This document shows positions 1 through 64,000 of a stretch of DNA of 64,000 bases, one piece after another (the stretch's first letter is position 1; the number at the start of each line of letters is the position of its first letter). Origin of the DNA: Streptomyces nitrosporeus. Lineage in GTDB: Bacteria > Actinomycetota > Actinomycetes > Streptomycetales > Streptomycetaceae. Made by a program: the position numbers and the translations under genes. Under the pieces are notes generated by a model. The model saw only the letters and a program-made list of their open reading frames with translations. It searched no databases and was not told the origin of the DNA. The stretch lies in the NCBI RefSeq assembly GCF_008704555.1, contig NZ_CP023702.1:3906001-3970000 (forward strand). Direction: 5' to 3'.

Positions 1-90
1 GTCGAGTTCGACCCGGCGAGGACCGCCACCGTCCGGGACCAGTTCCCGGCGCTCAAGGACCGCAGACTGGGGCTGGCCGCACGCCGCTGA
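1..90 (+). CDS. 3' end of a gene cut by the window edge
   Basis: Frame 1 is open from the first base to a TGA at 88-90 and gives 29 residues ending in LGLAARR. The composition and GC3 bias fit a real Streptomyces gene end. The tail is too short to name a family. About 100 bases of GGGAAGC-type short repeats (roughly 110-160) follow before the next gene. Confidence 0.5.
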   Translation, partial: VEFDPARTATVRDQFPALKDRRLGLAARR

Positions 91-195
91 GTCCGCCCCG
101 GAGCCTGTTCCACGGGAAGCGGGAGGCGGGAAGCGGGAAGCGGGAAGCGGGGGACGGGGACGGGGGCAGGTCCCAGGGAACAGGTCCCGGGGGCC

Positions 196-690
196 TCACG
201 ACCCGTCATGCTCCTTCTCCGCGAGGAGGATCACGCACACCGCGACCGCGACGAGCAGCGCCGCGTCCGCGTCCTCGCGGACGATGTCGATGCCGTAGGT
301 GTCCCGGACGGTGAGCCACCGCCGGGAGATCCGGGCGAGCGGCTCACCGTCGTGGTCGACGGCGAACTCGCGGTCCAGGACCCTGCCGCTGACATCGAGT
401 TCCGTGCCCTCGGCCAGGGTCACCCGGTAGTGGTTTCGCAGCAGGGAGAACCGCTTCCGCCGGACGGTGGCGAGCGCCTCGCCGCCCCGCTCGACGACCA
501 TCGTGTCGCGCAGGCCGAGCAGCTTGCGGCGGATCTCCAGGAGGACCCGGCCGTCCAGGTCCTTCAGCTCGAAGGTGTCGCGCAGCCGCAGCGCCTTGCC
601 GTCGACGAGGAAGACCTTGCGCCCGTCCGCGTCCTCGATCCAGTAGTCGTCACCGACGGCGAACACGCGCTCGCGTACGAGAAGTCTCAT
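196..690 (-). CDS. LURP-one-related family protein
   Basis: The 164-residue protein matches the LURP-one-related (LOR, DUF567/YxjI) fold. Repeated beta-strand units are visible, each of the type LLEIRRKLLGLRDTM or LARISRRWLTVRDTYGI, alternating short strands with basic turns, and a hydrophobic helix (AALLVAVAVCVILLAEK) lies at the end. Members form a tubby-like barrel around a hydrophobic helix. Their biochemical role in bacteria is not settled, although a membrane or phospholipid scramblase-like link has been proposed for the fold. The gene is divergent from the thioredoxin/NHL gene and the promoter of both must lie in the short gap around 690-755. The family call is firm; no specific function can be given. 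Confidence 0.85.
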   Translation of the reverse strand: MRLLVRERVFAVGDDYWIEDADGRKVFLVDGKALRLRDTFELKDLDGRVLLEIRRKLLGLRDTMVVERGGEALATVRRKRFSLLRNHYRVTLAEGTELDVSGRVLDREFAVDHDGEPLARISRRWLTVRDTYGIDIVREDADAALLVAVAVCVILLAEKEHDGS

Positions 691-754
691 GGATCACAGG
701 TTCCCGGACACCTGGCCGGAATGTGCGCAGGCCACCGTGATGTTGACTGATGAC

Positions 755-2566
755 ATGACAGCACGTGCACGTGTCCGCGCCCCCGAACTGATCGGCAAGG
801 GCGGCTGGCTCAATACAGGCGACCGTTCGTACACCCTTGCCGACCTGCGGGGACGCATTGTCATTCTCGACTTCTGGACCTTTTGCTGTGTGAACTGCCT
901 GCACGTCCTGGACGAGCTGCGCGAGCTGGAGGAGAAGCACCGCGACACCGTGGTGATCATCGGTGTGCACTCGCCGAAGTTCGTGCACGAGGCGGAGCAC
1001 CGGGCGGTCGTCGACGCCGTCGAGCGCTACGGGGTGCACCACCCCGTGCTGGACGACCCGGAGCTCGCCACCTGGAAGCAGTACGCCGTACGCGCCTGGC
1101 CCACGCTCGTCGTCATCGACCCCGAGGGCTACGTCGTCGCCCAGCACGCCGGTGAGGGGCACGCGCACGCCATCGGGAAGCTGGTCGAGGAGCTGGAGGC
1201 CGAGCACGCGGAGAAGGGCACCCTGCGCCGCGGCGACGGCCCGTACGTCCCCCCGGAGCCGGTCGCCACACACCTGCGCTTCCCCGGGAAGGCGCTCGCC
1301 CTGGAGGACGGCGGCTTCCTCGTCTCCGACACCACCCGGCACCGGCTCGTGGCCCTGGACGCGGACGGCGAGACCGTACGCGGGCACTTCGGGACCGGTG
1401 AGCGCGGCTTCACCGACGGCGGACCGGACGAGGCCCGGTTCAGCGAGCCGCAGGGACTGGCGCTGCTGCCCGACGGCCGTATCGCCGTCGCGGACACCGT
1501 CAACCACGCCGTGCGGGCCCTCGACCCGGCCACCGGCGTGACCACCACCCTGGCCGGCACCGGCCGCCAGTGGTGGCAGGGTTCGGCCACCTCCGGCCCG
1601 GCCACCGAGGTGGACCTCTCCTCGCCCTGGGACCTCGCCTGGTTCGGCGGCCGGCTCTGGATCGCCATGGCGGGGGTGCACCAGCTGTGGACGTACGACC
1701 CCGAGGACGGCACCGTACGCGCCGCCGCGGGCACGACCAACGAGGGCCTGGTCGACGGGCCGGGCCCCGAGGCGTGGTTCGCGCAGCCCTCCGGCCTCGC
1801 CGCCGCCGGCGACCGGCTCTGGGTGGCCGACTCGGAGACCTCCGCGCTGCGTTACGTCGACACGGACGGCACGGTGCACACCGCCGTCGGTACCGGCCTC
1901 TTCGACTTCGGCCACCGCGACGGCGCCGCGGAGCAGGCGCTCCTCCAGCACCCCCTCGGGGTCACCGCCCTCCCGGACGGCTCGGTCGCCGTCAGCGACA
2001 CCTACAACCACGCGCTGCGCCGGTACGACCCGCACAGCGGCGAGGTCACCACGCTGGCCACGGATCTGCGCGAGCCCAGTGACGCCGTGCTCGTCGACGG
2101 CGACCTGGTCGTGGTGGAGTCGGCCCGCCACCGGCTGACCCGGCTGAGGCTCCCGGAGGAGGCCGTACGGGTCCCGGACCGGGCGCACCGCACCCGGCGG
2201 GCGTCCACCGAGGTCGCCGCCGGGGCGCTCCGGCTGGACGTGGTCTTCCAGGCGCCGGCCGGGCAGAAGCTGGACACCCGCTACGGCCCCTCCACCCGGC
2301 TGCTGGTCTCCTCGACCCCGCCGGAACTGCTGGCGGAAGGGTCCGGTGCGGGCACCGGCCTCGGCCGGGACCTGGTCCTGGCGGACGGCGCCACCGAGGG
2401 TGTCCTGCACGTCTCGGCGATGGCGGCCTCCTGCGACGACGACCCGGCCAACGAGTACCCGGCCTGCCATGTGCACCAGCAGGACTGGGGCGTTCCGGTC
2501 CGCGTCACCCCCGAGGGGGCCTCCAGGCTGGCGCTGGTGCTGGCCGGGATGGACGAGCAGGACTGA
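755..2566 (+). CDS. Thioredoxin-like/NHL-repeat protein
   Basis: The N-terminal ~150 residues form a thioredoxin-like (TlpA/AhpC-type) domain. It starts with LADLRGRIVILDFWTFCCVN and carries the active-site pattern CVNC. The rest is a beta-propeller of NHL repeats, seen as recurrent units such as PQGLALLPDGRIAVADTVNH and HPLGVTALPDGSVAVSDTYN. Proteins of this build (NHLRC2-like) are presumed thiol oxidoreductases joined to a protein-binding propeller. No signal peptide is seen, so it should be cytoplasmic. In-frame ATGs occur at 689, 740 and 755. The first overlaps the divergent gene and none has a strong Shine-Dalgarno, so 755 was chosen because the homologous region begins about there. The product is 603 residues. 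Confidence 0.9.
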   Translation: MTARARVRAPELIGKGGWLNTGDRSYTLADLRGRIVILDFWTFCCVNCLHVLDELRELEEKHRDTVVIIGVHSPKFVHEAEHRAVVDAVERYGVHHPVLDDPELATWKQYAVRAWPTLVVIDPEGYVVAQHAGEGHAHAIGKLVEELEAEHAEKGTLRRGDGPYVPPEPVATHLRFPGKALALEDGGFLVSDTTRHRLVALDADGETVRGHFGTGERGFTDGGPDEARFSEPQGLALLPDGRIAVADTVNHAVRALDPATGVTTTLAGTGRQWWQGSATSGPATEVDLSSPWDLAWFGGRLWIAMAGVHQLWTYDPEDGTVRAAAGTTNEGLVDGPGPEAWFAQPSGLAAAGDRLWVADSETSALRYVDTDGTVHTAVGTGLFDFGHRDGAAEQALLQHPLGVTALPDGSVAVSDTYNHALRRYDPHSGEVTTLATDLREPSDAVLVDGDLVVVESARHRLTRLRLPEEAVRVPDRAHRTRRASTEVAAGALRLDVVFQAPAGQKLDTRYGPSTRLLVSSTPPELLAEGSGAGTGLGRDLVLADGATEGVLHVSAMAASCDDDPANEYPACHVHQQDWGVPVRVTPEGASRLALVLAGMDEQD

Positions 2567-2644
2567 CGTACCGCCCCGCACCGGGCCGCCACCGTGCGCC
2601 GGGGCCGCCCGCCCCGCGCCCGGTCCGCCGCCCGTGCGGCGCGC

Positions 2645-2869
2645 CTACATCATCCGGCGCTCGTCCTCCGACACGACGGTGGTGGTGGCCGGCGGCACGA
2701 CCATGCGCCGGCGGCGCATGATGCTCGCGTAGACGAAGACCCCGATGATCCCGACGATCATCATGATCCAGCCGACCAGGTCGACGTTGACGGTGTCCAT
2801 CTCCCAGTCGGTGGCGAAGGCCAGTATCGCTCCGGCACCGATGAGGACGATGCATCCTCCGAGTCCCAT
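2645..2869 (-). CDS. Small two-helix membrane protein, DUF6458-like
   Basis: The 74-residue protein has two predicted transmembrane helices: residues ~3-20 (GGCIVLIGAGAILAFAT) and ~30-50 (VDLVGWIMMIVGIIGVFVYA). A basic stretch (RRRR) follows, then a short cytoplasmic tail. Size and pattern match the DUF6458 family common in actinobacteria, whose function is unknown. It is convergent with the NHL gene; the 78-base gap between them is GC-rich and could fold. Confidence 0.8.
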   Translation of the reverse strand: MGLGGCIVLIGAGAILAFATDWEMDTVNVDLVGWIMMIVGIIGVFVYASIMRRRRMVVPPATTTVVSEDERRMM

Positions 2870-2971
2870 GAATCCCGCCTCCTCGACGGCCCGGAGGTTC
2901 CGGACCGGTGTACGCCTCGCGTACCCGGCCCGGGGCCGCCCATGCCCCCGGGGACACGGGACACGGGCGCC

Positions 2972-4270
2972 TCAGCCGGCCAGGAAGGCCGCCAGGGCGT
3001 TCGCCAGCAGATAGGGGTCGTCGGCTCCGCACAGCTCACGGGCGCTGTGCATGGAGAGGATGGCGACGCCGATGTCGACGGTCATGATGCCGTGGCGGGC
3101 GGCGGTGATCGGGCCGATCGTGGTGCCGCACGGCATCGAGTTGTTGGAGACGAAGGTCTGCCACGGCACCCCGGCCCTCTCGCAGGCCTCGGCGAACACG
3201 GCGCGGCCGCCGCCGTCGGTCGCATACCGCATGTTGACGTTGACCTTGAGGATCGGCCCGCCGTTGGCCACCGGGTGGTGCGTCGGGTCGTGGCGCTCCG
3301 CGTAGTTGGGGTGGACGGCGTGGCCGGTGTCCGAGGAGAGGCAGACGGTCCCGGCGAAGGCCCGGGCGCGGTCCTCGTACGAACCGCCGCGGGCGAACAC
3401 GGAGCGCTCCAGCACCGTGCCGAGCAGCGGGCCGTCGGCCCCGGTGTCGGACTGGGAGCCGTTCTCCTCGTGGTCGAAGGCGGCCAGTACGGGGATGTAC
3501 GGGAGCTCCCCGTCCGGCCGGCCGGCCACGGCCGCCAGCGCGGCCGTCCCGGCGTGCACGGAGAGCAGGTTGTCCATCCGCGGCCCGGCGAGCAGTTCCC
3601 GGTCCCGGCCCAGGTAGGCGGGGGCTTCGACGGGGTGCGGCATCAGGTCCCAGCCGGTCACCTCCCCGGCGTCGACACCCGCCTCCCCGGCGACGAAGCG
3701 GATGAGGTCGCCCTCCTGGACGTCGCCCAGCCCCCAGATGGGCTGCATGTGCTTCTGGCGGTCCAGCTTGAGGCCGTCGGGGTTGGCGGACCGGTCGAGG
3801 TGCACGGCCAGCTGGGGCACCCGCAGCAGCGGCCGGTCGATGTTCACCAGCCGGTGGGTGCCGTCGCGCAGCGAGAGCCGCCCCGCGATGCCGAGGTCGC
3901 GGTCGAGCCAGGTGTTCAGCAGGGTCCCGCCGTAGATCTCGACGGCGACCTGGCGCCAGCCGTACGCCCCGGTGTCGGGCAGCGGCTTGACCCGCAGGTT
4001 CGGGGAGTCGGTGTGCGCCCCCACGATCCGGAACGGGGTGTGCGCCCCGGCGCCCTCCGGCACGTACCACGCCACGATCGCGCCGCCGCGCAGTACGTAC
4101 TTCCCGCCCGTGGAACCGTCCCAGGCCGCGGTCTCCTCGACCTGCCGGAACCCGGCCTCCTCCAGCCGGGCGGCCGCCGAGGCCACGGCGTGGTACGGGG
4201 AGGGGCTGGACATCAGGAAGGTCATCAGGTCGTCGGTGTGCCCGCGGTCGAAGCGGAGGGGGGTGCTCAT
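2972..4270 (-). CDS. M18 family aminopeptidase
   Basis: This cytosolic zinc-dependent exopeptidase of the M18 (aspartyl aminopeptidase/ApeB) family has 432 residues, normal for the family. Visible motifs are GAHTDSPNLRVKP (first metal ligands His and Asp), FDHEENGSQSDTGADGPLL (catalytic Glu pair), SSDTGHAVHPNY and the C-terminal MHSARE with the last metal-binding His. It probably trims acidic or neutral N-terminal residues in peptide turnover. The start was placed at the ATG at 4270 (MSTPLRF), not at the GTG nine bases upstream, because family members begin like this. It is transcribed away from the acyl-CoA dehydrogenase gene side by a gap of about 220 bases. Confidence 0.93.
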   Translation of the reverse strand: MSTPLRFDRGHTDDLMTFLMSSPSPYHAVASAAARLEEAGFRQVEETAAWDGSTGGKYVLRGGAIVAWYVPEGAGAHTPFRIVGAHTDSPNLRVKPLPDTGAYGWRQVAVEIYGGTLLNTWLDRDLGIAGRLSLRDGTHRLVNIDRPLLRVPQLAVHLDRSANPDGLKLDRQKHMQPIWGLGDVQEGDLIRFVAGEAGVDAGEVTGWDLMPHPVEAPAYLGRDRELLAGPRMDNLLSVHAGTAALAAVAGRPDGELPYIPVLAAFDHEENGSQSDTGADGPLLGTVLERSVFARGGSYEDRARAFAGTVCLSSDTGHAVHPNYAERHDPTHHPVANGGPILKVNVNMRYATDGGGRAVFAEACERAGVPWQTFVSNNSMPCGTTIGPITAARHGIMTVDIGVAILSMHSARELCGADDPYLLANALAAFLAG

Positions 4271-4426
4271 GTTCTTCACTGTAACGACGGCGGGGAAGGA
4301 GCTCCCACGGCGTGGTGACGGACCGCCGTACGAGGACCGGCGGGGACCCGCCCGAAGACCGGCGGGGGCCCGCGCGAGGGCCGGCGGGGGCCGCGCCGCA
4401 GATGCGTCGGGACCTGGGGAAACGGG

Positions 4427-4459
4427 CCGGCCCGCCCCCTGTGCGCGGGGGCGGGCCGG
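4427..4459 (-). terminator. GC-rich hairpin after the acyl-CoA dehydrogenase gene
   Basis: Thirteen-base complementary arms at 4427-4439 and 4447-4459 with a 7-base loop lie 30 bases downstream of the minus-strand stop at 4489. No T-run is present, which is usual for Streptomyces terminators. The rest of the 4271-4488 gap holds short imperfect ACCGGCGGGG repeats and no gene. Confidence 0.6.
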
Positions 4460-4488
4460 TGTCGTTCCTGCTCGGTGGGGCGGGAGGC

Positions 4489-6315
4489 TCAGAAGGCGGC
4501 CTCGTCCAGCTCCATCAGCGAGTTGTCCACGGTCTCGGCGAGCGCGCGCTCGGCCGAGACGCCCGGCAGGACGTTCGCAGCGAAGAACTTCGCCGCGGCG
4601 ATCTTGCCCTGGTAGAAGGCGACGTCCTTCGCGGAGGCGGACGGCAGCTTCTCGGCCGCGACCACGGCGCCCTTGAGCAGCAGGTAGCCGACGACCACGT
4701 CGCCGGAGGCCATCAGCAGGCGGGTGGTGTTGAGGCCGACCTTGTAGATGTTCTTGACGTCCTCGCCGGTGGCGGTGAGGTCGGTGATCATCGTGCCGAC
4801 GATCGCCTCCAGGTCCACCGCGGCCTTGGCGAGGCTGTCCAGCGCACCGGCCAGCTCCTCGTTGCCCTGGGCGCCCGCGAGGAACTTCTTGATCTCCTCG
4901 GAGAGGGCGTTCAGCGAGGCGCCCTGATCGCGGACGATCTTCCGGAAGAAGAAGTCCTGGCCCTGGATCGCCGTGGTGCCCTCGTACAGGGTGTCGATCT
5001 TGGCGTCACGGATGTACTGCTCGACCGGGTACTCCTGGAGGTACCCGGAGCCGCCGAAGGTCTGGAGCGACTGCGCGAGCTGCTCGTAGGACTTCTCGGA
5101 GCCGTAGCCCTTCACGATCGGCAGCAGCAGGTCGTTGAGGCCGTGCAGCGCCTTGGCGTCCTCGCCCGCGGCCTCCTTGACCTGGATGGCGTCCTGGACG
5201 GCGGCGGTGTACATCACCAGCGAGCGCATGCCCTCGGCGTACGCCTTCTGCGTCATCAGCGAACGGCGCACGTCGGGGTGGTGGGTGATGGTGACCTTGG
5301 GGGCCGTCTTGTCCATGAACTGCGACAGGTCGGTGCCCTGGACGCGCTCCTTGGCGTACTCCAGCGCGTTGAGGTAGCCCGTGGACAGGGTCGCGATGGC
5401 CTTCGTGCCGACCATCATGCGGGCGAACTCGATGATGCGGAACATCTGGCGGATGCCGTCGTGCTTGTCGCCGATGAGCCAGCCCTTGGCGGGGTGCCGG
5501 TCGCCGAAGGTCATCTCGCAGGTGTTGGACGCCTTGAGGCCCATCTTGTGCTCGACGTTGGTCGCGTAGACGCCGTTGCGCTCGCCCAGCTCGCCGGTGG
5601 TCCAGTCGAAGTGGAACTTCGGGACCATGAAGAGCGAGAGGCCCTTGGTGCCCGGGCCGGCGCCCTCGGGACGCGCCAGGACGTAGTGGAGGATGTTCTC
5701 GGACATGTCGTGCTCGCCCGAGGTGATGAAGCGCTTCACACCCTCGATGTGCCAGGAGCCGTCCTCCTGCTCGACGGCCTTGGTGCGGCCGGCGCCGACG
5801 TCCGAGCCGGCGTCCGGCTCGGTCAGCACCATCGTCGAGCCCCACTGCTTCTCGACGGCGATCTCGGCGATCTTCTTCTGCGCCTCGTTGCCCTCGTCGA
5901 AGAGGATGCCTGCGAACGCCGGGCCGGAGGAGTACATCCAGACGGCCGGGTTCGAGCCGAGCAGCAGCTCCGCGTAACCCCAGATCAGGGAGCGGGGGGA
6001 GGTGGTGCCGCCGATCTCCTCGGGCAGGCCCAGACGCCAGTACTCGGAGTCCATGAACGCCTGGTACGACTTCTTGAACGTCTCCGGGACCGGGGCGGTG
6101 CTGGTCTCGGGGTCGAAGACCGGGGGGTTGCGGTCGGCGTCGGCGTAGGACTCGGCGAGCTCGTTCTCGGCGAGGCGGTTGACCTCGTCGAGGATCGACT
6201 TCGCCGTGTCGACGTCCATCTCCGCGAACGGACCGGTGCCGTAGACCTTGTCGCGGCCGAGGACCTCGAAGAGGTTGAACTCGATGTCGCGGAGATTCGA
6301 CTTGTAGTGCCCCAT
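4489..6315 (-). CDS. Acyl-CoA dehydrogenase (long form)
   Basis: This 608-residue FAD-dependent acyl-CoA dehydrogenase oxidises acyl-CoA to trans-2-enoyl-CoA in beta-oxidation. It has the extended form: an N-terminal helical cap, the core motifs ([19 protein letters not shown] and [12 protein letters not shown]), the flavin-binding helical domain ([20 protein letters not shown], then [12 protein letters not shown] with the catalytic-region Glu) and the C-terminal acyl-CoA dehydrogenase_C extension. ATG start at 6315. The pirin gene lies two genes away. In Streptomyces ambofaciens, pirin PirA is reported to modulate a very-long-chain acyl-CoA dehydrogenase (AcdB). Whether this enzyme is that partner is only an inference from proximity and size. 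Confidence 0.93.
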
Positions 6316-6481
6316 GGCAAGGCTCCGTAATCAATAGCAGTGGCGCTCAGCGCCCCGGGGAGGGTGAGGATCGGGCGACAGGCCGGCGCGGAGGTATCAG
6401 CTGACCCCTACGATGATGCTACCCGCCAGTAATAAGGCGCAACCCCTCAAGCCGCAGATGTGTCCGATTACTCTTTGCGGC

Positions 6482-6922
6482 ATGTATGGCTACGACCAGA
6501 ACCCGGGCGCGCAGCAGCAGATGGCCGGCGGCTACGGCGAACAGCCGCTGTACCCCGAGCCCTCGCCGCCGTCCCTGGCCGACGCGGTCCGTGCCTTCAC
6601 GACCGGGTCGCTGTCCGCCGAGGACTTCCAGCAGATCTTCGCCACCTCCAAGGTCTACTGCCCGCGCGGCGACAACCCCGGTTTCCTGGCGCTGCACAAC
6701 ACGCAGCAGCCGGTGATCCCGATGTTCACCACGCTCAAGGAGCTGCGGCGGTACGCGGGCAAGGAGTCCAAGTACTTCGTGATCACCGGTGCCGAGGTGA
6801 TCGACCTCCTGCCGACCGGGTACGGCTTCGTGCTGGACATGGAGGGGGACCACCGGATGGTCTTCGACGCCAAGGCGGTGGAGCAGATGGTCGACTTCGC
6901 CATGCGCCGGATGTACGGCTGA
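6482..6922 (+). CDS. SseB family protein
   Basis: The 146-residue protein has a low-complexity N-terminus (MYGYDQNPGAQQQMAGGYGE) followed by an SseB N-terminal-type domain. Visible pieces are VYCPRGDNPGFLAL, IPMFTTLKELRRYAGKE and the end TGYGFVLDMEGDHRMVFDAK. SseB-fold proteins are small and cytoplasmic, and most actinobacterial members have no known biochemical role; the name comes from enhanced serine sensitivity in E. coli. The start at 6482 was chosen because upstream in-frame codons lie in AT-richer, non-coding-like sequence that probably holds the promoter. Confidence 0.75.
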   Translation: MYGYDQNPGAQQQMAGGYGEQPLYPEPSPPSLADAVRAFTTGSLSAEDFQQIFATSKVYCPRGDNPGFLALHNTQQPVIPMFTTLKELRRYAGKESKYFVITGAEVIDLLPTGYGFVLDMEGDHRMVFDAKAVEQMVDFAMRRMYG

Positions 6923-7104
6923 GAGGCCCCGGGGCTCCGCCCCGGCATCGGGCCCGCACCGGGAGTCCCCGGGGCGGGCCTTCGTGCTGTCCGGACGGTT
7001 CGGAGTGGAGCCCGGGTGGTGCCCGGGGGCGGTCCCCGGAGGTGGTGTCCGGGCGGTCCCGGGCGTGCGGGAGCGGGCCGGGAATGGATGCCGCCTTGCT
7101 AGAT

Positions 7105-7118
7105 GTTCACCGTTCAAC
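7105..7118 (+). promoter_or_regulatory. Direct-repeat operator candidate upstream of the pirin gene
   Basis: GTTCACCGTTCAAC, two GTTCAMC units, lies 35 bases before the pirin start in a locally AT-rich stretch. Almost the same element in the same orientation precedes the luciferase-like monooxygenase gene (27058-27071), suggesting one regulator controls both. The regulator is not identified. Confidence 0.45.
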
Positions 7119-7152
7119 TAAATTGGTGGCAAGACTTCCGGAGGTGGCACCC

Positions 7153-8109
7153 ATGCCCGCAGTGACCGTCGAGAACCCGCTCACCCTGCCCAAGGTGGCC
7201 GCCGCGGCGGACGCCGTGGCCCGTCCCGTGCTGACCGTCACCACCGCGCCCTCCGGGTTCGAGGGTGAGGGCTTCCCGGTCCGGCGCGCCTTCGCGGGGA
7301 TCAACTACCGGCACCTGGACCCGTTCATCATGATGGACCAGATGGGTGAGGTGGAGTACGAGGCCGGCGAGCCGAAGGGGACCCCCTGGCACCCGCACCG
7401 CGGCTTCGAGACCGTCACGTACATCATCGACGGGAGCTTCATCCACCAGGACAGCCACGGCGGCGGCGGCGCCATCGAGAACGGCGACACGCAGTGGATG
7501 ACCGCGGGCAGCGGGCTCCTGCACATCGAGACGCCGCCCGAGTCGCTGGTGATGTCCGGAGGGCTGTTCCACGGCCTCCAGCTCTGGGTGAACCTGCCGA
7601 AGGCCGACAAGATGATGGCCCCGCGCTACCAGGACATCCGCGGCGGCCAGGTCCAGCTGCTCGCCACCCCGGACGGCGGCGCGCTGCTGCGGGTCATCGC
7701 CGGTGAGCTCGACGGACACGAGGGGCCGGGCATCACCCACACCCCGATCACCATGGTCCACGCGACGATCCGGCCGGGCGCCGAGGCGACCCTGCCGTGG
7801 CGCGAGGACTTCAACGGCCTGGCGTACGTCCTCGCCGGGCGCGGGTCCGTCGGCCGGGAGCGCCGCCCCGTCCGCACCGGGCAGACGGCGGTCTTCGGCA
7901 CCGGTTCCTCGCTCACCGTCCGGGCGGACGAGACGCAGGACGGCAACACCCCGGACCTGGAGGTCGTGCTGCTGGGCGGGCGCCCCATCCGCGAGCCGAT
8001 GGCGCACTACGGGCCGTTCGTCATGAACACCCAGGCCGAACTCCAGCAGGCGTTCGAGGACTTCAAGGCCGGACGGCTCGGCTCGATCCCCTCGGTCCAC
8101 GGGATGTGA
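7153..8109 (+). CDS. Pirin family protein
   Basis: The 318-residue bicupin protein shows the pirin signature: LDPFIMMDQMGE, then WHPHRGFETVTYIIDGSF with the metal-binding His pair, then the ENGDTQWMTAGSGLLHIE segment with further His and Glu ligands. The C-terminal cupin ends in GPFVMNTQAELQQAFEDFKA. Pirins are metal-containing cupins; some have quercetinase activity and others act as redox-sensitive partners of enzymes or transcription factors. A clear GGAGG lies about 10 bases before the ATG. An AT-rich promoter region at 7095-7135 carries the repeated GTTCAMC motif. The gene is single, with a hairpin after it. Confidence 0.92.
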   Translation: MPAVTVENPLTLPKVAAAADAVARPVLTVTTAPSGFEGEGFPVRRAFAGINYRHLDPFIMMDQMGEVEYEAGEPKGTPWHPHRGFETVTYIIDGSFIHQDSHGGGGAIENGDTQWMTAGSGLLHIETPPESLVMSGGLFHGLQLWVNLPKADKMMAPRYQDIRGGQVQLLATPDGGALLRVIAGELDGHEGPGITHTPITMVHATIRPGAEATLPWREDFNGLAYVLAGRGSVGRERRPVRTGQTAVFGTGSSLTVRADETQDGNTPDLEVVLLGGRPIREPMAHYGPFVMNTQAELQQAFEDFKAGRLGSIPSVHGM

Positions 8110-8117
8110 CCGGCCGC

Positions 8118-8152
8118 GGGCGTACGGGTGGCAGGGGCTCACCCGTGCGCCC
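8118..8152 (+). terminator. Hairpin after the pirin gene
   Basis: Thirteen-base arms at 8118-8130 and 8140-8152 pair with one mismatch, just after the pirin stop codon. No T-tract. Confidence 0.5.
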
Positions 8153-8195
8153 GCACGGGCGGGACACCCGCCCCGCGCCGTGATCGGGTGGGAGG

Positions 8196-9254
8196 ATGCC
8201 TCCCCGGAAGCCCCTCCTGCCCGACAGCGCGCGCCGGACGGCCGCCTGGTGCGGCGTGCTTCTCCTGGTGACCGGCGTCGCGGCGGTGGCCGTATGGCTG
8301 TGCGTCGCCCTCAAGACGGCGGTCACCCCCGTCCTGCTCGCCCTCCTCGGCACCGCGCTGCTCGGCCCGGTCCACCGCAGGCTGACGGCGTGGGGGGTGC
8401 ACCGGTCGCTGGCCGCCGGGCTCACCTGTGCCGCCCTGGTCGCGGTGGTGGGCGGCGCCGGGTACATCGTCGTCACCGCGCTGGTGGAGACCGGTGACCA
8501 CATCGTCGCCTCGCTGAAGGACGCCGCGCAGTGGGTCGTGGACCACTTCGAGATCCACGGTGTCGCCGATGTGGACGACCTCGCCGACAACGCCAGGGGG
8601 CTGGTGGAGCGCTTCGGCGCGAGCGCCGCGGGCGGACTGCTCACCGGCATCGGTGTCGTCACCACCCTGGTGGCCACCGCCGTCCTCGCCCTGCTGCTGA
8701 CCTTCTTCTTCCTCCGGGACTCCGACCGCGCCGGCCATCTGGCCCGCGCCGTCGCCCCGCGCGGTACCGGCGACCTCGTGGAGGCCATGGGCCGCAGGGC
8801 CTTCGAGGCCGTCGAGGGCTTCATGCGCGGCACCACGCTGATCGCCCTGATCGACGCGCTCTGCATCACCGTCGGCCTGCTGATCCTCGATGTGCCCGGC
8901 GCGGTGGGCCTGGGCGCACTGGTCTTCGTCGGCGCGTACATCCCGTATCTGGGGGCCTTCGTCTCCGGTGCCGTCTCCGTGCTCGTGGCACTGGCCGACC
9001 GGGGGTTCGTGATCGCGCTGTGGGCGCTGGGCGTGGTGCTCGCCGTCCAGCTGCTGGAGGGCCATGTGCTGCAGCCCGTCATCCAGAGCCGCACGGTCCA
9101 GATGCATCCCGCCTCGATCCTGGTCGCCCTGACGGCGGGGGCGAGCGTCGCGGGGCTGCTGGGGATGCTGCTCGCGGTGCCGTTCTGCGCCGCGGTGTTC
9201 GGTGTGATCGGGGAGCTGCGCAAGGGGCGGGGCGGGGCCGGCCCGCCCTCGTGA
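8196..9254 (+). CDS. AI-2E family transporter (UPF0118)
   Basis: This 352-residue polytopic inner-membrane protein belongs to the AI-2E/PerM (UPF0118) family. Hydrophobic segments are visible near residues 16-40, 45-60, 70-95, 150-175, 215-245, 250-275 and 285-335. The family-typical end is LLEGHVLQPVIQSRTVQMHP, followed by a glycine-rich last helix pair. Members export small molecules or act as sodium/proton antiporters, and the substrate here is unknown. A GGAGG lies directly against the ATG with no spacer, an unusual arrangement, so the start could be read in another way. It is convergent with the SpoIIE phosphatase gene. Confidence 0.88.
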   Translation: MPPRKPLLPDSARRTAAWCGVLLLVTGVAAVAVWLCVALKTAVTPVLLALLGTALLGPVHRRLTAWGVHRSLAAGLTCAALVAVVGGAGYIVVTALVETGDHIVASLKDAAQWVVDHFEIHGVADVDDLADNARGLVERFGASAAGGLLTGIGVVTTLVATAVLALLLTFFFLRDSDRAGHLARAVAPRGTGDLVEAMGRRAFEAVEGFMRGTTLIALIDALCITVGLLILDVPGAVGLGALVFVGAYIPYLGAFVSGAVSVLVALADRGFVIALWALGVVLAVQLLEGHVLQPVIQSRTVQMHPASILVALTAGASVAGLLGMLLAVPFCAAVFGVIGELRKGRGGAGPPS

Positions 9255-9303
9255 GCCGGTGGCGCCGGTTCGCCCCCCGTGAGCCGGTTCTACGGCTGCG
9301 CAC

Positions 9304-11448
9304 TCATGAGCCGGTGAGGGAGGCCGCCCGGCCGGGCTCGGAGGGGCCGGGGGACTCGTGGAGCTCGAACCAGATGCACTTGCCCTCCCCGCGCGGGTCC
9401 ACCCCCCACGAGTCGGCGAGCATCTCCATCAGCACCAGGCCCCGGCCGCTGGACGCCATCTCGCCCGGCCGGCGCTTGTGCGGCAGCTCGTCGCTGGAGT
9501 CGGCCACCTCCACGCGCAGCCGGCGCTCGCCCCGGGCACCGCTCACCTCCGCGAGGACCAGGGCGTCGCCGTCCGTGTGGACCAGGACGTTCGTGGCCAT
9601 CTCGGAGATCATCAGCTCCGCGGAGTCCACCTGCTCGCCGTCGGCCCAGTCGTGCAGCAGCCCGCGCAACTGCTGCCGGGCGGCCGCGATCCGTTCGGGC
9701 TCGGCCTGGGCGATGGTCATGGCCGAGCGGCGCCGCGGGATCCTGCGGGAGCCGGTGCCCTCACGGCGCAGGACCAGTACGGCGATGTCGTCGTCACTGC
9801 GGTTGGCCAGCGGGCCGGTCGTGTACTGGGCGCCGGGCCCGTGCACCGCCTGGACGAGCGCGTCGGCGAGCTGCTCCAGGTCGTCCACGGGCTCCTCCAG
9901 GACCGGCTGGAGCCTGGCCCAGCCGGTGGCCATGTCGTGTCCGCCGGTCTCGATGAGGCCGTCGGTGCAGAGCATGATCGTCTCGTCGGGTGCCAGGACG
10001 ACACGGGTCGTCGGGTAGTCCGCGTCCGTCTCGATGCCCAGGGGCAGCCCTCCCGCGGTCTGCCGGATCATCGCCGTGCCGTCGGCGCTGATCACCACCG
10101 GGTCGGGGTGGCCGGCCCGGGCGATGTCCAGGGTGCCGCTCTCCGGGTCGGCCTCGGCGTAGAGGCAGGTGGCGAAGCGCGCCGCGGCGATCCGGTCCTC
10201 GTCACCGGCCTCGTCCCCCGAGGGGGTGTACGCGTCGGTGAGGCCGGACAGGAAGCGGGAGGCGCGGGAGAGCACCGCGTCGGGGCGGTGGCCCTCGGAG
10301 GCGTAGGCGCGCAGGGCGATACGGAGCTGCCCCATCAGCCCCGCCGCCCGCACGTCGTGGCCCTGGACGTCGCCGATGACCAGGGCGATACGGCCGTTGG
10401 GCAGCGGGATCACGTCGTACCAGTCGCCGCCGATCTGGAGGCCGCCGCCGGTCGGCACATAGCGCGCCGCCACCGTCAGGCCCGGCACGCCGGAGCCCAG
10501 GGACGGCATCATCGTCCGCTGGAGGCCCACGGACAGCGCGCGCTCGGTTTCGGCGGTGCCCGCGCGGGTCAGGGCCTGCGCCAGCATCCGGGCCACCGTG
10601 GACAGCACGGAGCGCTCGTCGGGCGAGAAGGCCACACTGTGCCGGAAGCCGGCCATCCAGGCCCCCATGGTGTGGCCGGAGGAGATGAGCGGGAGGAAGG
10701 CCCAGCAGCGCCGCCCGAAGTCCCTGGCCAGCGGCCAGGTGGCGGGGTACCGCCGGCGGTACTCCTCGGGGGAGGAGAGGTAGATGGCCTGCCCGGTGCG
10801 CACGACCTCGGCGGCCGGGTAGTCCGTGTCCAGGGACATCTCGGTGAACGGCCGCTCGTCACCGGAGTGGTGCCCGTGGTGCCCGATGACGGTGAGCCGG
10901 CCGCCCGAGACGCCGAAGACGGCGAGGCCGTCCGGTGAGAAGCCGGGCATCGAGAGCGACGCGGCGACCCGCAGCACCTCCTCGGTCGACACCGCCTCCG
11001 CCAGCGCGCGCCCCGCGTCCAGCAGGAAGGCCTCGCGGGAGCGCCGCCAGTCACCGGTGACGGGGGTGCCGGCCGCCTCGGACGCGGCCGGTTCGGCGAC
11101 CTCCTGGAGGGTGCCGGCCAGGACGTACCGGTGCGGGCCCGGACCGTCCAGGGTGACCGGCTTCGACCTGCTGCGGACGGTGCGCAGCACCCGGCCGTGC
11201 TCGTCCACCACGCGCAGCCGCGCCTCGGCGACGGTGTTCTCGGCGATCGCGAAGTTCACGATCGCGCTGATCTCGCTGAGGTCCGCCGGATGGAAGAGGC
11301 GGCGCACCTCGGAGCTCGGCCAGGTACGTGCGTCACCGGGCAGGCCCAGCAGCCGGGCCGCCTCCGCGTCGAATGTGACCTCCTCCGCCGCGCTGTCCCA
11401 GCTCCAGAACCCGGTCCCGATCGCGGCCAGGATCTCCTCGGTGCGCAT
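9304..11448 (-). CDS. PAS-GAF-PP2C (SpoIIE) phosphatase with C-terminal HATPase
   Basis: The 714-residue regulator has four domains in order. A PAS domain covers residues ~1-110 (FWSWDSAAEEVTFDAEAARL) and a GAF domain ~140-290. A SpoIIE-type PP2C phosphatase covers ~310-545, with GGDWYDVIPLPNGRIALVIG and GLIETGGHDM carrying metal-binding Asp residues. A histidine kinase-like ATPase of the anti-sigma RsbW/SpoIIAB type covers ~570-700 (ISEMATNVLVHT N-box, SSGRGLVLMEMLAD G-box). Such proteins control anti-sigma antagonist phosphorylation and are very numerous in Streptomyces. Carrying both opposing activities in one chain suggests a self-contained switch, with PAS and GAF as sensors. No sigma or antagonist gene lies beside it. 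Confidence 0.92.
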   Translation of the reverse strand: MRTEEILAAIGTGFWSWDSAAEEVTFDAEAARLLGLPGDARTWPSSEVRRLFHPADLSEISAIVNFAIAENTVAEARLRVVDEHGRVLRTVRSRSKPVTLDGPGPHRYVLAGTLQEVAEPAASEAAGTPVTGDWRRSREAFLLDAGRALAEAVSTEEVLRVAASLSMPGFSPDGLAVFGVSGGRLTVIGHHGHHSGDERPFTEMSLDTDYPAAEVVRTGQAIYLSSPEEYRRRYPATWPLARDFGRRCWAFLPLISSGHTMGAWMAGFRHSVAFSPDERSVLSTVARMLAQALTRAGTAETERALSVGLQRTMMPSLGSGVPGLTVAARYVPTGGGLQIGGDWYDVIPLPNGRIALVIGDVQGHDVRAAGLMGQLRIALRAYASEGHRPDAVLSRASRFLSGLTDAYTPSGDEAGDEDRIAAARFATCLYAEADPESGTLDIARAGHPDPVVISADGTAMIRQTAGGLPLGIETDADYPTTRVVLAPDETIMLCTDGLIETGGHDMATGWARLQPVLEEPVDDLEQLADALVQAVHGPGAQYTTGPLANRSDDDIAVLVLRREGTGSRRIPRRRSAMTIAQAEPERIAAARQQLRGLLHDWADGEQVDSAELMISEMATNVLVHTDGDALVLAEVSGARGERRLRVEVADSSDELPHKRRPGEMASSGRGLVLMEMLADSWGVDPRGEGKCIWFELHESPGPSEPGRAASLTGS

Positions 11449-11645
11449 TGCCCCACTTTATGGAGTTCTGATCCATGGACGCCACCGAGAGGGGGCCCGG
11501 ACGCGGGCGCCCGCGCGGCGGGCCCCGGCGGCCCCGTGCGCGGGGCCCGGGGGAACCGTGCGGCTCATGACAATGAAGTGGTACGCCTACGGGCGGTAGC
11601 CTGGGGTGTCAATCCACCCCGACCGCGAAGACTGGATGAACGACG

Positions 11646-13463
11646 ATGCATCGGTACAGGTCCCACACCTGCGGCGAGCTCCGCGCCTCTGACGTCGGCA
11701 CCGACGTCCGGCTGAGCGGCTGGCTGCACAATCGCCGAGACCTGGGCGGCATCCTCTTCATCGATCTGCGCGACCACTACGGCCTGGTGCAGCTCGTCGC
11801 CCGTCCCGGCACCCCCGGCAACGAGGCCCTGGCGAAGCTGACCAAGGAGACCGTCGTACGGATCGACGGCAAGGTCTCCGCGCGCGGTGCCGAGAACGTC
11901 AACCCGGAGCTCCCCACCGGCGAGATCGAGATCGAGGTCACCGAGGTCGAGGTGCTGGGCGAGGCCGGCCCGCTGCCCTTCACGATCAACGCCGAGGACG
12001 GCGTCAACGAGGAGCGGCGCCTGGAGTACCGCTTCCTCGACCTGCGCCGTGAGCGCATGCACCGCAACATCATGCTGCGCTCCGCCGTGATCGCGGCCAT
12101 CCGCTCCAAGATGGTCGCCCTCGGCTTCAACGAGATGGCGACGCCGATCCTCACCGCGACCTCCCCCGAGGGCGCCCGTGACTTCGTGGTCCCCTCCCGG
12201 CTGAACCCGGGCAAGTTCTACGCCCTGCCGCAGGCACCGCAGCAGTTCAAGCAGCTGCTGATGATCTCCGGCTTCGACCGGTACTTCCAGATCGCGCCCT
12301 GCTTCCGCGACGAGGACGCCCGCGCCGACCGTTCGCCGGGCGAGTTCTACCAGCTCGACGTCGAGATGTCGTTCGTCGAGCAGGAGGACGTCTTCCGGCC
12401 GATCGAGAAGCTGATGACCGAGCTCTTCGAGGAGTTCGGCAACGGCCGCCCGGTCACCTCGCCGTTCCCGCGGATCCCGTTCCGCGAGTCGATGCTGAAG
12501 TACGGCAACGACAAGCCGGACCTCCGCGCCCAGCTGGAGCTCGTCGACATCTCGGACGTCTTCGCCGACTCCGGCTTCAAGGCGTTCGCCGGCAAGCACG
12601 TCCGCGCGCTGCCGGTGCCGGACACCGCGGGCCAGTCCCGGAAGTTCTTCGACGGCCTCGGCGAGTACGCGGTCGAGCACGGCGCCAAGGGCCTGGCCTG
12701 GGTGCGCGTCGGTGAGGACGGCACGCTGGCCGGCCCGATCGCCAAGTTCCTCACCGAGACGGACGTCAAGACGCTCACCGAGCGCCTCTCCCTCGTCCCG
12801 GGCCACGCCGTCTTCTTCGGCGCGGGCGAGTTCGACGAGGTCTCCAAGATCATGTCCGCCGTCCGCGTCGAGGCCGCCAAGCGGTCCGGCCACTTCGAGG
12901 AGGGCGTCTTCCGGTTCTGCTGGGTCGTCGACTTCCCGATGTACGAGAAGGACGAGGAGACCGGCAAGATCGACTTCTCGCACAACCCCTTCTCGATGCC
13001 GCAGGGCGGTCTGGAGGACCTGGAGACCAAGGACCCGCTGGACATCCTGGCCTGGCAGTACGACATCGTCTGCAACGGCATCGAGCTGTCCTCGGGCGCC
13101 ATCCGCAACCACGAGCCCGAGCTGATGATCAAGGCGTTCGAGATCGCCGGCTACGACCGGGAGACCGTCGAGCAGGAGTTCGCGGGCATGCTCCGCGCCT
13201 TCCGCCTCGGTGCCCCGCCGCACGGCGGCATCGCCCCGGGCGTCGACCGCATCGTGATGCTGCTCGCCGACGAGCCGAACATCCGCGAGACGATCGCCTT
13301 CCCGCTCAACGGCAACGCCCAGGACCTCATGATGGGCGCCCCGACGGTCCTGGAGGAGGCCCGCCTGCGCGAGCTGAACATCCAGCTCCGCAAGCCCGCG
13401 GCACCGGCCAAGGAGAAGGCCGGGGCCAAGGACTCGGTGGCGAGGGACACCGGCGCGAAGTAG
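11646..13463 (+). CDS. aspS: Aspartyl-tRNA synthetase
   Basis: This class II aminoacyl-tRNA synthetase charges tRNA-Asp, and possibly tRNA-Asn as well in bacteria lacking AsnRS. The 605 residues hold an N-terminal OB-fold anticodon-binding domain ([20 protein letters not shown]), the bacterial insertion domain and the class II core. Motif 2 appears as [19 protein letters not shown] and motif 3 as [20 protein letters not shown] short Lys/Ala-rich tail (KEKAGAKDS) follows. ATG start at 11646. It is divergent from the SpoIIE phosphatase across 197 bases. A strong terminator follows. Confidence 0.97.
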
Positions 13464-13494
13464 GCGCCGGCGCTCCTGCCCGGTCCCACGCGGA

Positions 13495-13526
13495 ACAGCC
13501 CCCGGCCGTCGGCCGGGGGCTGTTTT
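13495..13526 (+). terminator. Rho-independent terminator of aspS
   Basis: Perfect 13-base arms at 13495-13507 and 13511-13523 (GGCCGGGGGCTGT) with a 3-base loop are followed by TTT, 31 bases after the aspS stop. Confidence 0.9.
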
Positions 13527-13700
13527 GCGTCCACGCCCCGGCCGGCGGGCGGGGGCCGTCCCCGTCCACGAGGGCGGGCGGCCCCGCGCGGGTACACGGA
13601 ACGGGTGCGGCCGGATGGCCCCGGTTCCGGTTCGGGGCCGCCGGACCCGGCAAAGACTGGCACCGAGAGAGCGACCGCCTGTTCACGAGGAGCGCGCACC

Positions 13701-14468
13701 GTGTCCGTCCCCCGTCGCCCGTACGTCCTGTCCGCCGCCCTGTTCCTGCTGGCCGCCGGCTGCTCCGCCGCTGCCGGGGGGACGTCCGTGCCGCGTGGTG
13801 CGGACGGGCCCCCGCGCCCGGCGGTGGTGTCCCCGGCCGTGTCGCCGTCCGTCTCTCCGGCACCCGCCCCCCCGAAGGAGATCCCGGCGCTGGGCCCCCG
13901 GACCCGGGCGCTGATCCCGGCCGAAGCCCGCCAGGCCGTCGTGGTGACCGGGGAGGGGCCCGATTCCGACCGGTCGACGGTCGCCTTCTACACCCGGGAG
14001 GACCCCGCGGTGGGCTGGACCTTCGCGGCCGGGCCCTGGAGGGCCCACAACGGCAGGAAGGGCTGGACCGGCCACCATGTCGCCGGCGATCTCAGGTCAC
14101 CCGTCGGGGTGTTCGGCCTGACCGACGCGGGCGGCCGCCTGGAGGACCCGGGCTCTCTGCTCCCGTACGACGAACAGCCGGACTTCGCGACGAGCGGGGA
14201 GGGGTTCTTCGGGGAGCCGCTGGAGGGGTCCTTCGACTACGTCGTCGCCATCAACTACAACCGGGTCCCGGGCCGGAGCCCGCTGGACCGGGAACGGCCG
14301 CTCGGTGACGGGCGGGGCGGCGGCATCTGGATCCACGTGGACCACGGCGGCCCCACCCAGGGCTGTGTCTCGGTCCCCGAGGAGCGCATGGAGGAACTGC
14401 TGCGCACCCTGGACCCGGAGAAGTCCCCGGTGATCGTGATGGGCGACTCCGTGGCCCTGAACCGCTGA
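13701..14468 (+). CDS. L,D-transpeptidase (YkuD) domain lipoprotein
   Basis: The 255-residue protein begins at a GTG preceded by AGGAG. It has a lipoprotein signal peptide (VLSAALFLLAAGC lipobox, Cys at ~20) and a Pro/Ala/Ser-rich spacer. The catalytic domain shows the YkuD pattern: GGIWIHVDHGGPTQGCVSVP with the conserved His and the presumed nucleophile Cys. Similar enzymes crosslink or modify peptidoglycan outside the membrane. The motif is GPTQGCVSVP rather than the usual SHGCVRM, so this is a divergent subgroup and activity is not certain. It is followed by a hairpin shared with the convergent metG. Confidence 0.82.
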   Translation: MSVPRRPYVLSAALFLLAAGCSAAAGGTSVPRGADGPPRPAVVSPAVSPSVSPAPAPPKEIPALGPRTRALIPAEARQAVVVTGEGPDSDRSTVAFYTREDPAVGWTFAAGPWRAHNGRKGWTGHHVAGDLRSPVGVFGLTDAGGRLEDPGSLLPYDEQPDFATSGEGFFGEPLEGSFDYVVAINYNRVPGRSPLDRERPLGDGRGGGIWIHVDHGGPTQGCVSVPEERMEELLRTLDPEKSPVIVMGDSVALNR

Positions 14469-14498
14469 GGCCGCGCGGGAGGGCCGCCCGGAACGGAC

Positions 14499-14532
14499 GA
14501 GGGCCCGGGACCGTCACCGGTCCCGGGCCCTC
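14499..14532. terminator. Bidirectional terminator between the lipoprotein gene and metG
   Basis: A perfect 15-base inverted repeat at 14499-14513 and 14518-14532 with a 4-base loop (TCAC) sits between two convergent stop codons. Confidence 0.85.
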
Positions 14533-14547
14533 ACACGTGTACGCCGC

Positions 14548-16161
14548 TCAGGCGGGCTTCTCCTCCAGGCGCGGGAAGAGCACCGCGCCCTTCGTCACCG
14601 TCGACCCGGCAGGCAGCAGGCCCCACCGGCCCGCGTCCTGCACCCGCTGGTCGGCCAGGGCGCCCAGGGAGGCCTCCGCGCCGAGGGACTCCCACAGCTG
14701 CTGCGAGGTCCGCGGCATCACGGCGTTCAGCAGGACCGCGGTCCCGCGCAGTGACTCGGCGGCGGTGTAGAGGATCGTCGCGAGCCGGGCCCGGCCCTCG
14801 GGCGACTCGTCCTTGGCCACCTTCCAGGGCTCCTGCTCGGTGATGTAGCCGTTGACCCGCTTCACGAAGTCGAAGACGGCCAGGATGCCGGCCTGGAAGT
14901 CCAGGTCGTCACCGATCCTGGCGTCGGCCGTGGCCACGGCTTCGGCGAGACCCTCCTGGACCGCCCGCTCCGCCTCGCCGGAGGCCGTGGCCTCGGGGAG
15001 CACCCCGCCGAAGTACTTGCCGACCATGGCCGCGACCCGGGAGGCCAGGTTGCCGTAGTCGTTGGCGAGCTCGGAGGTGTAGCGGGCGCTGAAGTCCTCC
15101 CAGGAGAACGAGCCGTCGCTGCCGTACGCGATGGCGCGCAGGAAGTACCAGCGGTAGGCGTCCACCCCGAAGTGCGAGGTCAGGTCCTGCGGCTTGATGC
15201 CCGTCAGGTTCGACTTGGACATCTTCTCGCCGCCGACCATCAGCCAGCCGTTGGCGACGACCTTGCCGGGCAGCGGGAGGCCCTGAGCCATCAGCATGGC
15301 GGGCCAGATCACCGAGTGGAACCGGAGGATGTCCTTGCCGATCAGGTGCACGTCGGCCGGGAAGGTGGCGTCGAACTTCTCCTGGTTGGCGCCGTAGCCG
15401 ACCGCCGTGGCGTAGTTCAGCAGCGCGTCGATCCACACGTAGATGACGTGCTTCTCGTCCCACGGCACCGGGACGCCCCAGTCGAAGGTCGAGCGCGAGA
15501 TCGACAGGTCCTGCAGCCCCTGCCTGACGAAGTTCACGATCTCGTTGCGGGCCGACTCGGGCTGGATGAAGCCGGGGTTGGCCTCGTAGAACTCCAGCAG
15601 CTTCGGGCCGTACTCGCTGAGCTTGAAGAAGTAGTTCTCCTCCTTGAGGATCTCCACCGGCTTCTTGTGGATCGGGCACAGCTTGGTGCCGTCCTCGGCC
15701 TCCAGGAGGTCCCCGGGGAGCTTGTACTCCTCGCAGCCCACGCAGTACGGGCCTTCGTACCCGCCCTTGTAGATCTGGTCCTTGTCGTACAGGTCCTGCA
15801 CGAACTCCTGCACACGGTCGGTGTGCCGCTTCTCCGTGGTGCGGATGAAGTCGTCGTGTCTGATGTCCAGGTGCTCCCAGAGGGGCTTCCACGCCTCCTC
15901 GACGAGCTTGTCGCACCAGGCCTGGGGCGTGACGTCGTTCGCCTCGGCCGTGCGCATGATCTTCTGACCGTGCTCGTCCGTGCCGGTGAGGTACCACACC
16001 TTCTCGCCGCGCTGGCGGTGCCAGCGGGTGAGCACGTCGCCTGCGACGGTCGTATAGGCGTGGCCCAGGTGAGGAGCGTCGTTGACGTAGTAGATGGGGG
16101 TCGATACGTAGAAACTCTTCACGCCGTCGCCCCCTTGCTTCTCTGATCCAGTGGCCGCCAT
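14548..16161 (-). CDS. metG: Methionyl-tRNA synthetase
   Basis: This class I synthetase charges both initiator and elongator tRNA-Met. The HIGH motif is read as PHLGHAY and the KMSKS loop as GGEKMSKSNLTG. The zinc-binding connective peptide is visible as CVGCEEYKLPGD followed by LCPIH, which is one knuckle of the three-Cys-plus-His type. The anticodon-binding domain follows and there is no C-terminal EMAP domain. The ATG at 16161 (MAATGSEKQ) was preferred over an upstream in-frame codon at 16200, giving 537 residues. It is divergent from the response regulator gene across about 160 bases. Confidence 0.96.
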   Translation of the reverse strand: MAATGSEKQGGDGVKSFYVSTPIYYVNDAPHLGHAYTTVAGDVLTRWHRQRGEKVWYLTGTDEHGQKIMRTAEANDVTPQAWCDKLVEEAWKPLWEHLDIRHDDFIRTTEKRHTDRVQEFVQDLYDKDQIYKGGYEGPYCVGCEEYKLPGDLLEAEDGTKLCPIHKKPVEILKEENYFFKLSEYGPKLLEFYEANPGFIQPESARNEIVNFVRQGLQDLSISRSTFDWGVPVPWDEKHVIYVWIDALLNYATAVGYGANQEKFDATFPADVHLIGKDILRFHSVIWPAMLMAQGLPLPGKVVANGWLMVGGEKMSKSNLTGIKPQDLTSHFGVDAYRWYFLRAIAYGSDGSFSWEDFSARYTSELANDYGNLASRVAAMVGKYFGGVLPEATASGEAERAVQEGLAEAVATADARIGDDLDFQAGILAVFDFVKRVNGYITEQEPWKVAKDESPEGRARLATILYTAAESLRGTAVLLNAVMPRTSQQLWESLGAEASLGALADQRVQDAGRWGLLPAGSTVTKGAVLFPRLEEKPA

Positions 16162-16319
16162 GGTCGAAATCCTAACGGCCCGTGGAGGGTCCGCCCGCAT
16201 CGATTAAAAGCGGCCGGAGCGTGCGCCGGGGCACGGAGAGCGCTGCGGAACATGCTTTCCGTGCCCAGGACGCATCCTGGGAGGGGTCGGCACACGTGCG
16301 CGAGGCAGGAGACAACACG

Positions 16320-17012
16320 ATGCGGGTACTGGTCGCCGAGGACGAGGAGACCCTGGCGGAGCTGGTCGCCACCGGGCTGCGGAGGGCCGGGTTCGCCGTC
16401 GACACCGTCTACAGCGGGGACGCGGCGCTCGCCTACCTCGGACTGCACGACTATGACGTCGTCGTCCTGGACCGTGACCTGCCCCGGGTGCACGGGGACG
16501 ACGTGGCCCGCCGGCTGGTCGCCGGGGGCTCCCGGACGAAGATCCTGATGCTCACCGCCTCCGGGACGACGGAGGACCGGGTGGAGGGGCTGGACCTGGG
16601 CGCCGACGACTACGTGAGCAAGCCCTTCGAGTTCCCCGAGCTGGTCTCCCGGGTGCGGGCCCTGCGCCGCCGCGGCGCCCGCCCCGTCCCTCCGCAGCTG
16701 GAGCGGCACGGCATCCGGCTGGACAGTGTGCGCCGGACCGCGACCCGTGACGGCAGGGAGCTGGACCTGTCCCCGAAGGAGTTCACGGTGCTCCAGCTGC
16801 TGCTGGAGGCCGACGGGGCCGCGGTCGGCGCCGAGGAGCTGCTGGAACGCGCCTGGGACGCCAACGCCGGCTCCTCCCCGGGCTCCCCGCTCCGTCCGGG
16901 CAGGGAGTCGCCCCACCCGGGCGCCGTGGACGTCTGTATGGGCAAGCTCCGCGCCGAGCTGGGCGAACCGGCGCTCATCCGCACCGTCCAGGGCGTGGGG
17001 TACGCCCTGTGA
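16320..17012 (+). CDS. OmpR-family response regulator (CutR-like)
   Basis: The receiver domain begins MRVLVAEDEETLAELV. The phosphoacceptor Asp lies in DVVVLDRDLPRVHGDD and the conserved Lys in YVSKPFEFPEL. The C-terminal winged-helix domain follows (LSPKEFTVLQLLLEADGAAV) and ends in [10 protein letters not shown]. Overall similarity in the receiver is to CutR-type regulators. About 15 Pro/Ser/Gly-rich residues are inserted in the DNA-binding domain just before the recognition-helix region (SSPGSPLRPGRESPHPGAV), which makes it 230 residues. Its stop overlaps the kinase start as GTGA, so the two genes are translationally coupled. Confidence 0.92.
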   Translation: MRVLVAEDEETLAELVATGLRRAGFAVDTVYSGDAALAYLGLHDYDVVVLDRDLPRVHGDDVARRLVAGGSRTKILMLTASGTTEDRVEGLDLGADDYVSKPFEFPELVSRVRALRRRGARPVPPQLERHGIRLDSVRRTATRDGRELDLSPKEFTVLQLLLEADGAAVGAEELLERAWDANAGSSPGSPLRPGRESPHPGAVDVCMGKLRAELGEPALIRTVQGVGYAL

Positions 17013-18265
17013 ACCGGCTGGCGGGGCTGCTGCGGATCCGGGACGTCCCGCAAGCCCGGCACACGACGATCCGGACGCGGATCGCCCTGGTCTACGGCGG
17101 GGTGTTCCTGGTCCTGGGGACGGCGCTGCTCACCACGGTCAACCTGGCCTCGCGCGCCGGGACGGACTCGCAGGCCCGCGCCATCGCCACCTCGGCCGCG
17201 GTCTCCCAGCCGGGCTTCGCGGTGAACGGCCCGCTGCACACCCGGGGCCGTCTCGGCCCGCCCACGGTGTACGACGTCACCGACGACGTCAGCGACGCGG
17301 CGAGCCGGGAGCTCCTGTACTGGTCGGCGGCGGCGCTGCTGGTGATGACGGGGTGCGCGGTCGGCGTCGGCTGGTGGACGGCGGGGCGGGTGCTGCGGCC
17401 GGTGCACGCCATGACGGCCAAGGCCCGCAGGCTCTCCGAGCACACCCTGCACGAGCGGATCGCGTCCAGCGGCCCCGACGACGAGCTGAAGGAGCTGGGG
17501 GAGACCCTGGACGCGTTGCTGGCCAGGCTGGAGAGGGCCTTCGACAGCCAGCGCCGGTTCATCGCCAACGCCTCGCACGAGCTGCGGACCCCGCTGGCCA
17601 CCCAGCGGGCCGCGATCCAGATCGGCCTGGACGACCCGTCACCGGAGGACCTCGTACGCACCCGGCAGACCCTGCTGGACAACAACCGGCGCAGCGAACG
17701 GCTCATCGAGGGGCTGCTGGTGCTGGCCCGCAGCGAGCGGGGCCTGGAGAGCGGGGAGCGGGAGGACGTCGATCTGGCGAAGGTGGTCACCGAGGAGGCC
17801 GGACGGCCGGCGCCGGCGGCGGGGGCGCCCCGGGTGCGGACCACGGTGACGGTGGAGCCCTGTGCCGTCCGGGGGAACCGGCAGCTGCTCGCGCAGCTGG
17901 TGGCCAACCTGCTGTCGAACGCCGTCCGCTACAACGTGCCGGGCGGGTCGGTCGACGTGTCGCTGTCGGCGGACGGGGCCCTGGTGGTCAGCAACACCGG
18001 GCCCGAGGTGTCCGAAGGCGAGATCGACGGGTTCTTCCAGGCATTCCGGCGCGGTGAGGGCCGGGACCGGATGGGCCGGGGCTCGGGCCTCGGGCTGTCG
18101 ATCGTCCGGTCCATCGCGATGGCCCACGGCGGTACGGCCACGGCGGAACCCGGCCCGTCAGGGGGCGGGCTCGCCGTGACCGTACGGCTGCCGGTGGATC
18201 AGTCCCCGGCGAGGAGGCCGCGGCCGGCCGCCCAGGCGGGGAGCCCGGCGAGCACCTCGCGGTAG
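17009..18265 (+). CDS. Sensor histidine kinase
   Basis: The 418-residue membrane histidine kinase has transmembrane segments at residues ~28-48 and ~102-124 around a short extracytoplasmic loop of about 55 residues. Then come a HAMP domain ([20 protein letters not shown]), HisKA with the phosphorylated His in [11 protein letters not shown], and HATPase_c with N-box [13 protein letters not shown] and G-box [15 protein letters not shown]. The start is a GTG overlapping the regulator stop. The last ~67 bases overlap the convergent VWA gene, so the two transcripts share 3' sequence. The stimulus is unknown. Confidence 0.93.
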
Positions 18266-19794
18266 AACGTCGCGTCGGGTACGTCGAGCGGGGCGGGCCC
18301 GGCGTGGAAGAAACCGGTGTTGTCGCCGTCCAGCTTGCGCAGGAAGTCGAAGGCCTTCGAGTCCTTCTCGCCGAACGCGACGAACTGGAAGAACAGCGGC
18401 AGCCGGGCCGCGTCCGCCAGCGCCTGCCTGGCCGGCAGCTTGGCGTCCGGGGCGCCGTCCGTCTGGAAGACCACGAGCGCCGGGCCCGAGGAGCCGGACT
18501 TCTCGTAGTGGTCGACGATCTCCTCGACGGCCCGGTGGTAGTGGGTCCGCCCGAGCCGGCCGAGGCCCGCGTGCAGTTCGTCGATCCGGCCCTCGTGCGC
18601 GGTGAGGTCGATGGTGCCGGTGCCGTCGATGTCGGTCGAGAAGAAGACCACCGGCACGGTGGCGTCCTCGTCCAGGTGGGCGGCGAGGGCCAGGGTGCGG
18701 TCGCCCAGGTGCTGGGCGCTGCCGTCCTTGTAGAACGGCCGCATGGAACCGGACCGGTCGAGCACCAGGTAGACGGTGGCCCGCAGCCCGGTGAGGCCGT
18801 GCGCCTTCAGCTTGGCCTGGGCCGCCTTGTACGGGGCGGCGAGCCGGGGCGCGGAGGACTTGACCCGGGCGAGGGGCACGGCGGGGCCGGCGGCGGCCTG
18901 AGCGGCGGCGGGAGGCTCGGTGGCGGGGGCCTCGGGGGCCTCGGCGGCTTCGGGGGCGGCGGCTTCGGTGCCTGTGGCCTCGGGATCGGTGACCTCGGTG
19001 GCCTCGTCCGCCGGTGCTGCCGTCTTGGCCGGTGCTGTCGCCTCTGCCGGTGCCGTGGTCTCGGCGGGGTCCGGGCCGAGGTCGATCGTGATCGGCTCGG
19101 CGGCGGGGTCCGGGGCGGGTTCCTTCGTCCCGGCCGATGCCTCGGCCTGCGGTGCGGCCTCGGGCTCCGGTGCGGCGTCGGCCTGCGGTGCGGACTCGGT
19201 CTGCGGTGCGGCGTCGGGCTCCGGTGCGGTTTCCGCCTCGGGGGCGGGGGCGGGGGCCGGCTCGGCCTCCGGTGCGGGTGACTCGTCGGCCACCGTCTCC
19301 GGGGCCGTCGCGGCCGGTGCGGCCTCCGGCTCGTCCCGTGCTCCGGTGTCCGAGTCGGTCTCGATGGTGAGGGGCGCGTCGGCATCAGCGGCGGGGGCCG
19401 GTGCCGGGGACGCGGTCCGCGGTTCGTCGGGGGCCGTCCCCTGGGCGGGGACCGTCGGCCCGGCGGCGGGCGGTGCGGGCGAGGGCGTCGGCGCGGACGG
19501 CTTGTCGAACGCCGCGGACACCAGGTCCGAGGCCCCTCCGTCCGTGTGCCCGCCGGTGCCGTCGTCATCGGCGCCGTCCGAGGTCCGGCCGCCGGTGATC
19601 CGGTCCGGGGACGCGTCCGGCGGTGACGCCGGTGCGGGTACCGATGCCTTGGCGGGCTCGTCCGCCGGAGTGGTGGCCTCCGTCTCGGTTTCCGTGGGCG
19701 GGGTGCGCTCGGCCTGCGGGGGGACGGCGGCCGGGGTCGGCTCGTCCTGCTCCGTGCGGCCGAACACCTTGCGCAGCAAGCTCCGAATGCCCAT
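18199..19794 (-). CDS. TerF-like von Willebrand A domain protein with long acidic linker
   Basis: The 531-residue protein starts [19 protein letters not shown]. About 300 residues of Ala/Pro/Glu/Asp/Thr low-complexity sequence follow (up to ~310), then a VWA domain of TerF type. The metal-ion-dependent adhesion site reads [16 protein letters not shown], with a second acidic loop at [10 protein letters not shown] and a third at VFQTDGAPD. TerF-like VWA proteins belong to the calcium-binding Ter stress-response network. The ATG at 19794 was chosen over further upstream codons in the intergenic promoter region. The linker may be a flexible tether or binding platform. It converges on the histidine kinase and overlaps its end. 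Confidence 0.85.
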
Positions 19795-19988
19795 GGGCGA
19801 GGCCTTTCGCATGAGTTGGGTGCGATAAATGTCCGTACTGCGGGAATTCATCCCTGGCCAGGGCGGATACGTAAGGTTAGCGGCCGGATCCGGCCGTTCG
19901 GCGGCGCGGCCCGCCCCCGCGCCGACCAGCCCCCGACCGGGTCTTCTCCGGCGTGGAGTTGACGATCGTATGCCCCTGGACCCCAGCG

Positions 19989-20020
19989 GTGTTCCGGACT
20001 TCACCCGCCGTTCACCGGCA
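19989..20020 (+). promoter_or_regulatory. Pho-box-like direct repeats upstream of phoX
   Basis: Two adjacent 11-base units, CTTCACCCGCC (19999-20009) and GTTCACCGGCA (20010-20020), match the Streptomyces PhoP direct-repeat unit (GTTCACC core). A weaker unit lies just before them. They end 66 bases before the start of the PhoX-type phosphatase gene. Phosphate control is an inference from the motif and the gene. Confidence 0.5.
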
Positions 20021-20086
20021 GTCCCACGCACGGCGTGGACGCGCCCCTACCGTCGCGCTCGACACACAGACGGAGGGACGGAAAAC

Positions 20087-22147
20087 GTGCGGAAAATGCT
20101 GCCGCTCATCAGTTCGCACCCCGGTGGGCGCTCTGCGCTGACCTGCCGCTACCGCTGCGGTGACGCCTGCTTCCACGAGGTGCCGAACACCAGCGACAAC
20201 GAGTACGCCGGTGACGTCATCGCCGGTGCCCTTTCGCGCCGCTCGATGATGCGCACGGCCGCGGTGGTGACCGTCGCGGCCGCCGCCGGTACCGCCGCGC
20301 TCACCGGCCCGGGCTCCCCGAGGGCCGAGGCGGCGCCGCTCGCCGACCACCCCGGGAAGAAGCCGAAGCCGGCCGCTTCCGGCGCCCGCGGTCTGCGCTT
20401 CCCGTCGGTGGCCCCCAACACGGCGGACAAGGTCACCGTCCCCGACGGCTACGGCCAGAACGTGGTGATCCGCTGGGGCGAACCGATCCTGCGGGGCGCT
20501 CCCGCCTTCGACCCGGACCGGCAGACCGCGAAGGCGCAGGCCGGCCAGTTCGGCTACAACAACGACTTCCTCTCGCTGCTCCCGCTCCGGGGCGAGCGCG
20601 GCCGGCAGCTGCTGGTCGCCAACCACGAGTACACGGACGAGATCCTGATGTTCCGTGGTTACGATCCGGCCGCCCCGACCCGCGAACAGGTCGAGATCGC
20701 CTGGGCCGCGCACGGACTCTCCGTAGTCGTCGTCCAGGAGGAGAACCGCACCGGCCGGCTGGGCCCGGTCGGCCGCCACCCGTTGAACCGCCGGCTCACC
20801 GCCACCAGCGTCTTCGAGATGACCGGGCCGGCCGCGGGCAGCCCGCTGCTCCGCACCTCCGCCGACCGCACCGGCCGCAGGGTCCTCGGCACCCTGAACA
20901 ACTGTGCGGGCGGCACCACCCCCTGGGGGACGACGCTGCACGGCGAGGAGAACTTCAACCAGTACTTCGCCAACGGCTCGTCCGCCACCGACAAGCGCTA
21001 CGGCATCGGCTCGTCCGCCACCGAGCGCAAGTGGGAGCGGTTCGACAAGCGCTTCGACCTGGCGCAGGAGCCCAACGAGGCGCACCGCTTCGGCTGGGTC
21101 GTCGAACTCGACCCGTACGACCCGGACTCCACTCCCCGCAAGCGGACCGCGCTGGGCCGTTTCAAGCACGAGGCGGCCCAGCCCCGGCTGACCGCCGACG
21201 GCCGTCCGGTCGTCTACATGGGCGACGACGAACGCTTCGACTACTTCTACAAGTTCGTTTCCGGCAAGCGGATGAAGAAGGGTGATTCGCGGGCCGCCCG
21301 TGAGCACAACCTGACGCTGCTGGACGAGGGGACGCTGTACGTCGCCAAGCTGACCGGCGACTCCCCCGCGGACGGGTTCGACGGCACGGGCAGGCTGCCG
21401 GCGGACGGCGAGTTCGACGGCAGCGGGGTGTGGATCCCGCTCGCCACCGGGGACGTCTCGCACGTCCCCGGGATGACCGCCGAAGAGGTGTACGTCTTCA
21501 CGCGGCTGGCCGGTGACAAGGTCGGCGCCACCAAGATGGACCGCCCCGAGGACGTCGAGCCCTCGCCGCGTACCGGCCGGGTCTACGTGGCCCTGACCAA
21601 CAACACCGACCGCGGCAAGGCGGGCAAGGCGGGTGCCGACGAGGCCAACCCGCGCAACGCCAACAAGCACGGCCAGATCCTGGAGCTCGCGGAGAACTGG
21701 GACGACCCGGCGGCTGACGGCTTCGCCTGGCGGCTGTTCCTGGTGGCGGGCGACCCGGAGGACCCGTCGACGTACTTCTCCGGCTTTCCGAAGGAGAAGG
21801 TCAGCCCGATCTCCTGCCCGGACAACGTGGCCTTCGACGACCACGGCAACCTGTGGATCTCCACCGACGGCAACCAGCTCGGCTCGCACGACGGGCTGTT
21901 CGGGGTGGCGACGGCGGGTGAGCGGCGTGGTGAGCTGAAGCAGTTCCTGACGGTGCCGACCGGGGCGGAGACCTGTGGGCCGGTCATCCAGGACCGCCGG
22001 GTCCTGGTCGCCGTGCAGCACCCGGGCGAGGTGGACGGCGCGTCCGTCGAGAAGCCCGCGAGCAGCTGGCCGGACGGGCCGGGACGCATCGTGCGGCCGT
22101 CGGTCGTGGCCGTCTGGCGCAAGGACGGGAAGGACATCGGCGTCTGA
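20087..22147 (+). CDS. PhoX family (DUF839) phosphatase, Tat-exported
   Basis: The 686-residue protein carries a twin-arginine-type signal after a short N-terminal region: LSRRSMMRTAAVVTVAAAAG, cleavage after an Ala-rich stretch near PRAEAAPLA. The mature part is the DUF839/PhoX fold. Visible pieces are NNDFLSLLPLRG, LLVANHEYTDEILMF (Asn/Glu metal ligands), GTTLHGEENFNQYF and CPDNVAFDDHGNLWISTDGN. PhoX enzymes are calcium/iron-dependent alkaline phosphatases that fold in the cytoplasm before Tat export. The GTG start at 20087 has GGAGGG upstream. The divergent 292-base region with the VWA gene holds Pho-box-like repeats. Confidence 0.88.
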   Translation: MRKMLPLISSHPGGRSALTCRYRCGDACFHEVPNTSDNEYAGDVIAGALSRRSMMRTAAVVTVAAAAGTAALTGPGSPRAEAAPLADHPGKKPKPAASGARGLRFPSVAPNTADKVTVPDGYGQNVVIRWGEPILRGAPAFDPDRQTAKAQAGQFGYNNDFLSLLPLRGERGRQLLVANHEYTDEILMFRGYDPAAPTREQVEIAWAAHGLSVVVVQEENRTGRLGPVGRHPLNRRLTATSVFEMTGPAAGSPLLRTSADRTGRRVLGTLNNCAGGTTPWGTTLHGEENFNQYFANGSSATDKRYGIGSSATERKWERFDKRFDLAQEPNEAHRFGWVVELDPYDPDSTPRKRTALGRFKHEAAQPRLTADGRPVVYMGDDERFDYFYKFVSGKRMKKGDSRAAREHNLTLLDEGTLYVAKLTGDSPADGFDGTGRLPADGEFDGSGVWIPLATGDVSHVPGMTAEEVYVFTRLAGDKVGATKMDRPEDVEPSPRTGRVYVALTNNTDRGKAGKAGADEANPRNANKHGQILELAENWDDPAADGFAWRLFLVAGDPEDPSTYFSGFPKEKVSPISCPDNVAFDDHGNLWISTDGNQLGSHDGLFGVATAGERRGELKQFLTVPTGAETCGPVIQDRRVLVAVQHPGEVDGASVEKPASSWPDGPGRIVRPSVVAVWRKDGKDIGV

Positions 22148-22223
22148 TCCGCAGGCCCCGGCCGCCGAGGCGCCGCACCGTAAACCGGGGGACCCGGGCC
22201 GGCACCGGCACTACAGTCGTCCC

Positions 22224-22658
22224 ATGGTTTCCGGTGAGGCGCCGCAGGCGGAGGGCAGCGTCCGGGTCGACGCGTGGATCTGGTCGGTCCGGCTGACGAA
22301 GACACGCTCCCAGGCGGCCGCCGCCTGCAGGGCGGGGCACGTCCGGGTCAACGGTGAGCGGGCCAGGCCCTCGCGGCCCCTGCGGGCCGGGGACGAGGTC
22401 CGGCTGCGGCAGAGCGGCCGGGACCGGATCGTGGTCGTGAAGAAGATCGTCAGGAAGCGGATCGGGCCACCGGTCGCCGTGGAGTGCTACGTCGACAACA
22501 GCCCGCCCCCGCCGCCCCGCGAGGAGGCGTTCCAGGTGCCGGTACGTGACCGGGGGGCGGGCCGGCCGACCAAGCGGGACCGCCGTGAGATGGAGCGCCT
22601 CCGGGGCATCCGGCGCTCCACCCGCGACCCCCGGCGGCCCGGGGGCGACGCCTCGTAG
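22224..22658 (+). CDS. S4-domain RNA-binding protein (Hsp15-like)
   Basis: The 144-residue protein has an S4 RNA-binding domain at residues ~10-60 (VDAWIWSVRLTKTRSQAAAA, then GHVRVNGERARPSRPLRAGD). A basic, Pro-rich C-terminal tail follows (GRPTKRDRREMERLRG). This layout matches Hsp15/HslR-type proteins, which bind stalled 50S subunits carrying peptidyl-tRNA. The exact ribosomal role is inferred from the family. It starts 76 bases after the PhoX gene. Confidence 0.85.
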   Translation: MVSGEAPQAEGSVRVDAWIWSVRLTKTRSQAAAACRAGHVRVNGERARPSRPLRAGDEVRLRQSGRDRIVVVKKIVRKRIGPPVAVECYVDNSPPPPPREEAFQVPVRDRGAGRPTKRDRREMERLRGIRRSTRDPRRPGGDAS

Positions 22659-22670
22659 CACCCCGGCGCC

Positions 22671-22790
22671 GGGTCTCCCGGGCTCCCGTGTCTCCCAGGC
22701 GCCCGGGTGTCCCGGGCTCCCGCGTCTTCCGGGCGCCTGCGTCTCCCGGGCTCCCGGGTCTCCCGCATCTCCCGAACTCCCGTTCTCCCG
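22671..22790. repeat. 34-bp tandem repeat, about 3.5 copies
   Basis: Units begin at 22671, 22705 and 22739. Each starts G[GC]GT[CG]TCCCGGGCTCCC and degenerates toward the end. The array fills the gap between the S4 gene and the convergent DUF2630 gene. Confidence 0.8.
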
Positions 22791-22793
22791 GGG

Positions 22794-23036
22794 TCAGTTC
22801 CGGTAGCCCTCGACCTCGTCGGCCGGGCGGAGTGCCGCCTTCGCGGGGTCTTCGCCGTACTCGCTGAGGGCACGGCGCTGCCGCAGCAGGTCCCAGCACT
22901 GGTCGAGCCGTATCTCCACCTCGCGCAGCCGTGCGCGTTCGGTGTCGGAGAGGCCGTCCAGGGTGGAGCGGGCGCGCAGCTCGCGTTCCTGGGTGACCAG
23001 CCCGTCGATGTGCTGGAAAATGTCCTGTTCGCCCAT
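22794..23036 (-). CDS. DUF2630 family protein
   Basis: The 80-residue protein has the DUF2630 pattern: start MGEQDIFQHIDGLVTQERE, centre RLREVEIRLDQCWDLLRQRR and end PADEVEGYRN. It is predicted to be almost wholly helical and probably forms a coiled coil. These small actinobacterial proteins have no known function. The gap 23037-23166 contains no gene that could be recognised. Confidence 0.88.
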   Translation of the reverse strand: MGEQDIFQHIDGLVTQERELRARSTLDGLSDTERARLREVEIRLDQCWDLLRQRRALSEYGEDPAKAALRPADEVEGYRN

Positions 23037-23166
23037 GGTGTTCCTCCCACGTCCGGGTGGTGGCGGCCCTTTCGGGGCGGCCCGTCGGGACTGGTCGACG
23101 CCCCCGGCTCACGATGTCCACTGTCGCCCTGCCCGTGCGCCCGCGCACGTCGGCGCAGGGCGGGGC

Positions 23167-24051
23167 TCAGCGGGGGCGCGGGGCCGGCCGGTGCGTTGGT
23201 CCGCGGCCCGTCAGGAGCCGTCCCGCGACCCCGCAGACGAGCAGCGCCAGTCCCGCCGCGAGCACGGCCCACACCGTCGTCCGCAGGGACGCCGTCAGCG
23301 CGTCGTACACCGCGGCGGCGGCGTCCCGGTCGCTTCCGGGGACCTGGTCCAGGGCCCTGCTCCGGCCGAGGGCGACCGCGACGCGGAGCAGGACGGCGCC
23401 CAGCGCGAGTCCGGCCCCCGCCACGGCGACCGTGCCGAGGCCGCGCCGCCGGCCGCCCCGTACGAAGGCGAGGCCGGTCACGGCGACCAGCAGCACCGCG
23501 GTGGCGACGGCCGGCCAGACGCTGCAGTAGCGCAGCCACCGGAACGTGGACCGCAGCTCGTCCGCGCGGTCGGCGGAGAGCAGGGTGATCGTGAGGTGCT
23601 GCACCGGGATCTGCTCCGCGAAGGGCACACCGCGGTCCGTCAGGTCCTGTCTGACGCGTTCGATCACCGGTGCCAGGTCGATGGTCACCGCTTGGCCGTC
23701 GTCCTCGCGCAGGGCCTCGGTCACGGTCTCGTGGGCGGTGCGGTTCGCGCTGTCCCACGCCCGCTGGAACGCCTCGGTCGTGGTGAACGACCGCGCGGTC
23801 TCCCGCAGGAAGTCGTCGAGGGCGTCCTGGAGCGGCCCGAGATCGATGTTCTCCATCACCTCGTCGGTGATCAGCGAGGCGATGGTGTCCTGTACGTCGG
23901 AGTCGGAGGCCAGCGGGGAGACCGCCGCGAGGTAGCGGTCGGTGTCGTCGATCTCCAGGTCCACCCACGCGGCGAGCGCGCTCACCGGGACCAGCAGGGC
24001 GAGCAGGATCAGCAGTACCGCCGACAGGGCCGTGGAGAGGTAGGTCCGCAC
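23167..24051 (-). CDS. Integral membrane protein of unknown function
   Basis: The 294-residue protein has one N-terminal membrane helix (STALSAVLLILLALLVPVSA) and an external segment of about 130 residues (SDVQDTIASLITDEVMENID). Three or four more helices follow in the C-terminal half (VWPAVATAVLLVAVTGLAFV; GLGTVAVAGAGLALGAVLL; VWAVLAAGLALLVCGVAG). The topology is common in a Streptomyces family without assigned function. The GTG at 24051 just before the first membrane helix was chosen because longer reading frames run into the divergent gene upstream region. No pathway can be inferred. Confidence 0.65.
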   Translation of the reverse strand: MRTYLSTALSAVLLILLALLVPVSALAAWVDLEIDDTDRYLAAVSPLASDSDVQDTIASLITDEVMENIDLGPLQDALDDFLRETARSFTTTEAFQRAWDSANRTAHETVTEALREDDGQAVTIDLAPVIERVRQDLTDRGVPFAEQIPVQHLTITLLSADRADELRSTFRWLRYCSVWPAVATAVLLVAVTGLAFVRGGRRRGLGTVAVAGAGLALGAVLLRVAVALGRSRALDQVPGSDRDAAAAVYDALTASLRTTVWAVLAAGLALLVCGVAGRLLTGRGPTHRPAPRPR

Positions 24052-24179
24052 CCTCCCCAGCCAAGCCCGTCCGGGAGTCCGGCGCGCCGGACCGTAGGCC
24101 GTTCGAGTTGCCGGGCCGGGCGGCCGGGTGTGCGCTGGAGGGACACGGAGGACGGGGGCGAGGGAAGGAGTTGTCCGCC

Positions 24180-24590
24180 ATGGCCACACACGCAACCATG
24201 CCCCGGCACACACGCTCGCGTGACCGTGCCCCGGCCCGGCCCCACCACCGTTCGATCGGCTGGGCACTGCCTCTGGTGCTGGGTGTGATCGTCGGCTTCT
24301 GGGCCTTCTTCATCCGGCGGGACGGCGGTGAGACCACCGCCGGGCTGATCTGGCTGGGCGTCGTCTCCGGTGTGGCCTTCGCCGTGCTGTGCTTCGCGCT
24401 GGGCCGGGTGCAGGGAAGGCTGCCGGTCGAGGTGCGGGCGGCGGCGTACGGGGCGGTGACCGCGATCGTGATCGGCTACCTCTTCAGCCTGCACCACCAC
24501 AGCGTGCTGTCCTCGACGGTGCTCGGGCTGGGCGTCGGCGCCGGGGTGACCGCGTACGCGTACTACCTCTTCTACACCCGGACGGAATGA
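24180..24590 (+). CDS. Small four-helix membrane protein
   Basis: The 136-residue protein has a basic His/Arg-rich N-terminus (~25 residues). It is followed by four hydrophobic segments (WALPLVLGVIVGFWAFF; GLIWLGVVSGVAFAVLCFAL; AAAYGAVTAIVIGYLFSL; LGLGVGAGVTAYAYYLFYT). A GGAAGGAG Shine-Dalgarno lies before the ATG. The family is not recognised; similar proteins are common in Streptomyces and function is unknown. It is divergent from the membrane protein gene to its left. Confidence 0.7.
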   Translation: MATHATMPRHTRSRDRAPARPHHRSIGWALPLVLGVIVGFWAFFIRRDGGETTAGLIWLGVVSGVAFAVLCFALGRVQGRLPVEVRAAAYGAVTAIVIGYLFSLHHHSVLSSTVLGLGVGAGVTAYAYYLFYTRTE

Positions 24591-24687
24591 GGACGGCGGC
24601 CCGCGGCACGACGACGGCGGCGGGCGCGGCTCCCGGGTCTCATCCCGGGGCCGCGCCCGCCGCCGCCGTGCGTACGGGAGGGGCCGG

Positions 24688-25110
24688 TCAGCCGCGGACG
24701 ACGGTGACCGGGCAGGAGGCGTGCTGGGTGACGTGGAGGCTGACCGAGCCCAGCAGGGTGGCCTTCAGACCGCTGTAGCCGCGGGCGCCGACGACCAGGA
24801 GTTCGGCGCCCCTGGCCCGTTCCAGCAGCGACTGGGCGGGGTTGCCGATCACCACGACCCGCTCCACCCGCTGCGCCCCGTCGGCGCCGAGGGCCTCCTC
24901 CAGCGCCTCGTTGAGCGCCACGGTGGCCACGGCCTGCGGGTCGAAGTCCTCCGGCAGTCCCGGCATCATCGACGCCCAGCTGGTCGCGGGGTACTCCCAG
25001 CTGTTGACCGCCTCGACCGTGTCACCGGTCAGCTCCGCCTGGCGTACCGCCCAGCGGAGCGCCTTGATCGACTGATCCGAGCCGTCCACGCCCACGACGA
25101 TCCTGCCCAT
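24688..25110 (-). CDS. Universal stress protein (UspA fold)
   Basis: The 140-residue single-domain protein begins MGRIVVGVDGSDQSIKALRW and carries the ATP-binding pattern G-x2-G-x9-GS (GARGYSGLKATLLGS). It is therefore likely an ATP-binding Usp that dimerises in the cytoplasm and accumulates under stress. The start at 25110 matches family N-termini; an upstream in-frame ATG at 25146 would add 12 residues. The 160-base upstream region to 25271 holds no other gene. Confidence 0.93.
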   Translation of the reverse strand: MGRIVVGVDGSDQSIKALRWAVRQAELTGDTVEAVNSWEYPATSWASMMPGLPEDFDPQAVATVALNEALEEALGADGAQRVERVVVIGNPAQSLLERARGAELLVVGARGYSGLKATLLGSVSLHVTQHASCPVTVVRG

Positions 25111-25271
25111 GTCTGCCTCCAGCTCTTCGGAACACATCCGGCACACGTCCCATAGACGCGTGTATCCGTCTTAACACGAGACAAACGGGGCGCAGGGGGC
25201 CCGAAGGTCCCTCGTGCCCCGCGCGTCGGCCCTTGTGGCTTGCCTCCGGGCCCCTCTTCGGCCGGAGCCCC

Positions 25272-25934
25272 CTACGGCCCCACCCGGAGCCCGGCGAGCT
25301 GCTGCTCGAAGGGGACGAGGCCGTCCTCCCCGTCGTCGAGCGTGGCTTCCCGGCTCGCTCCGGACCGGGTGTGCCCGGTGAGGGCGGAGGCGAGTTCGCC
25401 GCCCGCCCGGCGGATCCGGGACGGCAGCCCCTCGGCGTACTCGTCGCCGGGCGCTCCCCAGTCCTCGGACGCCGCGTACACGGCGGTCGGCAGGACCACG
25501 GCCCGCAGGTAGGCGAAGAGCGGGCGCATCGCGTGCTCCAGGACCAGCGAGTGCCGAGGGGTGCCGCCGGTCGCCGCGATCAGTACCGGCTTGCCGGTCA
25601 GGGCGGTGTTGTCGATCAGGTCGAAGAACGACTTGAACAGGCCGCTGTACGAGGCGGTGAAGACCGGCGACACGGCGATCACGCCGTCCGCCCCGGTCAC
25701 CGCGTCGATCGCGTCCCGCAGGTCGGCCGGCGGGAAGCCGGTGACCAGGTGGTTGGCGATGGAGACGGCCAGGTCGCGCAGCTCCACGACCCGGACCTCG
25801 ACGGTGCGGTCCTGGTCCGCGGCCAGCCGCTCCCGGGTGGCCTCGGCGAGCCGGTCGGCCAGCAGGCGGGTGGAGGACGGGCTGCTCAGCCCGGCCGACA
25901 CGGCCACGATCTTCAGCGGTGCGGTGGTGAGCAC
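25272..25934 (-). CDS. NAD(P)H-dependent FMN reductase (CE1759-type)
   Basis: This 220-residue flavodoxin-fold flavin reductase begins LKIVAVSAGLSSPSSTRLLA, the phosphate-binding loop typical of NADPH:FMN reductases, and contains VSPVFTASYSGLFKSFFD and LIAATGGTPRHSLVLE. It would supply reduced FMN to the monooxygenase encoded five bases upstream; the pair corresponds to the CE1758/CE1759-type two-component system. The substrate of the pair is unknown. Confidence 0.9.
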   Translation of the reverse strand: MLTTAPLKIVAVSAGLSSPSSTRLLADRLAEATRERLAADQDRTVEVRVVELRDLAVSIANHLVTGFPPADLRDAIDAVTGADGVIAVSPVFTASYSGLFKSFFDLIDNTALTGKPVLIAATGGTPRHSLVLEHAMRPLFAYLRAVVLPTAVYAASEDWGAPGDEYAEGLPSRIRRAGGELASALTGHTRSGASREATLDDGEDGLVPFEQQLAGLRVGP

Positions 25935-25939
25935 GGTAC

Positions 25940-27034
25940 TCAGACCTCCTCGGTGGTGGCCGCGGCACGGGCCGCGGTGACCGCGGGGTGGACGGGGGCG
26001 TCCGGCACAACGGCCGGGCGCAGGGCGGCGAACTCCTTGCGGAGCACCGGGACGACCTCCTCGCCGAGGATGTCGAGCTGCTCCAGGACCGTCTTGAGCG
26101 GCAGCCCGGCGTGGTCCATCAGGAACAGCTGGCGCTGGTAGTCGCCGACGGCGTCCCGGAAGCCCAGGGTCCGCTCGATGACCTCCTGCGGGGAGCCGAC
26201 GGTCAGCGGGGTCTCGCGGGTGAACTCCTCCAGGGACGGCCCGTGGCCGTAGACCGGGGCGTTGTCGAAGTAGGGGCGGAACTCCCTGACCGCGTCCTGG
26301 GAGTTCTTCCGCATGAACACCTGGCCGCCGAGGCCCACGATGGCCTGCTCCTCGGTGCCGTGGCCGTAGTGGGCGTAACGGCGCCGGTAGAGGGCGACCA
26401 TCTTCTTCGTGTGCTCCATCGGCCAGAAGATGTTGTTGTGGAAGAAGCCGTCACCGTAGTAGGCGGCCTGCTCCGCGATCTCCGGGGAGCGGATCGAGCC
26501 GTGCCAGACGAACGGCGGGACGCCGTCCAGCGGGCGCGGGGTCGAGGTGAAGGACTGGAGCGGCGTACGGAACTTCCCCTCCCAGTCGACGACGTCCTCG
26601 CGCCACAGCTTGTGCAGCAGGGCGTAGTTCTCGATGGCCAGCGGAATGCCCTGGCGGATGTCCTTGCCGAACCAGGGGTAGACCGGGCCGGTGTTCCCGC
26701 GGCCCATCATCAGGTCGACGCGGCCGTCGGCGAGGTGCTGGAGCGTGGCGTAGTCCTCGGCGATCTTCACCGGGTCGTTGGTGGTGATCAGCGTGGTGGA
26801 GGTCGAGAGGATGAGGTTCTCGGTGCGGGCGGCGATGTAGCCGAGCGTCGTCGTCGGTGACGACGGGACGAACGGCGGGTTGTGGTGCTCGCCGGTCGCG
26901 AAGACGTCCAGGCCCACTTCCTCGGCCTTCTGCGCGATGGCGAGGGTCGCCTTGATCCGCTCGTTCTCGGTCGGTGTACGGCCGGTCGTGGGGTCGGTGG
27001 TGACGTCCCCGACGGTGAAGATCCCGAACTGCAT
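25940..27034 (-). CDS. LLM-class flavin-dependent monooxygenase (CE1758-type)
   Basis: This 364-residue luciferase-like TIM-barrel protein begins MQFGIFTVGDVTTDPTTGRT. It contains DVFATGEHHNPPFVPSSPTT, LSTSTTLITTNDPVKIAEDY and GRVDLMMGRGNTGPVYPWFG, all normal for bacterial luciferase-like FMN-dependent oxygenases. It sits first in a two-gene operon with the flavin reductase. A GTTGAACGTTGAAC repeat just upstream (27058-27071) is shared with the pirin promoter region, hinting at common, perhaps redox or electrophile, control. Confidence 0.92.
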   Translation of the reverse strand: MQFGIFTVGDVTTDPTTGRTPTENERIKATLAIAQKAEEVGLDVFATGEHHNPPFVPSSPTTTLGYIAARTENLILSTSTTLITTNDPVKIAEDYATLQHLADGRVDLMMGRGNTGPVYPWFGKDIRQGIPLAIENYALLHKLWREDVVDWEGKFRTPLQSFTSTPRPLDGVPPFVWHGSIRSPEIAEQAAYYGDGFFHNNIFWPMEHTKKMVALYRRRYAHYGHGTEEQAIVGLGGQVFMRKNSQDAVREFRPYFDNAPVYGHGPSLEEFTRETPLTVGSPQEVIERTLGFRDAVGDYQRQLFLMDHAGLPLKTVLEQLDILGEEVVPVLRKEFAALRPAVVPDAPVHPAVTAARAAATTEEV

Positions 27035-27057
27035 GACGCCCGCCTCCGTAAGAAGTG

Positions 27058-27071
27058 GTTGAACGTTGAAC
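27058..27071 (-). promoter_or_regulatory. Direct-repeat operator candidate upstream of the LLM/reductase operon
   Basis: Read on the gene strand this is GTTCAACGTTCAAC, 24 bases before the start codon, followed by a third TGTGAAC-type half nearby. It matches 13 of 14 bases of the element before the pirin gene, in the same orientation relative to the gene. Confidence 0.5.
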
Positions 27072-27116
27072 TATGTGAACACACCCTACAACGGGTGGGG
27101 CCGGAGAGCTATTCCC

Positions 27117-27225
27117 GGGTCCCGGGAGGGGTGGCGAAGAGGGCCCGGGAGGGGCCGGGGGCGGGGCCCGGGAGGGTCGGGGACGGAGGCCGGGGAGGGG
27201 AGGGGGGCGGGGCCCGGGACGGGCT
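27117..27225 (+). repeat. Purine-rich, G-run tract
   Basis: About 110 bases of nearly uninterrupted G-runs (GGGCCCGGGAGGGG-type units) lie between the divergent LLM operon and the trpS leader. The G-runs are of a kind able to form quadruplexes. No gene is present here. Confidence 0.6.
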
Positions 27226-27269
27226 GCGGCCCCTCCCCCGGACGGGCGGTGACCGGTACACTTCTCCGT

Positions 27270-27311
27270 ATGACCTCCGTGCCGTGCCGTAACTGGTGGC
27301 GCTCCTCCTAG
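27270..27311 (+). CDS. trpS leader peptide with tandem Trp codons
   Basis: The short frame encodes MTSVPCRNWWRSS, with adjacent TGG codons at 27294-27299. It lies 117 bases upstream of trpS. Directly overlapping its end is a hairpin (arms 27300-27306 and 27310-27316), and 29 bases further is a terminator hairpin with six T. This is the layout of ribosome-mediated transcriptional attenuation: when charged tRNA-Trp is scarce, stalling at the Trp pair would prevent terminator formation. The auxiliary, indolmycin-resistant TrpRS gene of Streptomyces coelicolor is reported to be controlled in this way. Confidence 0.85.
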   Translation: MTSVPCRNWWRSS

Positions 27312-27339
27312 GAGCGGCCGCCTCATCTGCACGGAACCA

Positions 27340-27368
27340 GGGCCGTTCGACATGGACGGTCCTTTTTT
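27340..27368 (+). terminator. trpS attenuator terminator
   Basis: Seven-base arms GGGCCGT (27340-27346) and ACGGTCC (27356-27362), with one G-U pair, enclose a 9-base loop and are followed by TTTTTT (27363-27368). T-runs are rare in this genome, which supports a functional intrinsic terminator. It lies 60 bases before the trpS start. Confidence 0.85.
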
Positions 27369-27427
27369 CGTTGCCCGGGTCCGGGCGGGCCGTCCTCCAC
27401 GCATCCAGCACCCGCGAGGAGACCCCG

Positions 27428-28522
27428 ATGACCACCGCCCCCGCAGCCTCCCCCGCCACCCCCGAGGTGACGGCCCCCGCTCCTTCCGCGAGCCCCGCCC
27501 TGCGCCGCAGCGCCGAGCTGGAGCGGCAGATCGCCCAGGATCCCGGGCGCTTCCGGGTCCTCACCGGTGACCGGCCCACCGGCGCCCTCCACCTCGGGCA
27601 CTACTTCGGCACCCTGCACAACCGGGTGCGGCTCCAGGACCTCGGCGTGGAGGTCTTCGTGCTGATCGCCGACTACCAGGTGCTGACCGACCGGGACGTC
27701 GCGGACCGGCTCACCGAGCACGTGGAGGGACTGCTGCTGGACTACCTGGCCATCGGCATCGACCCGGCGCGCTCCACGGTCTTCAACCACAGCGCCGTAC
27801 CGGCCCTCAACCAGCTGCTGCTGCCGTTCCTCTCGCTGGTCTCCGTCGCCGAGCTGGGCCGCAACCCCACCGTGAAGGACGAGATCGCCCACTCACGGCA
27901 GTCGTCCGTCAGCGGACTGATGTACACCTACCCGGTGCACCAGGCCGCCGACATCCTCTTCTGCAAGGGCAACCTCGTCCCCGTCGGCCAGGACCAGCTG
28001 CCGCACCTGGAGATCACCCGCACCGTCGCCCGGCGCTTCAACGAGCGGTACGGGGCCGTCTTCCCGGAGCCGGACGCGCTGCTCTCCGCCGCGCCGCTGC
28101 TGCTCGGCACCGACGCCGGGAAGATGAGCAAGAGCCGGGGCAACTCCATCACCCTGGCGGCGAGCGAGGACGAGACCGCCCGGCTGATCAAGGGCGCGAC
28201 CACCGACGCCGAGCGGCACATCACCTACGACCCCGCAGCACGCCCCGGGGTCTCCAGCCTGGTGCTGCTGGCCGCGCTCTGCCTGGACCGGGACCCGCAC
28301 GAGGTGGCGGAGGAGATCGGGAGCGGCGGTGCGGCCGTGCTGAAGCGGACCGTGACGGACGCGGTCAACGCGAGGATGGCCCCGATCCGCGCCCGGCGCG
28401 CCGAGTACGCCCAGGACATGAGGTACGTCCGGGGCGTCCTGCGGGACGGGAACGAGCGGGCGAACGCGATCGCCGAGGCGACCCTGGACGAGGTGCGCCG
28501 GGCGATGGGCATGATCCGCTGA
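27428..28522 (+). CDS. trpS: Tryptophanyl-tRNA synthetase, auxiliary type
   Basis: This class I synthetase of 364 residues shows the HIGH-type motif in TGDRPTGALHLGHYFGTLHN and the KMSKS loop in GKMSKSRGN. The TGDRPTG-x-LHLGHY form marks the second TrpRS subgroup, different from housekeeping enzymes that read SGxxPTGxxHLGNY. An Ala/Pro-rich N-terminal extension of about 30 residues precedes the core. A GAGGAG site precedes the ATG. Expression should depend on the leader peptide and attenuator just upstream. The inference is an inducible TrpRS made when Trp charging is impaired, for example by an inhibitor such as indolmycin. Confidence 0.93.
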   Translation: MTTAPAASPATPEVTAPAPSASPALRRSAELERQIAQDPGRFRVLTGDRPTGALHLGHYFGTLHNRVRLQDLGVEVFVLIADYQVLTDRDVADRLTEHVEGLLLDYLAIGIDPARSTVFNHSAVPALNQLLLPFLSLVSVAELGRNPTVKDEIAHSRQSSVSGLMYTYPVHQAADILFCKGNLVPVGQDQLPHLEITRTVARRFNERYGAVFPEPDALLSAAPLLLGTDAGKMSKSRGNSITLAASEDETARLIKGATTDAERHITYDPAARPGVSSLVLLAALCLDRDPHEVAEEIGSGGAAVLKRTVTDAVNARMAPIRARRAEYAQDMRYVRGVLRDGNERANAIAEATLDEVRRAMGMIR

Positions 28523-28560
28523 ACCGGGACCTCCGGGCCCCGCGCCCTCTGCTTCCTGCT

Positions 28561-28680
28561 TCCGGGCTCCTCGCCTACCAGGGCCTCCGCCCCGGGCTCT
28601 CCGCGCACCAGGACCCTGCCCCCGGCTCTCCGTGTGCCAGGGCCACCGTCCCCGGGCTCTCCGGTACCCGGGCCCCGCAT
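28561..28680. repeat. 30-bp tandem repeat, four copies
   Basis: Units start at 28561, 28591, 28621 and 28651. Each begins CCCGGGCTCTCC or a near copy and contains ACCAGG-type cores. The copies are imperfect. They fill the gap between the convergent trpS and RCK-protein genes. Confidence 0.75.
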
Positions 28681-28706
28681 CCGCGCCCCCGCCCCGGTGG
28701 CGCCGT

Positions 28707-30704
28707 TCAGCGGACGTCCGTGGTGTGCCGGCGGCGCAGCAGTTCCGCGAGCCCGCGCCGGGTCGCCGCGATGACCACCCGGTCGTGGGCCTGGAGCACA
28801 TAGCCCGGGTGCAGGTTCCAGACCAGGCCGGACGGGCGGCCCGGCCCCTGTTCGCCGAGCGGGTCGTACGGGGGTACGGCGGCCAGGTCCGGGGCGCGGT
28901 CGGCCGGGGGTGTGGCGTCCAGTGCCAGGACCCGCCAGGACCCGGCCCGGAACGCCTGATCCACGGTGCGGCCCACCAGCTGGGGGTGGCCGCCCACCTC
29001 CAGCGCGGCGAACAGCATCACCTTGCGCTCCACCGGCACCGCGCCCAGGATCTGACGCCCCATCATGGCCACCGCGAACGACGGCGCGGCCAGGTGGGAG
29101 ACCGAGCGGGAGCGGGTCAGGGCGTCCGGGTGGGCGGTGCGCAGGGTGCGGTAGACGGCGGTGGCGAACTCGTCGTCGTACAGCCGCAGGGCCACCCGCA
29201 GGTCGGGCTTGACGGTACGGGCGTAGAGGGCGGCCTCCAGGTTGGTGGTGTCGATGCTGGTCAGGGCCAGCAGGGCGCGGGCCCGGCCGATCTTGGCCGC
29301 CTCCAGCACCCCTTCCTGGGTGACGTCGCCGATGACGGTGGGCACGTGCATGCTGCGGGCCACCGGGATGCCGCGCGCCTCGGGGTCCTCCTCGACGACG
29401 ACCACCGGTATGTCCATCTCGCGCAGCCGCACCAGCACCCGCGTGCCGATCTTGCCGAGGCCGAGCAGGACCACGTGTCCGGTCAGGCCGCGGGGCGGGC
29501 GGCGCAGGGAGGACGCGGTGCGCAGCGAACCGAAGGCCTCCAGCACGGCGGCGACCAGCAGGGGCAGCAGCAGCATGCCGGCCATGCCGGACAGCAGCTG
29601 GATGATCTGCCGGGCGGAGCCGGCGTCCTCCTCCGCGGGGTCGCCCATCGCGAGCAGGTCGAGCAGGGTGAGGTAGGCGGCGTGCAGCGGGCTGTCGCCG
29701 TAGGTGAGGACCGAGGCGACGGTGAGGGCCACGGCGGCGGCCAGCACGCCCGCGGCCGACCACCGCAGCCTGCGCGAGAAGATGTGGCCCAGCGGCGCGC
29801 CCCGGCCGCCCATGCGGCTGGGCGCCCGGTCGGGCCCGGCGTGGCTGATGGCCTCCAGGACGACCGTGCCCCGGCCGGTCGCCTCCTCCACCGTCGCCCG
29901 GTCCGGGAGGAGCTGGGGCCCGTCGGCGCCGCTGCTGTCGGAGCCCTCGGCGCCCGCGGGGTCGTGGGTGGTGGAGGAGAGCAGGGCCAGGGTGCACAGC
30001 CCGGGGTCGGCGAGTTCACCGTGTCCGGGCGGGGTGCGTTCGGCGGCGCGCAGCAGCAGTCCCTCGGCCTGGATGACCTTGCTGCTGCCGGTCACCGCGG
30101 TGGCGGCCAGGGCGGGGGCGGCGGTGTCGGCGTCGGACAGGACCGTGGTGGAGGCGTCCAGTACCGCCGGGTCGAGGCCGGGCGCGGCGACGGCGGCCGC
30201 CTGGTCGAGCAGGTGTTCCAGGTGCTGGCCCAGCTTGCGGTTGTAGAGGCGGATGACCAGGCGCAGGCGCGGATTGATCCGACGGGCCGTCAGGGCGGCC
30301 CGTATGTTCAGCTCGTCGTCGTCGTAGACGAGGGCGAGCGCGGCGGCGCGGGCGGCGCCCGCCTCCTCCAGCACCTCGTCCGATGGCTCGGCCGCCTCCA
30401 TGATGCGGACGGCCTCGACCCCGGCGTTGGTGTCGTCGCTCGCCCCGCCCGCCGCGCCGTTGCGGTTCATCGCCGCCGACATCCGGCCGAACAGCGCGAC
30501 CGCGCGGGCCCGTTGGGTGAGCGGCTGTTCGGGGCGGGTCGCGTCCCGGCCCGGCGGGATCAGCAGGGTGACCCGCTCGCCGTACACATAGCGCAGCTCC
30601 ACGGCGAGCCGCCGGGCGAGGGTGTCGTCGCCGCAGACCACCATGTGGCCGCCGGTGGTGGGGTGTTGGGTCTGCTGAGGAAGTGGGGGCACGAATCCCA
30701 GCAT
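28707..30704 (-). CDS. RCK/TrkA-N membrane protein (CASTOR/POLLUX-like ion channel type)
   Basis: The 665-residue protein has an N-terminal Rossmann domain (GGHMVVCGDDTLARRLAVEL) and then a membrane part with two hydrophobic segments (SAAGVLAAAVALTVASVLTY; LLSGMAGMLLLPLLVAAVLE). Between them is a pore-like re-entrant stretch, AYLTLLDLLAMGDP. A second TrkA-N domain follows (GHVVLLGLGKIGTRVLVRLR, with a conserved Glu after VVVVEEDPE). This layout fits a ligand-gated cation channel of the CASTOR/POLLUX or RCK type. AAGGAG lies before the ATG at 30704. It is last in a minus-strand set with the AAA ATPase, flotillin and NfeD-like genes. The ion and ligand are unknown. Confidence 0.8.
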   Translation of the reverse strand: MLGFVPPLPQQTQHPTTGGHMVVCGDDTLARRLAVELRYVYGERVTLLIPPGRDATRPEQPLTQRARAVALFGRMSAAMNRNGAAGGASDDTNAGVEAVRIMEAAEPSDEVLEEAGAARAAALALVYDDDELNIRAALTARRINPRLRLVIRLYNRKLGQHLEHLLDQAAAVAAPGLDPAVLDASTTVLSDADTAAPALAATAVTGSSKVIQAEGLLLRAAERTPPGHGELADPGLCTLALLSSTTHDPAGAEGSDSSGADGPQLLPDRATVEEATGRGTVVLEAISHAGPDRAPSRMGGRGAPLGHIFSRRLRWSAAGVLAAAVALTVASVLTYGDSPLHAAYLTLLDLLAMGDPAEEDAGSARQIIQLLSGMAGMLLLPLLVAAVLEAFGSLRTASSLRRPPRGLTGHVVLLGLGKIGTRVLVRLREMDIPVVVVEEDPEARGIPVARSMHVPTVIGDVTQEGVLEAAKIGRARALLALTSIDTTNLEAALYARTVKPDLRVALRLYDDEFATAVYRTLRTAHPDALTRSRSVSHLAAPSFAVAMMGRQILGAVPVERKVMLFAALEVGGHPQLVGRTVDQAFRAGSWRVLALDATPPADRAPDLAAVPPYDPLGEQGPGRPSGLVWNLHPGYVLQAHDRVVIAATRRGLAELLRRRHTTDVR

Positions 30705-30745
30705 GCCTGGTGCTCCTTCCTGGGCGCGGTGCCGGGGCGGACGGG

Positions 30746-30856
30746 GCCGGATCCGCGCGGTGCGGGGGCGGGTGGTGCGGGGCCGGGCGGCCCCGGGGCG
30801 GGCGGTGCGGGGATGGGCGGTGCCGGATCCGTGCGGTGCGGGGGCGGGTGGTGCGG
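30746..30856. repeat. 35-bp direct repeat pair in the RCK/ATPase gap
   Basis: Two copies, 30746-30780 and 30822-30856, differ at one base and begin GCCGGATCCG. They lie between the ATPase stop and the RCK-protein start, in a gap of 179 bases made of GGTGCGGGGGCGGG-type sequence. Confidence 0.8.
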
Positions 30857-30883
30857 CAGCCGTACGGTTCCGGGTGGCCGGGG

Positions 30884-33800
30884 TCAGTCCGCCGGGGGCA
30901 GGCCGGGGCGGGCCGGCGGGTGGGGCTGCCGGGCGTGGCGGGGGCCGGGGGCGGGGTCGGCCAGGAGCCGGCGGGGGTCCACCGCGTGCCGGATGGCCGT
31001 CTCGACGGCCGCGACCCGGTCGGCCAGCAGGCCGAGCGCGGCGACCGCGCGTGCGGCCGGGTCGTCGTCGGCGCCGCCGAGCGCCCGGGCGCGGACGTAG
31101 GACGCGGTGATCTCCGCCCAGCGGGCGGCCCGGGGGCCGGTGAGGGTGCCGCGCAGCTCGGCCAGTTTCAGCAGGTTGGCCTCGGCGCCGCTGGTGAGGG
31201 TCTGGGCCTCGCCCGCGTAGTGGTCCTCGATGACGGCCTCCAGCTCGGCGGCGTTCATCACCGGCACGATCCGTTCGGCGATCTTGTTCATGTTGCGGTA
31301 CGAGCCCTGGAGCCGGAACGGCGGCTCGGTGCGGGACGCGTCGCTCTGCGCCGCCGAGGCGATGTAGGCCGCGTTCACCGCGAGGACGGTGTCCCGGGCG
31401 GTGAGGAGGTGGCGCAGCACCGCCACGATCCGTTCGGTCTCGGCGGGGGCGTAGGAGTGCTCCAGCTCGTCGGCGCGCGGTGCCGGGCCGGTGCCCGAGG
31501 CCATGCGGAGGAACTGTTCGAGGTCCGCGCGGGAGCGGCCGGCGAGCGGGGCGAGGACCGGGTTGGCGGTCAGCGCGTTCTCGACGAAGCTCAGCGCGAA
31601 GACGTCCTCCCGGCCGCTCAGGACCTCGCCGAGGTTCCACACGTCGGCCCGGTTGGCGAGCATGTCCGGGATCCGGAAACGGTCGCCCGACTCGGTGTAG
31701 GGGTTGCCCGCCATGACCACCGCGAAGCGCTTGCCCCGCAGGTCGTAGCCGCGCGGCTCGCCGTCCCGCACCCCGTCGATCCGGCGGGTCGCGTCGCAGA
31801 GCGGGATGAACTTCTGGAGCAGTCCCAGGGAGGTGTGCTGGATGTCGTCCAGGTACAGCAGGGTGTTGTTTCCGCACTCCAGCGCGAAGTTGATCTTCTC
31901 GATCTCCTTGCGCGCGGTAGCGTCGGCCGCCTGCGCCGGGTCGAGGGAGGTCACGTCGTGGCCGAGGTTCGGCCCGCTGACCTTGACGAGGACCATGCCG
32001 AGCCGGTCGGCGACGTACTCCATGAGCGTCGTCTTGCCGTAGCCGGGCGGGGAGACCAGGAGCAGCAGGCCCTGGGAGTCGGTGCGGCGGCCGGCGTCGG
32101 CGGTGCCGAGCTGCTTGGCGAGGCTGTCCCCGATGAGCGGGAGGTAGACCTCGTCCAGCAGCCGGTTGCGGACGAAGGCGGGCATCACCCGCGGGCGGTG
32201 CTCGTCCAGCCGCAGCCGGCCGCGTTCGGCGTCGAGGAGGCCGTTGCGCAGCCGCTGGTAGGCGCGGAAGCCGGGCACCGTCCGGTCGCGGAACGCGGCG
32301 GTACGGGCGAGGAGTTCGTCCAGGCGGACCAGGAGTGCGCCCTGCCGGACACGCGGGTGGTCGCCGAGGAGTCCGTCCACGCGTTCGGTGAGCGGGGCGT
32401 CGTGGTCGTAGCGGTCGAGGCCGGGGCAGAGTTCCACGGCGGCGGCCTCCGCGAGGTCCCCCTCGTCCACCGCCGAACCGCTCGCCGCCGCGTAGGAGGC
32501 GAGCCAGCCCTCGACCAGCTGGCGCCGGGCGGGCAGGTCGTCGTGGAGCGCGGCCAGGTCGTCGTCGTAGGCCGGGGTGCCGGTCGCCCGGCGGAACTTC
32601 TCCAGGAAGGTGCGGACGGCGGCGCCGGTGACGAAGCCGGCGGGGCGGCTCGTCAGCTCCTCGAAGAGGTACACGGCCACCGCGCGGTCCGTCCCCATGA
32701 CCGCCGCCCACTCCTCCTGGAGGGTGCCGATCGCCGGGGCGAGCCCGAAGGTGTCGCGGGCCCGTGCCAGCGACACCGCCCGCCGGGTCCAGGACGTCCG
32801 CAGTGCCTCGTCGGCCTCGTGCGCCCAGAACAGCTGGGCGGCGGCGCGCACGGCGGGCCCGAAGCGCAGCAGTCCGGCCCCGGCGCGCAGCCGCAGCAGG
32901 GCGGCCAGGATCGCGGTGGCGTCCTCGTCGTGGACCCCGCGCCGGTACCCCTCGTCGTACGCCGCCGCGGCCGCCTCCCGTACCAGCGCGGCCAGGTCCT
33001 CGGTGCCGGACAGCCCGTCGGCGCCGTGCTCGTCCAGCAGGCGGGCGGCCAGGTGCTCGGCGCGGTAGACCTCCGGGGACTCCGAGGGCAGCGACTGGTC
33101 CCAGTAGGGGCGGGTCGCCGCGAAGGAGGGGTCGGTGACGGGGGCGCGGTAGTCGGTGCCGGTGAGCGCGAAGGCGAGCCGGTCGCCCCGGGGGACCAGG
33201 GTCAGGTCGAAGGGCCGGGTGTTCACCGCGAACCGGTGGCGGCCCAGTCTGAGCACCGCGCCGCCGTCCGCGTACAGCTCGCCCCGGTCCCGCAGGGCGC
33301 GGCCCGCCTCCTGCCGGGCGGCCTTCAGCCGCCCCTCCAGCTCCTCGGCGCGGACCACCTCGCCCAGCTCGCGCAGCTCCCCGGCGGTACGGCGGACCTT
33401 GGCGACCATCGGGTCGGACGCGAAGTAGGTGTGGACGGCGTCCAGGTCCTCCAGCGCGGACAGCCGCCGGGACACCGTCTCCAGCACCCGGGCGGCGGAG
33501 CCGGCGAGCCGTTCGGCCCGCTCGGCGCGGGCGTCCTGGAGGCTCTGCCGGCGTGCGGAGAACGCCTCGTAGACCTCGGTGCGGCGCTCGGCGAGGCGGC
33601 CGAGGAAGTCGTCGGACTCCGCGAACCGGGACTCCAGGTTCTCCAGCTGGAGCAGGAGCCGGGCCAGCTGCCCGTCGCAGTCCTCGGGGGTGCCGGCGGC
33701 GGCCAGCGCCCCGGTCACGGCCTGGCCCAGCAGGGCGAACTCGGCGGCGAACTCGGCCTGTCCCTCGGTGGTCAGCAGTTCACGGCGGCGGACGTCCAGG

Positions 33801-35908
33801 ACGGCGCGGGCCCGGTTGGCGTCGCCCAGGACCCCGGCGATCCGCTCCAGGATCGACGTACGGACGGTGGCGTCGCCGATGTCGAGGCCGGTCACCACAT
33901 CGGTGACGGTGGCCAGGCCCCCGGTGATCTCCGTCAGCCGGTCCGAGAGGGCGGGGGCCTGGGCGACGGCCGTCAGCTCGCCCGCTTCCCGGGTGAGCCG
34001 GGCCAGTTCCTCGTGGTAGCCGGTGAAGGCGTCGTCGCGGGCGAGGAAGGAGACGGCCCGGCGGGCGGCGGCGGTGAGGTCGTCCTCGGCCTCGGCGGAC
34101 AGCCGCGCGATCCGCTCGGTGTCGGCGTAACGCATCTCGGCGAGGGTCGCCAGCCGGCCGTGGGCGGACCGCAGACCGGTGAGCTGCTCCACCCACGCGG
34201 CGGCGGAGCGGGGCGCCTCGCCCCTGGTCCGGCGGACCAGGGCGGTGAGCCGGGCCGACGTCTCGTCGAGGGCGTCGGCGGCCTGCCGGGTGAGTTCCCG
34301 TACGGTCTCGAACTCGGCCAGCACCTGTCCGGCGGTGGCGCCGATCCCGTCCAGCGGTTCGGCGAGCAGGCCCAGCTCGGGGTCGGTGAGCCAGTGGTAG
34401 CGGTCGCCCGCCCGCGCGCAGTCGGCGACGAGCCGGGCGTAGACGGCGGCGGTCGGTGTCATGTCGCGCACACCGTGGGCCAGGGCGAGGCAGTCGGAGA
34501 TCCCCCGTACCAGGTCGGCGTTTCCGGTCCGGGCGAGCGGCCCGGTGCCGGCGGGCCGGGACGCCGCGTAGGTGTCGGAGACGTAGGGGGTCTGCCAGCG
34601 CTGGAGGGGGTGGACACGGGCGGGCCCCTCCTCCCCGGTCCGCAGGAGGACGAGGGTGCCGTCGTCGAGGAGGGCGTGGGCGCGGCCGGACAGCGGGGTG
34701 GCGACCTCCTGGCGGATCAGGTTGTACGGCAGGAGCAGGGTGCGGTCGCCGTCCCGGGACCGGAAGACGTACAGCACGTCCTCGCCGTTGGGGGAGCGGA
34801 CCGTGCCCTCGAAGACCGGGTCGGACAGCTCCTCGGCGGTGTCGAAGGTCTTGGCCGCGCCGGTGGTGAGGTAGTAGCCGCCGGGGAAGATGATCCCCTG
34901 GTCCTCGGGGAGCCGGTGGCAGGAGGGGCCGATCCCGTCTAGCCGGGTGACCTGTCCGAGGAGCGTGTTGAAGACCAGGTGGCGCCAGGTCTCCTCCTTG
35001 TACGGGCGCACCCGCAGCAGGACCAGCGGCCCGGCCTCGGCGTAGGCCACGTCGGCGTCCGCGAGGGACTGGAGCGGCTCGTCCACCGGCTCCTCGTAGA
35101 TCCCGCCGGGGGTCTCGGTGTCGTCGGCCGTCTTCACGGTGAGCGTGCCGCCGAGGGCGTCGACGAAGAGCGCGCCGCCGGCGACGGAGATGTGCGGATG
35201 GCGGCCGGGGCGGTGGTCCTCGCGGCTGGCCGGGGTCCACTCGAAGTCGTGGGAGGGCGGGAACACGTGGTCGCGGTCGCCCCGCGCGTCCAGGAACTCC
35301 CCGGGCTCCCCGTCGGGTCCGAGCGCCCAGCGCAGGACCCGGACGTCCTCGGCCCGCTCCCCGGTGCGGAAGACGGCGATCAGCCGCCCGTTGACACGGC
35401 GCAGCCGCAGCAGCCGGGCGTCGCGGAAGTAGCGGTGCAGGCCGGTGAACTCCCGTACGAACGCCTCGTCGCCGAGCGGCCCGGCGTCCGGGGCGTCCTC
35501 CAGGCCGGGCTCCCGCAGCACGAGGACGTCATCGACGCCCGGCTCGCCGGCCGCCCCCGGGCCCCGCTCGAAGCCGAACAGCAGCCGGCCGCCCACGGCG
35601 ACGAGGTCCCGGGCCAGCGAGGGCCGCCCGGTGTGCACCTGTTCGGTGGCCAGCAGCCGCAGCCCGGTCGATCCGAACTCCTCGGTGCGCCGCGCGTTCA
35701 GCGCCTCGGCCCGCCGGACCAGCTCATCGGCCTGCGCCGCGAGCCGCCTTCGGAGCACCTCGTAGGCACCGCCGTCGGCGTGGTCCCGGGGCCCGGTTCC
35801 GACGCCGGTTCCGGTTCCGGTGCCGCTTCCGGTGTCGATGCCGCTTCCGGTGTCGGCGGTGGCGGTGGCACCGGGGGGTGCGGTGTCGGTGGCGGTGTCG
35901 CGGTCCAT
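30884..35908 (-). CDS. Very large AAA ATPase (DNA repair ATPase/DUF3686 type)
   Basis: The 1674-residue protein starts with a Gly/Thr repeat region (residues ~20-40). A long part rich in beta-propeller-like and coiled-coil segments follows (coiled coil around residues 600-1000, for example LARLLLQLENLESRFAESDD). The AAA ATPase core sits near residues 1280-1450: Walker A SPPGYGKTTLMEYVADRLG, Walker B NTLLYLDDIQHTSLGLLQKF, sensor-1 region FAVVMAGNPYTESGDRF. The family is usually annotated as DNA repair ATPase, but that role rests on weak evidence. Linkage to flotillin, an NfeD-like protein and an ion-channel-like protein suggests a membrane-linked remodelling machine instead. Confidence 0.75.
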   Translation of the reverse strand: MDRDTATDTAPPGATATADTGSGIDTGSGTGTGTGVGTGPRDHADGGAYEVLRRRLAAQADELVRRAEALNARRTEEFGSTGLRLLATEQVHTGRPSLARDLVAVGGRLLFGFERGPGAAGEPGVDDVLVLREPGLEDAPDAGPLGDEAFVREFTGLHRYFRDARLLRLRRVNGRLIAVFRTGERAEDVRVLRWALGPDGEPGEFLDARGDRDHVFPPSHDFEWTPASREDHRPGRHPHISVAGGALFVDALGGTLTVKTADDTETPGGIYEEPVDEPLQSLADADVAYAEAGPLVLLRVRPYKEETWRHLVFNTLLGQVTRLDGIGPSCHRLPEDQGIIFPGGYYLTTGAAKTFDTAEELSDPVFEGTVRSPNGEDVLYVFRSRDGDRTLLLPYNLIRQEVATPLSGRAHALLDDGTLVLLRTGEEGPARVHPLQRWQTPYVSDTYAASRPAGTGPLARTGNADLVRGISDCLALAHGVRDMTPTAAVYARLVADCARAGDRYHWLTDPELGLLAEPLDGIGATAGQVLAEFETVRELTRQAADALDETSARLTALVRRTRGEAPRSAAAWVEQLTGLRSAHGRLATLAEMRYADTERIARLSAEAEDDLTAAARRAVSFLARDDAFTGYHEELARLTREAGELTAVAQAPALSDRLTEITGGLATVTDVVTGLDIGDATVRTSILERIAGVLGDANRARAVLDVRRRELLTTEGQAEFAAEFALLGQAVTGALAAAGTPEDCDGQLARLLLQLENLESRFAESDDFLGRLAERRTEVYEAFSARRQSLQDARAERAERLAGSAARVLETVSRRLSALEDLDAVHTYFASDPMVAKVRRTAGELRELGEVVRAEELEGRLKAARQEAGRALRDRGELYADGGAVLRLGRHRFAVNTRPFDLTLVPRGDRLAFALTGTDYRAPVTDPSFAATRPYWDQSLPSESPEVYRAEHLAARLLDEHGADGLSGTEDLAALVREAAAAAYDEGYRRGVHDEDATAILAALLRLRAGAGLLRFGPAVRAAAQLFWAHEADEALRTSWTRRAVSLARARDTFGLAPAIGTLQEEWAAVMGTDRAVAVYLFEELTSRPAGFVTGAAVRTFLEKFRRATGTPAYDDDLAALHDDLPARRQLVEGWLASYAAASGSAVDEGDLAEAAAVELCPGLDRYDHDAPLTERVDGLLGDHPRVRQGALLVRLDELLARTAAFRDRTVPGFRAYQRLRNGLLDAERGRLRLDEHRPRVMPAFVRNRLLDEVYLPLIGDSLAKQLGTADAGRRTDSQGLLLLVSPPGYGKTTLMEYVADRLGMVLVKVSGPNLGHDVTSLDPAQAADATARKEIEKINFALECGNNTLLYLDDIQHTSLGLLQKFIPLCDATRRIDGVRDGEPRGYDLRGKRFAVVMAGNPYTESGDRFRIPDMLANRADVWNLGEVLSGREDVFALSFVENALTANPVLAPLAGRSRADLEQFLRMASGTGPAPRADELEHSYAPAETERIVAVLRHLLTARDTVLAVNAAYIASAAQSDASRTEPPFRLQGSYRNMNKIAERIVPVMNAAELEAVIEDHYAGEAQTLTSGAEANLLKLAELRGTLTGPRAARWAEITASYVRARALGGADDDPAARAVAALGLLADRVAAVETAIRHAVDPRRLLADPAPGPRHARQPHPPARPGLPPAD

Positions 35909-36068
35909 GCGTACGGCTCCCTACGAGATGTCACTACGGCGTGCGGCCCCCGGCCCGGCCGGGGCGGGGCCGGCCGGGGGCGGGGGACGGGCCGGATGCC
36001 GGGCGGCCGGGGCCTGTCCGGCGGGGCCGGGCGGACGCCGGGCCGGGCGGGTCCTCCCGGGCCTGGCC

Positions 36069-36183
36069 CGGTGCGGGTCCCGGTCCGGCCTGGCGCGGGT
36101 CCCGGTTCGGCCCGGTACGGGTCCCGGTCCGATGCGGGTCCAGGTCCGGTGCGGGTCCCGGTCCGGTGCGGGTCCCGGTCCGG
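36069..36183. repeat. 17-bp tandem repeats in the ATPase/flotillin gap
   Basis: Units of the form GGTGCGGGTCCCGGTCC recur with period 17 (best copies 36130-36180), preceded by longer imperfect copies. The whole gap 35909-36270 (362 bases) is G+C-only-like sequence with no gene. It might fold strongly or act as a recombination-prone minisatellite. Confidence 0.75.
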
Positions 36184-36270
36184 CGTGGCCCCGGGAGGTT
36201 CCGGCCGGGGTGGGCCCGTGTCCCGGCCGGGCCCGCCCCCGTGGTGCGGGTCCGGCCGGGGCGGTGGGCG

Positions 36271-38406
36271 TCAGCCCACGCCCACCGCTCCGGTGCCCGC
36301 CCCGTTGCGGGAGGCGGTGGCGGCCGGGGCCGGTCCACCGCCGGCCAGCGAGGACACCGTCATCCCGGCGAGCCCCAACTCCTCGGCTGCGCTCAGCAGT
36401 TGGCGTACCTGGTCGGAGGCCGGGCCGGACGATCCCCGCATCAGCCGCATCAGCAGGGCCGACACCGTCAGGTTCTGTACGTCACCCGTGGACACGGAGC
36501 CCAGCACCCGGGTCAGGTCGTCGGTGAAGGAGGAGCTGCCGTCCAGCCACGGACCCGCCAGGGTCTGCGCGGTCTTCGAGTTCTTCACGAAGCCGTCCAC
36601 GCTCCGCCCCATCGAGACGGACGACACGAGACGGTCGAAGAAGACGGAGTCCCCGCCCACGATGTCGATGTCCGCGTTCTCCAGACCGGTGGCCAGGACC
36701 GTCGCCTGGGCCTCGGCGACCTGCCGCTGGACGTCGAACTCCGCCAGCCGGATCTCCTTCTCCGCCTCCAGCCGCAGCCGGTACTCCTCGTGCCCGCGCG
36801 AGGCGTCGTCCAGCGCCGCCATCGCCGCGGCCTTCTCGGTGAGCCCCTCCGCCTCGGCCTTCAGCTTCTCGCCGATCATCGCGGCGTCCGCGGCGGCCTG
36901 GGCCTGGGTGCCTTCCGCGACGGCCAGCGCCTTCAGACGTGCGCCCTCCGCCTCGGCCCGCAGCCGGGCCTCGGTCGCCTGCGCCTCGGCGAGGCCGGCC
37001 TTCTCGGTGACTTCGGCCTCCGCCTCCCGGACCTGGATCTCGGCGAGCCCCGCGGCGGCGGTCTCGGCCTGGATGCCCTCCGCCAGCTTCAGCTTTGCCA
37101 GGGAGTCCAGCTCGGCGGTCTTCAGCCGGGCCTCGGCGAGCGTGAGCTGCTCGGCCGCCCGGTGCGCGGCCGCGGCCTCGGCGGCCTCCGCCGCCTTGAT
37201 GTCCTTGACCAGCTTCTCCTGCGCCTCGGCCTCGGCCGCGATGATCACGGCCTTCCGGCCGCGCTCGGACTCCTCGACGGCCCGCAGGGTCAGGATCGAC
37301 TCCTCCTGCTCGGCGACCGTACGGTCCACCGCGACCCGCTCCCGGATCACGTCGGCGACCTCGCGGCGCTCGGCCTCGACCTCCTTCGTCGCGGCGATCC
37401 GGTTCAGCTCCGTCTCGCGCTCGCGGCCGATGACCTCCAGGACCCGGTCCTTCTCGATCCGCTCGTTCTCCACGGCGATGACCCGCTCGCGGTTCTTCTG
37501 CGCGACCGCGATCTCCCGGGCCTGGTTCTCCCGCTGGATGCCGAGCTGCTCCTCGGTACGGATGAACGCGCTCTGCGCGCCGAGCCGTTCCTCCTCCTGC
37601 ACCCGGGCGGTGGCCGCCTCCTCGCGGGCCCGCAGCGTCTCGACCTCGCGGCGCTGCTTGATCTCCGCCTCGGCCTGCCGTCGCTCCAGCTCCAGGATGG
37701 TCTCCCGGGCGTCGACGTCCTGCCGGGTGATCTCCTTCTGCTCGGTGCGCTGGAACTCGTTGGTGCGGACGTGCTCGATCGCCGTCAGTTCGGTGATCTT
37801 GCGGATGCCCTGCGCGTCCAGGATGTTGGCGCCGTCGAGCTGCGCCATCGGGGTCTGCTCCAGGAAGTCGATCGCGGCGTCGTCGAGGTGGTAGCCGTTC
37901 AGGTCGGTTCCGATGACCCGGATGATCCGGTCCCGGAACTCCTCGCGCTTGGTGTAGAGGTCGACGAAGTCGAGCTGCTTGCCGACGGTCTTCAGCGCCT
38001 CGGAGAACTTCGCGGCGAAGAACTCCTGGATGGCGGCCTTGTCGCTGGCCCGCCCGGTCCCGATGGCCTGCGCGACCTTGATGACGTCCTCCACGGTCTT
38101 GTTGACCCGTACGAAGAACGTGATGTGGATGTCGGCGCGGATGTTGTCCTGGCAGATCAGGCCCTCGCGCCCGGTACGCCGGATCTCGATCGTCTTCACC
38201 GAGATGTCCATGGTCTCGGCCTTGTGGAGCACCGGCAGGACGACGGCGCCGGTGAAGGTGACGTCGACCTTCTTGGTCTTGGAGATGATCAGCGCCTTGC
38301 CCTGCTCCACCTTGCGGAAGAGGCGGGTGATGACGAAGACCAGGGCGATGGCGATGAGCAGGACAACGGCGATCAGTACGCCGATGCCCCAGGAGATGGC
38401 ATCCAT
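36271..38406 (-). CDS. Flotillin family protein (YqiK-like)
   Basis: The 711-residue protein has an N-terminal membrane anchor (ISWGIGVLIAVVLLIAIALV). An SPFH/PHB domain follows at ~30-230 (ALIISKTKKVDVTFTGAVVL; ETMDISVKTIEIRRTGREGL), then a very long Ala/Glu-rich coiled coil (~230-560; repeats such as LEAEAEGARLKALAVAEGTQ). The C-terminal flotillin-type domain contains NADIDIVGGDSVFFDRLVS. Flotillins scaffold functional membrane microdomains. AAGGA precedes the ATG at 38406. The upstream gene is an NfeD/YqiJ-like protein, the usual partner of YqiK-type flotillins, and the downstream gene is the large AAA ATPase. Confidence 0.9.
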   Translation of the reverse strand: MDAISWGIGVLIAVVLLIAIALVFVITRLFRKVEQGKALIISKTKKVDVTFTGAVVLPVLHKAETMDISVKTIEIRRTGREGLICQDNIRADIHITFFVRVNKTVEDVIKVAQAIGTGRASDKAAIQEFFAAKFSEALKTVGKQLDFVDLYTKREEFRDRIIRVIGTDLNGYHLDDAAIDFLEQTPMAQLDGANILDAQGIRKITELTAIEHVRTNEFQRTEQKEITRQDVDARETILELERRQAEAEIKQRREVETLRAREEAATARVQEEERLGAQSAFIRTEEQLGIQRENQAREIAVAQKNRERVIAVENERIEKDRVLEVIGRERETELNRIAATKEVEAERREVADVIRERVAVDRTVAEQEESILTLRAVEESERGRKAVIIAAEAEAQEKLVKDIKAAEAAEAAAAHRAAEQLTLAEARLKTAELDSLAKLKLAEGIQAETAAAGLAEIQVREAEAEVTEKAGLAEAQATEARLRAEAEGARLKALAVAEGTQAQAAADAAMIGEKLKAEAEGLTEKAAAMAALDDASRGHEEYRLRLEAEKEIRLAEFDVQRQVAEAQATVLATGLENADIDIVGGDSVFFDRLVSSVSMGRSVDGFVKNSKTAQTLAGPWLDGSSSFTDDLTRVLGSVSTGDVQNLTVSALLMRLMRGSSGPASDQVRQLLSAAEELGLAGMTVSSLAGGGPAPAATASRNGAGTGAVGVG

Positions 38407-38563
38407 GTCAGTCCTTGGCGGTGGTGATGAGGAAGCTGGGCGGGGCCGGTCCCGGTGTTTTCGGGCATGCCGGGCGGAGGACCGGCGCGCTGGGGCCGGC
38501 CCGTGGGCGGTGAGCGGTGAGCGGTGGGGACGGAGGTGCGGGCGCCGGGTGCCTGGTGCCGGA

Positions 38564-39202
38564 TCAGCCCGCGTCGTGCGGCAGGGCGCGCGGGGCCAGT
38601 TCGGCGTCGTAGGGGGAGACCCAGAAGAACTCGCCCTCGGCGTCGTACGCGTAGAGGAGCCCCGCGCTGCCCGCGGTGAACGTCTCACCGGGTGGCACCG
38701 ACGCGTCCAGCAGACGCACCTGCACGATGGCGGTCGAGCCGTCGGCCGCGGCGACCTCCGCCTGCCCGAAGTCGGCACTGACCGACCCGGTGCGGATCGT
38801 GCAGACCTGGCCGACGAAGTCCCGCCGGGATGGAGGGGGTTCCGCGGGGAAGTACCGGCGGAAGCGGCGCAGGAGCATACGGACGGTCCCCCAGGCGATG
38901 AGCAGGGCGGCGGCCAGCACGGCGATGTGGAGCAGTGCCCGGGGCGTGCCCGTGGCGCCGCTGCGCAGGACCAGGACGGAACCGGTCAGGCTGACGAACC
39001 AGGAGACCAGCACGAGCAGGGACACCGACACCGAGACGGGGACCCCGCCGACGCCGACCGCGTCGGTGTCGAGATCGGTGTCGAAGGAGTCGTGACCGGT
39101 GGCTCCGGCCAGCACCAGCAGCCAGAAGCAGACGACGACGACCAGGGCGGCGCCGAAGACCACCGCTGGGAATGCGAGTGCCGCGGAAAGGAATTCGTTC
39201 AC
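38564..39202 (-). CDS. NfeD/YqiJ-like OB-fold membrane protein
   Basis: The 212-residue protein has transmembrane segments at ~8-30 (AVVFGAALVVVVCFWLLVLA), ~55-80 and ~88-110. A C-terminal OB-fold-like domain follows (DFVGQVCTIRTGSVSADFGQ, then AIVQVRLLDASVPPGETF). The layout is that of YqiJ, the NfeD-related protein encoded next to the flotillin YqiK in other bacteria. The GTG start at 39202 was chosen because the longer frame runs through low-complexity intergenic DNA. It is first in the minus-strand cluster and 157 bases from the flotillin start. Confidence 0.8.
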   Translation of the reverse strand: MNEFLSAALAFPAVVFGAALVVVVCFWLLVLAGATGHDSFDTDLDTDAVGVGGVPVSVSVSLLVLVSWFVSLTGSVLVLRSGATGTPRALLHIAVLAAALLIAWGTVRMLLRRFRRYFPAEPPPSRRDFVGQVCTIRTGSVSADFGQAEVAAADGSTAIVQVRLLDASVPPGETFTAGSAGLLYAYDAEGEFFWVSPYDAELAPRALPHDAG

Positions 39203-39262
39203 CCGGATCCACCCCCTGTGACGCGGCGTCGCCGCGCTCCTGCCGTGCCGTCCTCGCACCGC

Positions 39263-39492
39263 GCCGCCCTCGGGCGGTGCCGTCCTCGTACCGTGCTCGT
39301 GCCGCCCTCGGGCGGTGCCGTCTTCATGTCCTGCGGCGCGGTCGTGTCCGCGCTCCGCGGGACGGAATTCCGTGGGGGAGCGGGCGGCCGGGCGGGGCCC
39401 CGGCGCCACGGAACCGCGAACGGTCCGCGGCGGCCGGGTTTCTCCCCGTATCCCCCGGTGTTCCCCCGTATCCCCCGTGTTTCCCCCGTGTG
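39263..39492. repeat. Intergenic direct repeats upstream of the NfeD-like and pucR-type genes
   Basis: Two 22-base copies (39263-39284 and 39301-39322), each with the hairpin core CCGCCCTCGGGCGG, are followed by a CCCCCGTAT/CCCCCGTGT tandem tract at 39441-39492. These lie in the 436-base divergent gap 39203-39638. No gene is seen there. Regulatory sites for both flanking genes must be in this stretch. Confidence 0.65.
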
Positions 39493-39638
39493 TTGCTGAA
39501 GTGATCGTGCCAGTGGGAGGGGGTCCGGCGCATTGCCGGGATCCGGCAAACTTGGCGCTGTCCGGTTGCCGGGCACCGGCAGGGCTTTCGAAGCGTTGCC
39601 CTGATGACATAGCTGTTACATACAAGAAGAGGTGACCC

Positions 39639-40712
39639 GTGGCCGAGCCGGAGATTCCGGACGACGTCCTGGGGGATTACGCCCTGATCCTGGAACAGGC
39701 CGCGGCGACCGGACGCAGGCTGACCAGGGAGGAACTGGAGGAGCACCGGCTGCTCGGCCGTGAGGCCGCCGAGGCGGGATTCCAGCTCCGGGCCCTGGTC
39801 CGGCGGCATCTGACGGCGACCCGGGAGTCCTGGCCCGCCGCCGCGGCCCGGGGGGACCAGACCGCCGTCGCCGCCGTACTGGCGGCCGTGGAGCAGACGG
39901 TCGACGCCTTCGCGGAGGGTTTCGAGCGTGCGCAGCGCCTGACCGTACGCCGTGAGGAGGCGGCCCGCCGCGAGTTCATCGACGATCTGCTGTACGGGCG
40001 CAGCGACATGGGCCGTCTCGCGGAGCGCGCCACCCGGTTCGGGCTGCGGCTGTCCCGCGCCCACGCCGTCGCGGTTGCGGCGGGACCCGAGGCGTACACC
40101 GAGAGCGACGCGGTGCCGCGCACGGTGGAGACGGCGCTGCTCGCCCGGTTCAGCGGCCGGAAGATCCTGCTGACCACCAAGGACGGACGCCTGGTGTGCA
40201 TCGCCCCGGGCAGCCAGCCGGACGTCCTGCGGTACTTCGCCAAGCAGGCGCACGCGGCGACGGAGGGCGGCCAGGTCGCGGTGGGGCGCCCGCACCGAGG
40301 GCCGGGCGGTGTCGTCCACTCGTACGACGAGGCCCTGGACGCCCTGGAGATGGGCCGTCTCATGGACCTCGACGACCCGGTGCTCTACGCGGCCGACCTG
40401 CTGGTCTACCCGGTCCTCACCCGGGACCGGCAGGCGATGGCGGACCTGGTGCGCAGCGAACTGGGCCCGCTCCAGAAGGCCAGGGGCGGCGCGGAACCGC
40501 TGCTGGAGACGCTCTCCGTGTACTTCGACTCGGGCTGTGTCGCAGCCGAGACGGCGCGCCGGCTGGCGCTGAGCGTCCGGGCGCTGACCTACCGGCTGGA
40601 GCGCATCCACCAGTTGACGGGTTCGGACCCCTCCGACCCGATGCACCGCTACTCGCTCCAGACGGCGGTGATCGGCGCCCGGCTGCTGGACTGGCCGGCG
40701 AAGGAGCTCTGA
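39639..40712 (+). CDS. PucR-family transcriptional regulator (CdaR-type)
   Basis: The 357-residue regulator has an N-terminal helical region (residues 1-110) and a central GGDEF-like/CdaR-type domain. The C-terminal PucR helix-turn-helix reads LLETLSVYFDSGCVAAETAR followed by LSVRALTYRLERIHQLTG. PucR regulators control purine, sugar-acid or secondary-metabolism genes; the target here is unknown. GTG start with a GAGGTG-like ribosome site. It is divergent from the NfeD-flotillin cluster and could regulate it. Confidence 0.88.
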   Translation: MAEPEIPDDVLGDYALILEQAAATGRRLTREELEEHRLLGREAAEAGFQLRALVRRHLTATRESWPAAAARGDQTAVAAVLAAVEQTVDAFAEGFERAQRLTVRREEAARREFIDDLLYGRSDMGRLAERATRFGLRLSRAHAVAVAAGPEAYTESDAVPRTVETALLARFSGRKILLTTKDGRLVCIAPGSQPDVLRYFAKQAHAATEGGQVAVGRPHRGPGGVVHSYDEALDALEMGRLMDLDDPVLYAADLLVYPVLTRDRQAMADLVRSELGPLQKARGGAEPLLETLSVYFDSGCVAAETARRLALSVRALTYRLERIHQLTGSDPSDPMHRYSLQTAVIGARLLDWPAKEL

Positions 40713-40868
40713 GCGGGGCCGTCCGGCCGCCCCGGGGGGCGGGGCGGGCAGGGGGGAGGGGTGGCCGGGGGCGCACAGGGGGTGGCGCCCCCGGCCTGCC
40801 GGGCGCGGCGGGGTGGGTGGGTCCCTCCGCGGGATCCGGCGGTCCGACGGCCGGTGGTGGCCGGTGAA

Positions 40869-40988
40869 CCGTCGGCCGTTGACCTGCCGGCCGGTGGCCT
40901 GCCGGCCGGTGGTTCGTCGGCCGCTGACTTGCCGGCCGTTGACCCGCCGGCCGTTGGTCCACCGGCCGTTGGTCCACCGGCCGTTGGT
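40869..40988. repeat. 15-bp minisatellite, eight copies
   Basis: Eight contiguous 15-base units of consensus CCGCCGGCCGTTGGT run from 40869. The last two are identical and the earlier ones more divergent. The array lies in the 344-base gap between the PucR gene and the convergent terB-like gene, where no gene is seen. Confidence 0.9.
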
Positions 40989-41056
40989 CCGGTTCCGGCG
41001 GGCTCCGGGGGCCGGGTGCCCGGCGCCCGGACGCCGGTTCCCGCCGGCTCGCGGCG

Positions 41057-41512
41057 CTACAGGTCGAACTCGTGCGGCGGCAGCCCGAGTGCGAAGCACG
41101 CCTCGCGGACGACGGCCTGCTCGGAGGCGTCGAAGTCACCGTCGGCGCCACCGATGACGATGCCGATCTGGATCACGGCACGCGCCTCCGCCGGCTTCTT
41201 CTTCGCCTTGGCGATCTCCTGGAGCACGGCGACCTTGCCGAAGGCGAAGTCGGCGGTCAGCTTGTCGACGTACTCGTTGAAGCGCCGCTGGAGGTCCTCC
41301 GCGGGGAAGTTCCGCAGGACGTCGTTGCCCGTGATCAGGGAGGCGACGCGCTGCCGCTCGGACGGGTCGACGGAACCGTCGGCGGCGGCGACCAGGGCGC
41401 AGACGGCCATGCTCGCGTCCCGGAACGCCCCGCTCTTCAGGTCGTTCTTCTTCGCCTCCAGCTGCTGCTGCATCGTCGAAGCGGATTCCTTGATCCGGTC
41501 CCAAAGGGCCAT
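41057..41512 (-). CDS. TerB family tellurite resistance-like protein
   Basis: The 151-residue TerB-fold protein starts MALWDRIKESASTMQQQLEA. It carries the two acidic metal-binding repeats AAADGSVDPSERQRV and GGADGDFDASEQAVV, each following a hydrophobic helix. TerB domains bind divalent metals at the membrane as part of Ter stress systems. The TerF-like VWA protein at 18-20 kb is a possible functional relative. Upstream is a short palindrome (41559-41572) that may be its operator. Confidence 0.93.
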   Translation of the reverse strand: MALWDRIKESASTMQQQLEAKKNDLKSGAFRDASMAVCALVAAADGSVDPSERQRVASLITGNDVLRNFPAEDLQRRFNEYVDKLTADFAFGKVAVLQEIAKAKKKPAEARAVIQIGIVIGGADGDFDASEQAVVREACFALGLPPHEFDL

Positions 41513-41558
41513 GACGTCTCCATACGGTGAGTACGTGAGGTGCCGAACCAGGGAAACT

Positions 41559-41572
41559 CTACAACGGTGTAG
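41559..41572 (-). promoter_or_regulatory. Palindrome upstream of the terB-like gene
   Basis: CTACAACGGTGTAG has perfect 5-base arms around a 4-base centre, 47 bases before the TerB start in an AT-richer stretch. It is likely an operator or part of the promoter. Confidence 0.35.
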
Positions 41573-41604
41573 AAGTAACTGGGTGCGCGGTCCGCGCGAA
41601 CGCG

Positions 41605-41705
41605 GGCCGGAGGCGGCTGGAAGGCGACCGGAGGGTGGCCGGAGGTGGTCGGCGACGGCCGGAAGCGGTCGGAGGTGGCCGGAAGGCGGTCGAAGTGCGT
41701 CGGGA
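41605..41705. repeat. Imperfect GGCCGGAGGTGGTCGG repeats
   Basis: Short degenerate units (CCGGAGGTGG/CCGGAAGCGG) recur through this stretch between the terB-like promoter and the 3' end of the nitroreductase gene. Confidence 0.5.
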
Positions 41706-41710
41706 AGGCG

Positions 41711-42235
41711 TCAGGAGAGGTCCTCGACCAGAACGACGAACGGGATCGAGGCGCCCGCCCGCCGGTAGTCCTCGGCGCTGCCGTCGACGGGGAAACCCAT
41801 GAAGGCGCACAGCCTGCGTGCGGTCCTGGGGTGCCGGTCCGCGTACCGCGCCATCAGCTCCCCGCCCTCCTCGGGCGCCGGGAAGCGGGCGGACACCGCG
41901 TGGTAGCCGCGCCCGGCCTGGACCACGGCCTGCGGGGTCCGGCGGAGATTGCGGTACCAGTCGGCCCGGGGCCCGAAGCCGGAGGCGAGCGTCCAGGTCC
42001 TGCGCCCGCCCATCTCCCCGGTGCCGACGACCTCCAGTACGGTCCGGCGCGGCTCGCCGGTGAGACGACCGGTGTGCACGAGCAGCAGCAGACGCCCGCG
42101 GAACAGCGGTCCGATCCCCATCCGGAACAGGAGGACGGGCATCCGTGCCGCCGAACGCCTCCAGCCGGTGAGCGGCGCGGGGCGGCGGGGGCCCGGGGCG
42201 GCGGGTTCGGGAGGCTCGGCGGACGGGTGCGTCAC
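41711..42235 (-). CDS. Deazaflavin (F420)-dependent nitroreductase family protein
   Basis: The 174-residue split-barrel protein belongs to the Ddn/F420-dependent family. It contains GRLLLLVHTGRLTGEPRRTV and LASGFGPRADWYRNLRRTPQ, the typical substrate/cofactor region, then FPAPEEGGELMARYADRHPR. Such enzymes use reduced F420, or bind it, to reduce quinones or nitro compounds. The GTG at 42235 gives a Pro/Glu-rich N-terminal leader, and a start at the later ATG (MPVLLFRMG) is also possible. It is divergent from a MarR gene across a region with paired operator-like repeats, so it is a likely MarR target. Confidence 0.85.
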   Translation of the reverse strand: MTHPSAEPPEPAAPGPRRPAPLTGWRRSAARMPVLLFRMGIGPLFRGRLLLLVHTGRLTGEPRRTVLEVVGTGEMGGRRTWTLASGFGPRADWYRNLRRTPQAVVQAGRGYHAVSARFPAPEEGGELMARYADRHPRTARRLCAFMGFPVDGSAEDYRRAGASIPFVVLVEDLS

Positions 42236-42313
42236 GGGGCGGCTGGCCCTTCTCCGGCGGCGTACGGCATGCGGCGCGGCGGCGTACGGGGTGGACGTCT
42301 GGTCTGGTGGTCC

Positions 42314-42341
42314 GTGCAAACGTTTGGACAGTGCAAACGTT
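42314..42341. promoter_or_regulatory. Paired operator-like repeats between nitroreductase and marR genes
   Basis: GTGCAAACGTT occurs at 42314-42324 and again at 42331-42341. The first extends to the palindrome CAAACGTTTG. The centre-to-centre distance is 17 bases. The location between divergent genes suggests MarR binding sites. Confidence 0.5.
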
Positions 42342-42440
42342 GCCTTGTCCCTGTCGCTCGTGCCACATTCCCCGGGTCCCGAAACGAGATCGGCTCGGCT
42401 TCGATTCGGGTTCGGCGGTCGGAGGGGGGTACAAAGAGGC

Positions 42441-43043
42441 ATGCCAGAACACTCCGCCGCCGCCTCCGAGGACGAGGGCCCGGCCCCAGAACCGGAACCG
42501 GACCCAGAACCGGGCCCGGACCCAGAACCGGGCGAGTCTCCGGCCCTCCACGGTGCGGGAGGGAAGCCGGAGGAAGTCCCGGACGACGTCGATGCCGTGA
42601 CCCACGCGGTGCTGACCGCCTCGCGACTGCTCGTAGCCGTCGCCGCCCGCTCACTCGCCGCCGTCGAGGACCGGGTGACCGTCCCGCAGTTCCGGCTCCT
42701 GGTGGTCCTGTCCTCGCACGGCGACGCCAAGCTGGTCGACCTCGCCGAGTGGCTCGGGGTCAACCCCTCCACCGCGATGCGGATGGTGGACCGGCTGATA
42801 GCGGCCGGCCTCGCGAAGCGCACGATCAACCCGGACAACCGGCGTGAGACGGTGCTGCGGCTGACGCCGGAGGGCAGCAGGATCGTCGCCGACGTCACCG
42901 CGCGCCGCCGCCGGGAGATCGCCGGGATCGTGGAACGCCTCGCCCCTCAGCAGCGTACGGCGCTGGTCGACGCGCTGACGGCGTTCACCGAGGCAGGCGG
43001 TGAGGCCCCCGCCCCCGCCGCCTACCCGCTCGGCTGGACCTGA
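42441..43043 (+). CDS. MarR family transcriptional regulator
   Basis: This 200-residue MarR-type winged-helix dimer starts with a 45-residue acidic/Pro-rich extension (EDEGPAPEPEPDPEPGPDPE). The core shows VTVPQFRLLVVLSSHGDAKL, recognition-helix region NPSTAMRMVDRLIAAGLAKR and wing DNRRETVLRLTPEGSRIV. It probably represses itself and the divergent nitroreductase gene in response to a phenolic or electrophilic ligand. The long acidic extension is unusual for the family. Confidence 0.9.
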   Translation: MPEHSAAASEDEGPAPEPEPDPEPGPDPEPGESPALHGAGGKPEEVPDDVDAVTHAVLTASRLLVAVAARSLAAVEDRVTVPQFRLLVVLSSHGDAKLVDLAEWLGVNPSTAMRMVDRLIAAGLAKRTINPDNRRETVLRLTPEGSRIVADVTARRRREIAGIVERLAPQQRTALVDALTAFTEAGGEAPAPAAYPLGWT

Positions 43044-43062
43044 CCCGCCACCGGCCGCCGTA

Positions 43063-43141
43063 CGGAAAGCGCCGGTGCGGAAAGCACCGGCACGGGGAGG
43101 CACCGGCACGGGGAGGCACCGGCACGGAAAGCACCGGTACG
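43063..43141. repeat. 16-bp tandem repeats after the marR gene
   Basis: Units GGAAAGCGCCGGTGCG, GGAAAGCACCGGCACG and GGGAGGCACCGGCACG recur with period 16 from 43063. The last units resemble the left arm of the terminator that follows. Confidence 0.8.
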
Positions 43142-43200
43142 GAAAAGCGCCGGCCCCCCGCCCAGGAGCAGAAACGGGTGGAGGACCGGCGCTTTTCCGT
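43139..43200. terminator. Long hairpin between marR and antiporter genes
   Basis: Perfect 15-base arms ACGGAAAAGCGCCGG (43139-43153) and 43186-43200 enclose a 32-base loop between convergent genes. The right arm contains TTTT. The repeats just upstream could form competing hairpins with the same right arm. Confidence 0.75.
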
Positions 43201-43212
43201 AGCGGCGGGCCG

Positions 43213-44556
43213 TCAGTCGGCGTCGCGTCCGGCGTGTTCAGGCGTCAGGACGTCGTGCGAGGGCATGTCCTTGCCGTCGTCGGTCCCGGCGGCGGCAGTC
43301 CCGGCAGCGGCACCGTCCTTCCCCGCCTTCCCCGCCTTCTCCTCCGCCTTCCCCGGCAGGTCCCCGCCCGGCTTCCGCGCGGCCCCGTCCTTGCCCTTCC
43401 CGGTGAGCGCGGCCTGGATCCGGGAGGCGACCGGCTCGGTCCAGCGGGCGGTCAGCGGCCCGGCGATGACCAGGATCAGCACGTACGCGGTGGCGATGGG
43501 CCCGATCCTCGGCTCGGTGGCCACGGCCAGACCGGCGATGACGATCGAGAACTCACCGCGCGCGACCAGGGTGCCTCCGGCACGCCAGCGGCCCCGGGGA
43601 CCGATACCGGCCCTGCGCGAGGCGTACCAGCCGGTGCCGATCTTCGTGAAGATGGTGACGACGGCCAGCAGCGCCGCCGGCAGCAGGACCGGCGGGATCT
43701 CGGCCGGGTCCGTGGACAGTCCGAAGAACACGAAGAAGACGGCCGCGAACAGGTCGCGCAGCGGTGTCAGCAGCTTGCGCGCGCCCTCGGCGACCTCACC
43801 GGACAGGGCGATGCCCACGAGGAAAGCGCCCACGGCGGCGGAGACCTGCAACTGCTGTGCCACACCGGCGACCAGGACGGTCAGACCGAGGACGACGAGG
43901 AGGAGCATCTCCGGGTTGTCGGAGGACACGGCCCGGCTGATGAGCCGCCCGTGACGCAGCGCCAGGTACAGCACGAAGCCGACGGTGCCGAGGGCGATCA
44001 GCAGGGCGACGCTGCCCCCGGCCAGACCGACACCGGCCAGCATCGCGGTGAGCAGCGGGAGGTATATGGCCATGGCCAGGTCCTCGATGACGAGGACACC
44101 GAGAATGACGGGCGTCTCCCGGTTACCGAGCCGCCCCATGTCCGTCATCACCTTGGCGATCACGCCGGAGGACGAGATCCAGGTGACACCGGCGAGCGCG
44201 ACGGCCCCGACAGGGCCCCATCCGAGCATCAGTCCGGCGATGGCGCCGGGCGTCGCGTTCAGTACGAAGTCGACCGCACCGGAGGGATATTGCGTCTTGA
44301 GGCTGGTGACGAGCTCGGAGGCGCTGTATTCCAGTCCGAGCAGCAACAGCAGGAGAATGACGCCTATCTCAGCACCGATCGCGGTGAATTCCTCACTTGC
44401 GCCGAGCGGTAGCAGTCCGCCTTCCCCGAAGGCCAGGCCGGCCAGCAGATAGAGGGGAATCGGCGAAAGTCCTATCCGCCCGGCGAAGCGTCCGATGATG
44501 CCGAGCCCCAGAATGACGGAGCCCAGCTCCACCAGCAATGCGGTCGTGTCGTGCAC
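43213..44556 (-). CDS. Cation/proton antiporter (CPA2, KhtU/KefB-like)
   Basis: This 447-residue monovalent cation/proton antiporter has about 12 hydrophobic helices. The CPA2 signature is seen at EIGVILLLLLLGLEYSASEL and in the unwound-helix region AGVTWISSSGVIAKVMTDMG, followed by GVLVIEDLAMAIYLPLLTAM with the conserved Glu-Asp. The cytoplasmic tail is Lys/Gly/Ala-rich (GKAEEKAGKAGKDGAA). Its gene follows the RCK_C subunit gene by two bases. Together they resemble KhtTU, which exports potassium or ammonium under control of its KhtT subunit. Confidence 0.92.
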   Translation of the reverse strand: MHDTTALLVELGSVILGLGIIGRFAGRIGLSPIPLYLLAGLAFGEGGLLPLGASEEFTAIGAEIGVILLLLLLGLEYSASELVTSLKTQYPSGAVDFVLNATPGAIAGLMLGWGPVGAVALAGVTWISSSGVIAKVMTDMGRLGNRETPVILGVLVIEDLAMAIYLPLLTAMLAGVGLAGGSVALLIALGTVGFVLYLALRHGRLISRAVSSDNPEMLLLVVLGLTVLVAGVAQQLQVSAAVGAFLVGIALSGEVAEGARKLLTPLRDLFAAVFFVFFGLSTDPAEIPPVLLPAALLAVVTIFTKIGTGWYASRRAGIGPRGRWRAGGTLVARGEFSIVIAGLAVATEPRIGPIATAYVLILVIAGPLTARWTEPVASRIQAALTGKGKDGAARKPGGDLPGKAEEKAGKAGKDGAAAGTAAAGTDDGKDMPSHDVLTPEHAGRDAD

Positions 44557-44558
44557 GG

Positions 44559-45029
44559 TCAGCCCTCCGCGATGATCTCGGAGAGCGTGTCCACGCCCTC
44601 ACGGGTTCCTACAACAACGAGCGTGTCCCCGATGGCGAGCCGGAAGTCCGGCCCCGGGGACGGATGCGCACTGTGCGTGCGCAGAACAGCCACGATCGAG
44701 GCCCCGGTACGGGTCCGTGCCTTCGTGTCCCCGAGCAGCCGCCCGCCGTACGGAGAGCGGGAACCGAGCGGAATGTGCTCGGTGACGAGGTTGATGCCCT
44801 CCGTCCGTACGGCGTCGATCGGCGCGGCGTCGATGAGATGCGCCAGCGCCGTCGCCTCGGCGGTGGTCAGGGGTACGGAAAGGCGGCACGAATCTGGGTC
44901 GTCCTTTTCGTAGAAGCCCAGGAACCGTCGTCCGTCGTGGTGCACGACCACGGAGATGTGCTGTCCCGACTCGGTGGTGTAGTCGTACTGGACGCCGACT
45001 CCGGGCAGCGATGTGCGGTGGGTTCCCAT
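44559..45029 (-). CDS. Antiporter regulatory subunit with RCK_C domain (KhtT-like)
   Basis: The 156-residue protein has an N-terminal KhtT-type domain (TSLPGVGVQYDYTTESGQHI; VVVHHDGRRFLGFYEKDDPD). A C-terminal RCK_C/TrkA_C domain follows (TGASIVAVLRTHSAHPSPGP; GDTLVVVGTREGVDTLSEII), which in KhtT binds nucleotide such as c-di-AMP. AGGAGGAAG lies before the ATG at 45029. An AT-rich promoter region (about 45060-45110) precedes this two-gene operon. Confidence 0.9.
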   Translation of the reverse strand: MGTHRTSLPGVGVQYDYTTESGQHISVVVHHDGRRFLGFYEKDDPDSCRLSVPLTTAEATALAHLIDAAPIDAVRTEGINLVTEHIPLGSRSPYGGRLLGDTKARTRTGASIVAVLRTHSAHPSPGPDFRLAIGDTLVVVGTREGVDTLSEIIAEG

Positions 45030-45142
45030 GGCTTCCTCCTGAGGAGCGCGGCGGTGTGTGACCCTTTTGATCAACTCTTTAGACGGCCATTACCTTATCG
45101 GTCCACGTCAATACCCCCAGGTGGCGACCGTAGGGTGGGCAC

Positions 45143-45505
45143 ATGACCGACAGCCGGCGTGTCCGCCGTCTCGTGGCCGGTGAAGAGACCTGGTTCTGGT
45201 CCGTGTCCCACCGCCACCCCGAGTGCCGCGAGGTGCTCTCCCTCCGCCGTGAGGGCGGGCCGACCGCCCTGCGCATCGTCTTCCGGGAGGGCCCGGGGCG
45301 CATCGTCTCCGGCGGCTACGCCTGGCACGACGGCCTGGTGGGCACCGCCCACGGGCCCGACCTCAACCTCCACGAGCCGGGCGTGGTGCGCCGGTTGCTG
45401 GACGAGGCGAAGGCCCGGGGACTGGTGAGGGAGGGCCGCTCGGACCCGGAGGCGGACGGCTGGCCGCTGCTCGACGCGGTGGCGGAGGGCCGGGCGCCGG
45501 AGTGA
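45143..45505 (+). CDS. Conserved hypothetical protein
   Basis: The 120-residue protein is not assigned to a family here. It begins TDSRRVRRLVAGEETWFWSV, has several His/Trp residues (HRHPECREVL; GGYAWHDGLVGTAHGPDLNL) and ends in a helical Glu/Ala-rich part. Codon use is normal for the genome and the protein looks soluble. It is divergent from the KhtT-like gene, whose promoter it faces. Confidence 0.7.
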   Translation: MTDSRRVRRLVAGEETWFWSVSHRHPECREVLSLRREGGPTALRIVFREGPGRIVSGGYAWHDGLVGTAHGPDLNLHEPGVVRRLLDEAKARGLVREGRSDPEADGWPLLDAVAEGRAPE

Positions 45506-45639
45506 CCGGCGGAGGCAGTGGCGGTGCCGGAGCCGGAGTCGGCAGACAGTAGGCGGCGGAGGCGTCGTGGAAGCCCGCCGCGGAGACCGGCGCGGAACTC
45601 CCTGGAGAAGCGGCCTCGCCCCGTGCTTGCATGGGCTCC

Positions 45640-46281
45640 ATGGTGTCTGCCGACCGCTTGCTCGCTTTCGCGGCCATGTCGTTCCTGCTGATCGTCGTCC
45701 CCGGCCCCAGCGTGCTTTTCGTGATCGGCCGGGCGCTGGCGCAGGGACGCCGCGCCGCGCTGACCACGGTTGTGGGCAACACCCTCGGTGCTTACGTCCT
45801 CGTCGTGGCCGTGGCGTCGGGCATCGGGACCGTCGTGGAACGCTCCGTCCTCCTCTTCACCGCCCTCAAGCTGACCGGTGCCGCCTATCTGGTGTACCTG
45901 GGTGTCAGGGCATGGCGGGGGCGCGGCTCGCTGCACGCCTCGTTCACCGGCGGCGACGGGGCCGGGCGGAGTGGTCTGCGTACGTTCTGGGAGGGCTTCG
46001 CGGTCGGGGTGTCCAACCCCAAGACCATCGTGTTCTTCGCGGCTGTTCTGCCGCAGTTCGTCGACCGCGGTCAAGGACACGTCATCGTCCAGATGCTCGT
46101 GCTCGGCCTGGTCTTCAACGCCATCGCGGTCGCCTCCGACTGCGTATGGGGCCTGACCGCGGCCACGGCACGCGACTGGTTCGCCCGCTCACCCCGCCGG
46201 CTCTCCATGGTCGGAGGTGTCGGCGGGCTCGCGATGATCGGCCTTGGCGTCACGGTGGCCACGACCGGACGCAAGGACTGA
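45640..46281 (+). CDS. LysE/RhtB family amino-acid exporter
   Basis: The 213-residue membrane protein has the LysE motif GPSVLFVIGRALAQGRRAAL after the first helix. Five or six hydrophobic helices include VGNTLGAYVLVVAVASGIGT and AVGVSNPKTIVFFAAVLPQF, the conserved NPK segment. It probably exports an amino acid or related metabolite; the substrate cannot be told. The start at 45640 (MVSADRLL) was preferred over an ATG nine bases earlier. Confidence 0.92.
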   Translation: MVSADRLLAFAAMSFLLIVVPGPSVLFVIGRALAQGRRAALTTVVGNTLGAYVLVVAVASGIGTVVERSVLLFTALKLTGAAYLVYLGVRAWRGRGSLHASFTGGDGAGRSGLRTFWEGFAVGVSNPKTIVFFAAVLPQFVDRGQGHVIVQMLVLGLVFNAIAVASDCVWGLTAATARDWFARSPRRLSMVGGVGGLAMIGLGVTVATTGRKD

Positions 46282-46509
46282 ACCACCCGTGAGGCGCCCG
46301 CCGTGAAGGTTCGGCTGCTAATCCACCCTTATGGCTGATGTTTCCGCTGTGTGGCGAGTGCGGCTTTTCGGCTGCGTTACGGTAAGCGGGTCATCACGCT
46401 CCGTGCGCATGTGTGTGCGTATACGGAGCGGTCCCCGGACGTGTGTTAGCACCACAGCCCGAGGACCTTCACCGCCAGTGGGCACTACCTCTACGAAGGA
46501 ACCACCGGG

Positions 46510-47685
46510 ATGCTTTGGCATGCTACCGCGCTGTCTCGCGCCTATACGAAGGCCGCGAACGACCTTGTGCGTACCCCGCGTTTGAGCAGTGACGCGAAGA
46601 TTCTTCTTCTGTATGTGCAGGGGCTTCCCGCTGAGCGCCGTGCTGTGGCGTTGAGCGAGCATGCGCGGAAGCTGGGGATCATGGGCCGGGCGTATCAGAA
46701 GGCGAAGAAGCTGCTGGTCGTGCACGGTCATCTGTATGAGTGGCGGCGGCAGGACGAGCGGGGTCATTGGGTGACCGAGCAGTTGCTGGCCAATGTGGCG
46801 CTGGATCCCGCGGAGGCGTCGGAGCTGCGGGCGGCGGGGGCCGGTGTGGTGATTGCCGACGTGGTTGAGGTGTCTCCGGGTGAGCGGAACCCGACGGTCG
46901 GTGGGCCGGGAGGCCGGGCGGCCGGTGGCTATACACCGGTAGATGAAGAACGGGAGAAGAACTCTTCCCACCCACCCACCGAAACCACTTCGACGAAGCC
47001 GGAGCCGGAGCCGAGTTCGGGACCGGGGTCGGAGCTGGGTTCGGGGTCGGTGGTGGTGGGTCCGTGGAGTGCGCAGGAGGCTGAGGCGGAGCGTGCTCTG
47101 TTGGGGTTGTGGCGGGTGCATCGGTCGTTGCGTCTGGGGGTGGTGGAGGTTCGCAGGCTGGTGGGGTTGGCGGTGGAGTGGTTGCGGCGGGGTGTGTCGG
47201 TGGAGGAGTTGTGCCGGGTGCTGGGCAGTGATCTGCCGTCTGCGGGGGTGCGTTCGGCGGTGGGGTTCGTGCGGTGGCGGCTGGTGCAGAAGCTGCCGGA
47301 GGCTCCGGCCTGCCCTTCCGGCCTGACGCGTTCCGGAGGGGCGGGTGTGGGGCTGGTGGGCCGGGGGGAGGGTGTTCAACTGCCGCTTCAGGTGGGGTGG
47401 GTGACGTGTCAGGGTCCGGGGGATGAGCATGTCTTCCGGGGTGGTGAGGGGGACACTCATTGCGGGCCTTGCCGTCGTCAGGTGGCCTGGGAGGTCTGGG
47501 AGCGGAAGCGGGCCGTCCAGCTGGCGGAAGAGGCGGCGGGCGGGACGGGTGCGGCTGCTTCTGTGCCTTCGCTGCCCGAGCTGTCCGTGAGGCCCGCGGT
47601 GGATGACGAGGACGACGTCTATCGGCATGTTCCGTGGCGGGAGCGGGTCGCGGCTGTGGAGGCGCAGCGCGTCGTCAGTACGTGA
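46510..47685 (+). CDS. Winged-helix, Cys-rich protein next to a CRISPR leader, copy 1
   Basis: The 391-residue protein has three parts. Residues 1-100 form a winged-helix domain like those of phage or plasmid replication proteins (LSSDAKILLLYVQGLPAERR; GIMGRAYQKAKKLLVVHGHL). Residues ~115-175 are a polar, Pro/Glu/Ser linker. A helical domain at ~180-260 (LGVVEVRRLVGLAVEWLRRG) is followed by a putative zinc site, CQGPGDEHVFRGGEGDTHCG with PCRR after it. The coding strand from 47090 to 47300 is extraordinarily G+T-rich. The gene ends 92 bases before a CRISPR leader. A second copy has the same arrangement. Function unknown; DNA binding is likely. Confidence 0.8.
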   Translation: MLWHATALSRAYTKAANDLVRTPRLSSDAKILLLYVQGLPAERRAVALSEHARKLGIMGRAYQKAKKLLVVHGHLYEWRRQDERGHWVTEQLLANVALDPAEASELRAAGAGVVIADVVEVSPGERNPTVGGPGGRAAGGYTPVDEEREKNSSHPPTETTSTKPEPEPSSGPGSELGSGSVVVGPWSAQEAEAERALLGLWRVHRSLRLGVVEVRRLVGLAVEWLRRGVSVEELCRVLGSDLPSAGVRSAVGFVRWRLVQKLPEAPACPSGLTRSGGAGVGLVGRGEGVQLPLQVGWVTCQGPGDEHVFRGGEGDTHCGPCRRQVAWEVWERKRAVQLAEEAAGGTGAAASVPSLPELSVRPAVDDEDDVYRHVPWRERVAAVEAQRVVST

Positions 47686-47777
47686 ACGGTGTTCTCGGTG
47701 GTGGGGTGAGGGCCTACCCTGGGCCGGGCGGCAAGGGGCGTACCTGGTGGCTTCCCTGTGCCCCCTGGGAGGTAGGT

Positions 47778-47848
47778 GCGAAATGTCCGAGTCGGTGAAG
47801 TTGGTAGAAACCGCTGCTCCCGCCGGATAAACCCGCAGGTCAAATAGA
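47778..47848 (+). promoter_or_regulatory. CRISPR leader, copy 1
   Basis: This 71-base element begins GCGAAATGTCCGAGTCGGTG and ends AGGTCAAATAGA directly before the first repeat. It is AT-richer than its surroundings and is repeated with few changes at 52075-52145 and 61838-61908. It fits an array leader carrying the promoter and integration signals. Confidence 0.85.
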
Positions 47849-47999
47849 CTGCTCCCCGCGCACGCGGGGATGACCCCGTCAGCTCCCGGATCCCGCACCC
47901 TCCGCTGTGCTGCTCCCCGCGCACGCGGGGATGACCCCTTCCCCGCCGCGGTGACGGTCTCCTCGTCGTACTGCTCCCCGCGCACGCGGGGATGGCCCC
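47849..47999 (+). CRISPR. CRISPR array A, 3 repeats
   Basis: Repeats of 29 bases lie at 47849-47877, 47910-47938 and 47971-47999, with two 32-base spacers. The repeat starts CTGCTCCCCGCG and ends GGGGATGACCCC, the actinobacterial type I-E pattern with a palindromic core. The last copy has GATGGCCCC, as expected for the leader-distal end. A leader is present at the left. No cas gene is nearby. Confidence 0.95.
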
Positions 48000-48146
48000 T
48001 GTCTGCTCCTCGTGCCAACGCGTACAGCAGACAGTTGCACGCAATGCCCAGCAGACTCCGCACCTGCCGCAATCCCGCGCAACCGGTCCCCGCGACACCT
48101 TCAGGACCAGCATGCTGATGTTCCACCCGTAAGAACGGAGCCCCCT

Positions 48147-48350
48147 GTGACGCTCAGGTTCCTCGGCACCACATCCGAGCACGGCAACTGCCCCACCCTG
48201 TACGAGATCGTTGAAACCGGCGACATCGTCGTCCAGGGCGACCTGCTCACCGATCCCGAGCATCTGGCCCAACTCCGTGATGTGAGTGAACACGAGGGAT
48301 TCGTCGTGATCCCCCGGGGCCTGCTGACCCGCTTTGCCCCCGAGGAGTGA
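48147..48350 (+). CDS. Small protein of the DUF6879 operon
   Basis: The 67-residue protein begins VTLRFLGTTSEHGNCPTLYE (GTG start) and ends EGFVVIPRGLLTRFAPEE. Small proteins like this commonly precede DUF6879 genes in Streptomyces. Its stop is one base from the next GTG start, so the genes are co-transcribed. The function is unknown. Confidence 0.75.
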   Translation: MTLRFLGTTSEHGNCPTLYEIVETGDIVVQGDLLTDPEHLAQLRDVSEHEGFVVIPRGLLTRFAPEE

Positions 48351-48351
48351 C

Positions 48352-48879
48352 GTGTCACCGCTGATCCCCTTCGAGGAGACCACTCATCTGTTCACGGACT
48401 TCCAGCACACCGCGTTCCGGCTGGAGACCCGCCGCGGGTACGCCACCGACCGGGCCGGAGCCAGGTTCCAGGCGTTCATGCGCGGTATCGACCCGCAGCC
48501 GGAACCCGAACACCCATGGAATGTCAACGTGCGGGAAAAGGCAGCTGAGGGTGCCCGGTTCTCCCGGATCCGGATCATTGATGAGCCGCCCACGGACGGG
48601 CAGCGGTTCCTCATGGCCACTGCGGCCGGCAACGTGGCAGCAGGTGAGGACATCCGTGTGCTCCCCCGCGCGGCCGCAGAGCGCCTCGCTCTGCCCGACT
48701 ACGACCTGTGGCTCTTCGACTTCCGCACCCTTGTCCGTATGCACATAGACGACACCGACCTCACAATCGGCGTCGAACTGATCAACGATCCAGAACAGGT
48801 ATTCGCCGTGTGCCGGGCGAGGGATGCCGCATGGTCACTCGCTGCTCCTTCTGCGGACGTCTGGGCGCGGGTACGTTAA
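48352..48879 (+). CDS. DUF6879 family protein
   Basis: This 175-residue protein contains ETTHLFTDFQHTAFRLETRR and RIRIIDEPPTDGQRFLMATA, which are characteristic of DUF6879, and ends with a region resembling YDLWLFDFRTLVRMHIDDTD. Members are usually encoded beside XRE regulators in Streptomyces and form part of many paralogous regulator/effector pairs with no proven role. It sits between the 67-residue protein and the XRE regulator, with gaps of 1 and 5 bases. Confidence 0.85.
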   Translation: MSPLIPFEETTHLFTDFQHTAFRLETRRGYATDRAGARFQAFMRGIDPQPEPEHPWNVNVREKAAEGARFSRIRIIDEPPTDGQRFLMATAAGNVAAGEDIRVLPRAAAERLALPDYDLWLFDFRTLVRMHIDDTDLTIGVELINDPEQVFAVCRARDAAWSLAAPSADVWARVR

Positions 48880-48884
48880 TCGGC

Positions 48885-49727
48885 GTGAGCACGGACTTCC
48901 AGAGCGCGAGGGAGGCTCTCGGTGCGCGCTTGACCGAACTGCGCACCGAAACCGGCCTTACTGGTAAGGAATTCGCCGAACGGCTCGGCTGGCAGCGCTC
49001 GAAGGTCTCAAGGCTGCAGAACGGACGGCAGACCGCCACCGCCGAGGACCTCGAAGCATGGGCAGCGGCAGCCGGCTGCCCGGATGTCGCTTCGGAACTG
49101 TGTTCGCGGCTACGAGGGCTGAAGACACACAACCGGCACTGGCGGCGGCAACTCGCCGCAGGGCACCGGCCGGTACAGGACCGGTACGTCGTCGAGTACC
49201 GGCAGACCAGAACGGTGCGAGGGTACGAGGCGTCCGTCATCCCGGGCCTGTTCCAGACACCGGATTACGCCCGGCACCTCCTGGCGCAGAACGCCAGGTT
49301 GATGCGATCCCTCCCGGACACCGACGCTGCGGTGGCCGCTCGCATGCGCCGGCAGGAAGTGTTGTACGAAGCCGGTCGGCTCTTCCGTGTCCTGGTGTGG
49401 GAGGGGGCTCTCCACGCGCTCGTATGCCCCCGGGAAGTGATGGCCGCCCAGCTTGACCGGCTGGCCGGGTTGATCGGGATGAGCACGGTGGAGTTCGGCA
49501 TCGTCCCGCTTGGCACACCTATGGAGCTCACCCCGAAGCATGGATTCTGGATCTTCGACGAGAGCCGCGTCGTAGTCGAGACGATCAACACCGAGCTGTC
49601 GTTCGACTCCACCGATGACCTCGCCCTGTACGGACGAGCATGGGACGGGTTGGACGAATCCTCCGTGTACGGCCCACAGGCGCACCGCCTCATCATGCGG
49701 GCTCGGCATCTGTTCATGAAGTCCTGA
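48885..49727 (+). CDS. XRE-family regulator with DUF5753 domain
   Basis: The 280-residue protein has an N-terminal helix-turn-helix (ALGARLTELRTETGLTGKEF; WQRSKVSRLQNGRQTATAED). A DUF5753 domain follows (VIPGLFQTPDYARHLLAQNA; GMSTVEFGIVPLGTPMELTP; FWIFDESRVVVETINTELSF). These regulators usually act with small DUF397-type or similar partner proteins. GTG start five bases after the DUF6879 stop; an upstream ATG (48831) would overlap it. Two small Cys-rich peptide genes follow. Confidence 0.92.
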   Translation: MSTDFQSAREALGARLTELRTETGLTGKEFAERLGWQRSKVSRLQNGRQTATAEDLEAWAAAAGCPDVASELCSRLRGLKTHNRHWRRQLAAGHRPVQDRYVVEYRQTRTVRGYEASVIPGLFQTPDYARHLLAQNARLMRSLPDTDAAVAARMRRQEVLYEAGRLFRVLVWEGALHALVCPREVMAAQLDRLAGLIGMSTVEFGIVPLGTPMELTPKHGFWIFDESRVVVETINTELSFDSTDDLALYGRAWDGLDESSVYGPQAHRLIMRARHLFMKS

Positions 49728-49846
49728 GCAACCCGGCCCAACCCGGCCGGCACCTCGCGCAATCCGGCACAATCAGCAGGCCCCTCCCCGATGCCCGCGT
49801 CTACGTTCAGCGGTACAGCTCACCGGATGCGACGGGAGACCCACAC

Positions 49847-50002
49847 ATGCCGATGACGTCGAAGATGTACGAGGTGGACCGCTACGCCGGTGCCCGGGCG
49901 GTGCGTGAGGAGCAACAGGCTGTCGCCCTCGGCACGGTGGAGACGATCGGCTGCTACCCGGTGTGCCAGAGCCCCCGCTGCTTCACGGGGGCATCCTCGT
50001 GA
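49847..50002 (+). CDS. 51-residue peptide with C-terminal Cys cluster, cassette 1
   Basis: The peptide starts MPMTSKMYEVDRYAGARAVR and ends in GCYPVCQSPRCFTGASS. It is clearly homologous to the minus-strand peptide at 55309-55470: both have a central VETxxCYPVC motif followed by a third Cys. GGGAG precedes the ATG. Its stop overlaps the next start as GTGA. It could be a metal-binding protein or a precursor peptide; nothing proves either. Confidence 0.75.
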   Translation: MPMTSKMYEVDRYAGARAVREEQQAVALGTVETIGCYPVCQSPRCFTGASS

Positions 50003-50160
50003 CCGAGGCCCGTATGACCGAGCTGGCCGCCACGTACCGGGCCTACATCATCCACATCCAGGGCTGCGACGCCGGGTGCCGTTCCGTCGACACGGCCTGC
50101 CCCGAGGGTGAGGAACTCCGGGCCGCGTACCGCGCGGCGGATAAGGGATCCGGCGAATGA
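49999..50160 (+). CDS. 53-residue Cys-containing peptide, cassette 1
   Basis: Starting at the GTG that overlaps the previous stop, it contains YRAYIIHIQGCDAGCRSVDT and CPEGEELRAAYRAADK. It is homologous to the product at 55154-55312 in the second cassette (YRAYIVHIQGCATCR). Three or four Cys in a helical peptide suggest metal binding. Function unknown. Confidence 0.75.
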   Translation: MTEARMTELAATYRAYIIHIQGCDAGCRSVDTACPEGEELRAAYRAADKGSGE

Positions 50161-50216
50161 CCGGCAAGAAGCCTGCCTCTCCTCCCGCCCCACGCCGGGG
50201 AAGATCACCGCTCTGA
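50157..50216 (+). CDS. Possible truncated third gene of cassette 1
   Basis: A 19-codon frame (MTGKKPASPPAPRRGRSPL) starts with the same ATGA overlap that couples the third gene in cassette 2 (a 64-residue product at 54963-55157). It may be a shortened remnant of that gene. The sequence similarity is not recognisable. Confidence 0.25.
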   Translation: MTGKKPASPPAPRRGRSPL

Positions 50217-50279
50217 CCGCGCGGCAGAAGGCCGCGACGACCACCGAGGACCGGCCGGGTACTACGGGGCCGCGCCTCC

Positions 50280-50364
50280 CTGCTCCCCATGCGGGAATGG
50301 CCCCGTCCGGCGCGGCCTCGTCCGGATCAGCCTCGCTGATCCCCGCACACGCGAGGATCCACCG
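50280..50364 (+). CRISPR. Relic of a CRISPR array, 2 decayed repeats
   Basis: A 25-base copy at 50280-50304 begins CTGCTCCCC, lacks four core bases and then reads GCGGGAATGGCCCC. About 31 bases on, at 50336-50364, a second copy reads CTGATCCCCGCACACGCGAG. Orientation and spacing match the other arrays. No leader is seen. Confidence 0.6.
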
Positions 50365-50367
50365 AGG

Positions 50368-50958
50368 TCAGCCCTTATCCGCCCGCGTGACAGCCGTGCG
50401 CAGCAACTCGGCCATCGACCGGCCGGCCACTCGCAGCGGCTCCGGATCGCGGGAGGCCCGGCTGAGCATGAACGCCCCCTCCAGCATCATGACCATCGAG
50501 CAGGCGAGTGAGCGCGCTGCCGCCGGTTCGGCCACCCAGTGGCCGAACCACTGCGCCGCAGCGTCGACCCACTCCTCGAAGACTTCCGCCGTGGCGGCCC
50601 GCAGTACTTCGTTGCTGCTGGCAACCTCCAACGCCACTGTCCCGATCGGACACGCGTCGGCGTAGTCGGCTGCGGCGAGGTCGTCTGCGGCGGCGTCGAA
50701 GGCGTGCACGAGGGATTCGGCGGGGTCCGCCACGCTGTCCAACAGCGCCAGCACCATGCGGCCGTACTCTGATCCGGATGTGCGGATCATGTCCTCGGCC
50801 AGTTGCTGCTTGCCACCGGGGAAGAAGTGGTAGATCGAGCCGAACGGCGCCTCTGCTTCGGTCGCGATCCGCTTGAGACCGGTGGCCGAGTAACCGTGAC
50901 GGCGGAACAGCGTCGCGGCTGCGCCTTGGATTCTGACCCGTGTGTCCGACTGTCCCAT
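50368..50958 (-). CDS. TetR/AcrR family regulator (LmrA/YxaF type)
   Basis: The 196-residue regulator has the helix-turn-helix RIQGAAATLFRRHGYSATGL followed by KRIATEAEAPFGSIYHFFPG. The C-terminal ligand domain contains CPIGTVALEVASSNEVLRAA, typical of the LmrA/YxaF subgroup. It is divergent from the alpha/beta hydrolase gene with a TAGAACGATCTA palindrome between them, so it probably represses both. Confidence 0.92.
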   Translation of the reverse strand: MGQSDTRVRIQGAAATLFRRHGYSATGLKRIATEAEAPFGSIYHFFPGGKQQLAEDMIRTSGSEYGRMVLALLDSVADPAESLVHAFDAAADDLAAADYADACPIGTVALEVASSNEVLRAATAEVFEEWVDAAAQWFGHWVAEPAAARSLACSMVMMLEGAFMLSRASRDPEPLRVAGRSMAELLRTAVTRADKG

Positions 50959-50990
50959 TGCCCTCCGCCCTTCCTGCCCCCAAGATACAG

Positions 50991-51002
50991 TAGAACGATC
51001 TA
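50991..51002. promoter_or_regulatory. TetR operator candidate
   Basis: TAGAACGATCTA has TAGA/TCTA arms around a CG centre and lies in a short AT-rich stretch between the divergent TetR and hydrolase genes, 17 bases before the hydrolase start. Confidence 0.5.
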
Positions 51003-51018
51003 TCAAATAGGGGGTTCG

Positions 51019-51876
51019 ATGCCGGAGATCGAGCTGTCGTCCGGGCCGGTCGACTACCAGGACACCGGCGGTGAGGGGCCGGTCCTGGTGTTCGGCCACG
51101 GCATGCCGATGAACGAGACCCAGTGGCGCAAGGTGGTCCCGTTGCTGGACGGATACCGATGTGTCTTACCTACGCTGCCTCTCGGTGGCCACCGTCGGCC
51201 GATGAACCCGGACGCCGACCTGACCCAGCGCGGGGTGGCCCGGCTCCTGGGCGAGTTCATCGAACGGCTCGGCCTGGACCAGGTGACCCTTGTCCTCAAC
51301 GACTGGGGCGGAGGCCAGTTCCTGGTGTCGGAAGAGCAGGGCCGACGGATCGCGCGCCTGGTGCTGGTGGCCTGCGAGGCATTCGACAACTTCCCACCCG
51401 GACCTGCCAAGGCGATGGCCCAGGTGTGCAGGATTCCCGGCGGTGTCTGGCTCCTGACCCGGCTCATGGGTGTTCCCGCGTTCCGGCACAACCGGGCCGG
51501 ATACGGTGGGATGAGCCTGCGTGGCATCCCTGACGAGATCATGGACGACTGGTTCGCTCCCGCCACCCGCAGCAGGGCCATCCGCCGGGACCTGGCCAAG
51601 TTCGCCACCGGAGCCCCCAACCGCAAGACGCTGCTGGCCTGGAGCGAGCGACTGCGTGAGTTCGAGCGTCCGGTACTGGTCGTATGGGCGACCGAGGACA
51701 GGCTGATGCCACGTGAGCACGGCCCGCGCCTGGCCGAGTTGTACCCACAGGGTCGTCTGGTCGAGATCGCTGACTCGTCCACCCTCGTCCCCGAGGACCA
51801 GCCCGAACGGCTTGCCGAAGTGCTGACCGACTTCCTTGCCCGTACTGGGGCGGAGCCGGCTGGAGGCGCCAGTTGA
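51019..51876 (+). CDS. Alpha/beta hydrolase with Asp nucleophile position
   Basis: This 285-residue alpha/beta hydrolase has its oxyanion-hole region at VLVFGHGMPMNETQW. The nucleophile elbow is LVLNDWGGGQ, with Asp95 in place of Ser, as in haloalkane dehalogenases and epoxide hydrolases. The acid is likely the Asp of VVWATEDRLMP. At the place of the usual catalytic His the sequence reads IADSSTLVPEDQPERLAEVL, so a His is not seen there. Either another His serves or the enzyme is not a classical hydrolase. It is a probable target of the divergent TetR regulator. Substrate unknown. Confidence 0.88.
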   Translation: MPEIELSSGPVDYQDTGGEGPVLVFGHGMPMNETQWRKVVPLLDGYRCVLPTLPLGGHRRPMNPDADLTQRGVARLLGEFIERLGLDQVTLVLNDWGGGQFLVSEEQGRRIARLVLVACEAFDNFPPGPAKAMAQVCRIPGGVWLLTRLMGVPAFRHNRAGYGGMSLRGIPDEIMDDWFAPATRSRAIRRDLAKFATGAPNRKTLLAWSERLREFERPVLVVWATEDRLMPREHGPRLAELYPQGRLVEIADSSTLVPEDQPERLAEVLTDFLARTGAEPAGGAS

Positions 51877-52074
51877 GCCCGAGAGCGGAACGCCTGTCTC
51901 GTTCATGCCCCGACTGCTGAAGCGTGGGGCCCGGAGGGTGCCCATGCCGCTCTGTGGCCGGGGAGTTGGCCTCGGTGTCGGCGTAGGCTCTTGGTGGGCA
52001 AGTGAGGATTTGGCCCTGAGTGGGTGGCGGGAGGGTGCACATGATGCCCGCTTTGAGTTTTTCAGGGAATGTGG

Positions 52075-52145
52075 GCGAAATGTCCGAGTCGGTGAAGTTG
52101 GTAGAAACTGCTGCTCCCGCCGGGTAAACCTGCAGGTCAAATAGA
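52075..52145 (+). promoter_or_regulatory. CRISPR leader, copy 2 (without the winged-helix gene)
   Basis: The same 71-base leader begins GCGAAATGTCCGAGTCGGTG. It differs from copies 1 and 3 at a few positions (for example GGGTAAACCTGC against GGATAAACCCGC). The upstream 200 bases (51877-52074) do not contain the winged-helix gene or its end. Confidence 0.85.
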
Positions 52146-52296
52146 CTGCTCCCCGCGCACGCGGGGATGACCCCCTCCGCCACATCGACCAGCACCTCAC
52201 CCAGACCTGCTCCCCGCGCACGCGGGGATGACCCCACCACCGGTGTGAGGGCGGTGTAGATGCCGAACTGCTCCCCGCGTACGCGGGGCTGACCCC
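52146..52296 (+). CRISPR. CRISPR array B, 3 repeats
   Basis: Repeats lie at 52146-52174, 52207-52235 and 52268-52296, with 32-base spacers. The first two are the canonical type. The last is degenerate (GCGTACGCGGGGCTGACCCC), marking the distal end. An IS5-type transposase remnant begins at the very next base. Confidence 0.95.
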
Positions 52297-52700
52297 GTCA
52301 TGAACTCCATGGCCTTGCAGTCGTTTCGGTTCCCGGCGAGCGGCCGACAGACCACGACGGCCGGGCGGGTGTCGGCGTCGATGACGACCTGGTGGTTGGT
52401 GGAGTACTGGTAGTTCTTCGACCGCTCGGCAATGGTGTGGTCGCAGGTGGGGGCCCAGGGTGCCGTCCACGATGAGCACGGTCCCCTTGGCGAACCTCTT
52501 GCGGGGTTGAAGCGCGAGCATCGGCCCGGGGTGGTCGATGATGCGGTCCGCCGCCGACTTGGGCACCCCGAACAGCGGGGCGAGTTGTCGCATGGTGAGG
52601 TTCGTGCGTCAGTAGGCCGCGACCAGCAGAGCCCGGTACTCCAGCGGAAGGCTCCAAGGCCAGCTCTTGCGGGCGCCGACCCGGGCACGGCATGACCCTC
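52297..52700 (-). pseudogene. IS5-family transposase remnant
   Basis: Minus-strand frames give LPLEYRALLVAAY, a stop where a Trp is expected, and RTNLTMRQLAPLFGV. Then come TVLIVDGTLGP, a frameshift near 52450, and DHTIAERSKNYQYSTNHQVV followed by RPLAGNRNDCKAMEF. This is the N-terminal and first DDE part of an IS5-group transposase. The C-terminal part is missing: the frame ends at the CRISPR array B boundary. It is non-functional. Confidence 0.85.
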
Positions 52701-52729
52701 AGTTTCGTGGGACCACGGAACAGCGCTTA

Positions 52730-52818
52730 GGGCCTGCCGGGGAACAACATGCGGGCCGGCAACACGCTGACCTGCGAAACCAGGCCGCAAAACCCACAGG
52801 TTAATTTCCGGCAGACCC
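52730..52818. mobile_element. 89-bp MITE, copy 1
   Basis: Terminal inverted repeats GGGCCTGCCGG (52730-52740) and CCGGCAGACCC (52808-52818) match at 10 of 11 positions, with TTA flanking both ends as a likely 3-base target duplication of the IS5-type TNA kind. An inverted copy of the same 89 bases, with about 6 differences, lies at 54474-54562. No open frame is inside. Confidence 0.8.
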
Positions 52819-53253
52819 TTAGCGAGGTGCCGCGAGTGCGTCCTGGAGTACGTTCTCGAGCGTGACGCGTGCCAGCTCGTCTCTCAGGGTCTTCTCGATG
52901 CCGTCGTAGATGCCTTGCATCGCCGGCTGGATGCCGTGACCCACCACGCATCCCTGGTCCGGGGTGGTGCGGTGCATCGCGAACAGCGGGGCGGGTTCCA
53001 CTGCCTCGTACACATCGAGCAGGGTCATAGCCCCCAGCTCGCGCGCCAGTGACCAGCCCGCGCCCGCACCCCGCCGGGACTCCACGAGCCCGGCCCGGCG
53101 CAGCTCGCCGAGCAGCCGCCTGATCACCACGGGGTTGGTGTTCGCGCTGGTCGCGATCTGCTCGGAGGTGGCGACCTCATGGCCCTGGCGCTGGTAGAGG
53201 CCGATCCAGGCAAGCGCGTGGGCGGCGATGGTCAACCTGCTGTTGGCACTCAT
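52819..53253 (-). CDS. Rrf2 family transcriptional regulator
   Basis: This 144-residue regulator of the YwnA-type Rrf2 group has the winged helix TSEQIATSANTNPVVIRRLL followed by ELRRAGLVESRRGAGAGW. Only one Cys (DQGCVVGHG) is present, so it lacks the three-Cys iron-sulfur cluster of IscR/NsrR. AGGAGGGG lies before the ATG at 53253. The stop codon coincides with the TTA next to the MITE. A strong palindrome upstream points to autoregulation and control of the divergent SDR gene. Confidence 0.9.
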   Translation of the reverse strand: MSANSRLTIAAHALAWIGLYQRQGHEVATSEQIATSANTNPVVIRRLLGELRRAGLVESRRGAGAGWSLARELGAMTLLDVYEAVEPAPLFAMHRTTPDQGCVVGHGIQPAMQGIYDGIEKTLRDELARVTLENVLQDALAAPR

Positions 53254-53282
53254 GAACCCCTCCTTTCGGCCGCAACGCTTCA

Positions 53283-53334
53283 TGTTACGACAGTGTTGTC
53301 GTAACAGCGAAGGTTGCAACAATCTGTCGTAACA
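53283..53334. promoter_or_regulatory. Rrf2 operator region
   Basis: A perfect palindrome, TGTTACGACA (53283-53292) and TGTCGTAACA (53297-53306), is followed by another TGTCGTAACA at 53325-53334 with a weak left partner. It lies between the divergent Rrf2 and SDR genes in AT-rich DNA. Confidence 0.7.
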
Positions 53335-53381
53335 ATTAACGTTGCGACTGCCGGAAAGGGTCAATCAACGAGGTGAGAAGA

Positions 53382-54131
53382 ATGAGCAAGCTACTCGCGG
53401 GCAAGGTCGCCCTGGTCACCGGGGGGTCGCGCGGACTGGGAGCCGCGACCGTACGGCTGCTGGCCGAGCAGGGCGCCGACGTCGCCTTCACCTACGTCAG
53501 TTCCGGGAAGCAGGCGCAGGCTGTCGTCGACGAGGTGCGCGGCAAGGGGGCCAAGGCCGTCTCCTTCCAGTCCGACCAGGCGGACACGAGCCGGGCACCG
53601 GCGCTGATCGACGACGTGGTCACGCACTTCGGCGGCCTGGACATCCTCGTCAACAACGCGGCGGTCTCCGTGGCCGGCGCGGTGGACGACCCGGACGCCG
53701 ACACCGCCGCACTGGACCGGATGCACGCCACCAACTACCTCGGCGTGATCGCCGTCACCCGGGCCGCCTCTCGAGTGCTGCGCGAAGGCGGCCGCATCAT
53801 CACGGTGAGTTCCGGACTGGGCTCCCGGGTCGGCGCCCCCGGCCTTGCCGACTACGCGGCGACCAAGTCCGGGATCGAGAGGTACACCATGGGCGTCGCA
53901 CGCGACCTCGGGCCCCGGAATATCACGGCCAACGTCGTGGAGGCCGGACTGATGGAGGGCGGCATGCAGCCGCCGGACCCCGAGACCCTCAATGCCCTGG
54001 TCAGCTCGCTGTCCCTGCAACGCATGGGGCACCCCGACGAAATCGCCGCGGCGATCGCCTTCCTGGCGAGCCCCGCCGCGTCGTACGTCACGGGCGCGGT
54101 ACTGGACGCCCACGGTGGCTACAACGCCTGA
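53382..54131 (+). CDS. Short-chain dehydrogenase/reductase
   Basis: This 249-residue classical SDR has the cofactor motif VTGGSRGLGAATVRLLAEQG, NNAAVSV, the catalytic Ser in IITVSSGLGS and the YAATK Tyr/Lys pair (LADYAATKSGIERY), and ends in DAHGGYNA. It resembles 3-oxoacyl-ACP reductase-like enzymes; the real substrate is unknown. AGGTGAGAAG precedes the ATG. It is divergent from the Rrf2 gene and probably repressed by it. Confidence 0.93.
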   Translation: MSKLLAGKVALVTGGSRGLGAATVRLLAEQGADVAFTYVSSGKQAQAVVDEVRGKGAKAVSFQSDQADTSRAPALIDDVVTHFGGLDILVNNAAVSVAGAVDDPDADTAALDRMHATNYLGVIAVTRAASRVLREGGRIITVSSGLGSRVGAPGLADYAATKSGIERYTMGVARDLGPRNITANVVEAGLMEGGMQPPDPETLNALVSSLSLQRMGHPDEIAAAIAFLASPAASYVTGAVLDAHGGYNA

Positions 54132-54148
54132 ACCCGAACCCCTGCAGT

Positions 54149-54180
54149 GCGCCCCGAAGGACATCGCGTCTTCGGGGCGC
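54149..54180 (+). terminator. Terminator hairpin of the SDR gene
   Basis: Perfect 11-base arms GCGCCCCGAAG (54149-54159) and CTTCGGGGCGC (54170-54180) lie 18 bases after the SDR stop. Confidence 0.8.
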
Positions 54181-54229
54181 GCACGGCCGACGACCCGCGA
54201 CAAGGCGTACTGCTCGAAGGCTGTGCGCA

Positions 54230-54453
54230 TGAGATGCGACGCCGCCGCGTCCAGGCTCTGATCTCCCGCAAGGGCTCCCCGAACATCAAGGGCCTGGGCA
54301 AGCTCCGCTAGTCGTCGAGCAGCCCCTCGCCCTGCTCCACCAGCTCAAACGCCTCGCGGTCCGCTGAGAACAACGTATCGAACTCCACGACGCCTTCGTC
54401 TCGTTGGGTTGCAGCCTCATCTGCTCCACACGCCTCAAGAAGTCCCGGCCGTG
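54230..54453 (+). pseudogene. C-terminal remnant of an IS5-family transposase
   Basis: Plus-strand frames give LISRKGSPNIKGLGKLR, then in another frame VVEQPLALLHQLKRLAVR, an internal stop, and EQRIELHDAFVSLGCSLICS with KKSRP and a stop. This matches the conserved C-terminus of IS5-group transposases (VVER-x-FAWLHQFKRLRIR type). It is broken by a frameshift and a stop codon. The MITE copy 2 begins 21 bases later. Confidence 0.75.
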
Positions 54454-54473
54454 ATCGCGTTACGAGCCCCTGA

Positions 54474-54562
54474 GGGTCTGCCGGAAATTAACCTGTGGGT
54501 TTTGCAGCTTGGTTTCGCAGGTCAGCATGTCGCCGGACCGCATGTTGTTCCCCGGCAGACCC
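54474..54562. mobile_element. 89-bp MITE, copy 2 (inverted)
   Basis: Ends GGGTCTGCCGG (54474-54484) and CCGGCAGACCC (54552-54562) are perfect 11-base inverted repeats. The element is the reverse complement of copy 1 with about 93% identity. It is flanked by TGA and TAA. The two copies bracket the Rrf2/SDR module. From 54563 to 54704 no feature was recognised. Confidence 0.8.
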
Positions 54563-54704
54563 TAAGGAGAGCGGCTCCTGACGAACGATCTTCTTCGCGG
54601 ACTGCCGCCCACGACCAGACTGAGCCCCCCGAGTACGGGTCACACCAGCCCCTTGACCTGCGACTTCAAGTTGGCGGAGTCTCCGGGGAAATAGCACCTC
54701 CGTG

Positions 54705-54914
54705 CTGCTCCCCGCGCACACGGGGACGACCCTGGGTACGGTCGCGAGCTGGCCGGAGGTACGCCCTGCTCCCCGCGCGTGCGGGGATGACCCCGCCCTC
54801 TACGGGCAGTGCGACCTGACCCGCCCCTGCTCCCCGCCTGCGGGGATGCCCCCGCCGGCGTCGGCCACACCGCCGGAACCCTGGCCTGCTCCCCGCGCGT
54901 GCGGGGATAGCCCG
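54705..54914 (+). CRISPR. CRISPR array C, 4 degenerate repeats, no leader
   Basis: Repeats lie at 54705-54733, 54766-54794, 54827-54853 (two bases lost) and 54886-54914, with 32-base spacers. The core is mostly GCGCGTGCGGGG instead of GCGCACGCGGGG. Both end copies are decayed, and none of the 71-bp leader is present upstream. Confidence 0.9.
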
Positions 54915-54962
54915 AACCCGCAGCACTCCAAGCCTCCATGGACCGTCTGAGCGCTCAAGCCC

Positions 54963-55157
54963 TTACTGGTCGCCCTTCTGCCCTCGGCCGACTGACGGGC
55001 AGGGGCCGGAGGCCCAGTTGTTGCGTTGGTTGTCGGCGAGACGCTCCGCGCGGGTCTCTTGGAGCCAGATGAGGTTCGCCAACACGTCCTCCGGGTCCAG
55101 CGCGTTTCCTGGTTGCTGTACGGGTGTAGGAATGGGCTGCTGCTCAGATTCGGTCAT
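54963..55157 (-). CDS. 64-residue protein, third gene of peptide cassette 2
   Basis: It starts MTESEQQPIPTPVQQPGNAL and continues EDVLANLIWLQETRAERLAD, which is helical and soluble. Its ATG overlaps the previous stop (ATGA), so it is translated with the Cys-peptide genes. Family and function are not recognised. Confidence 0.65.
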   Translation of the reverse strand: MTESEQQPIPTPVQQPGNALDPEDVLANLIWLQETRAERLADNQRNNWASGPCPSVGRGQKGDQ

Positions 55158-55312
55158 GTGCAGGGCCTCTTCTCCGCTGCCTGGTAAACGGCTCGCAGGT
55201 CGGCGCCCTCGGCACAGTTCGTCCCGGTGGTTCTGCAAGTCGCACAGCCCTGGATGTGAACGATGTAAGCCCGGTACGCAGCCTCCAGGACAGGAGACGG
55301 CGGAGTGGTCAT
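55154..55312 (-). CDS. 52-residue Cys-containing peptide, cassette 2
   Basis: It contains YRAYIVHIQGCATCRTTGTN and CAEGADLRAVYQAAEKR, homologous to the plus-strand product at 49999-50160. Both neighbours are coupled by 4-base overlaps. The CxxC plus a later Cys suggests a small metal site. Unknown function. Confidence 0.75.
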   Translation of the reverse strand: MTTPPSPVLEAAYRAYIVHIQGCATCRTTGTNCAEGADLRAVYQAAEKRPCT

Positions 55313-55470
55313 GACGCCACTTCCACGAGGCAGAGAGGGCACCTGCACACCGGGTAGCAACTGGTCGTCTCCACTGTGTCCTGCGGGGCGACCTCGGTTT
55401 CCTCGCGCAACACCCGGAGGGTGCCGTCACGGCCTACCTTGTACACCTTCATCGTCATCGTCATGCTCAT
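55309..55470 (-). CDS. 53-residue peptide with C-terminal Cys cluster, cassette 2
   Basis: It begins MSMTMTMKVYKVGRDGTLRV and ends TSCYPVCRCPLCLVEVAS, homologous to the product at 49847-50002. Four Cys are packed in ten residues (CYPVCRCPLC). A strong terminator lies between it and the XRE gene upstream, so a separate promoter in 55471-55519 is likely. Confidence 0.75.
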   Translation of the reverse strand: MSMTMTMKVYKVGRDGTLRVLREETEVAPQDTVETTSCYPVCRCPLCLVEVAS

Positions 55471-55519
55471 CGTTCCTGGTCGTCGGACAGGTGTCCCCGA
55501 CCGTAGGAACGCAGACAAG

Positions 55520-55550
55520 GAACGAGGGGCAGGATTCCTGCCCCTCGTTC
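55520..55550 (-). terminator. Terminator between the XRE regulator and the peptide genes
   Basis: A perfect 15-base inverted repeat, GAACGAGGGGCAGGA at 55520-55534 and its complement at 55536-55550, has a one-base nominal loop and lies 11 bases after the XRE stop. Confidence 0.8.
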
Positions 55551-55560
55551 ACGTGCTCGA

Positions 55561-56811
55561 TTATGCGGCGAGCAGTCTGAGACGTTCAGCCAGTACCGCA
55601 GCCCGTTGCCGTCGTGCCGGGACCCTGGATTCCGTCTCCTCCAGCACGATTCGTCGCGCATACCCGTTGTACTTGATCGTTTCGGGGGCGGCTTTGTGAG
55701 CCTTCTCCAGGGTGGCGAGGGCGGTTTCGGCCTGGCCGTCGAGTTGGTAGGCGCGGGCCTCCTCGATGCGATGCCGGGCCAGTCGAGGACGAGACGGGAT
55801 CGCGGTCGAGTCCGCAGCCACGGCCTGCCGCACGGACTCGCCGCCGGCGCGCAGCTCAACCGCCACCGTCACCGCGTGTGCGCGCATGATTGCCCTGCTG
55901 AAGCTCGTCACTGGGTGGTAGTACCCCTCGTGCAGCTTCTTCGCGGTCTTCTCCGCTTTGTCCCACCATCCCCACGCGGCACCACTCTCGCCACGTCGGG
56001 CTGCTGTGTACGCTGCCTCGAACTGGAGCGCTCCGACGATCGCGGTAGTGCGGTCGTCGGCACCGGGGAGGTGCTGTTCCAGGTGGGCCAGCGCCCCCAC
56101 TGTCATGTTGTCCGCAGCATCGAAGTGCGCGGGGCCGCTGTCCCGATGCGCCTGAGCAGCCAGCCACGCGGCCACACCGATCGCGTGTGGGTCTTCGGAC
56201 TCCTGCGCGGCGACCATGCCCCGCTCGGCTACCCGCCACAGCAAGGCGCTGTCAGGCTGGTATGCGATGAAGAACTGTGAGAGCGAGTAGACCTCGGACA
56301 GGATTGCCTGTGCTGTCCGCCGGTCCGCCGCCGTGTCGGTCCGTCGTACGGCGAGTTGCGCATCTCGGATCAAGTCGGGGAGGAGCCCGCCGATGACCTC
56401 CCGGTGGTTTGCTGCCCGGTGCCGCGCCGCCCAGGCTGTCACCAGCCGGGCTCTGAGGTGTGCCACGGACGGACCCTCTCGGTCTCCGTCGAACACCAGT
56501 GAGTCAACCGCGTCTCGGACTGCCTGAAGTCGCGGGTGCCCCGGTCCGATGAACAGGTTCACAGGCGCAGACTGATCTCCCGTCAGGTCGGTCAGATCCC
56601 GCACCCGCAACAGTTCCGCGATCCGCAGTATGGTCGGGAGCTTCGGCATGCCGATCTCTCCTCTCTCCACCTGCTTCACCCACGAGGGCGACATGCCGAG
56701 CAGACCGGCGGCAACGGATCGGCTGAGACCTCGGCGGGTTCGGAGGATCTGCATGCGCTGCCCGAATCGAATCGGGTCGGTGTACGGGTCGGGGGTAGCG
56801 TCGTCCGGCAT
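55561..56811 (-). CDS. XRE-family regulator with TPR-like C-terminal domain
   Basis: The 416-residue protein has an N-terminal helix-turn-helix (FGQRMQILRTRRGLSRSVAA; MSPSWVKQVERGEIGMPKLP). About 300 helical residues follow, with TPR-like repeats (ALATLEKAHKAAPETIKYNG). This build is common in Streptomyces regulators that may sense a small ligand or peptide. The start at 56811 (MPDDATPDP) was preferred over an upstream codon at 56898. It lies upstream of the Cys-peptide cassette, as the DUF5753 regulator does in cassette 1. Confidence 0.88.
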   Translation of the reverse strand: MPDDATPDPYTDPIRFGQRMQILRTRRGLSRSVAAGLLGMSPSWVKQVERGEIGMPKLPTILRIAELLRVRDLTDLTGDQSAPVNLFIGPGHPRLQAVRDAVDSLVFDGDREGPSVAHLRARLVTAWAARHRAANHREVIGGLLPDLIRDAQLAVRRTDTAADRRTAQAILSEVYSLSQFFIAYQPDSALLWRVAERGMVAAQESEDPHAIGVAAWLAAQAHRDSGPAHFDAADNMTVGALAHLEQHLPGADDRTTAIVGALQFEAAYTAARRGESGAAWGWWDKAEKTAKKLHEGYYHPVTSFSRAIMRAHAVTVAVELRAGGESVRQAVAADSTAIPSRPRLARHRIEEARAYQLDGQAETALATLEKAHKAAPETIKYNGYARRIVLEETESRVPARRQRAAVLAERLRLLAA

Positions 56812-56943
56812 GGCCTTTCCCCTCTTCTGTTCAGTCCGTCCCTGCCAGGGTATGGGGCAAGGCCCTTCTTGACGGGGTGCGTTACTGATGCCGAACATGA
56901 CAGAGCGTTCCTCCGGCCGTTGTGATGAGAGTGGGTGGCAAGA

Positions 56944-57213
56944 CCGCTCCCCGCGCGTGCGGGGATGACCCCGGGTGCCGGTAGCAGATGACCTGGCCGA
57001 CCCCCTGCTCCCCGCGCGTGCGGGGATGACCCCCGCGTTAGTCGACTAGCGTGGAGCTGATTGCGCTGCTTCCCGCGCGTGCGTGGATGCTTCACACACC
57101 CCTTGCCATAATGAAGCGCGATGCTCTGCTCCCCGCGCACGCGGGGATGATTCCGCGCGGCACTGCGAGGAAATCATTCGCTCTTCGGTTCCCGCGCGTG
57201 CGGGGATGACCCC
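56944..57213 (+). CRISPR. CRISPR array D, 5 degenerate repeats, no leader
   Basis: Repeats lie near 56944-56972, 57005-57033, 57066-57094, 57126-57154 and 57185-57213. Spacers are 30 to 32 bases. Only the second is near-perfect; others carry changes such as GCGTGGATGCTTC and GGGGATGATTCC. The core is mostly the CGTG variant. No leader is seen. The adjacent stretch 57214-57330 holds no gene. Confidence 0.88.
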
Positions 57214-57330
57214 GAAGGCTTCCCACGGTGGAAGAGCAACGTCCTTCTGTATGCATGCGGAGACGAGTCGAGTTGCCGATGTCGGCGTATCGGATCGCCA
57301 TAGTAGTGATGATGAGCGGAAGCGGGTCTG

Positions 57331-57894
57331 ATGACGAGTGCTCCGGACTACAGTCAGGGCGTTGACGCTGAACGCGCCCTGAAATTCGCTGTGCAGCGTA
57401 TCCGCGGGGAGCGTGTGCAGATCATCGAGGGGATCATCGAGCCGGTGTCACCGACCTGGGACCACGAGCGCGTCGCCAGACTCGTACGGCGCCAGATCGA
57501 GAACCGGGTGGACGAACTCGGCTGTGTGGAGGGGTCGGGGAATCTGGACCTTCCGGGTTCCTCGAACTGGTACGTCCCTGACATCGCCGTGGTGCCGGAG
57601 GAACTGGCGAAGGGTGGCGGTGCTCTGCTGCCTGAGCAGACCCTGCTGATCGTGGAGGTCACCTCGGAGTCGAACGCGGAGACCGACAGGGTGGTGAAGC
57701 GACGCCGGTACGCGGAGTACGGGGCTCCGCTCTATCTGCTGGTGGACCGTATCGAGGGCAGCGTGACGCTCTTCTCGGAGCCGGGGGGACTCGGGTACTC
57801 CAAGGCGGACGGGCCGCATCCGTTCGGGGCCGTGCTGCGTCTGCCCGATCCGTTCGATGTGGCCATCGACACCGGCGGGCTCTCGGCCGTTTGA
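57331..57894 (+). CDS. Uma2 family (DUF820) endonuclease-like protein
   Basis: This 187-residue PD-(D/E)xK-fold protein has the pattern GERVQIIEGIIEPVSPTWDH, then YVPDIAVVPEEL (metal-binding Asp), LLIVEVTSESNAETDRVVKR (Glu, then later Lys) and YAEYGAPLYLLVDRIEG. Uma2 proteins are abundant in actinobacteria and cyanobacteria; nuclease activity is assumed from the fold. The gene sits between two degenerate CRISPR arrays (D and E). Confidence 0.9.
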   Translation: MTSAPDYSQGVDAERALKFAVQRIRGERVQIIEGIIEPVSPTWDHERVARLVRRQIENRVDELGCVEGSGNLDLPGSSNWYVPDIAVVPEELAKGGGALLPEQTLLIVEVTSESNAETDRVVKRRRYAEYGAPLYLLVDRIEGSVTLFSEPGGLGYSKADGPHPFGAVLRLPDPFDVAIDTGGLSAV

Positions 57895-57945
57895 GCCGGT
57901 GGCCGCCCGGCAGGCGGCCGGCGGCCGGGAAGAGGCCGTACCGGA

Positions 57946-58096
57946 CCGCTCCCCGCGTACGCGGGGATGACCCCGGGATCGAGTTCGGCCGGGACGGCGA
58001 CGACCCCTGCTCCCCGCGCACGCGGGGATGACCCCGCCGGCTCGACGCGCGCCCTCGCACGGCACCGCTGCTCCCCGCGCGTGAGGGGATGATCCC
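57946..58096 (+). CRISPR. CRISPR array E, 3 repeats, no leader
   Basis: Repeats lie at 57946-57974 (first base pair changed to CC), 58007-58035 (canonical) and 58068-58096 (GTGAGGGGATGATCCC, decayed), with 32-base spacers. It starts 51 bases after the Uma2 gene stop, with no leader. Confidence 0.9.
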
Positions 58097-58170
58097 GGCG
58101 GCCGGGTGCTCGTGAACCCGGCCCGCCCGAGCCGTCGCGTGGTGCGGACGCGACGCCCGGGGGAGGGGCT

Positions 58171-59178
58171 TCAGCGGTGCAGGATCGTCTCCCGGCCCAT
58201 GTGCGACAGCTTCTCCGGGTTGCGTACGGCGTAGAGGCCCGTGATGAGGCCGTCGTCCATGCGCAGCGCCACGACGGTGTCGAGCTCGCCGTCGAGGTGG
58301 ATGACCATGGCCGGGTGGCCGTTGACCTGCGCCGGTGCGAACGAGACCGCGCCCGGGACCTTGACCAGCCCGTTCGTCAGCAGGCGGGCCACCTTGTCGG
58401 CGCCCATGACGGGCCGCAGGACGGCCTTCTTGATTCCGCCGCCGTCGCCGAGCAGGACGACGTCCGGGGCCAGGATGTCGAGCAGGCCCTGTAGATCGCC
58501 GGTCTCGGTCGCCCGGCGGAAGGCGTCGAGCGCGGTCCGGGACTCCGACCGGGAGACGGTCTCGCGCGGGCGGCGGGCCGCGACGTGGGAGCGGGACCGG
58601 TGCGCGATCTGGCGTACCGCGGCCGGGCTCTTGTCGACGGCCTCGGCGATCTCGTCGTACCCGAGGTCGAACACCTCACGCAGGACGAACACCGCCCGTT
58701 CGGTCGGCGTGAGCGTCTCCAGGACCAGCAGCATCGCCATCGAGACGCTGTCGGCGAGTTCGACGTCGTCGGCCACGTCCGGGGCGGTCAGCAGCGGTTC
58801 GGGCAGCCAGGTACCGACGTAGGACTCCTTGCGGCGGCCGAGCGTACGCAGCCGGGTCAGCGCCTGGCGGGTGGTGACCCGGACCAGGTAGGCGCGCGGT
58901 TCGCGTACCGTCCCGTGGTCGACGCCCGCCCACTTCAGCCAGGTCTCCTGCAGGACGTCCTCGGCGTCGGCGGCCGAGCCGAGCATCTCGTAGGCGACGG
59001 TGAAGAGGAGGTTGCGGTGGGCGATGAACGCCTCGGTGGCGGGGTCCGTACCTCTCCCGGCTCCGGGGCGTCCACCGCTGTCCTCACCGGGGGCCCCGGC
59101 CGTGCCGCCCGCGTTCTCCGGGTTCACCGGGTGCTCGCTCTCCACCGAGTTCTCCTGTCCGTCAGCTCTCCGCACCAT
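58171..59178 (-). CDS. sigJ: ECF41-type sigma factor (SigJ-like) with SnoaL-like C-terminus
   Basis: The 335-residue sigma factor has a Gly/Glu/Pro-rich N-terminus (~45 residues), sigma-70 region 2 (FIAHRNLLFTVAYEMLGSAA; EDVLQETWLKW) and region 4 (LTPTERAVFVLREVFDLGYD; SPAAVRQIAHRSRSHV). A SnoaL-like extension follows. All three ECF41 hallmark motifs are seen: WLPEP in the linker, DGGG near residue 250 and NPEKL near the end. In this group the C-terminal extension modulates activity in place of an anti-sigma factor. The start at 59178 was chosen because the mapped-looking promoter lies at 59196-59222. Confidence 0.93.
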   Translation of the reverse strand: MVRRADGQENSVESEHPVNPENAGGTAGAPGEDSGGRPGAGRGTDPATEAFIAHRNLLFTVAYEMLGSAADAEDVLQETWLKWAGVDHGTVREPRAYLVRVTTRQALTRLRTLGRRKESYVGTWLPEPLLTAPDVADDVELADSVSMAMLLVLETLTPTERAVFVLREVFDLGYDEIAEAVDKSPAAVRQIAHRSRSHVAARRPRETVSRSESRTALDAFRRATETGDLQGLLDILAPDVVLLGDGGGIKKAVLRPVMGADKVARLLTNGLVKVPGAVSFAPAQVNGHPAMVIHLDGELDTVVALRMDDGLITGLYAVRNPEKLSHMGRETILHR

Positions 59179-59195
59179 GTCCGTCACGCGCACAG

Positions 59196-59222
59196 GACGC
59201 CGGCCGCCCCGGTTCTGTGACA
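59196..59222 (-). promoter_or_regulatory. ECF41 promoter of the sigma factor gene
   Basis: On the minus strand TGTCACA (59222-59216), 16 bases, then CGTC (59199-59196) match the ECF41 promoter pattern. The start codon lies 18 bases past CGTC, giving a short leader and predicting autoregulation. Confidence 0.75.
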
Positions 59223-59257
59223 GCCCGGGTCGATGGTCTACGTCACACGGGCCGGTC

Positions 59258-59284
59258 TGTCACAGGCGGTGGCCCGGCGGCGTC
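59258..59284 (+). promoter_or_regulatory. ECF41 promoter of the carboxymuconolactone decarboxylase-family gene
   Basis: TGTCACA (59258-59264), 16 bases, then CGTC (59281-59284) match the same pattern and spacing as the divergent sigma gene promoter, 47 bases before the start codon at 59331. Confidence 0.8.
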
Positions 59285-59330
59285 TCGTGTTCGTCAGTAC
59301 GACGGCGACACCACGAGTGAGGACGACATC

Positions 59331-59816
59331 ATGGAGACCCGGTTCAACCTGTTCGAGAACGAGATCGGCTCGAAGTTCGCCAAGCGGTTCGCCAACGCGG
59401 GCATGGTGATCCAGCAGTCGTCGCTGCCCAGCTCCACACAGGAACTGGTCGCGCTGCGTGCCAGCCAGATCAACGGCTGCGGTCACTGCATCGACATGCA
59501 CACCAAGGAGGCGGCGGCGGCCGGTGAGACGGCGGTACGGCTGCATCTGGTCGCGGCCTGGCGCGAGTCCACGGTGTTCACGGAGGCCGAGCGGGCGGCG
59601 CTGGCGTTCTCCGAGGAGGGCACCCGGCTCGGTGACGCGAACCGAGGCGTCTCCGACGAGACCTGGGCCGAGGTGCGCAAGCACTACGACGACGACCAGA
59701 CCGCCGCGCTGATCGCCTCGGTGGCCCTGATCAACGCGGCCAACCGGATGGCGGTGATCACGCACCAGCAGGGCGGATCGTACGAGGCGGGCATGTTCGC
59801 CGCCGCCCTCGGCTGA
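59331..59816 (+). CDS. Carboxymuconolactone decarboxylase (AhpD-fold) family protein
   Basis: This 161-residue helical protein of the CMD/AhpD fold has the signature LRASQINGCGHCIDMHTKEA, whose CGHC pair and following His make a redox-active site, as in AhpD-like peroxidase partners. It is the usual neighbour and target of ECF41 sigma factors (the C in the COE trio). The real substrate is not known. GTGAGGA precedes the ATG, and the gene carries its own ECF41 promoter. Confidence 0.93.
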   Translation: METRFNLFENEIGSKFAKRFANAGMVIQQSSLPSSTQELVALRASQINGCGHCIDMHTKEAAAAGETAVRLHLVAAWRESTVFTEAERAALAFSEEGTRLGDANRGVSDETWAEVRKHYDDDQTAALIASVALINAANRMAVITHQQGGSYEAGMFAAALG

Positions 59817-59838
59817 CCGGCCGGCGACGCACCGCCCC

Positions 59839-59887
59839 GCACCGCCCCGCTCCCTCGCAGGCCCGTCCTGGGAGAGCGGGGCGGTGC
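59839..59887 (+). terminator. Hairpin after the CMD-family gene
   Basis: Arms GCACCGCCCCGCTC (59839-59852) and GAGCGGGGCGGTGC (59874-59887) are perfectly complementary over 14 bases. Confidence 0.7.
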
Positions 59888-59920
59888 GGCCTTGTCGGTG
59901 GGGCGTGCTTTCATCCCCGC

Positions 59921-60349
59921 ATGGCTGAGTTCAAGGACTTCAACTTCAAGCTGGCGGTCGTCGAGACCCTCATGTACATCGACGGGACGCTCACACCCGT
60001 GTTCCGCATCGATGAGCTGCTCCGCGCCAAGGGCGCCAGTGACGTCTACCGGTACGTCTACGACAAGGGACTCGCCTACACCGTGCTGGACGAGTCGCGG
60101 GCCTACTTCGAAGCCCTGGAGATCAGCGACGAGTTGCTGGCGTCGGTGGAGGAACTCGTCATTGACGGCGGTAATCAGGTGAACCACGAGTGCGCCCCCA
60201 TCTGGGACGGGGAGGACGGCCTCTTCGACGTGCGGTCGCTGGACGATCTGGATCTGCTGCCGAATCTGAAGCGGGTCCTGGGCGAGGACATGATCGACGT
60301 GCCGGACATGATGGAACGTTTCGCGGCGCGGGGGATCACCGTCGACTGA
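59921..60349 (+). CDS. DUF6892-like protein
   Basis: The 142-residue acidic protein begins MAEFKDFNFKLAVVETLMYI. It contains VYRYVYDKGLAYTVLDESRA and GLFDVRSLDDLDLLPNLKRV. The pattern resembles DUF6892, a small domain found near polymorphic-toxin and SMI1-like immunity genes, but the assignment rests on memory of the family pattern. It is not coupled to neighbours. The CRISPR-unit copy 2 begins 16 bases after its stop. Confidence 0.6.
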   Translation: MAEFKDFNFKLAVVETLMYIDGTLTPVFRIDELLRAKGASDVYRYVYDKGLAYTVLDESRAYFEALEISDELLASVEELVIDGGNQVNHECAPIWDGEDGLFDVRSLDDLDLLPNLKRVLGEDMIDVPDMMERFAARGITVD

Positions 60350-60556
60350 TGAGGGTGAAGCGCGTAATCCACCCTTATGGCTGATGTTTTGGCTGTGTGG
60401 CGAGGGTGGCTTTTCGGCTGCGCTACGGTGAGCGAGTCATCACGCTCCGTGTGTGCACGCGTACATATGCGTATACGGAGCGGTCCCCGGACGTGTGTAG
60501 GAAGCACCGGCCGAGGACCTTCACCGCCAGTGGCTGATTCCAAGGAGACCACCGGG

Positions 60557-61744
60557 ATGCTTTGGCATGCTACCGCGCTGTCGCGCGGCTATACGAAGGC
60601 CGCGAACGACCTGGTACGCGATCCGCGTCTGAGCAGTGACGCGAAGATCATTCTTCTCTATGTGCAGGGACTTCCCGCCGAACGCCGCGATGTGGCCCTC
60701 AGCGAGCATGCGCAGAAGCTGAAGATCACGGGCCGGGCGTATCAGAAGCTCAAGAAGTTGCTGGTGGCGCACGGTTACCTGCACGAGTGGCGAGTGCAGG
60801 ACGCGCGGGGGTTCTGGTCCACCGAGCAGTTGCTGGCCAATATGCCGCTGGAGCCGGAGGAGGCGTTCAGGCTCCGGGAGGCGGGCGTCGGTACCGCTGG
60901 TGCTGGTTCTGGTGGTGAGGTGTTTCCGAGTGAGCGGAATCCGACGGTCGGTCAGCCGGGATGTCCGGAAGCCGGTGGCTATACACCGGTAGATGAAGAA
61001 CGGGAGAAGAACTCTTCCCACCCACCCACCGAAACCGCTTCGACGAAGCCGGAGCCGGCGGTGGGGCCGGGACCGGGACCGGGACCGGGGTCGGGTTCGG
61101 TGGTGGTGGGTCCGTGGAGTGCGCAGGAGGCTGAGGCTGAGCGTGCTCTGTTGGGGTTGTGGCGGGTGCATCGGTCGTTGCGTCTGGGGGTGGTGGAGGT
61201 TCGCAGGCTGGTGGGGTTGGCGGTGGAGTGGTTGCGGCGGGGTGTGTCGGTGGAGGAGTTGTGCCGGGTGCTGAGCAGTGATCTGCCGTCTGCGGGGGTG
61301 CGTTCGGCGGTGGGGTTCGTGCGGTGGCGGTTGGTGCAGAAGCTGCCGGAGGCTCCGGCCCGTCCTCTCGGCCTGACGCGTTCCGGAGGGGCGGGTGTGG
61401 GGCTGGTGGGCCGGGGAGGGGGTGCTCGGTTGCCGCTTCAGGCGGGGTGGGTGACGTGTCAGGGTCCGGGGGATGAGCATGTCTTCCGGGGCGGTGAGGG
61501 GGACACCCACTGCGGGCCTTGCCGTCGTCAGGTGGCCTGGGAGGTCTGGGAGCGGAAGCGGGCCGCGCAGTTGGCGGAAGAGGCGGCGGGCGGGACGGGT
61601 GCGGCTGTTCCTGCGCCTTCGCTGTCCGGGCCGCCGGGGCTGTCTGTGGGGCCTGTGGTGGATGACGATGATGATGTCTATCGGCATGTTCCGTGGCGGG
61701 AGCGGGTCGCGGCTGTGGAGGCGCAGCGCGTCGTCAGTACGTGA
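60557..61744 (+). CDS. Winged-helix, Cys-rich protein next to a CRISPR leader, copy 2
   Basis: The 395-residue paralogue of the product at 46510-47685 begins MLWHATALSRGYTKAANDLV. It has the same winged helix (KITGRAYQKLKKLLVAHGYL), the linker GYTPVDEEREKNSSHPPTET, the helical domain and the Cys/His motif CQGPGDEHVFRGGEGDTHCG. It ends HVPWRERVAAVEAQRVVST exactly like copy 1. The gene is 93 bases upstream of the third CRISPR leader and the longest array. The G+T-rich coding strand is shared. It may have a role in array maintenance or expression, or simply be hitchhiking; nothing proves either. Confidence 0.8.
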   Translation: MLWHATALSRGYTKAANDLVRDPRLSSDAKIILLYVQGLPAERRDVALSEHAQKLKITGRAYQKLKKLLVAHGYLHEWRVQDARGFWSTEQLLANMPLEPEEAFRLREAGVGTAGAGSGGEVFPSERNPTVGQPGCPEAGGYTPVDEEREKNSSHPPTETASTKPEPAVGPGPGPGPGSGSVVVGPWSAQEAEAERALLGLWRVHRSLRLGVVEVRRLVGLAVEWLRRGVSVEELCRVLSSDLPSAGVRSAVGFVRWRLVQKLPEAPARPLGLTRSGGAGVGLVGRGGGARLPLQAGWVTCQGPGDEHVFRGGEGDTHCGPCRRQVAWEVWERKRAAQLAEEAAGGTGAAVPAPSLSGPPGLSVGPVVDDDDDVYRHVPWRERVAAVEAQRVVST

Positions 61745-61837
61745 ACGGTGTTCTCGGTGGTGGGGTGAGGGCCTACCCTGGGCCGGGCGGCAAGGGGGTG
61801 TGCTTGGCGGCTTCCCCGTGCCCCCTGGGAGGTAGGT

Positions 61838-61908
61838 GCGAAATGTCCGAGTCGGTGAAGTTGGTAGAAACCGCTGCTCCCGCCGGATAAACCCGCAGGT
61901 CAAATAGA
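61838..61908 (+). promoter_or_regulatory. CRISPR leader, copy 3
   Basis: The 71 bases are identical, as far as could be read, to copy 1 (GCGAAATGTCCGAGTCGGTG to AGGTCAAATAGA) and directly precede the ten-repeat array. Confidence 0.88.
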
Positions 61909-62487
61909 CTGCTCCCCGCGCACGCGGGGATGACCCCCGTCTACCAGCTCGCAGAGAATGTTTCACCAGCTGCTCCCCGCGCACGCGGGGATGACCCCTC
62001 CTGACGGCCGCAGTCACCATCACCGCGCCCCTGCTCCCCGCGCACGCGGGGATGACCCCATCGAGTTGAGCTGGTCGCGGATCTCGGTGTTCTGCTCCCC
62101 GCGCACGCGGGGATGACCCCCCGTCCGCAATCAGGGCTTTGACCGCCTTGGACTGCTCCCCGCGCACGCGGGGATGACCCCTACATGGCCCTGACCGGCG
62201 GCAAGCTCACCATCTGCTCCCCGCGCACGCGGGGATGACCCCGGCGCGAAGTCCGCCCACTACTGCTGGACGGACTGCTCCCCGCGCACGCGGGGATGAC
62301 CCCGGCGGTGGCAGCAGAGGCAAGTACCGGGCCGACTGCTCCCCGCGCACGCGGGGATGACCCCGACCCGGCCGCGTCGGTCACCGTGCGCTACCGCTGC
62401 TCCCCGCGCACGCGGGGATGACCCCCAGCGTGTGTCGCAGCTGGCGCGTGAGGACCCGCTGCTCCCCGCGCACGCGGGGACACCCCA
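61909..62487 (+). CRISPR. CRISPR array F, 10 repeats
   Basis: Repeats start at 61909, 61970, 62031, 62092, 62153, 62214, 62275, 62336, 62397 and 62459. Nine are identical 29-mers (CTGCTCCCCGCG ... GGGGATGACCCC). The last is degenerate (GGGGACACCCC), marking the distal end. Spacers are 32 bases, with one of 33. This is the best preserved array and has an intact leader, so it may still be active if cas genes exist elsewhere. Confidence 0.98.
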
Positions 62488-62779
62488 GGCGGCCGGGCCG
62501 CGCCAGGCCCGCCCCGCTCGCGTTTCGCCCTGCCTCGCCCGCCCCGCCCCGCCCCGCCCCGCGACCCGCACCCGGCCCGGCCCGGCCCGCACCCGGCCCG
62601 CCCCGCTCCCGGCGTGGGATGGCTCCTACCTCCCCTCCACCCGGGCGGCATAGGGTGATCGCATCGGCGCGCGGCCGATCGCCGTGCGCAGCCGCGGCAC
62701 TCATGTGGTCACTGCTTCGGCGGCGGGGAGACGCACGGAACTGGTCGCCGCGGGCCACTTCACGTGAGCGGAGGCGGAT
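62488..62779. other. Low-complexity intergenic stretch after array F
   Basis: The first 120 bases are CCCGC/CCGGC repeats (CCCCGCCCCGCCCCGCCCCG near 62545). A less biased part with the short hairpin GATCGC/GCGATC near 62659-62682 precedes the dehydratase start. No gene is seen. Confidence 0.6.
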
Positions 62780-63742
62780 GTGTTGATCACTGTTGCGGAC
62801 GTGGAAGCCGCGGCCGAGCGGATCGCCGGGCATGTCGTACGGACCCCGACGGTGCCGAGTTCCGGGCTGTCGGCGTTCCTGGGCGCGGATGTCACCGTGA
62901 AACTGGAACTCCTCCAGCGCACCGGTTCCTTCAAGGCGCGGGGTGCGACGGCGAAGCTGCTCGCGCTCGGCGAGGACGAGCGGGCCGCCGGGGTCGTGGC
63001 GGTGAGCGGGGGGAACCACGGCATCGCGACCGCCGTCATGGCCGGTGCGCTGGGCATCGAGGCGACCGTCGTCATGCCCCGGTCCGCCCCCGGCCGTGCC
63101 GTGGACATCGCCAAGGCCGCAGGGGCGAACGTCGTCCTCGCCGACACGATGGACAGAGCCTTTGCCCTGGTGGAGGAGCTCCGTTCCGGTGGCCTCACCC
63201 TGGTCCACCCCTTCGACGACCCCGTCGTGATCGCCGCCCAGGGCACGGTGGGCCTGGAGATGGCGGAGGACGCCGGGGAGCTGACCGACGTACTCGTCAG
63301 CATCGGCGGTGGGGGGCTGATCGCCGGGGTCGCCGCCGCGCTGCACGCGTGCCGTCCCGGGATACGGGTCTGGGGCGTGGAGACCGCGGGTGCGCGGGCC
63401 ATGTCGGAGGCCCTGGCCCAGGGAGGTCCGGTGCCGGTCGAGCTGTCCTCGATCGTCTCGACCCTGAGCGCTCCCAGCGCCTCGCAGCTCACCTACGAGC
63501 ATGCCGCGGCACTGGTCACCGATGTCCTCACGGTGACCGACGCCGAAGCCGTGCAGGGCATCCTGGACCTGGCCGAGCACGGGAAGGTCTGGGGGGAGCC
63601 CGCCGCAGGGTGCCTGCTGCCCGCAGCGCGCCGGGTGCTGGAGCGGGTCGGTGACGGGGCCAGGCTCGGCCTGGTGGTCTGCGGCGGCAACGCGACCATC
63701 GCGGACGTGACCGAGTGGGCCGATCGCTTCGGCCTGCGCTGA
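62780..63742 (+). CDS. Threonine/serine dehydratase-like PLP enzyme
   Basis: This 320-residue fold-type II PLP enzyme has the cofactor Lys in LELLQRTGSFKARGA, the phosphate-binding loop SIGGGGLIAGVAAAL and VVAVSGGNHGIATAVMAGAL. It lacks the C-terminal ACT-like regulatory domain, so it is of the catabolic/serine racemase-like type and would deaminate threonine or serine, or racemise serine. GTG start at 62780 after a GGAGG. It ends in a short gap with a terminator. Confidence 0.92.
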   Translation: MLITVADVEAAAERIAGHVVRTPTVPSSGLSAFLGADVTVKLELLQRTGSFKARGATAKLLALGEDERAAGVVAVSGGNHGIATAVMAGALGIEATVVMPRSAPGRAVDIAKAAGANVVLADTMDRAFALVEELRSGGLTLVHPFDDPVVIAAQGTVGLEMAEDAGELTDVLVSIGGGGLIAGVAAALHACRPGIRVWGVETAGARAMSEALAQGGPVPVELSSIVSTLSAPSASQLTYEHAAALVTDVLTVTDAEAVQGILDLAEHGKVWGEPAAGCLLPAARRVLERVGDGARLGLVVCGGNATIADVTEWADRFGLR

Positions 63743-63777
63743 CCGTGCGAACCCTGGCAGACAGACTCTGATGGACA

Positions 63778-63803
63778 CGGCCCGGCAGGCGGGTGCCGGG
63801 CCG
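63778..63803 (+). terminator. Terminator after the dehydratase gene
   Basis: Ten-base arms CGGCCCGGCA (63778-63787) and TGCCGGGCCG (63794-63803) enclose a 6-base loop. Confidence 0.8.
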
Positions 63804-63885
63804 AGTACGGCGCTCGCGCCGCTTTCCGCCGAGACGCGAGCGGCGTACTCCACCACCGTCGCCCCCGGGCAGAGCCGGCGCGGCG

Positions 63886-64000
63886 TCAGTCCTGGTGCTT
63901 GGCGAACTCCACGAGGCCGGCGAAGCCCTCACGGGTGAGGGTGAGGTGCGGACCGGCCGGGTTCTTGCTGTCGCGGACCAGGAACTCACCTGTCGTACGC
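63886..64000 (-). CDS. DUF397 domain protein, 3' end
   Basis: The last 37 residues read on the minus strand contain EFLVRDSKNPAGPHLTLTRE and end VEFAKHQD, the C-terminal half of the short DUF397 family. These proteins usually accompany XRE/DUF5753 regulators. The 5' part lies outside the window. Confidence 0.8.
   Translation of the reverse strand, partial: RTTGEFLVRDSKNPAGPHLTLTREGFAGLVEFAKHQD

Follow-up and report, generated by a model that had tools for sequence, protein, structure and literature searches.

The window, a 64,000-nucleotide stretch of the Streptomyces nitrosporeus genome, contains a gene for a tryptophanyl-tRNA synthetase (TrpRS), trpS, preceded by the three elements that define a trp-type attenuator: a leader open reading frame (ORF) with tandem Trp codons, an antiterminator that excludes a terminator, and an intrinsic terminator ahead of the gene (Table 1). 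The divergent gene at 25940–27034 encodes a protein that we take to resemble luciferase-like oxidoreductases. A sequence-only reading of the locus had proposed a 13-codon leader with NWW near its end, a hairpin at the Trp codons and a hairpin followed by six T residues before trpS, together making up a complete ribosome-mediated attenuation design. Each of these parts was recovered: the ORF, which recurs upstream of related trpS genes, the Trp-codon hairpin, which is present in the minimum free energy (MFE) fold, and the terminator, which was the sole site returned by a terminator scan of positions 26900–28700 (0.2 expected from shuffles). The antiterminator and the TACACT box are additional to that reading, and with the antiterminator included all the classical parts are present and conserved.

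Table 1 Features of the trpS leader region, with positions in the window
Feature	Positions	Strand	Remarks
–10-like box TACACT	27257–27262	+	7 nt 5′ of leader ATG; predicts leaderless transcript
Leader peptide ORF, MTSVPCRNWWRSS then stop	27270–27311	+	ATG at 27270, TAG at 27309–27311, 13 codons
Trp codons 9–10 of leader ORF	27294–27299	+	leader stop codon directly 5′ of region 2
Hairpin 1:2, spanning Trp codons and stop	27295–27322	+	in MFE fold; –21.1 kcal/mol alone
Region 2, GAGCGGCC, antiterminator 5′ arm	27312–27319	+	pairs with 27341–27348, –14.2 kcal/mol
Region 3, GGCCGTTC, common to antiterminator and terminator	27341–27348	+	pairing, constrained folds
Intrinsic terminator	27339–27368	+	stem 27339–27363, region 4 at 27354–27361, six T at 27363–27368
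Shine–Dalgarno-like GAGGAG of trpS	27416–27421	+	read directly from sequence
Auxiliary trpS (type C), 364 aa	27428–28522	+	ATG at 27428; TIGR00233 profile match

Folding of positions 27270–27371 gave an MFE of –49.1 kcal/mol, in a structure containing both hairpin 1:2 and the terminator stem. The mean of 200 shuffles of the same stretch was –34.6 kcal/mol (s.d. 3.2), corresponding to a z-score of –4.5, and none of the 200 was as stable. The antiterminator is formed by eight base pairs between regions 2 and 3, and region 3 doubles as the 5′ arm of the terminator. In constrained folds the ribosome was represented by masks built on the usual ribosome footprints, covering nucleotides 1–39 (ribosome at the first Trp codon) or 1–54 (ribosome at the stop codon). 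Without a mask, hairpin 1:2 and the terminator form; with nucleotides 1–54 masked, the terminator forms; and a 1–39 mask on a transcript cut off at region 3 yields the antiterminator (–14.2 kcal/mol). With the same 1–39 mask on the full-length RNA, the MFE structure is the terminator and not the antiterminator, which implies that the antiterminator must form first and persist.

In a TIGR00233 profile search of the S. nitrosporeus genome, two TrpRS genes scored above the cut-off, that of the window with 229 bits and another, at G000:C1:2934590-2935573, with 359 bits; a second trpS is thus present, and the sequence-only reading, which calls the window gene auxiliary, passed this check. The TrpRS sequences were divided into type A (housekeeping), type B (a second auxiliary type) and type C (the type of the window gene), with type B being 35–38% identical to the window TrpRS. 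Among 150 Streptomyces genomes, type C is found in 28 (E < 1e-160) and type B in 97 (E of 1e-110 or better); four carry both (G012, G048, G074 and G083), 24 only type C, 93 only type B and 29 neither, giving a Fisher p of 1.5e-9 for this pattern of co-occurrence when kinship is ignored. S. nitrosporeus itself has no type B gene at E 1e-110, the only match being its housekeeping gene (5.7e-97).

The leader was followed across 108 type C loci, counted with L002 excluded as a duplicate of L003 and with a few genomes occurring in both collections. Of these, 72 carry a TGGTGG leader that reaches its stop within 12 codons, and six further loci (L005, L008, L045, L046, L076 and L077, of which L008 and L045 are the same in sequence) have a one-Trp leader of the same layout; L093 has a WWW leader with a different layout. 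At 30 of the 108 there is no such leader within approximately 400 nt, three of these (L065, L105 and L106) having less than 240 nt of upstream sequence. Leaders were found in Streptomyces, Kitasatospora, Microbispora, Kutzneria, Allokutzneria, Actinomadura, Yinghuangia, Georgenia, Paeniglutamicibacter and Propionibacteriaceae, among others, and none was seen at the 14 type C loci outside Actinobacteria, two of which have less than 180 nt upstream. The leader frame, start and stop are conserved where the leader occurs, and the leader is predicted to be translated. Related trpS genes are preceded by the same leader and hairpins at the same spacing, so that the parts of the attenuator go beyond what chance would assemble.

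The distance from the leader start to the Trp codons is also kept, with eight codons before the first Trp of the pair at 62 of 68 distinct loci, though the residues vary. One clade, of 32 rows, shows near-constancy in the residues that lead up to WW, most rows reading MTSV[P/L]CRN; every one of the 32 has Arg at codon 7, with all four CGN codons in use, and codon 4 varies mainly at its third base. Such constancy goes beyond the need for two Trp codons, and at codons 2–6 it is not explained by RNA pairing, as would be expected if the leader peptide itself were the sensor, its nascent chain arresting the ribosome on indolmycin, Trp or another ligand. Outside that clade, however, the residues before WW vary widely (MHLSSCLS, MIRTLCQG, MINSRSFA, MKQLG) while WW, and usually its spacing, are kept, and a nascent-chain sensor is accordingly improbable.

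Several loci depart from the common layout. In three distinct Streptomyces loci (L005, L008/L045 and L046) the first leader Trp codon has been replaced by CGG (Arg), leaving one Trp, whereas in the S. lividans type B leader it is the second Trp that is Arg (PMC8079986). The L068 leader lacks an in-frame stop at the usual place. Approximately 330 nt upstream of trpS in L055 (Streptomyces sp. NBC_01016), the leader start and Trp codons are missing and the hairpin arms remain; an open frame that by eye resembles the end of a transposase extends to these arms. An intact-looking attenuator in L205 (G310, 1430–2230) precedes a type C trpS from which the N-terminal region and part of the middle region are missing. 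The type C gene of L086, from a Propionibacterium metagenome-assembled genome (G157), has the WW leader MKQLGWWQA and is the only TrpRS match in that assembly, so that, provided the assembly is complete, the attenuator may there govern the housekeeping enzyme. None of eight type A loci has a WW leader; L134 among the type A loci has an unrelated single-Trp ORF that fits a loose pattern.

The leader start is marked by a promoter-like box. TANNNT lies 5–7 nt 5′ of the leader start at 68 of 68 distinct loci, with a spacing of 5 nt in 1 row, 6 nt in 54 and 7 nt in 13; the search covered spacings of 4–9 nt and every in-frame leader start. Before the other ATGs of the same loci, TANNNT at 5–7 nt occurs in 3 of 2,272 cases. 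A Shine–Dalgarno-like string precedes the leader in 2 of the 68 rows. For trpL1 and trpL2 of S. lividans, leaderless transcripts are reported from RNA-seq (PMC8079986). Taken with the invariant box, this suggests that the leader mRNA is probably leaderless, and that in S. nitrosporeus too it would begin at or near the leader start codon. SCO3334 is reported to be activated by WblC (PMC7157823); the motif GAAAWY, sought 20–75 nt before the leader start, was absent from all 68 type C and all 16 type B promoters, and as type B was expected to be positive this search is uninformative on WblC.

Pairing was assessed in an alignment (A1) of 69 rows, 64 with TGGTGG and five with one Trp, from which identical cores were removed and L093 was left out; region 2 of L064, L075 and L077 was read by eye. 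Across these 69 loci, regions 2 and 3 are paired in 541 of 552 cells and regions 3 and 4 in 550 of 552. The second base of region 2 pairs with region 3 as A-U in 48 rows, G-C in 20 and G-U in one, and the region 4 partner at that position is G in 67 of 69, so that 47 rows have a G-U wobble in their terminator. The swap between A-U and G-C with region 2, while the region 4 partner stays G, is suggestive of region 3 following region 2 and not region 4. Region 2 also pairs with region 1, which limits this reading of the covariation, and a quick TrpRS tree gave four changes of the region 3 base and, where branches are well supported, a single independent pair, which is not enough for significance.

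A covariance model (R1) built from the 69 loci ranked the window element first in the S. nitrosporeus genome (E 6.8e-16). In 150 Streptomyces genomes it located the element in 25 (E 1e-4), which are the 28 type C genomes minus G012, G074 and G083, all three of which also carry type B. Of 27 matches in these genomes, 26 lie before type C trpS; the other is a weak opposite-strand match. One could suppose that an ordinary terminator merely adjoins a chance ORF and that trpS is transcribed from its own downstream promoter, a view with which the consensus promoter scan of 26900–28700 agrees in returning no promoter upstream. It is nevertheless highly improbable, given the placement of those 26 matches and the conservation over 69 loci of the leader start, the Trp position, the stop position and the mutually exclusive pairings.

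The weak match (G070:C79:1889346-1889409, minus strand, L199; E 1.2e-5) lies approximately 400 nt upstream of a regular element. In S. nitrosporeus the second-ranked match, on the minus strand at 5754798–5754883 (E 0.0015), falls on a leader with WWW, MFAQTTQNWWWTAHPAAR, that precedes a gene of chorismate-binding, TrpE-like type (G000:C1, approximately 5754800–5754907, minus strand, L212), and this leader is close to S. lividans trpL1, MFAHSTRNWWWTAHPAAH. At the type C trpS loci of G074, G083 and G012 (L023, L025 and L028, respectively), neither a leader nor a match to the covariance model was found; their upstream regions have in common a motif near ATCTG[AG]TCTGCC.

Among 296 genomes of the class, R1 matched in 10 (E 1e-5), five of them from Streptomyces, with nine matches before type C and one before a type B-like TrpRS. 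The last of these (L207; G280, 1430–1660) is 54–58% identical to type B, and its leader ends in SWWRP, between the two leader styles. No further regulon member emerged from the 150 Streptomyces and 296 class genomes, in searches whose stricter filters lose weak matches. The type C gene has the neighbours of the window in five stretches (L164–L168) and lacks them in five others (L169–L173); of the latter, L169 and L170 have the element and L171–L173 have none. The element accompanies the type C gene in more than one genomic setting.

Comparison with Rfam bears on the class of the switch. The best family in 27230–27440 is Trp_leader (RF00513), at 17.8 bits (E 0.24), a weak full-length match in the right place and on the right strand. 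The window element has the same order and logic of parts as RF00513, and differs from it in falling below the family score of 41 bits, in being probably leaderless and in controlling a single aminoacyl-tRNA synthetase (aaRS) gene. T-boxes are used by most aaRS genes of Firmicutes (PMC1262725); that a T-box or other known riboswitch would take the place of the translated leader here has almost no likelihood, as no Rfam family, T-box included, reached its gathering score in the window and the best match was Trp_leader. A scan of 20 type C loci without the leader ORF, none from Streptomyces, likewise returned no family at gathering score.

The window element is very probably a ribosome-mediated transcription attenuator for an auxiliary TrpRS, working by the ordinary mechanism; this reading builds on the parts themselves, on how they are conserved and paired, and on the presence of a second TrpRS gene. 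The transcript would start with the A of the leader ATG or close to it, and the first ribosome would thus begin without a Shine–Dalgarno sequence. When Trp-tRNA is charged, the ribosome is expected to reach the leader stop codon and to cover region 2, whereupon region 3 would pair with region 4 and transcription would end at the T run. Should charged Trp-tRNA become scarce, because the cell is starved of Trp or its housekeeping TrpRS is inhibited, the ribosome would wait at codons 9–10 and leave region 2 free to capture the emerging region 3; no terminator would then form and trpS would be transcribed. With no translation, hairpin 1:2 would form, making termination the default.

The kind of switch is related to previously described systems. 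Vecchione and Sello (2010) reportedly described the attenuator of S. coelicolor trpRS1, which is SCO3334. Attenuators were predicted by Seliverstov et al. (2005) before S. avermitilis trpS2 and trp operons (PMC1262725), the trpS2 case being likewise a classical attenuator before a trpS. The kind of switch is therefore already in print, in that 2005 prediction and in the 2010 work cited in PMC4787780. In S. lividans, trpL2 is a Trp leader before the auxiliary trpS in which one Trp is kept, LWRAA (PMC8079986, Table 4). The S. coelicolor/S. lividans attenuator and that of the window have in common a short Trp leader, leaderless in the former and probably so in the latter, a stop directly before the antiterminator arm, a terminator and an auxiliary TrpRS.

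We infer that type B is the S. coelicolor/S. lividans auxiliary type, since its leaders (MTTRTCTQLWWAA and alike) resemble S. lividans trpL2, MMTRTCTQLWRAA (PMC8079986, Table 4); on leader likeness, too, the S. lividans gene would be the orthologue of SCO3334. At 20 type B loci looked at among the 97 genomes that carry this type, a WW leader was present every time, and TANNNT lies 6–7 nt before it. These leaders mostly end in WWAA followed by TGA, and their arms are CGGCGGCC/GGCCGCCG, as against GAGCGGCC/GGCCGTTC in the window. The sequence-only reading had likened the locus to the attenuator of the S. coelicolor auxiliary trpS; the likeness holds for the kind of control and fails for the gene, type B having only 35–38% identity, a different leader (WWAA) and different neighbours. 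Judged by lineage and locus, the window element does not appear to be an orthologue of the S. coelicolor/S. lividans attenuator. What differs is that the predicted switch stands before a TrpRS lineage other than that of the S. coelicolor case; it recurs in many actinobacteria. With query genes picked by a codon-composition rule, seven type B stretches had nothing in common with the type C neighbourhood apart from one 42% match approximately 9 kb away, and a simple in-place replacement between the two types was rejected on this ground.

The type C enzyme itself differs at a residue linked to drug sensitivity. Its closest PDB sequence match is 1yi8 (E 5.1e-75), and the near-identical 2a4m is titled TrpRS II; we take these entries to be D. 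radiodurans TrpRS II. Gln84 of the window TrpRS aligns with His43 of B. stearothermophilus TrpRS, and in the PDB alignment of the housekeeping protein this His is residue 43 of chain 1d2r, presumably the B. stearothermophilus enzyme. Gln occupies this position in the window TrpRS and in every one of the 107 remaining type C rows. His occupies it in 22 of 22 rows labelled B, including L032 and L113, which are not true type B, and in the five of five type A rows kept after three of eight were lost to a length filter. Replacement of His43 by Asn gives indolmycin resistance (PMC4899734), and the type C enzyme is possibly drug-resistant, as predicted from its Gln. S. coelicolor TrpRS1 is reported to be resistant (PMC9437257); as type B keeps His and includes this enzyme, the residue at position 43 is not the sole route to resistance.

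A reported resistant enzyme may belong to the window lineage. SGR_3809 of S. griseus NBRC 13350 is described as an indolmycin-resistant TrpRS (PMC6804068, citing Vecchione and Sello 2009). In S. griseus BIG105 there are two TrpRS matches, one of housekeeping type and one of type C, the latter 90% identical to the window TrpRS and with the same leader. As BIG105 has only these two genes, SGR_3809 should by elimination be type C and of the same lineage as the window TrpRS, a placement made via BIG105. No description of the S. griseus leader was found in a literature search, most subscription papers being outside its reach.

As a tentative picture, to which we give rather less than even weight, two auxiliary TrpRS lineages, approximately 36% identical and seldom found in one Streptomyces genome, would each be held under a leaderless WW attenuator, the RNA device staying constant while the enzyme is swapped behind an alarm for Trp charging. 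Type C, with Gln for His43, would in this picture be an old inhibitor-proof TrpRS, and its switch would sense any antibiotic that targets TrpRS. The element is compact and probably leaderless, and its many comparative loci make it useful for the study of attenuation on transcripts without a Shine–Dalgarno sequence; it also links a switch predicted to be inducible to a TrpRS lineage in which an inhibitor-contact residue is altered. It predicts that resistance to indolmycin-like drugs would appear only once the drug has lowered Trp-tRNA charging, and suggests that the backup TrpRSs of Streptomyces may be interchangeable behind one kind of switch.
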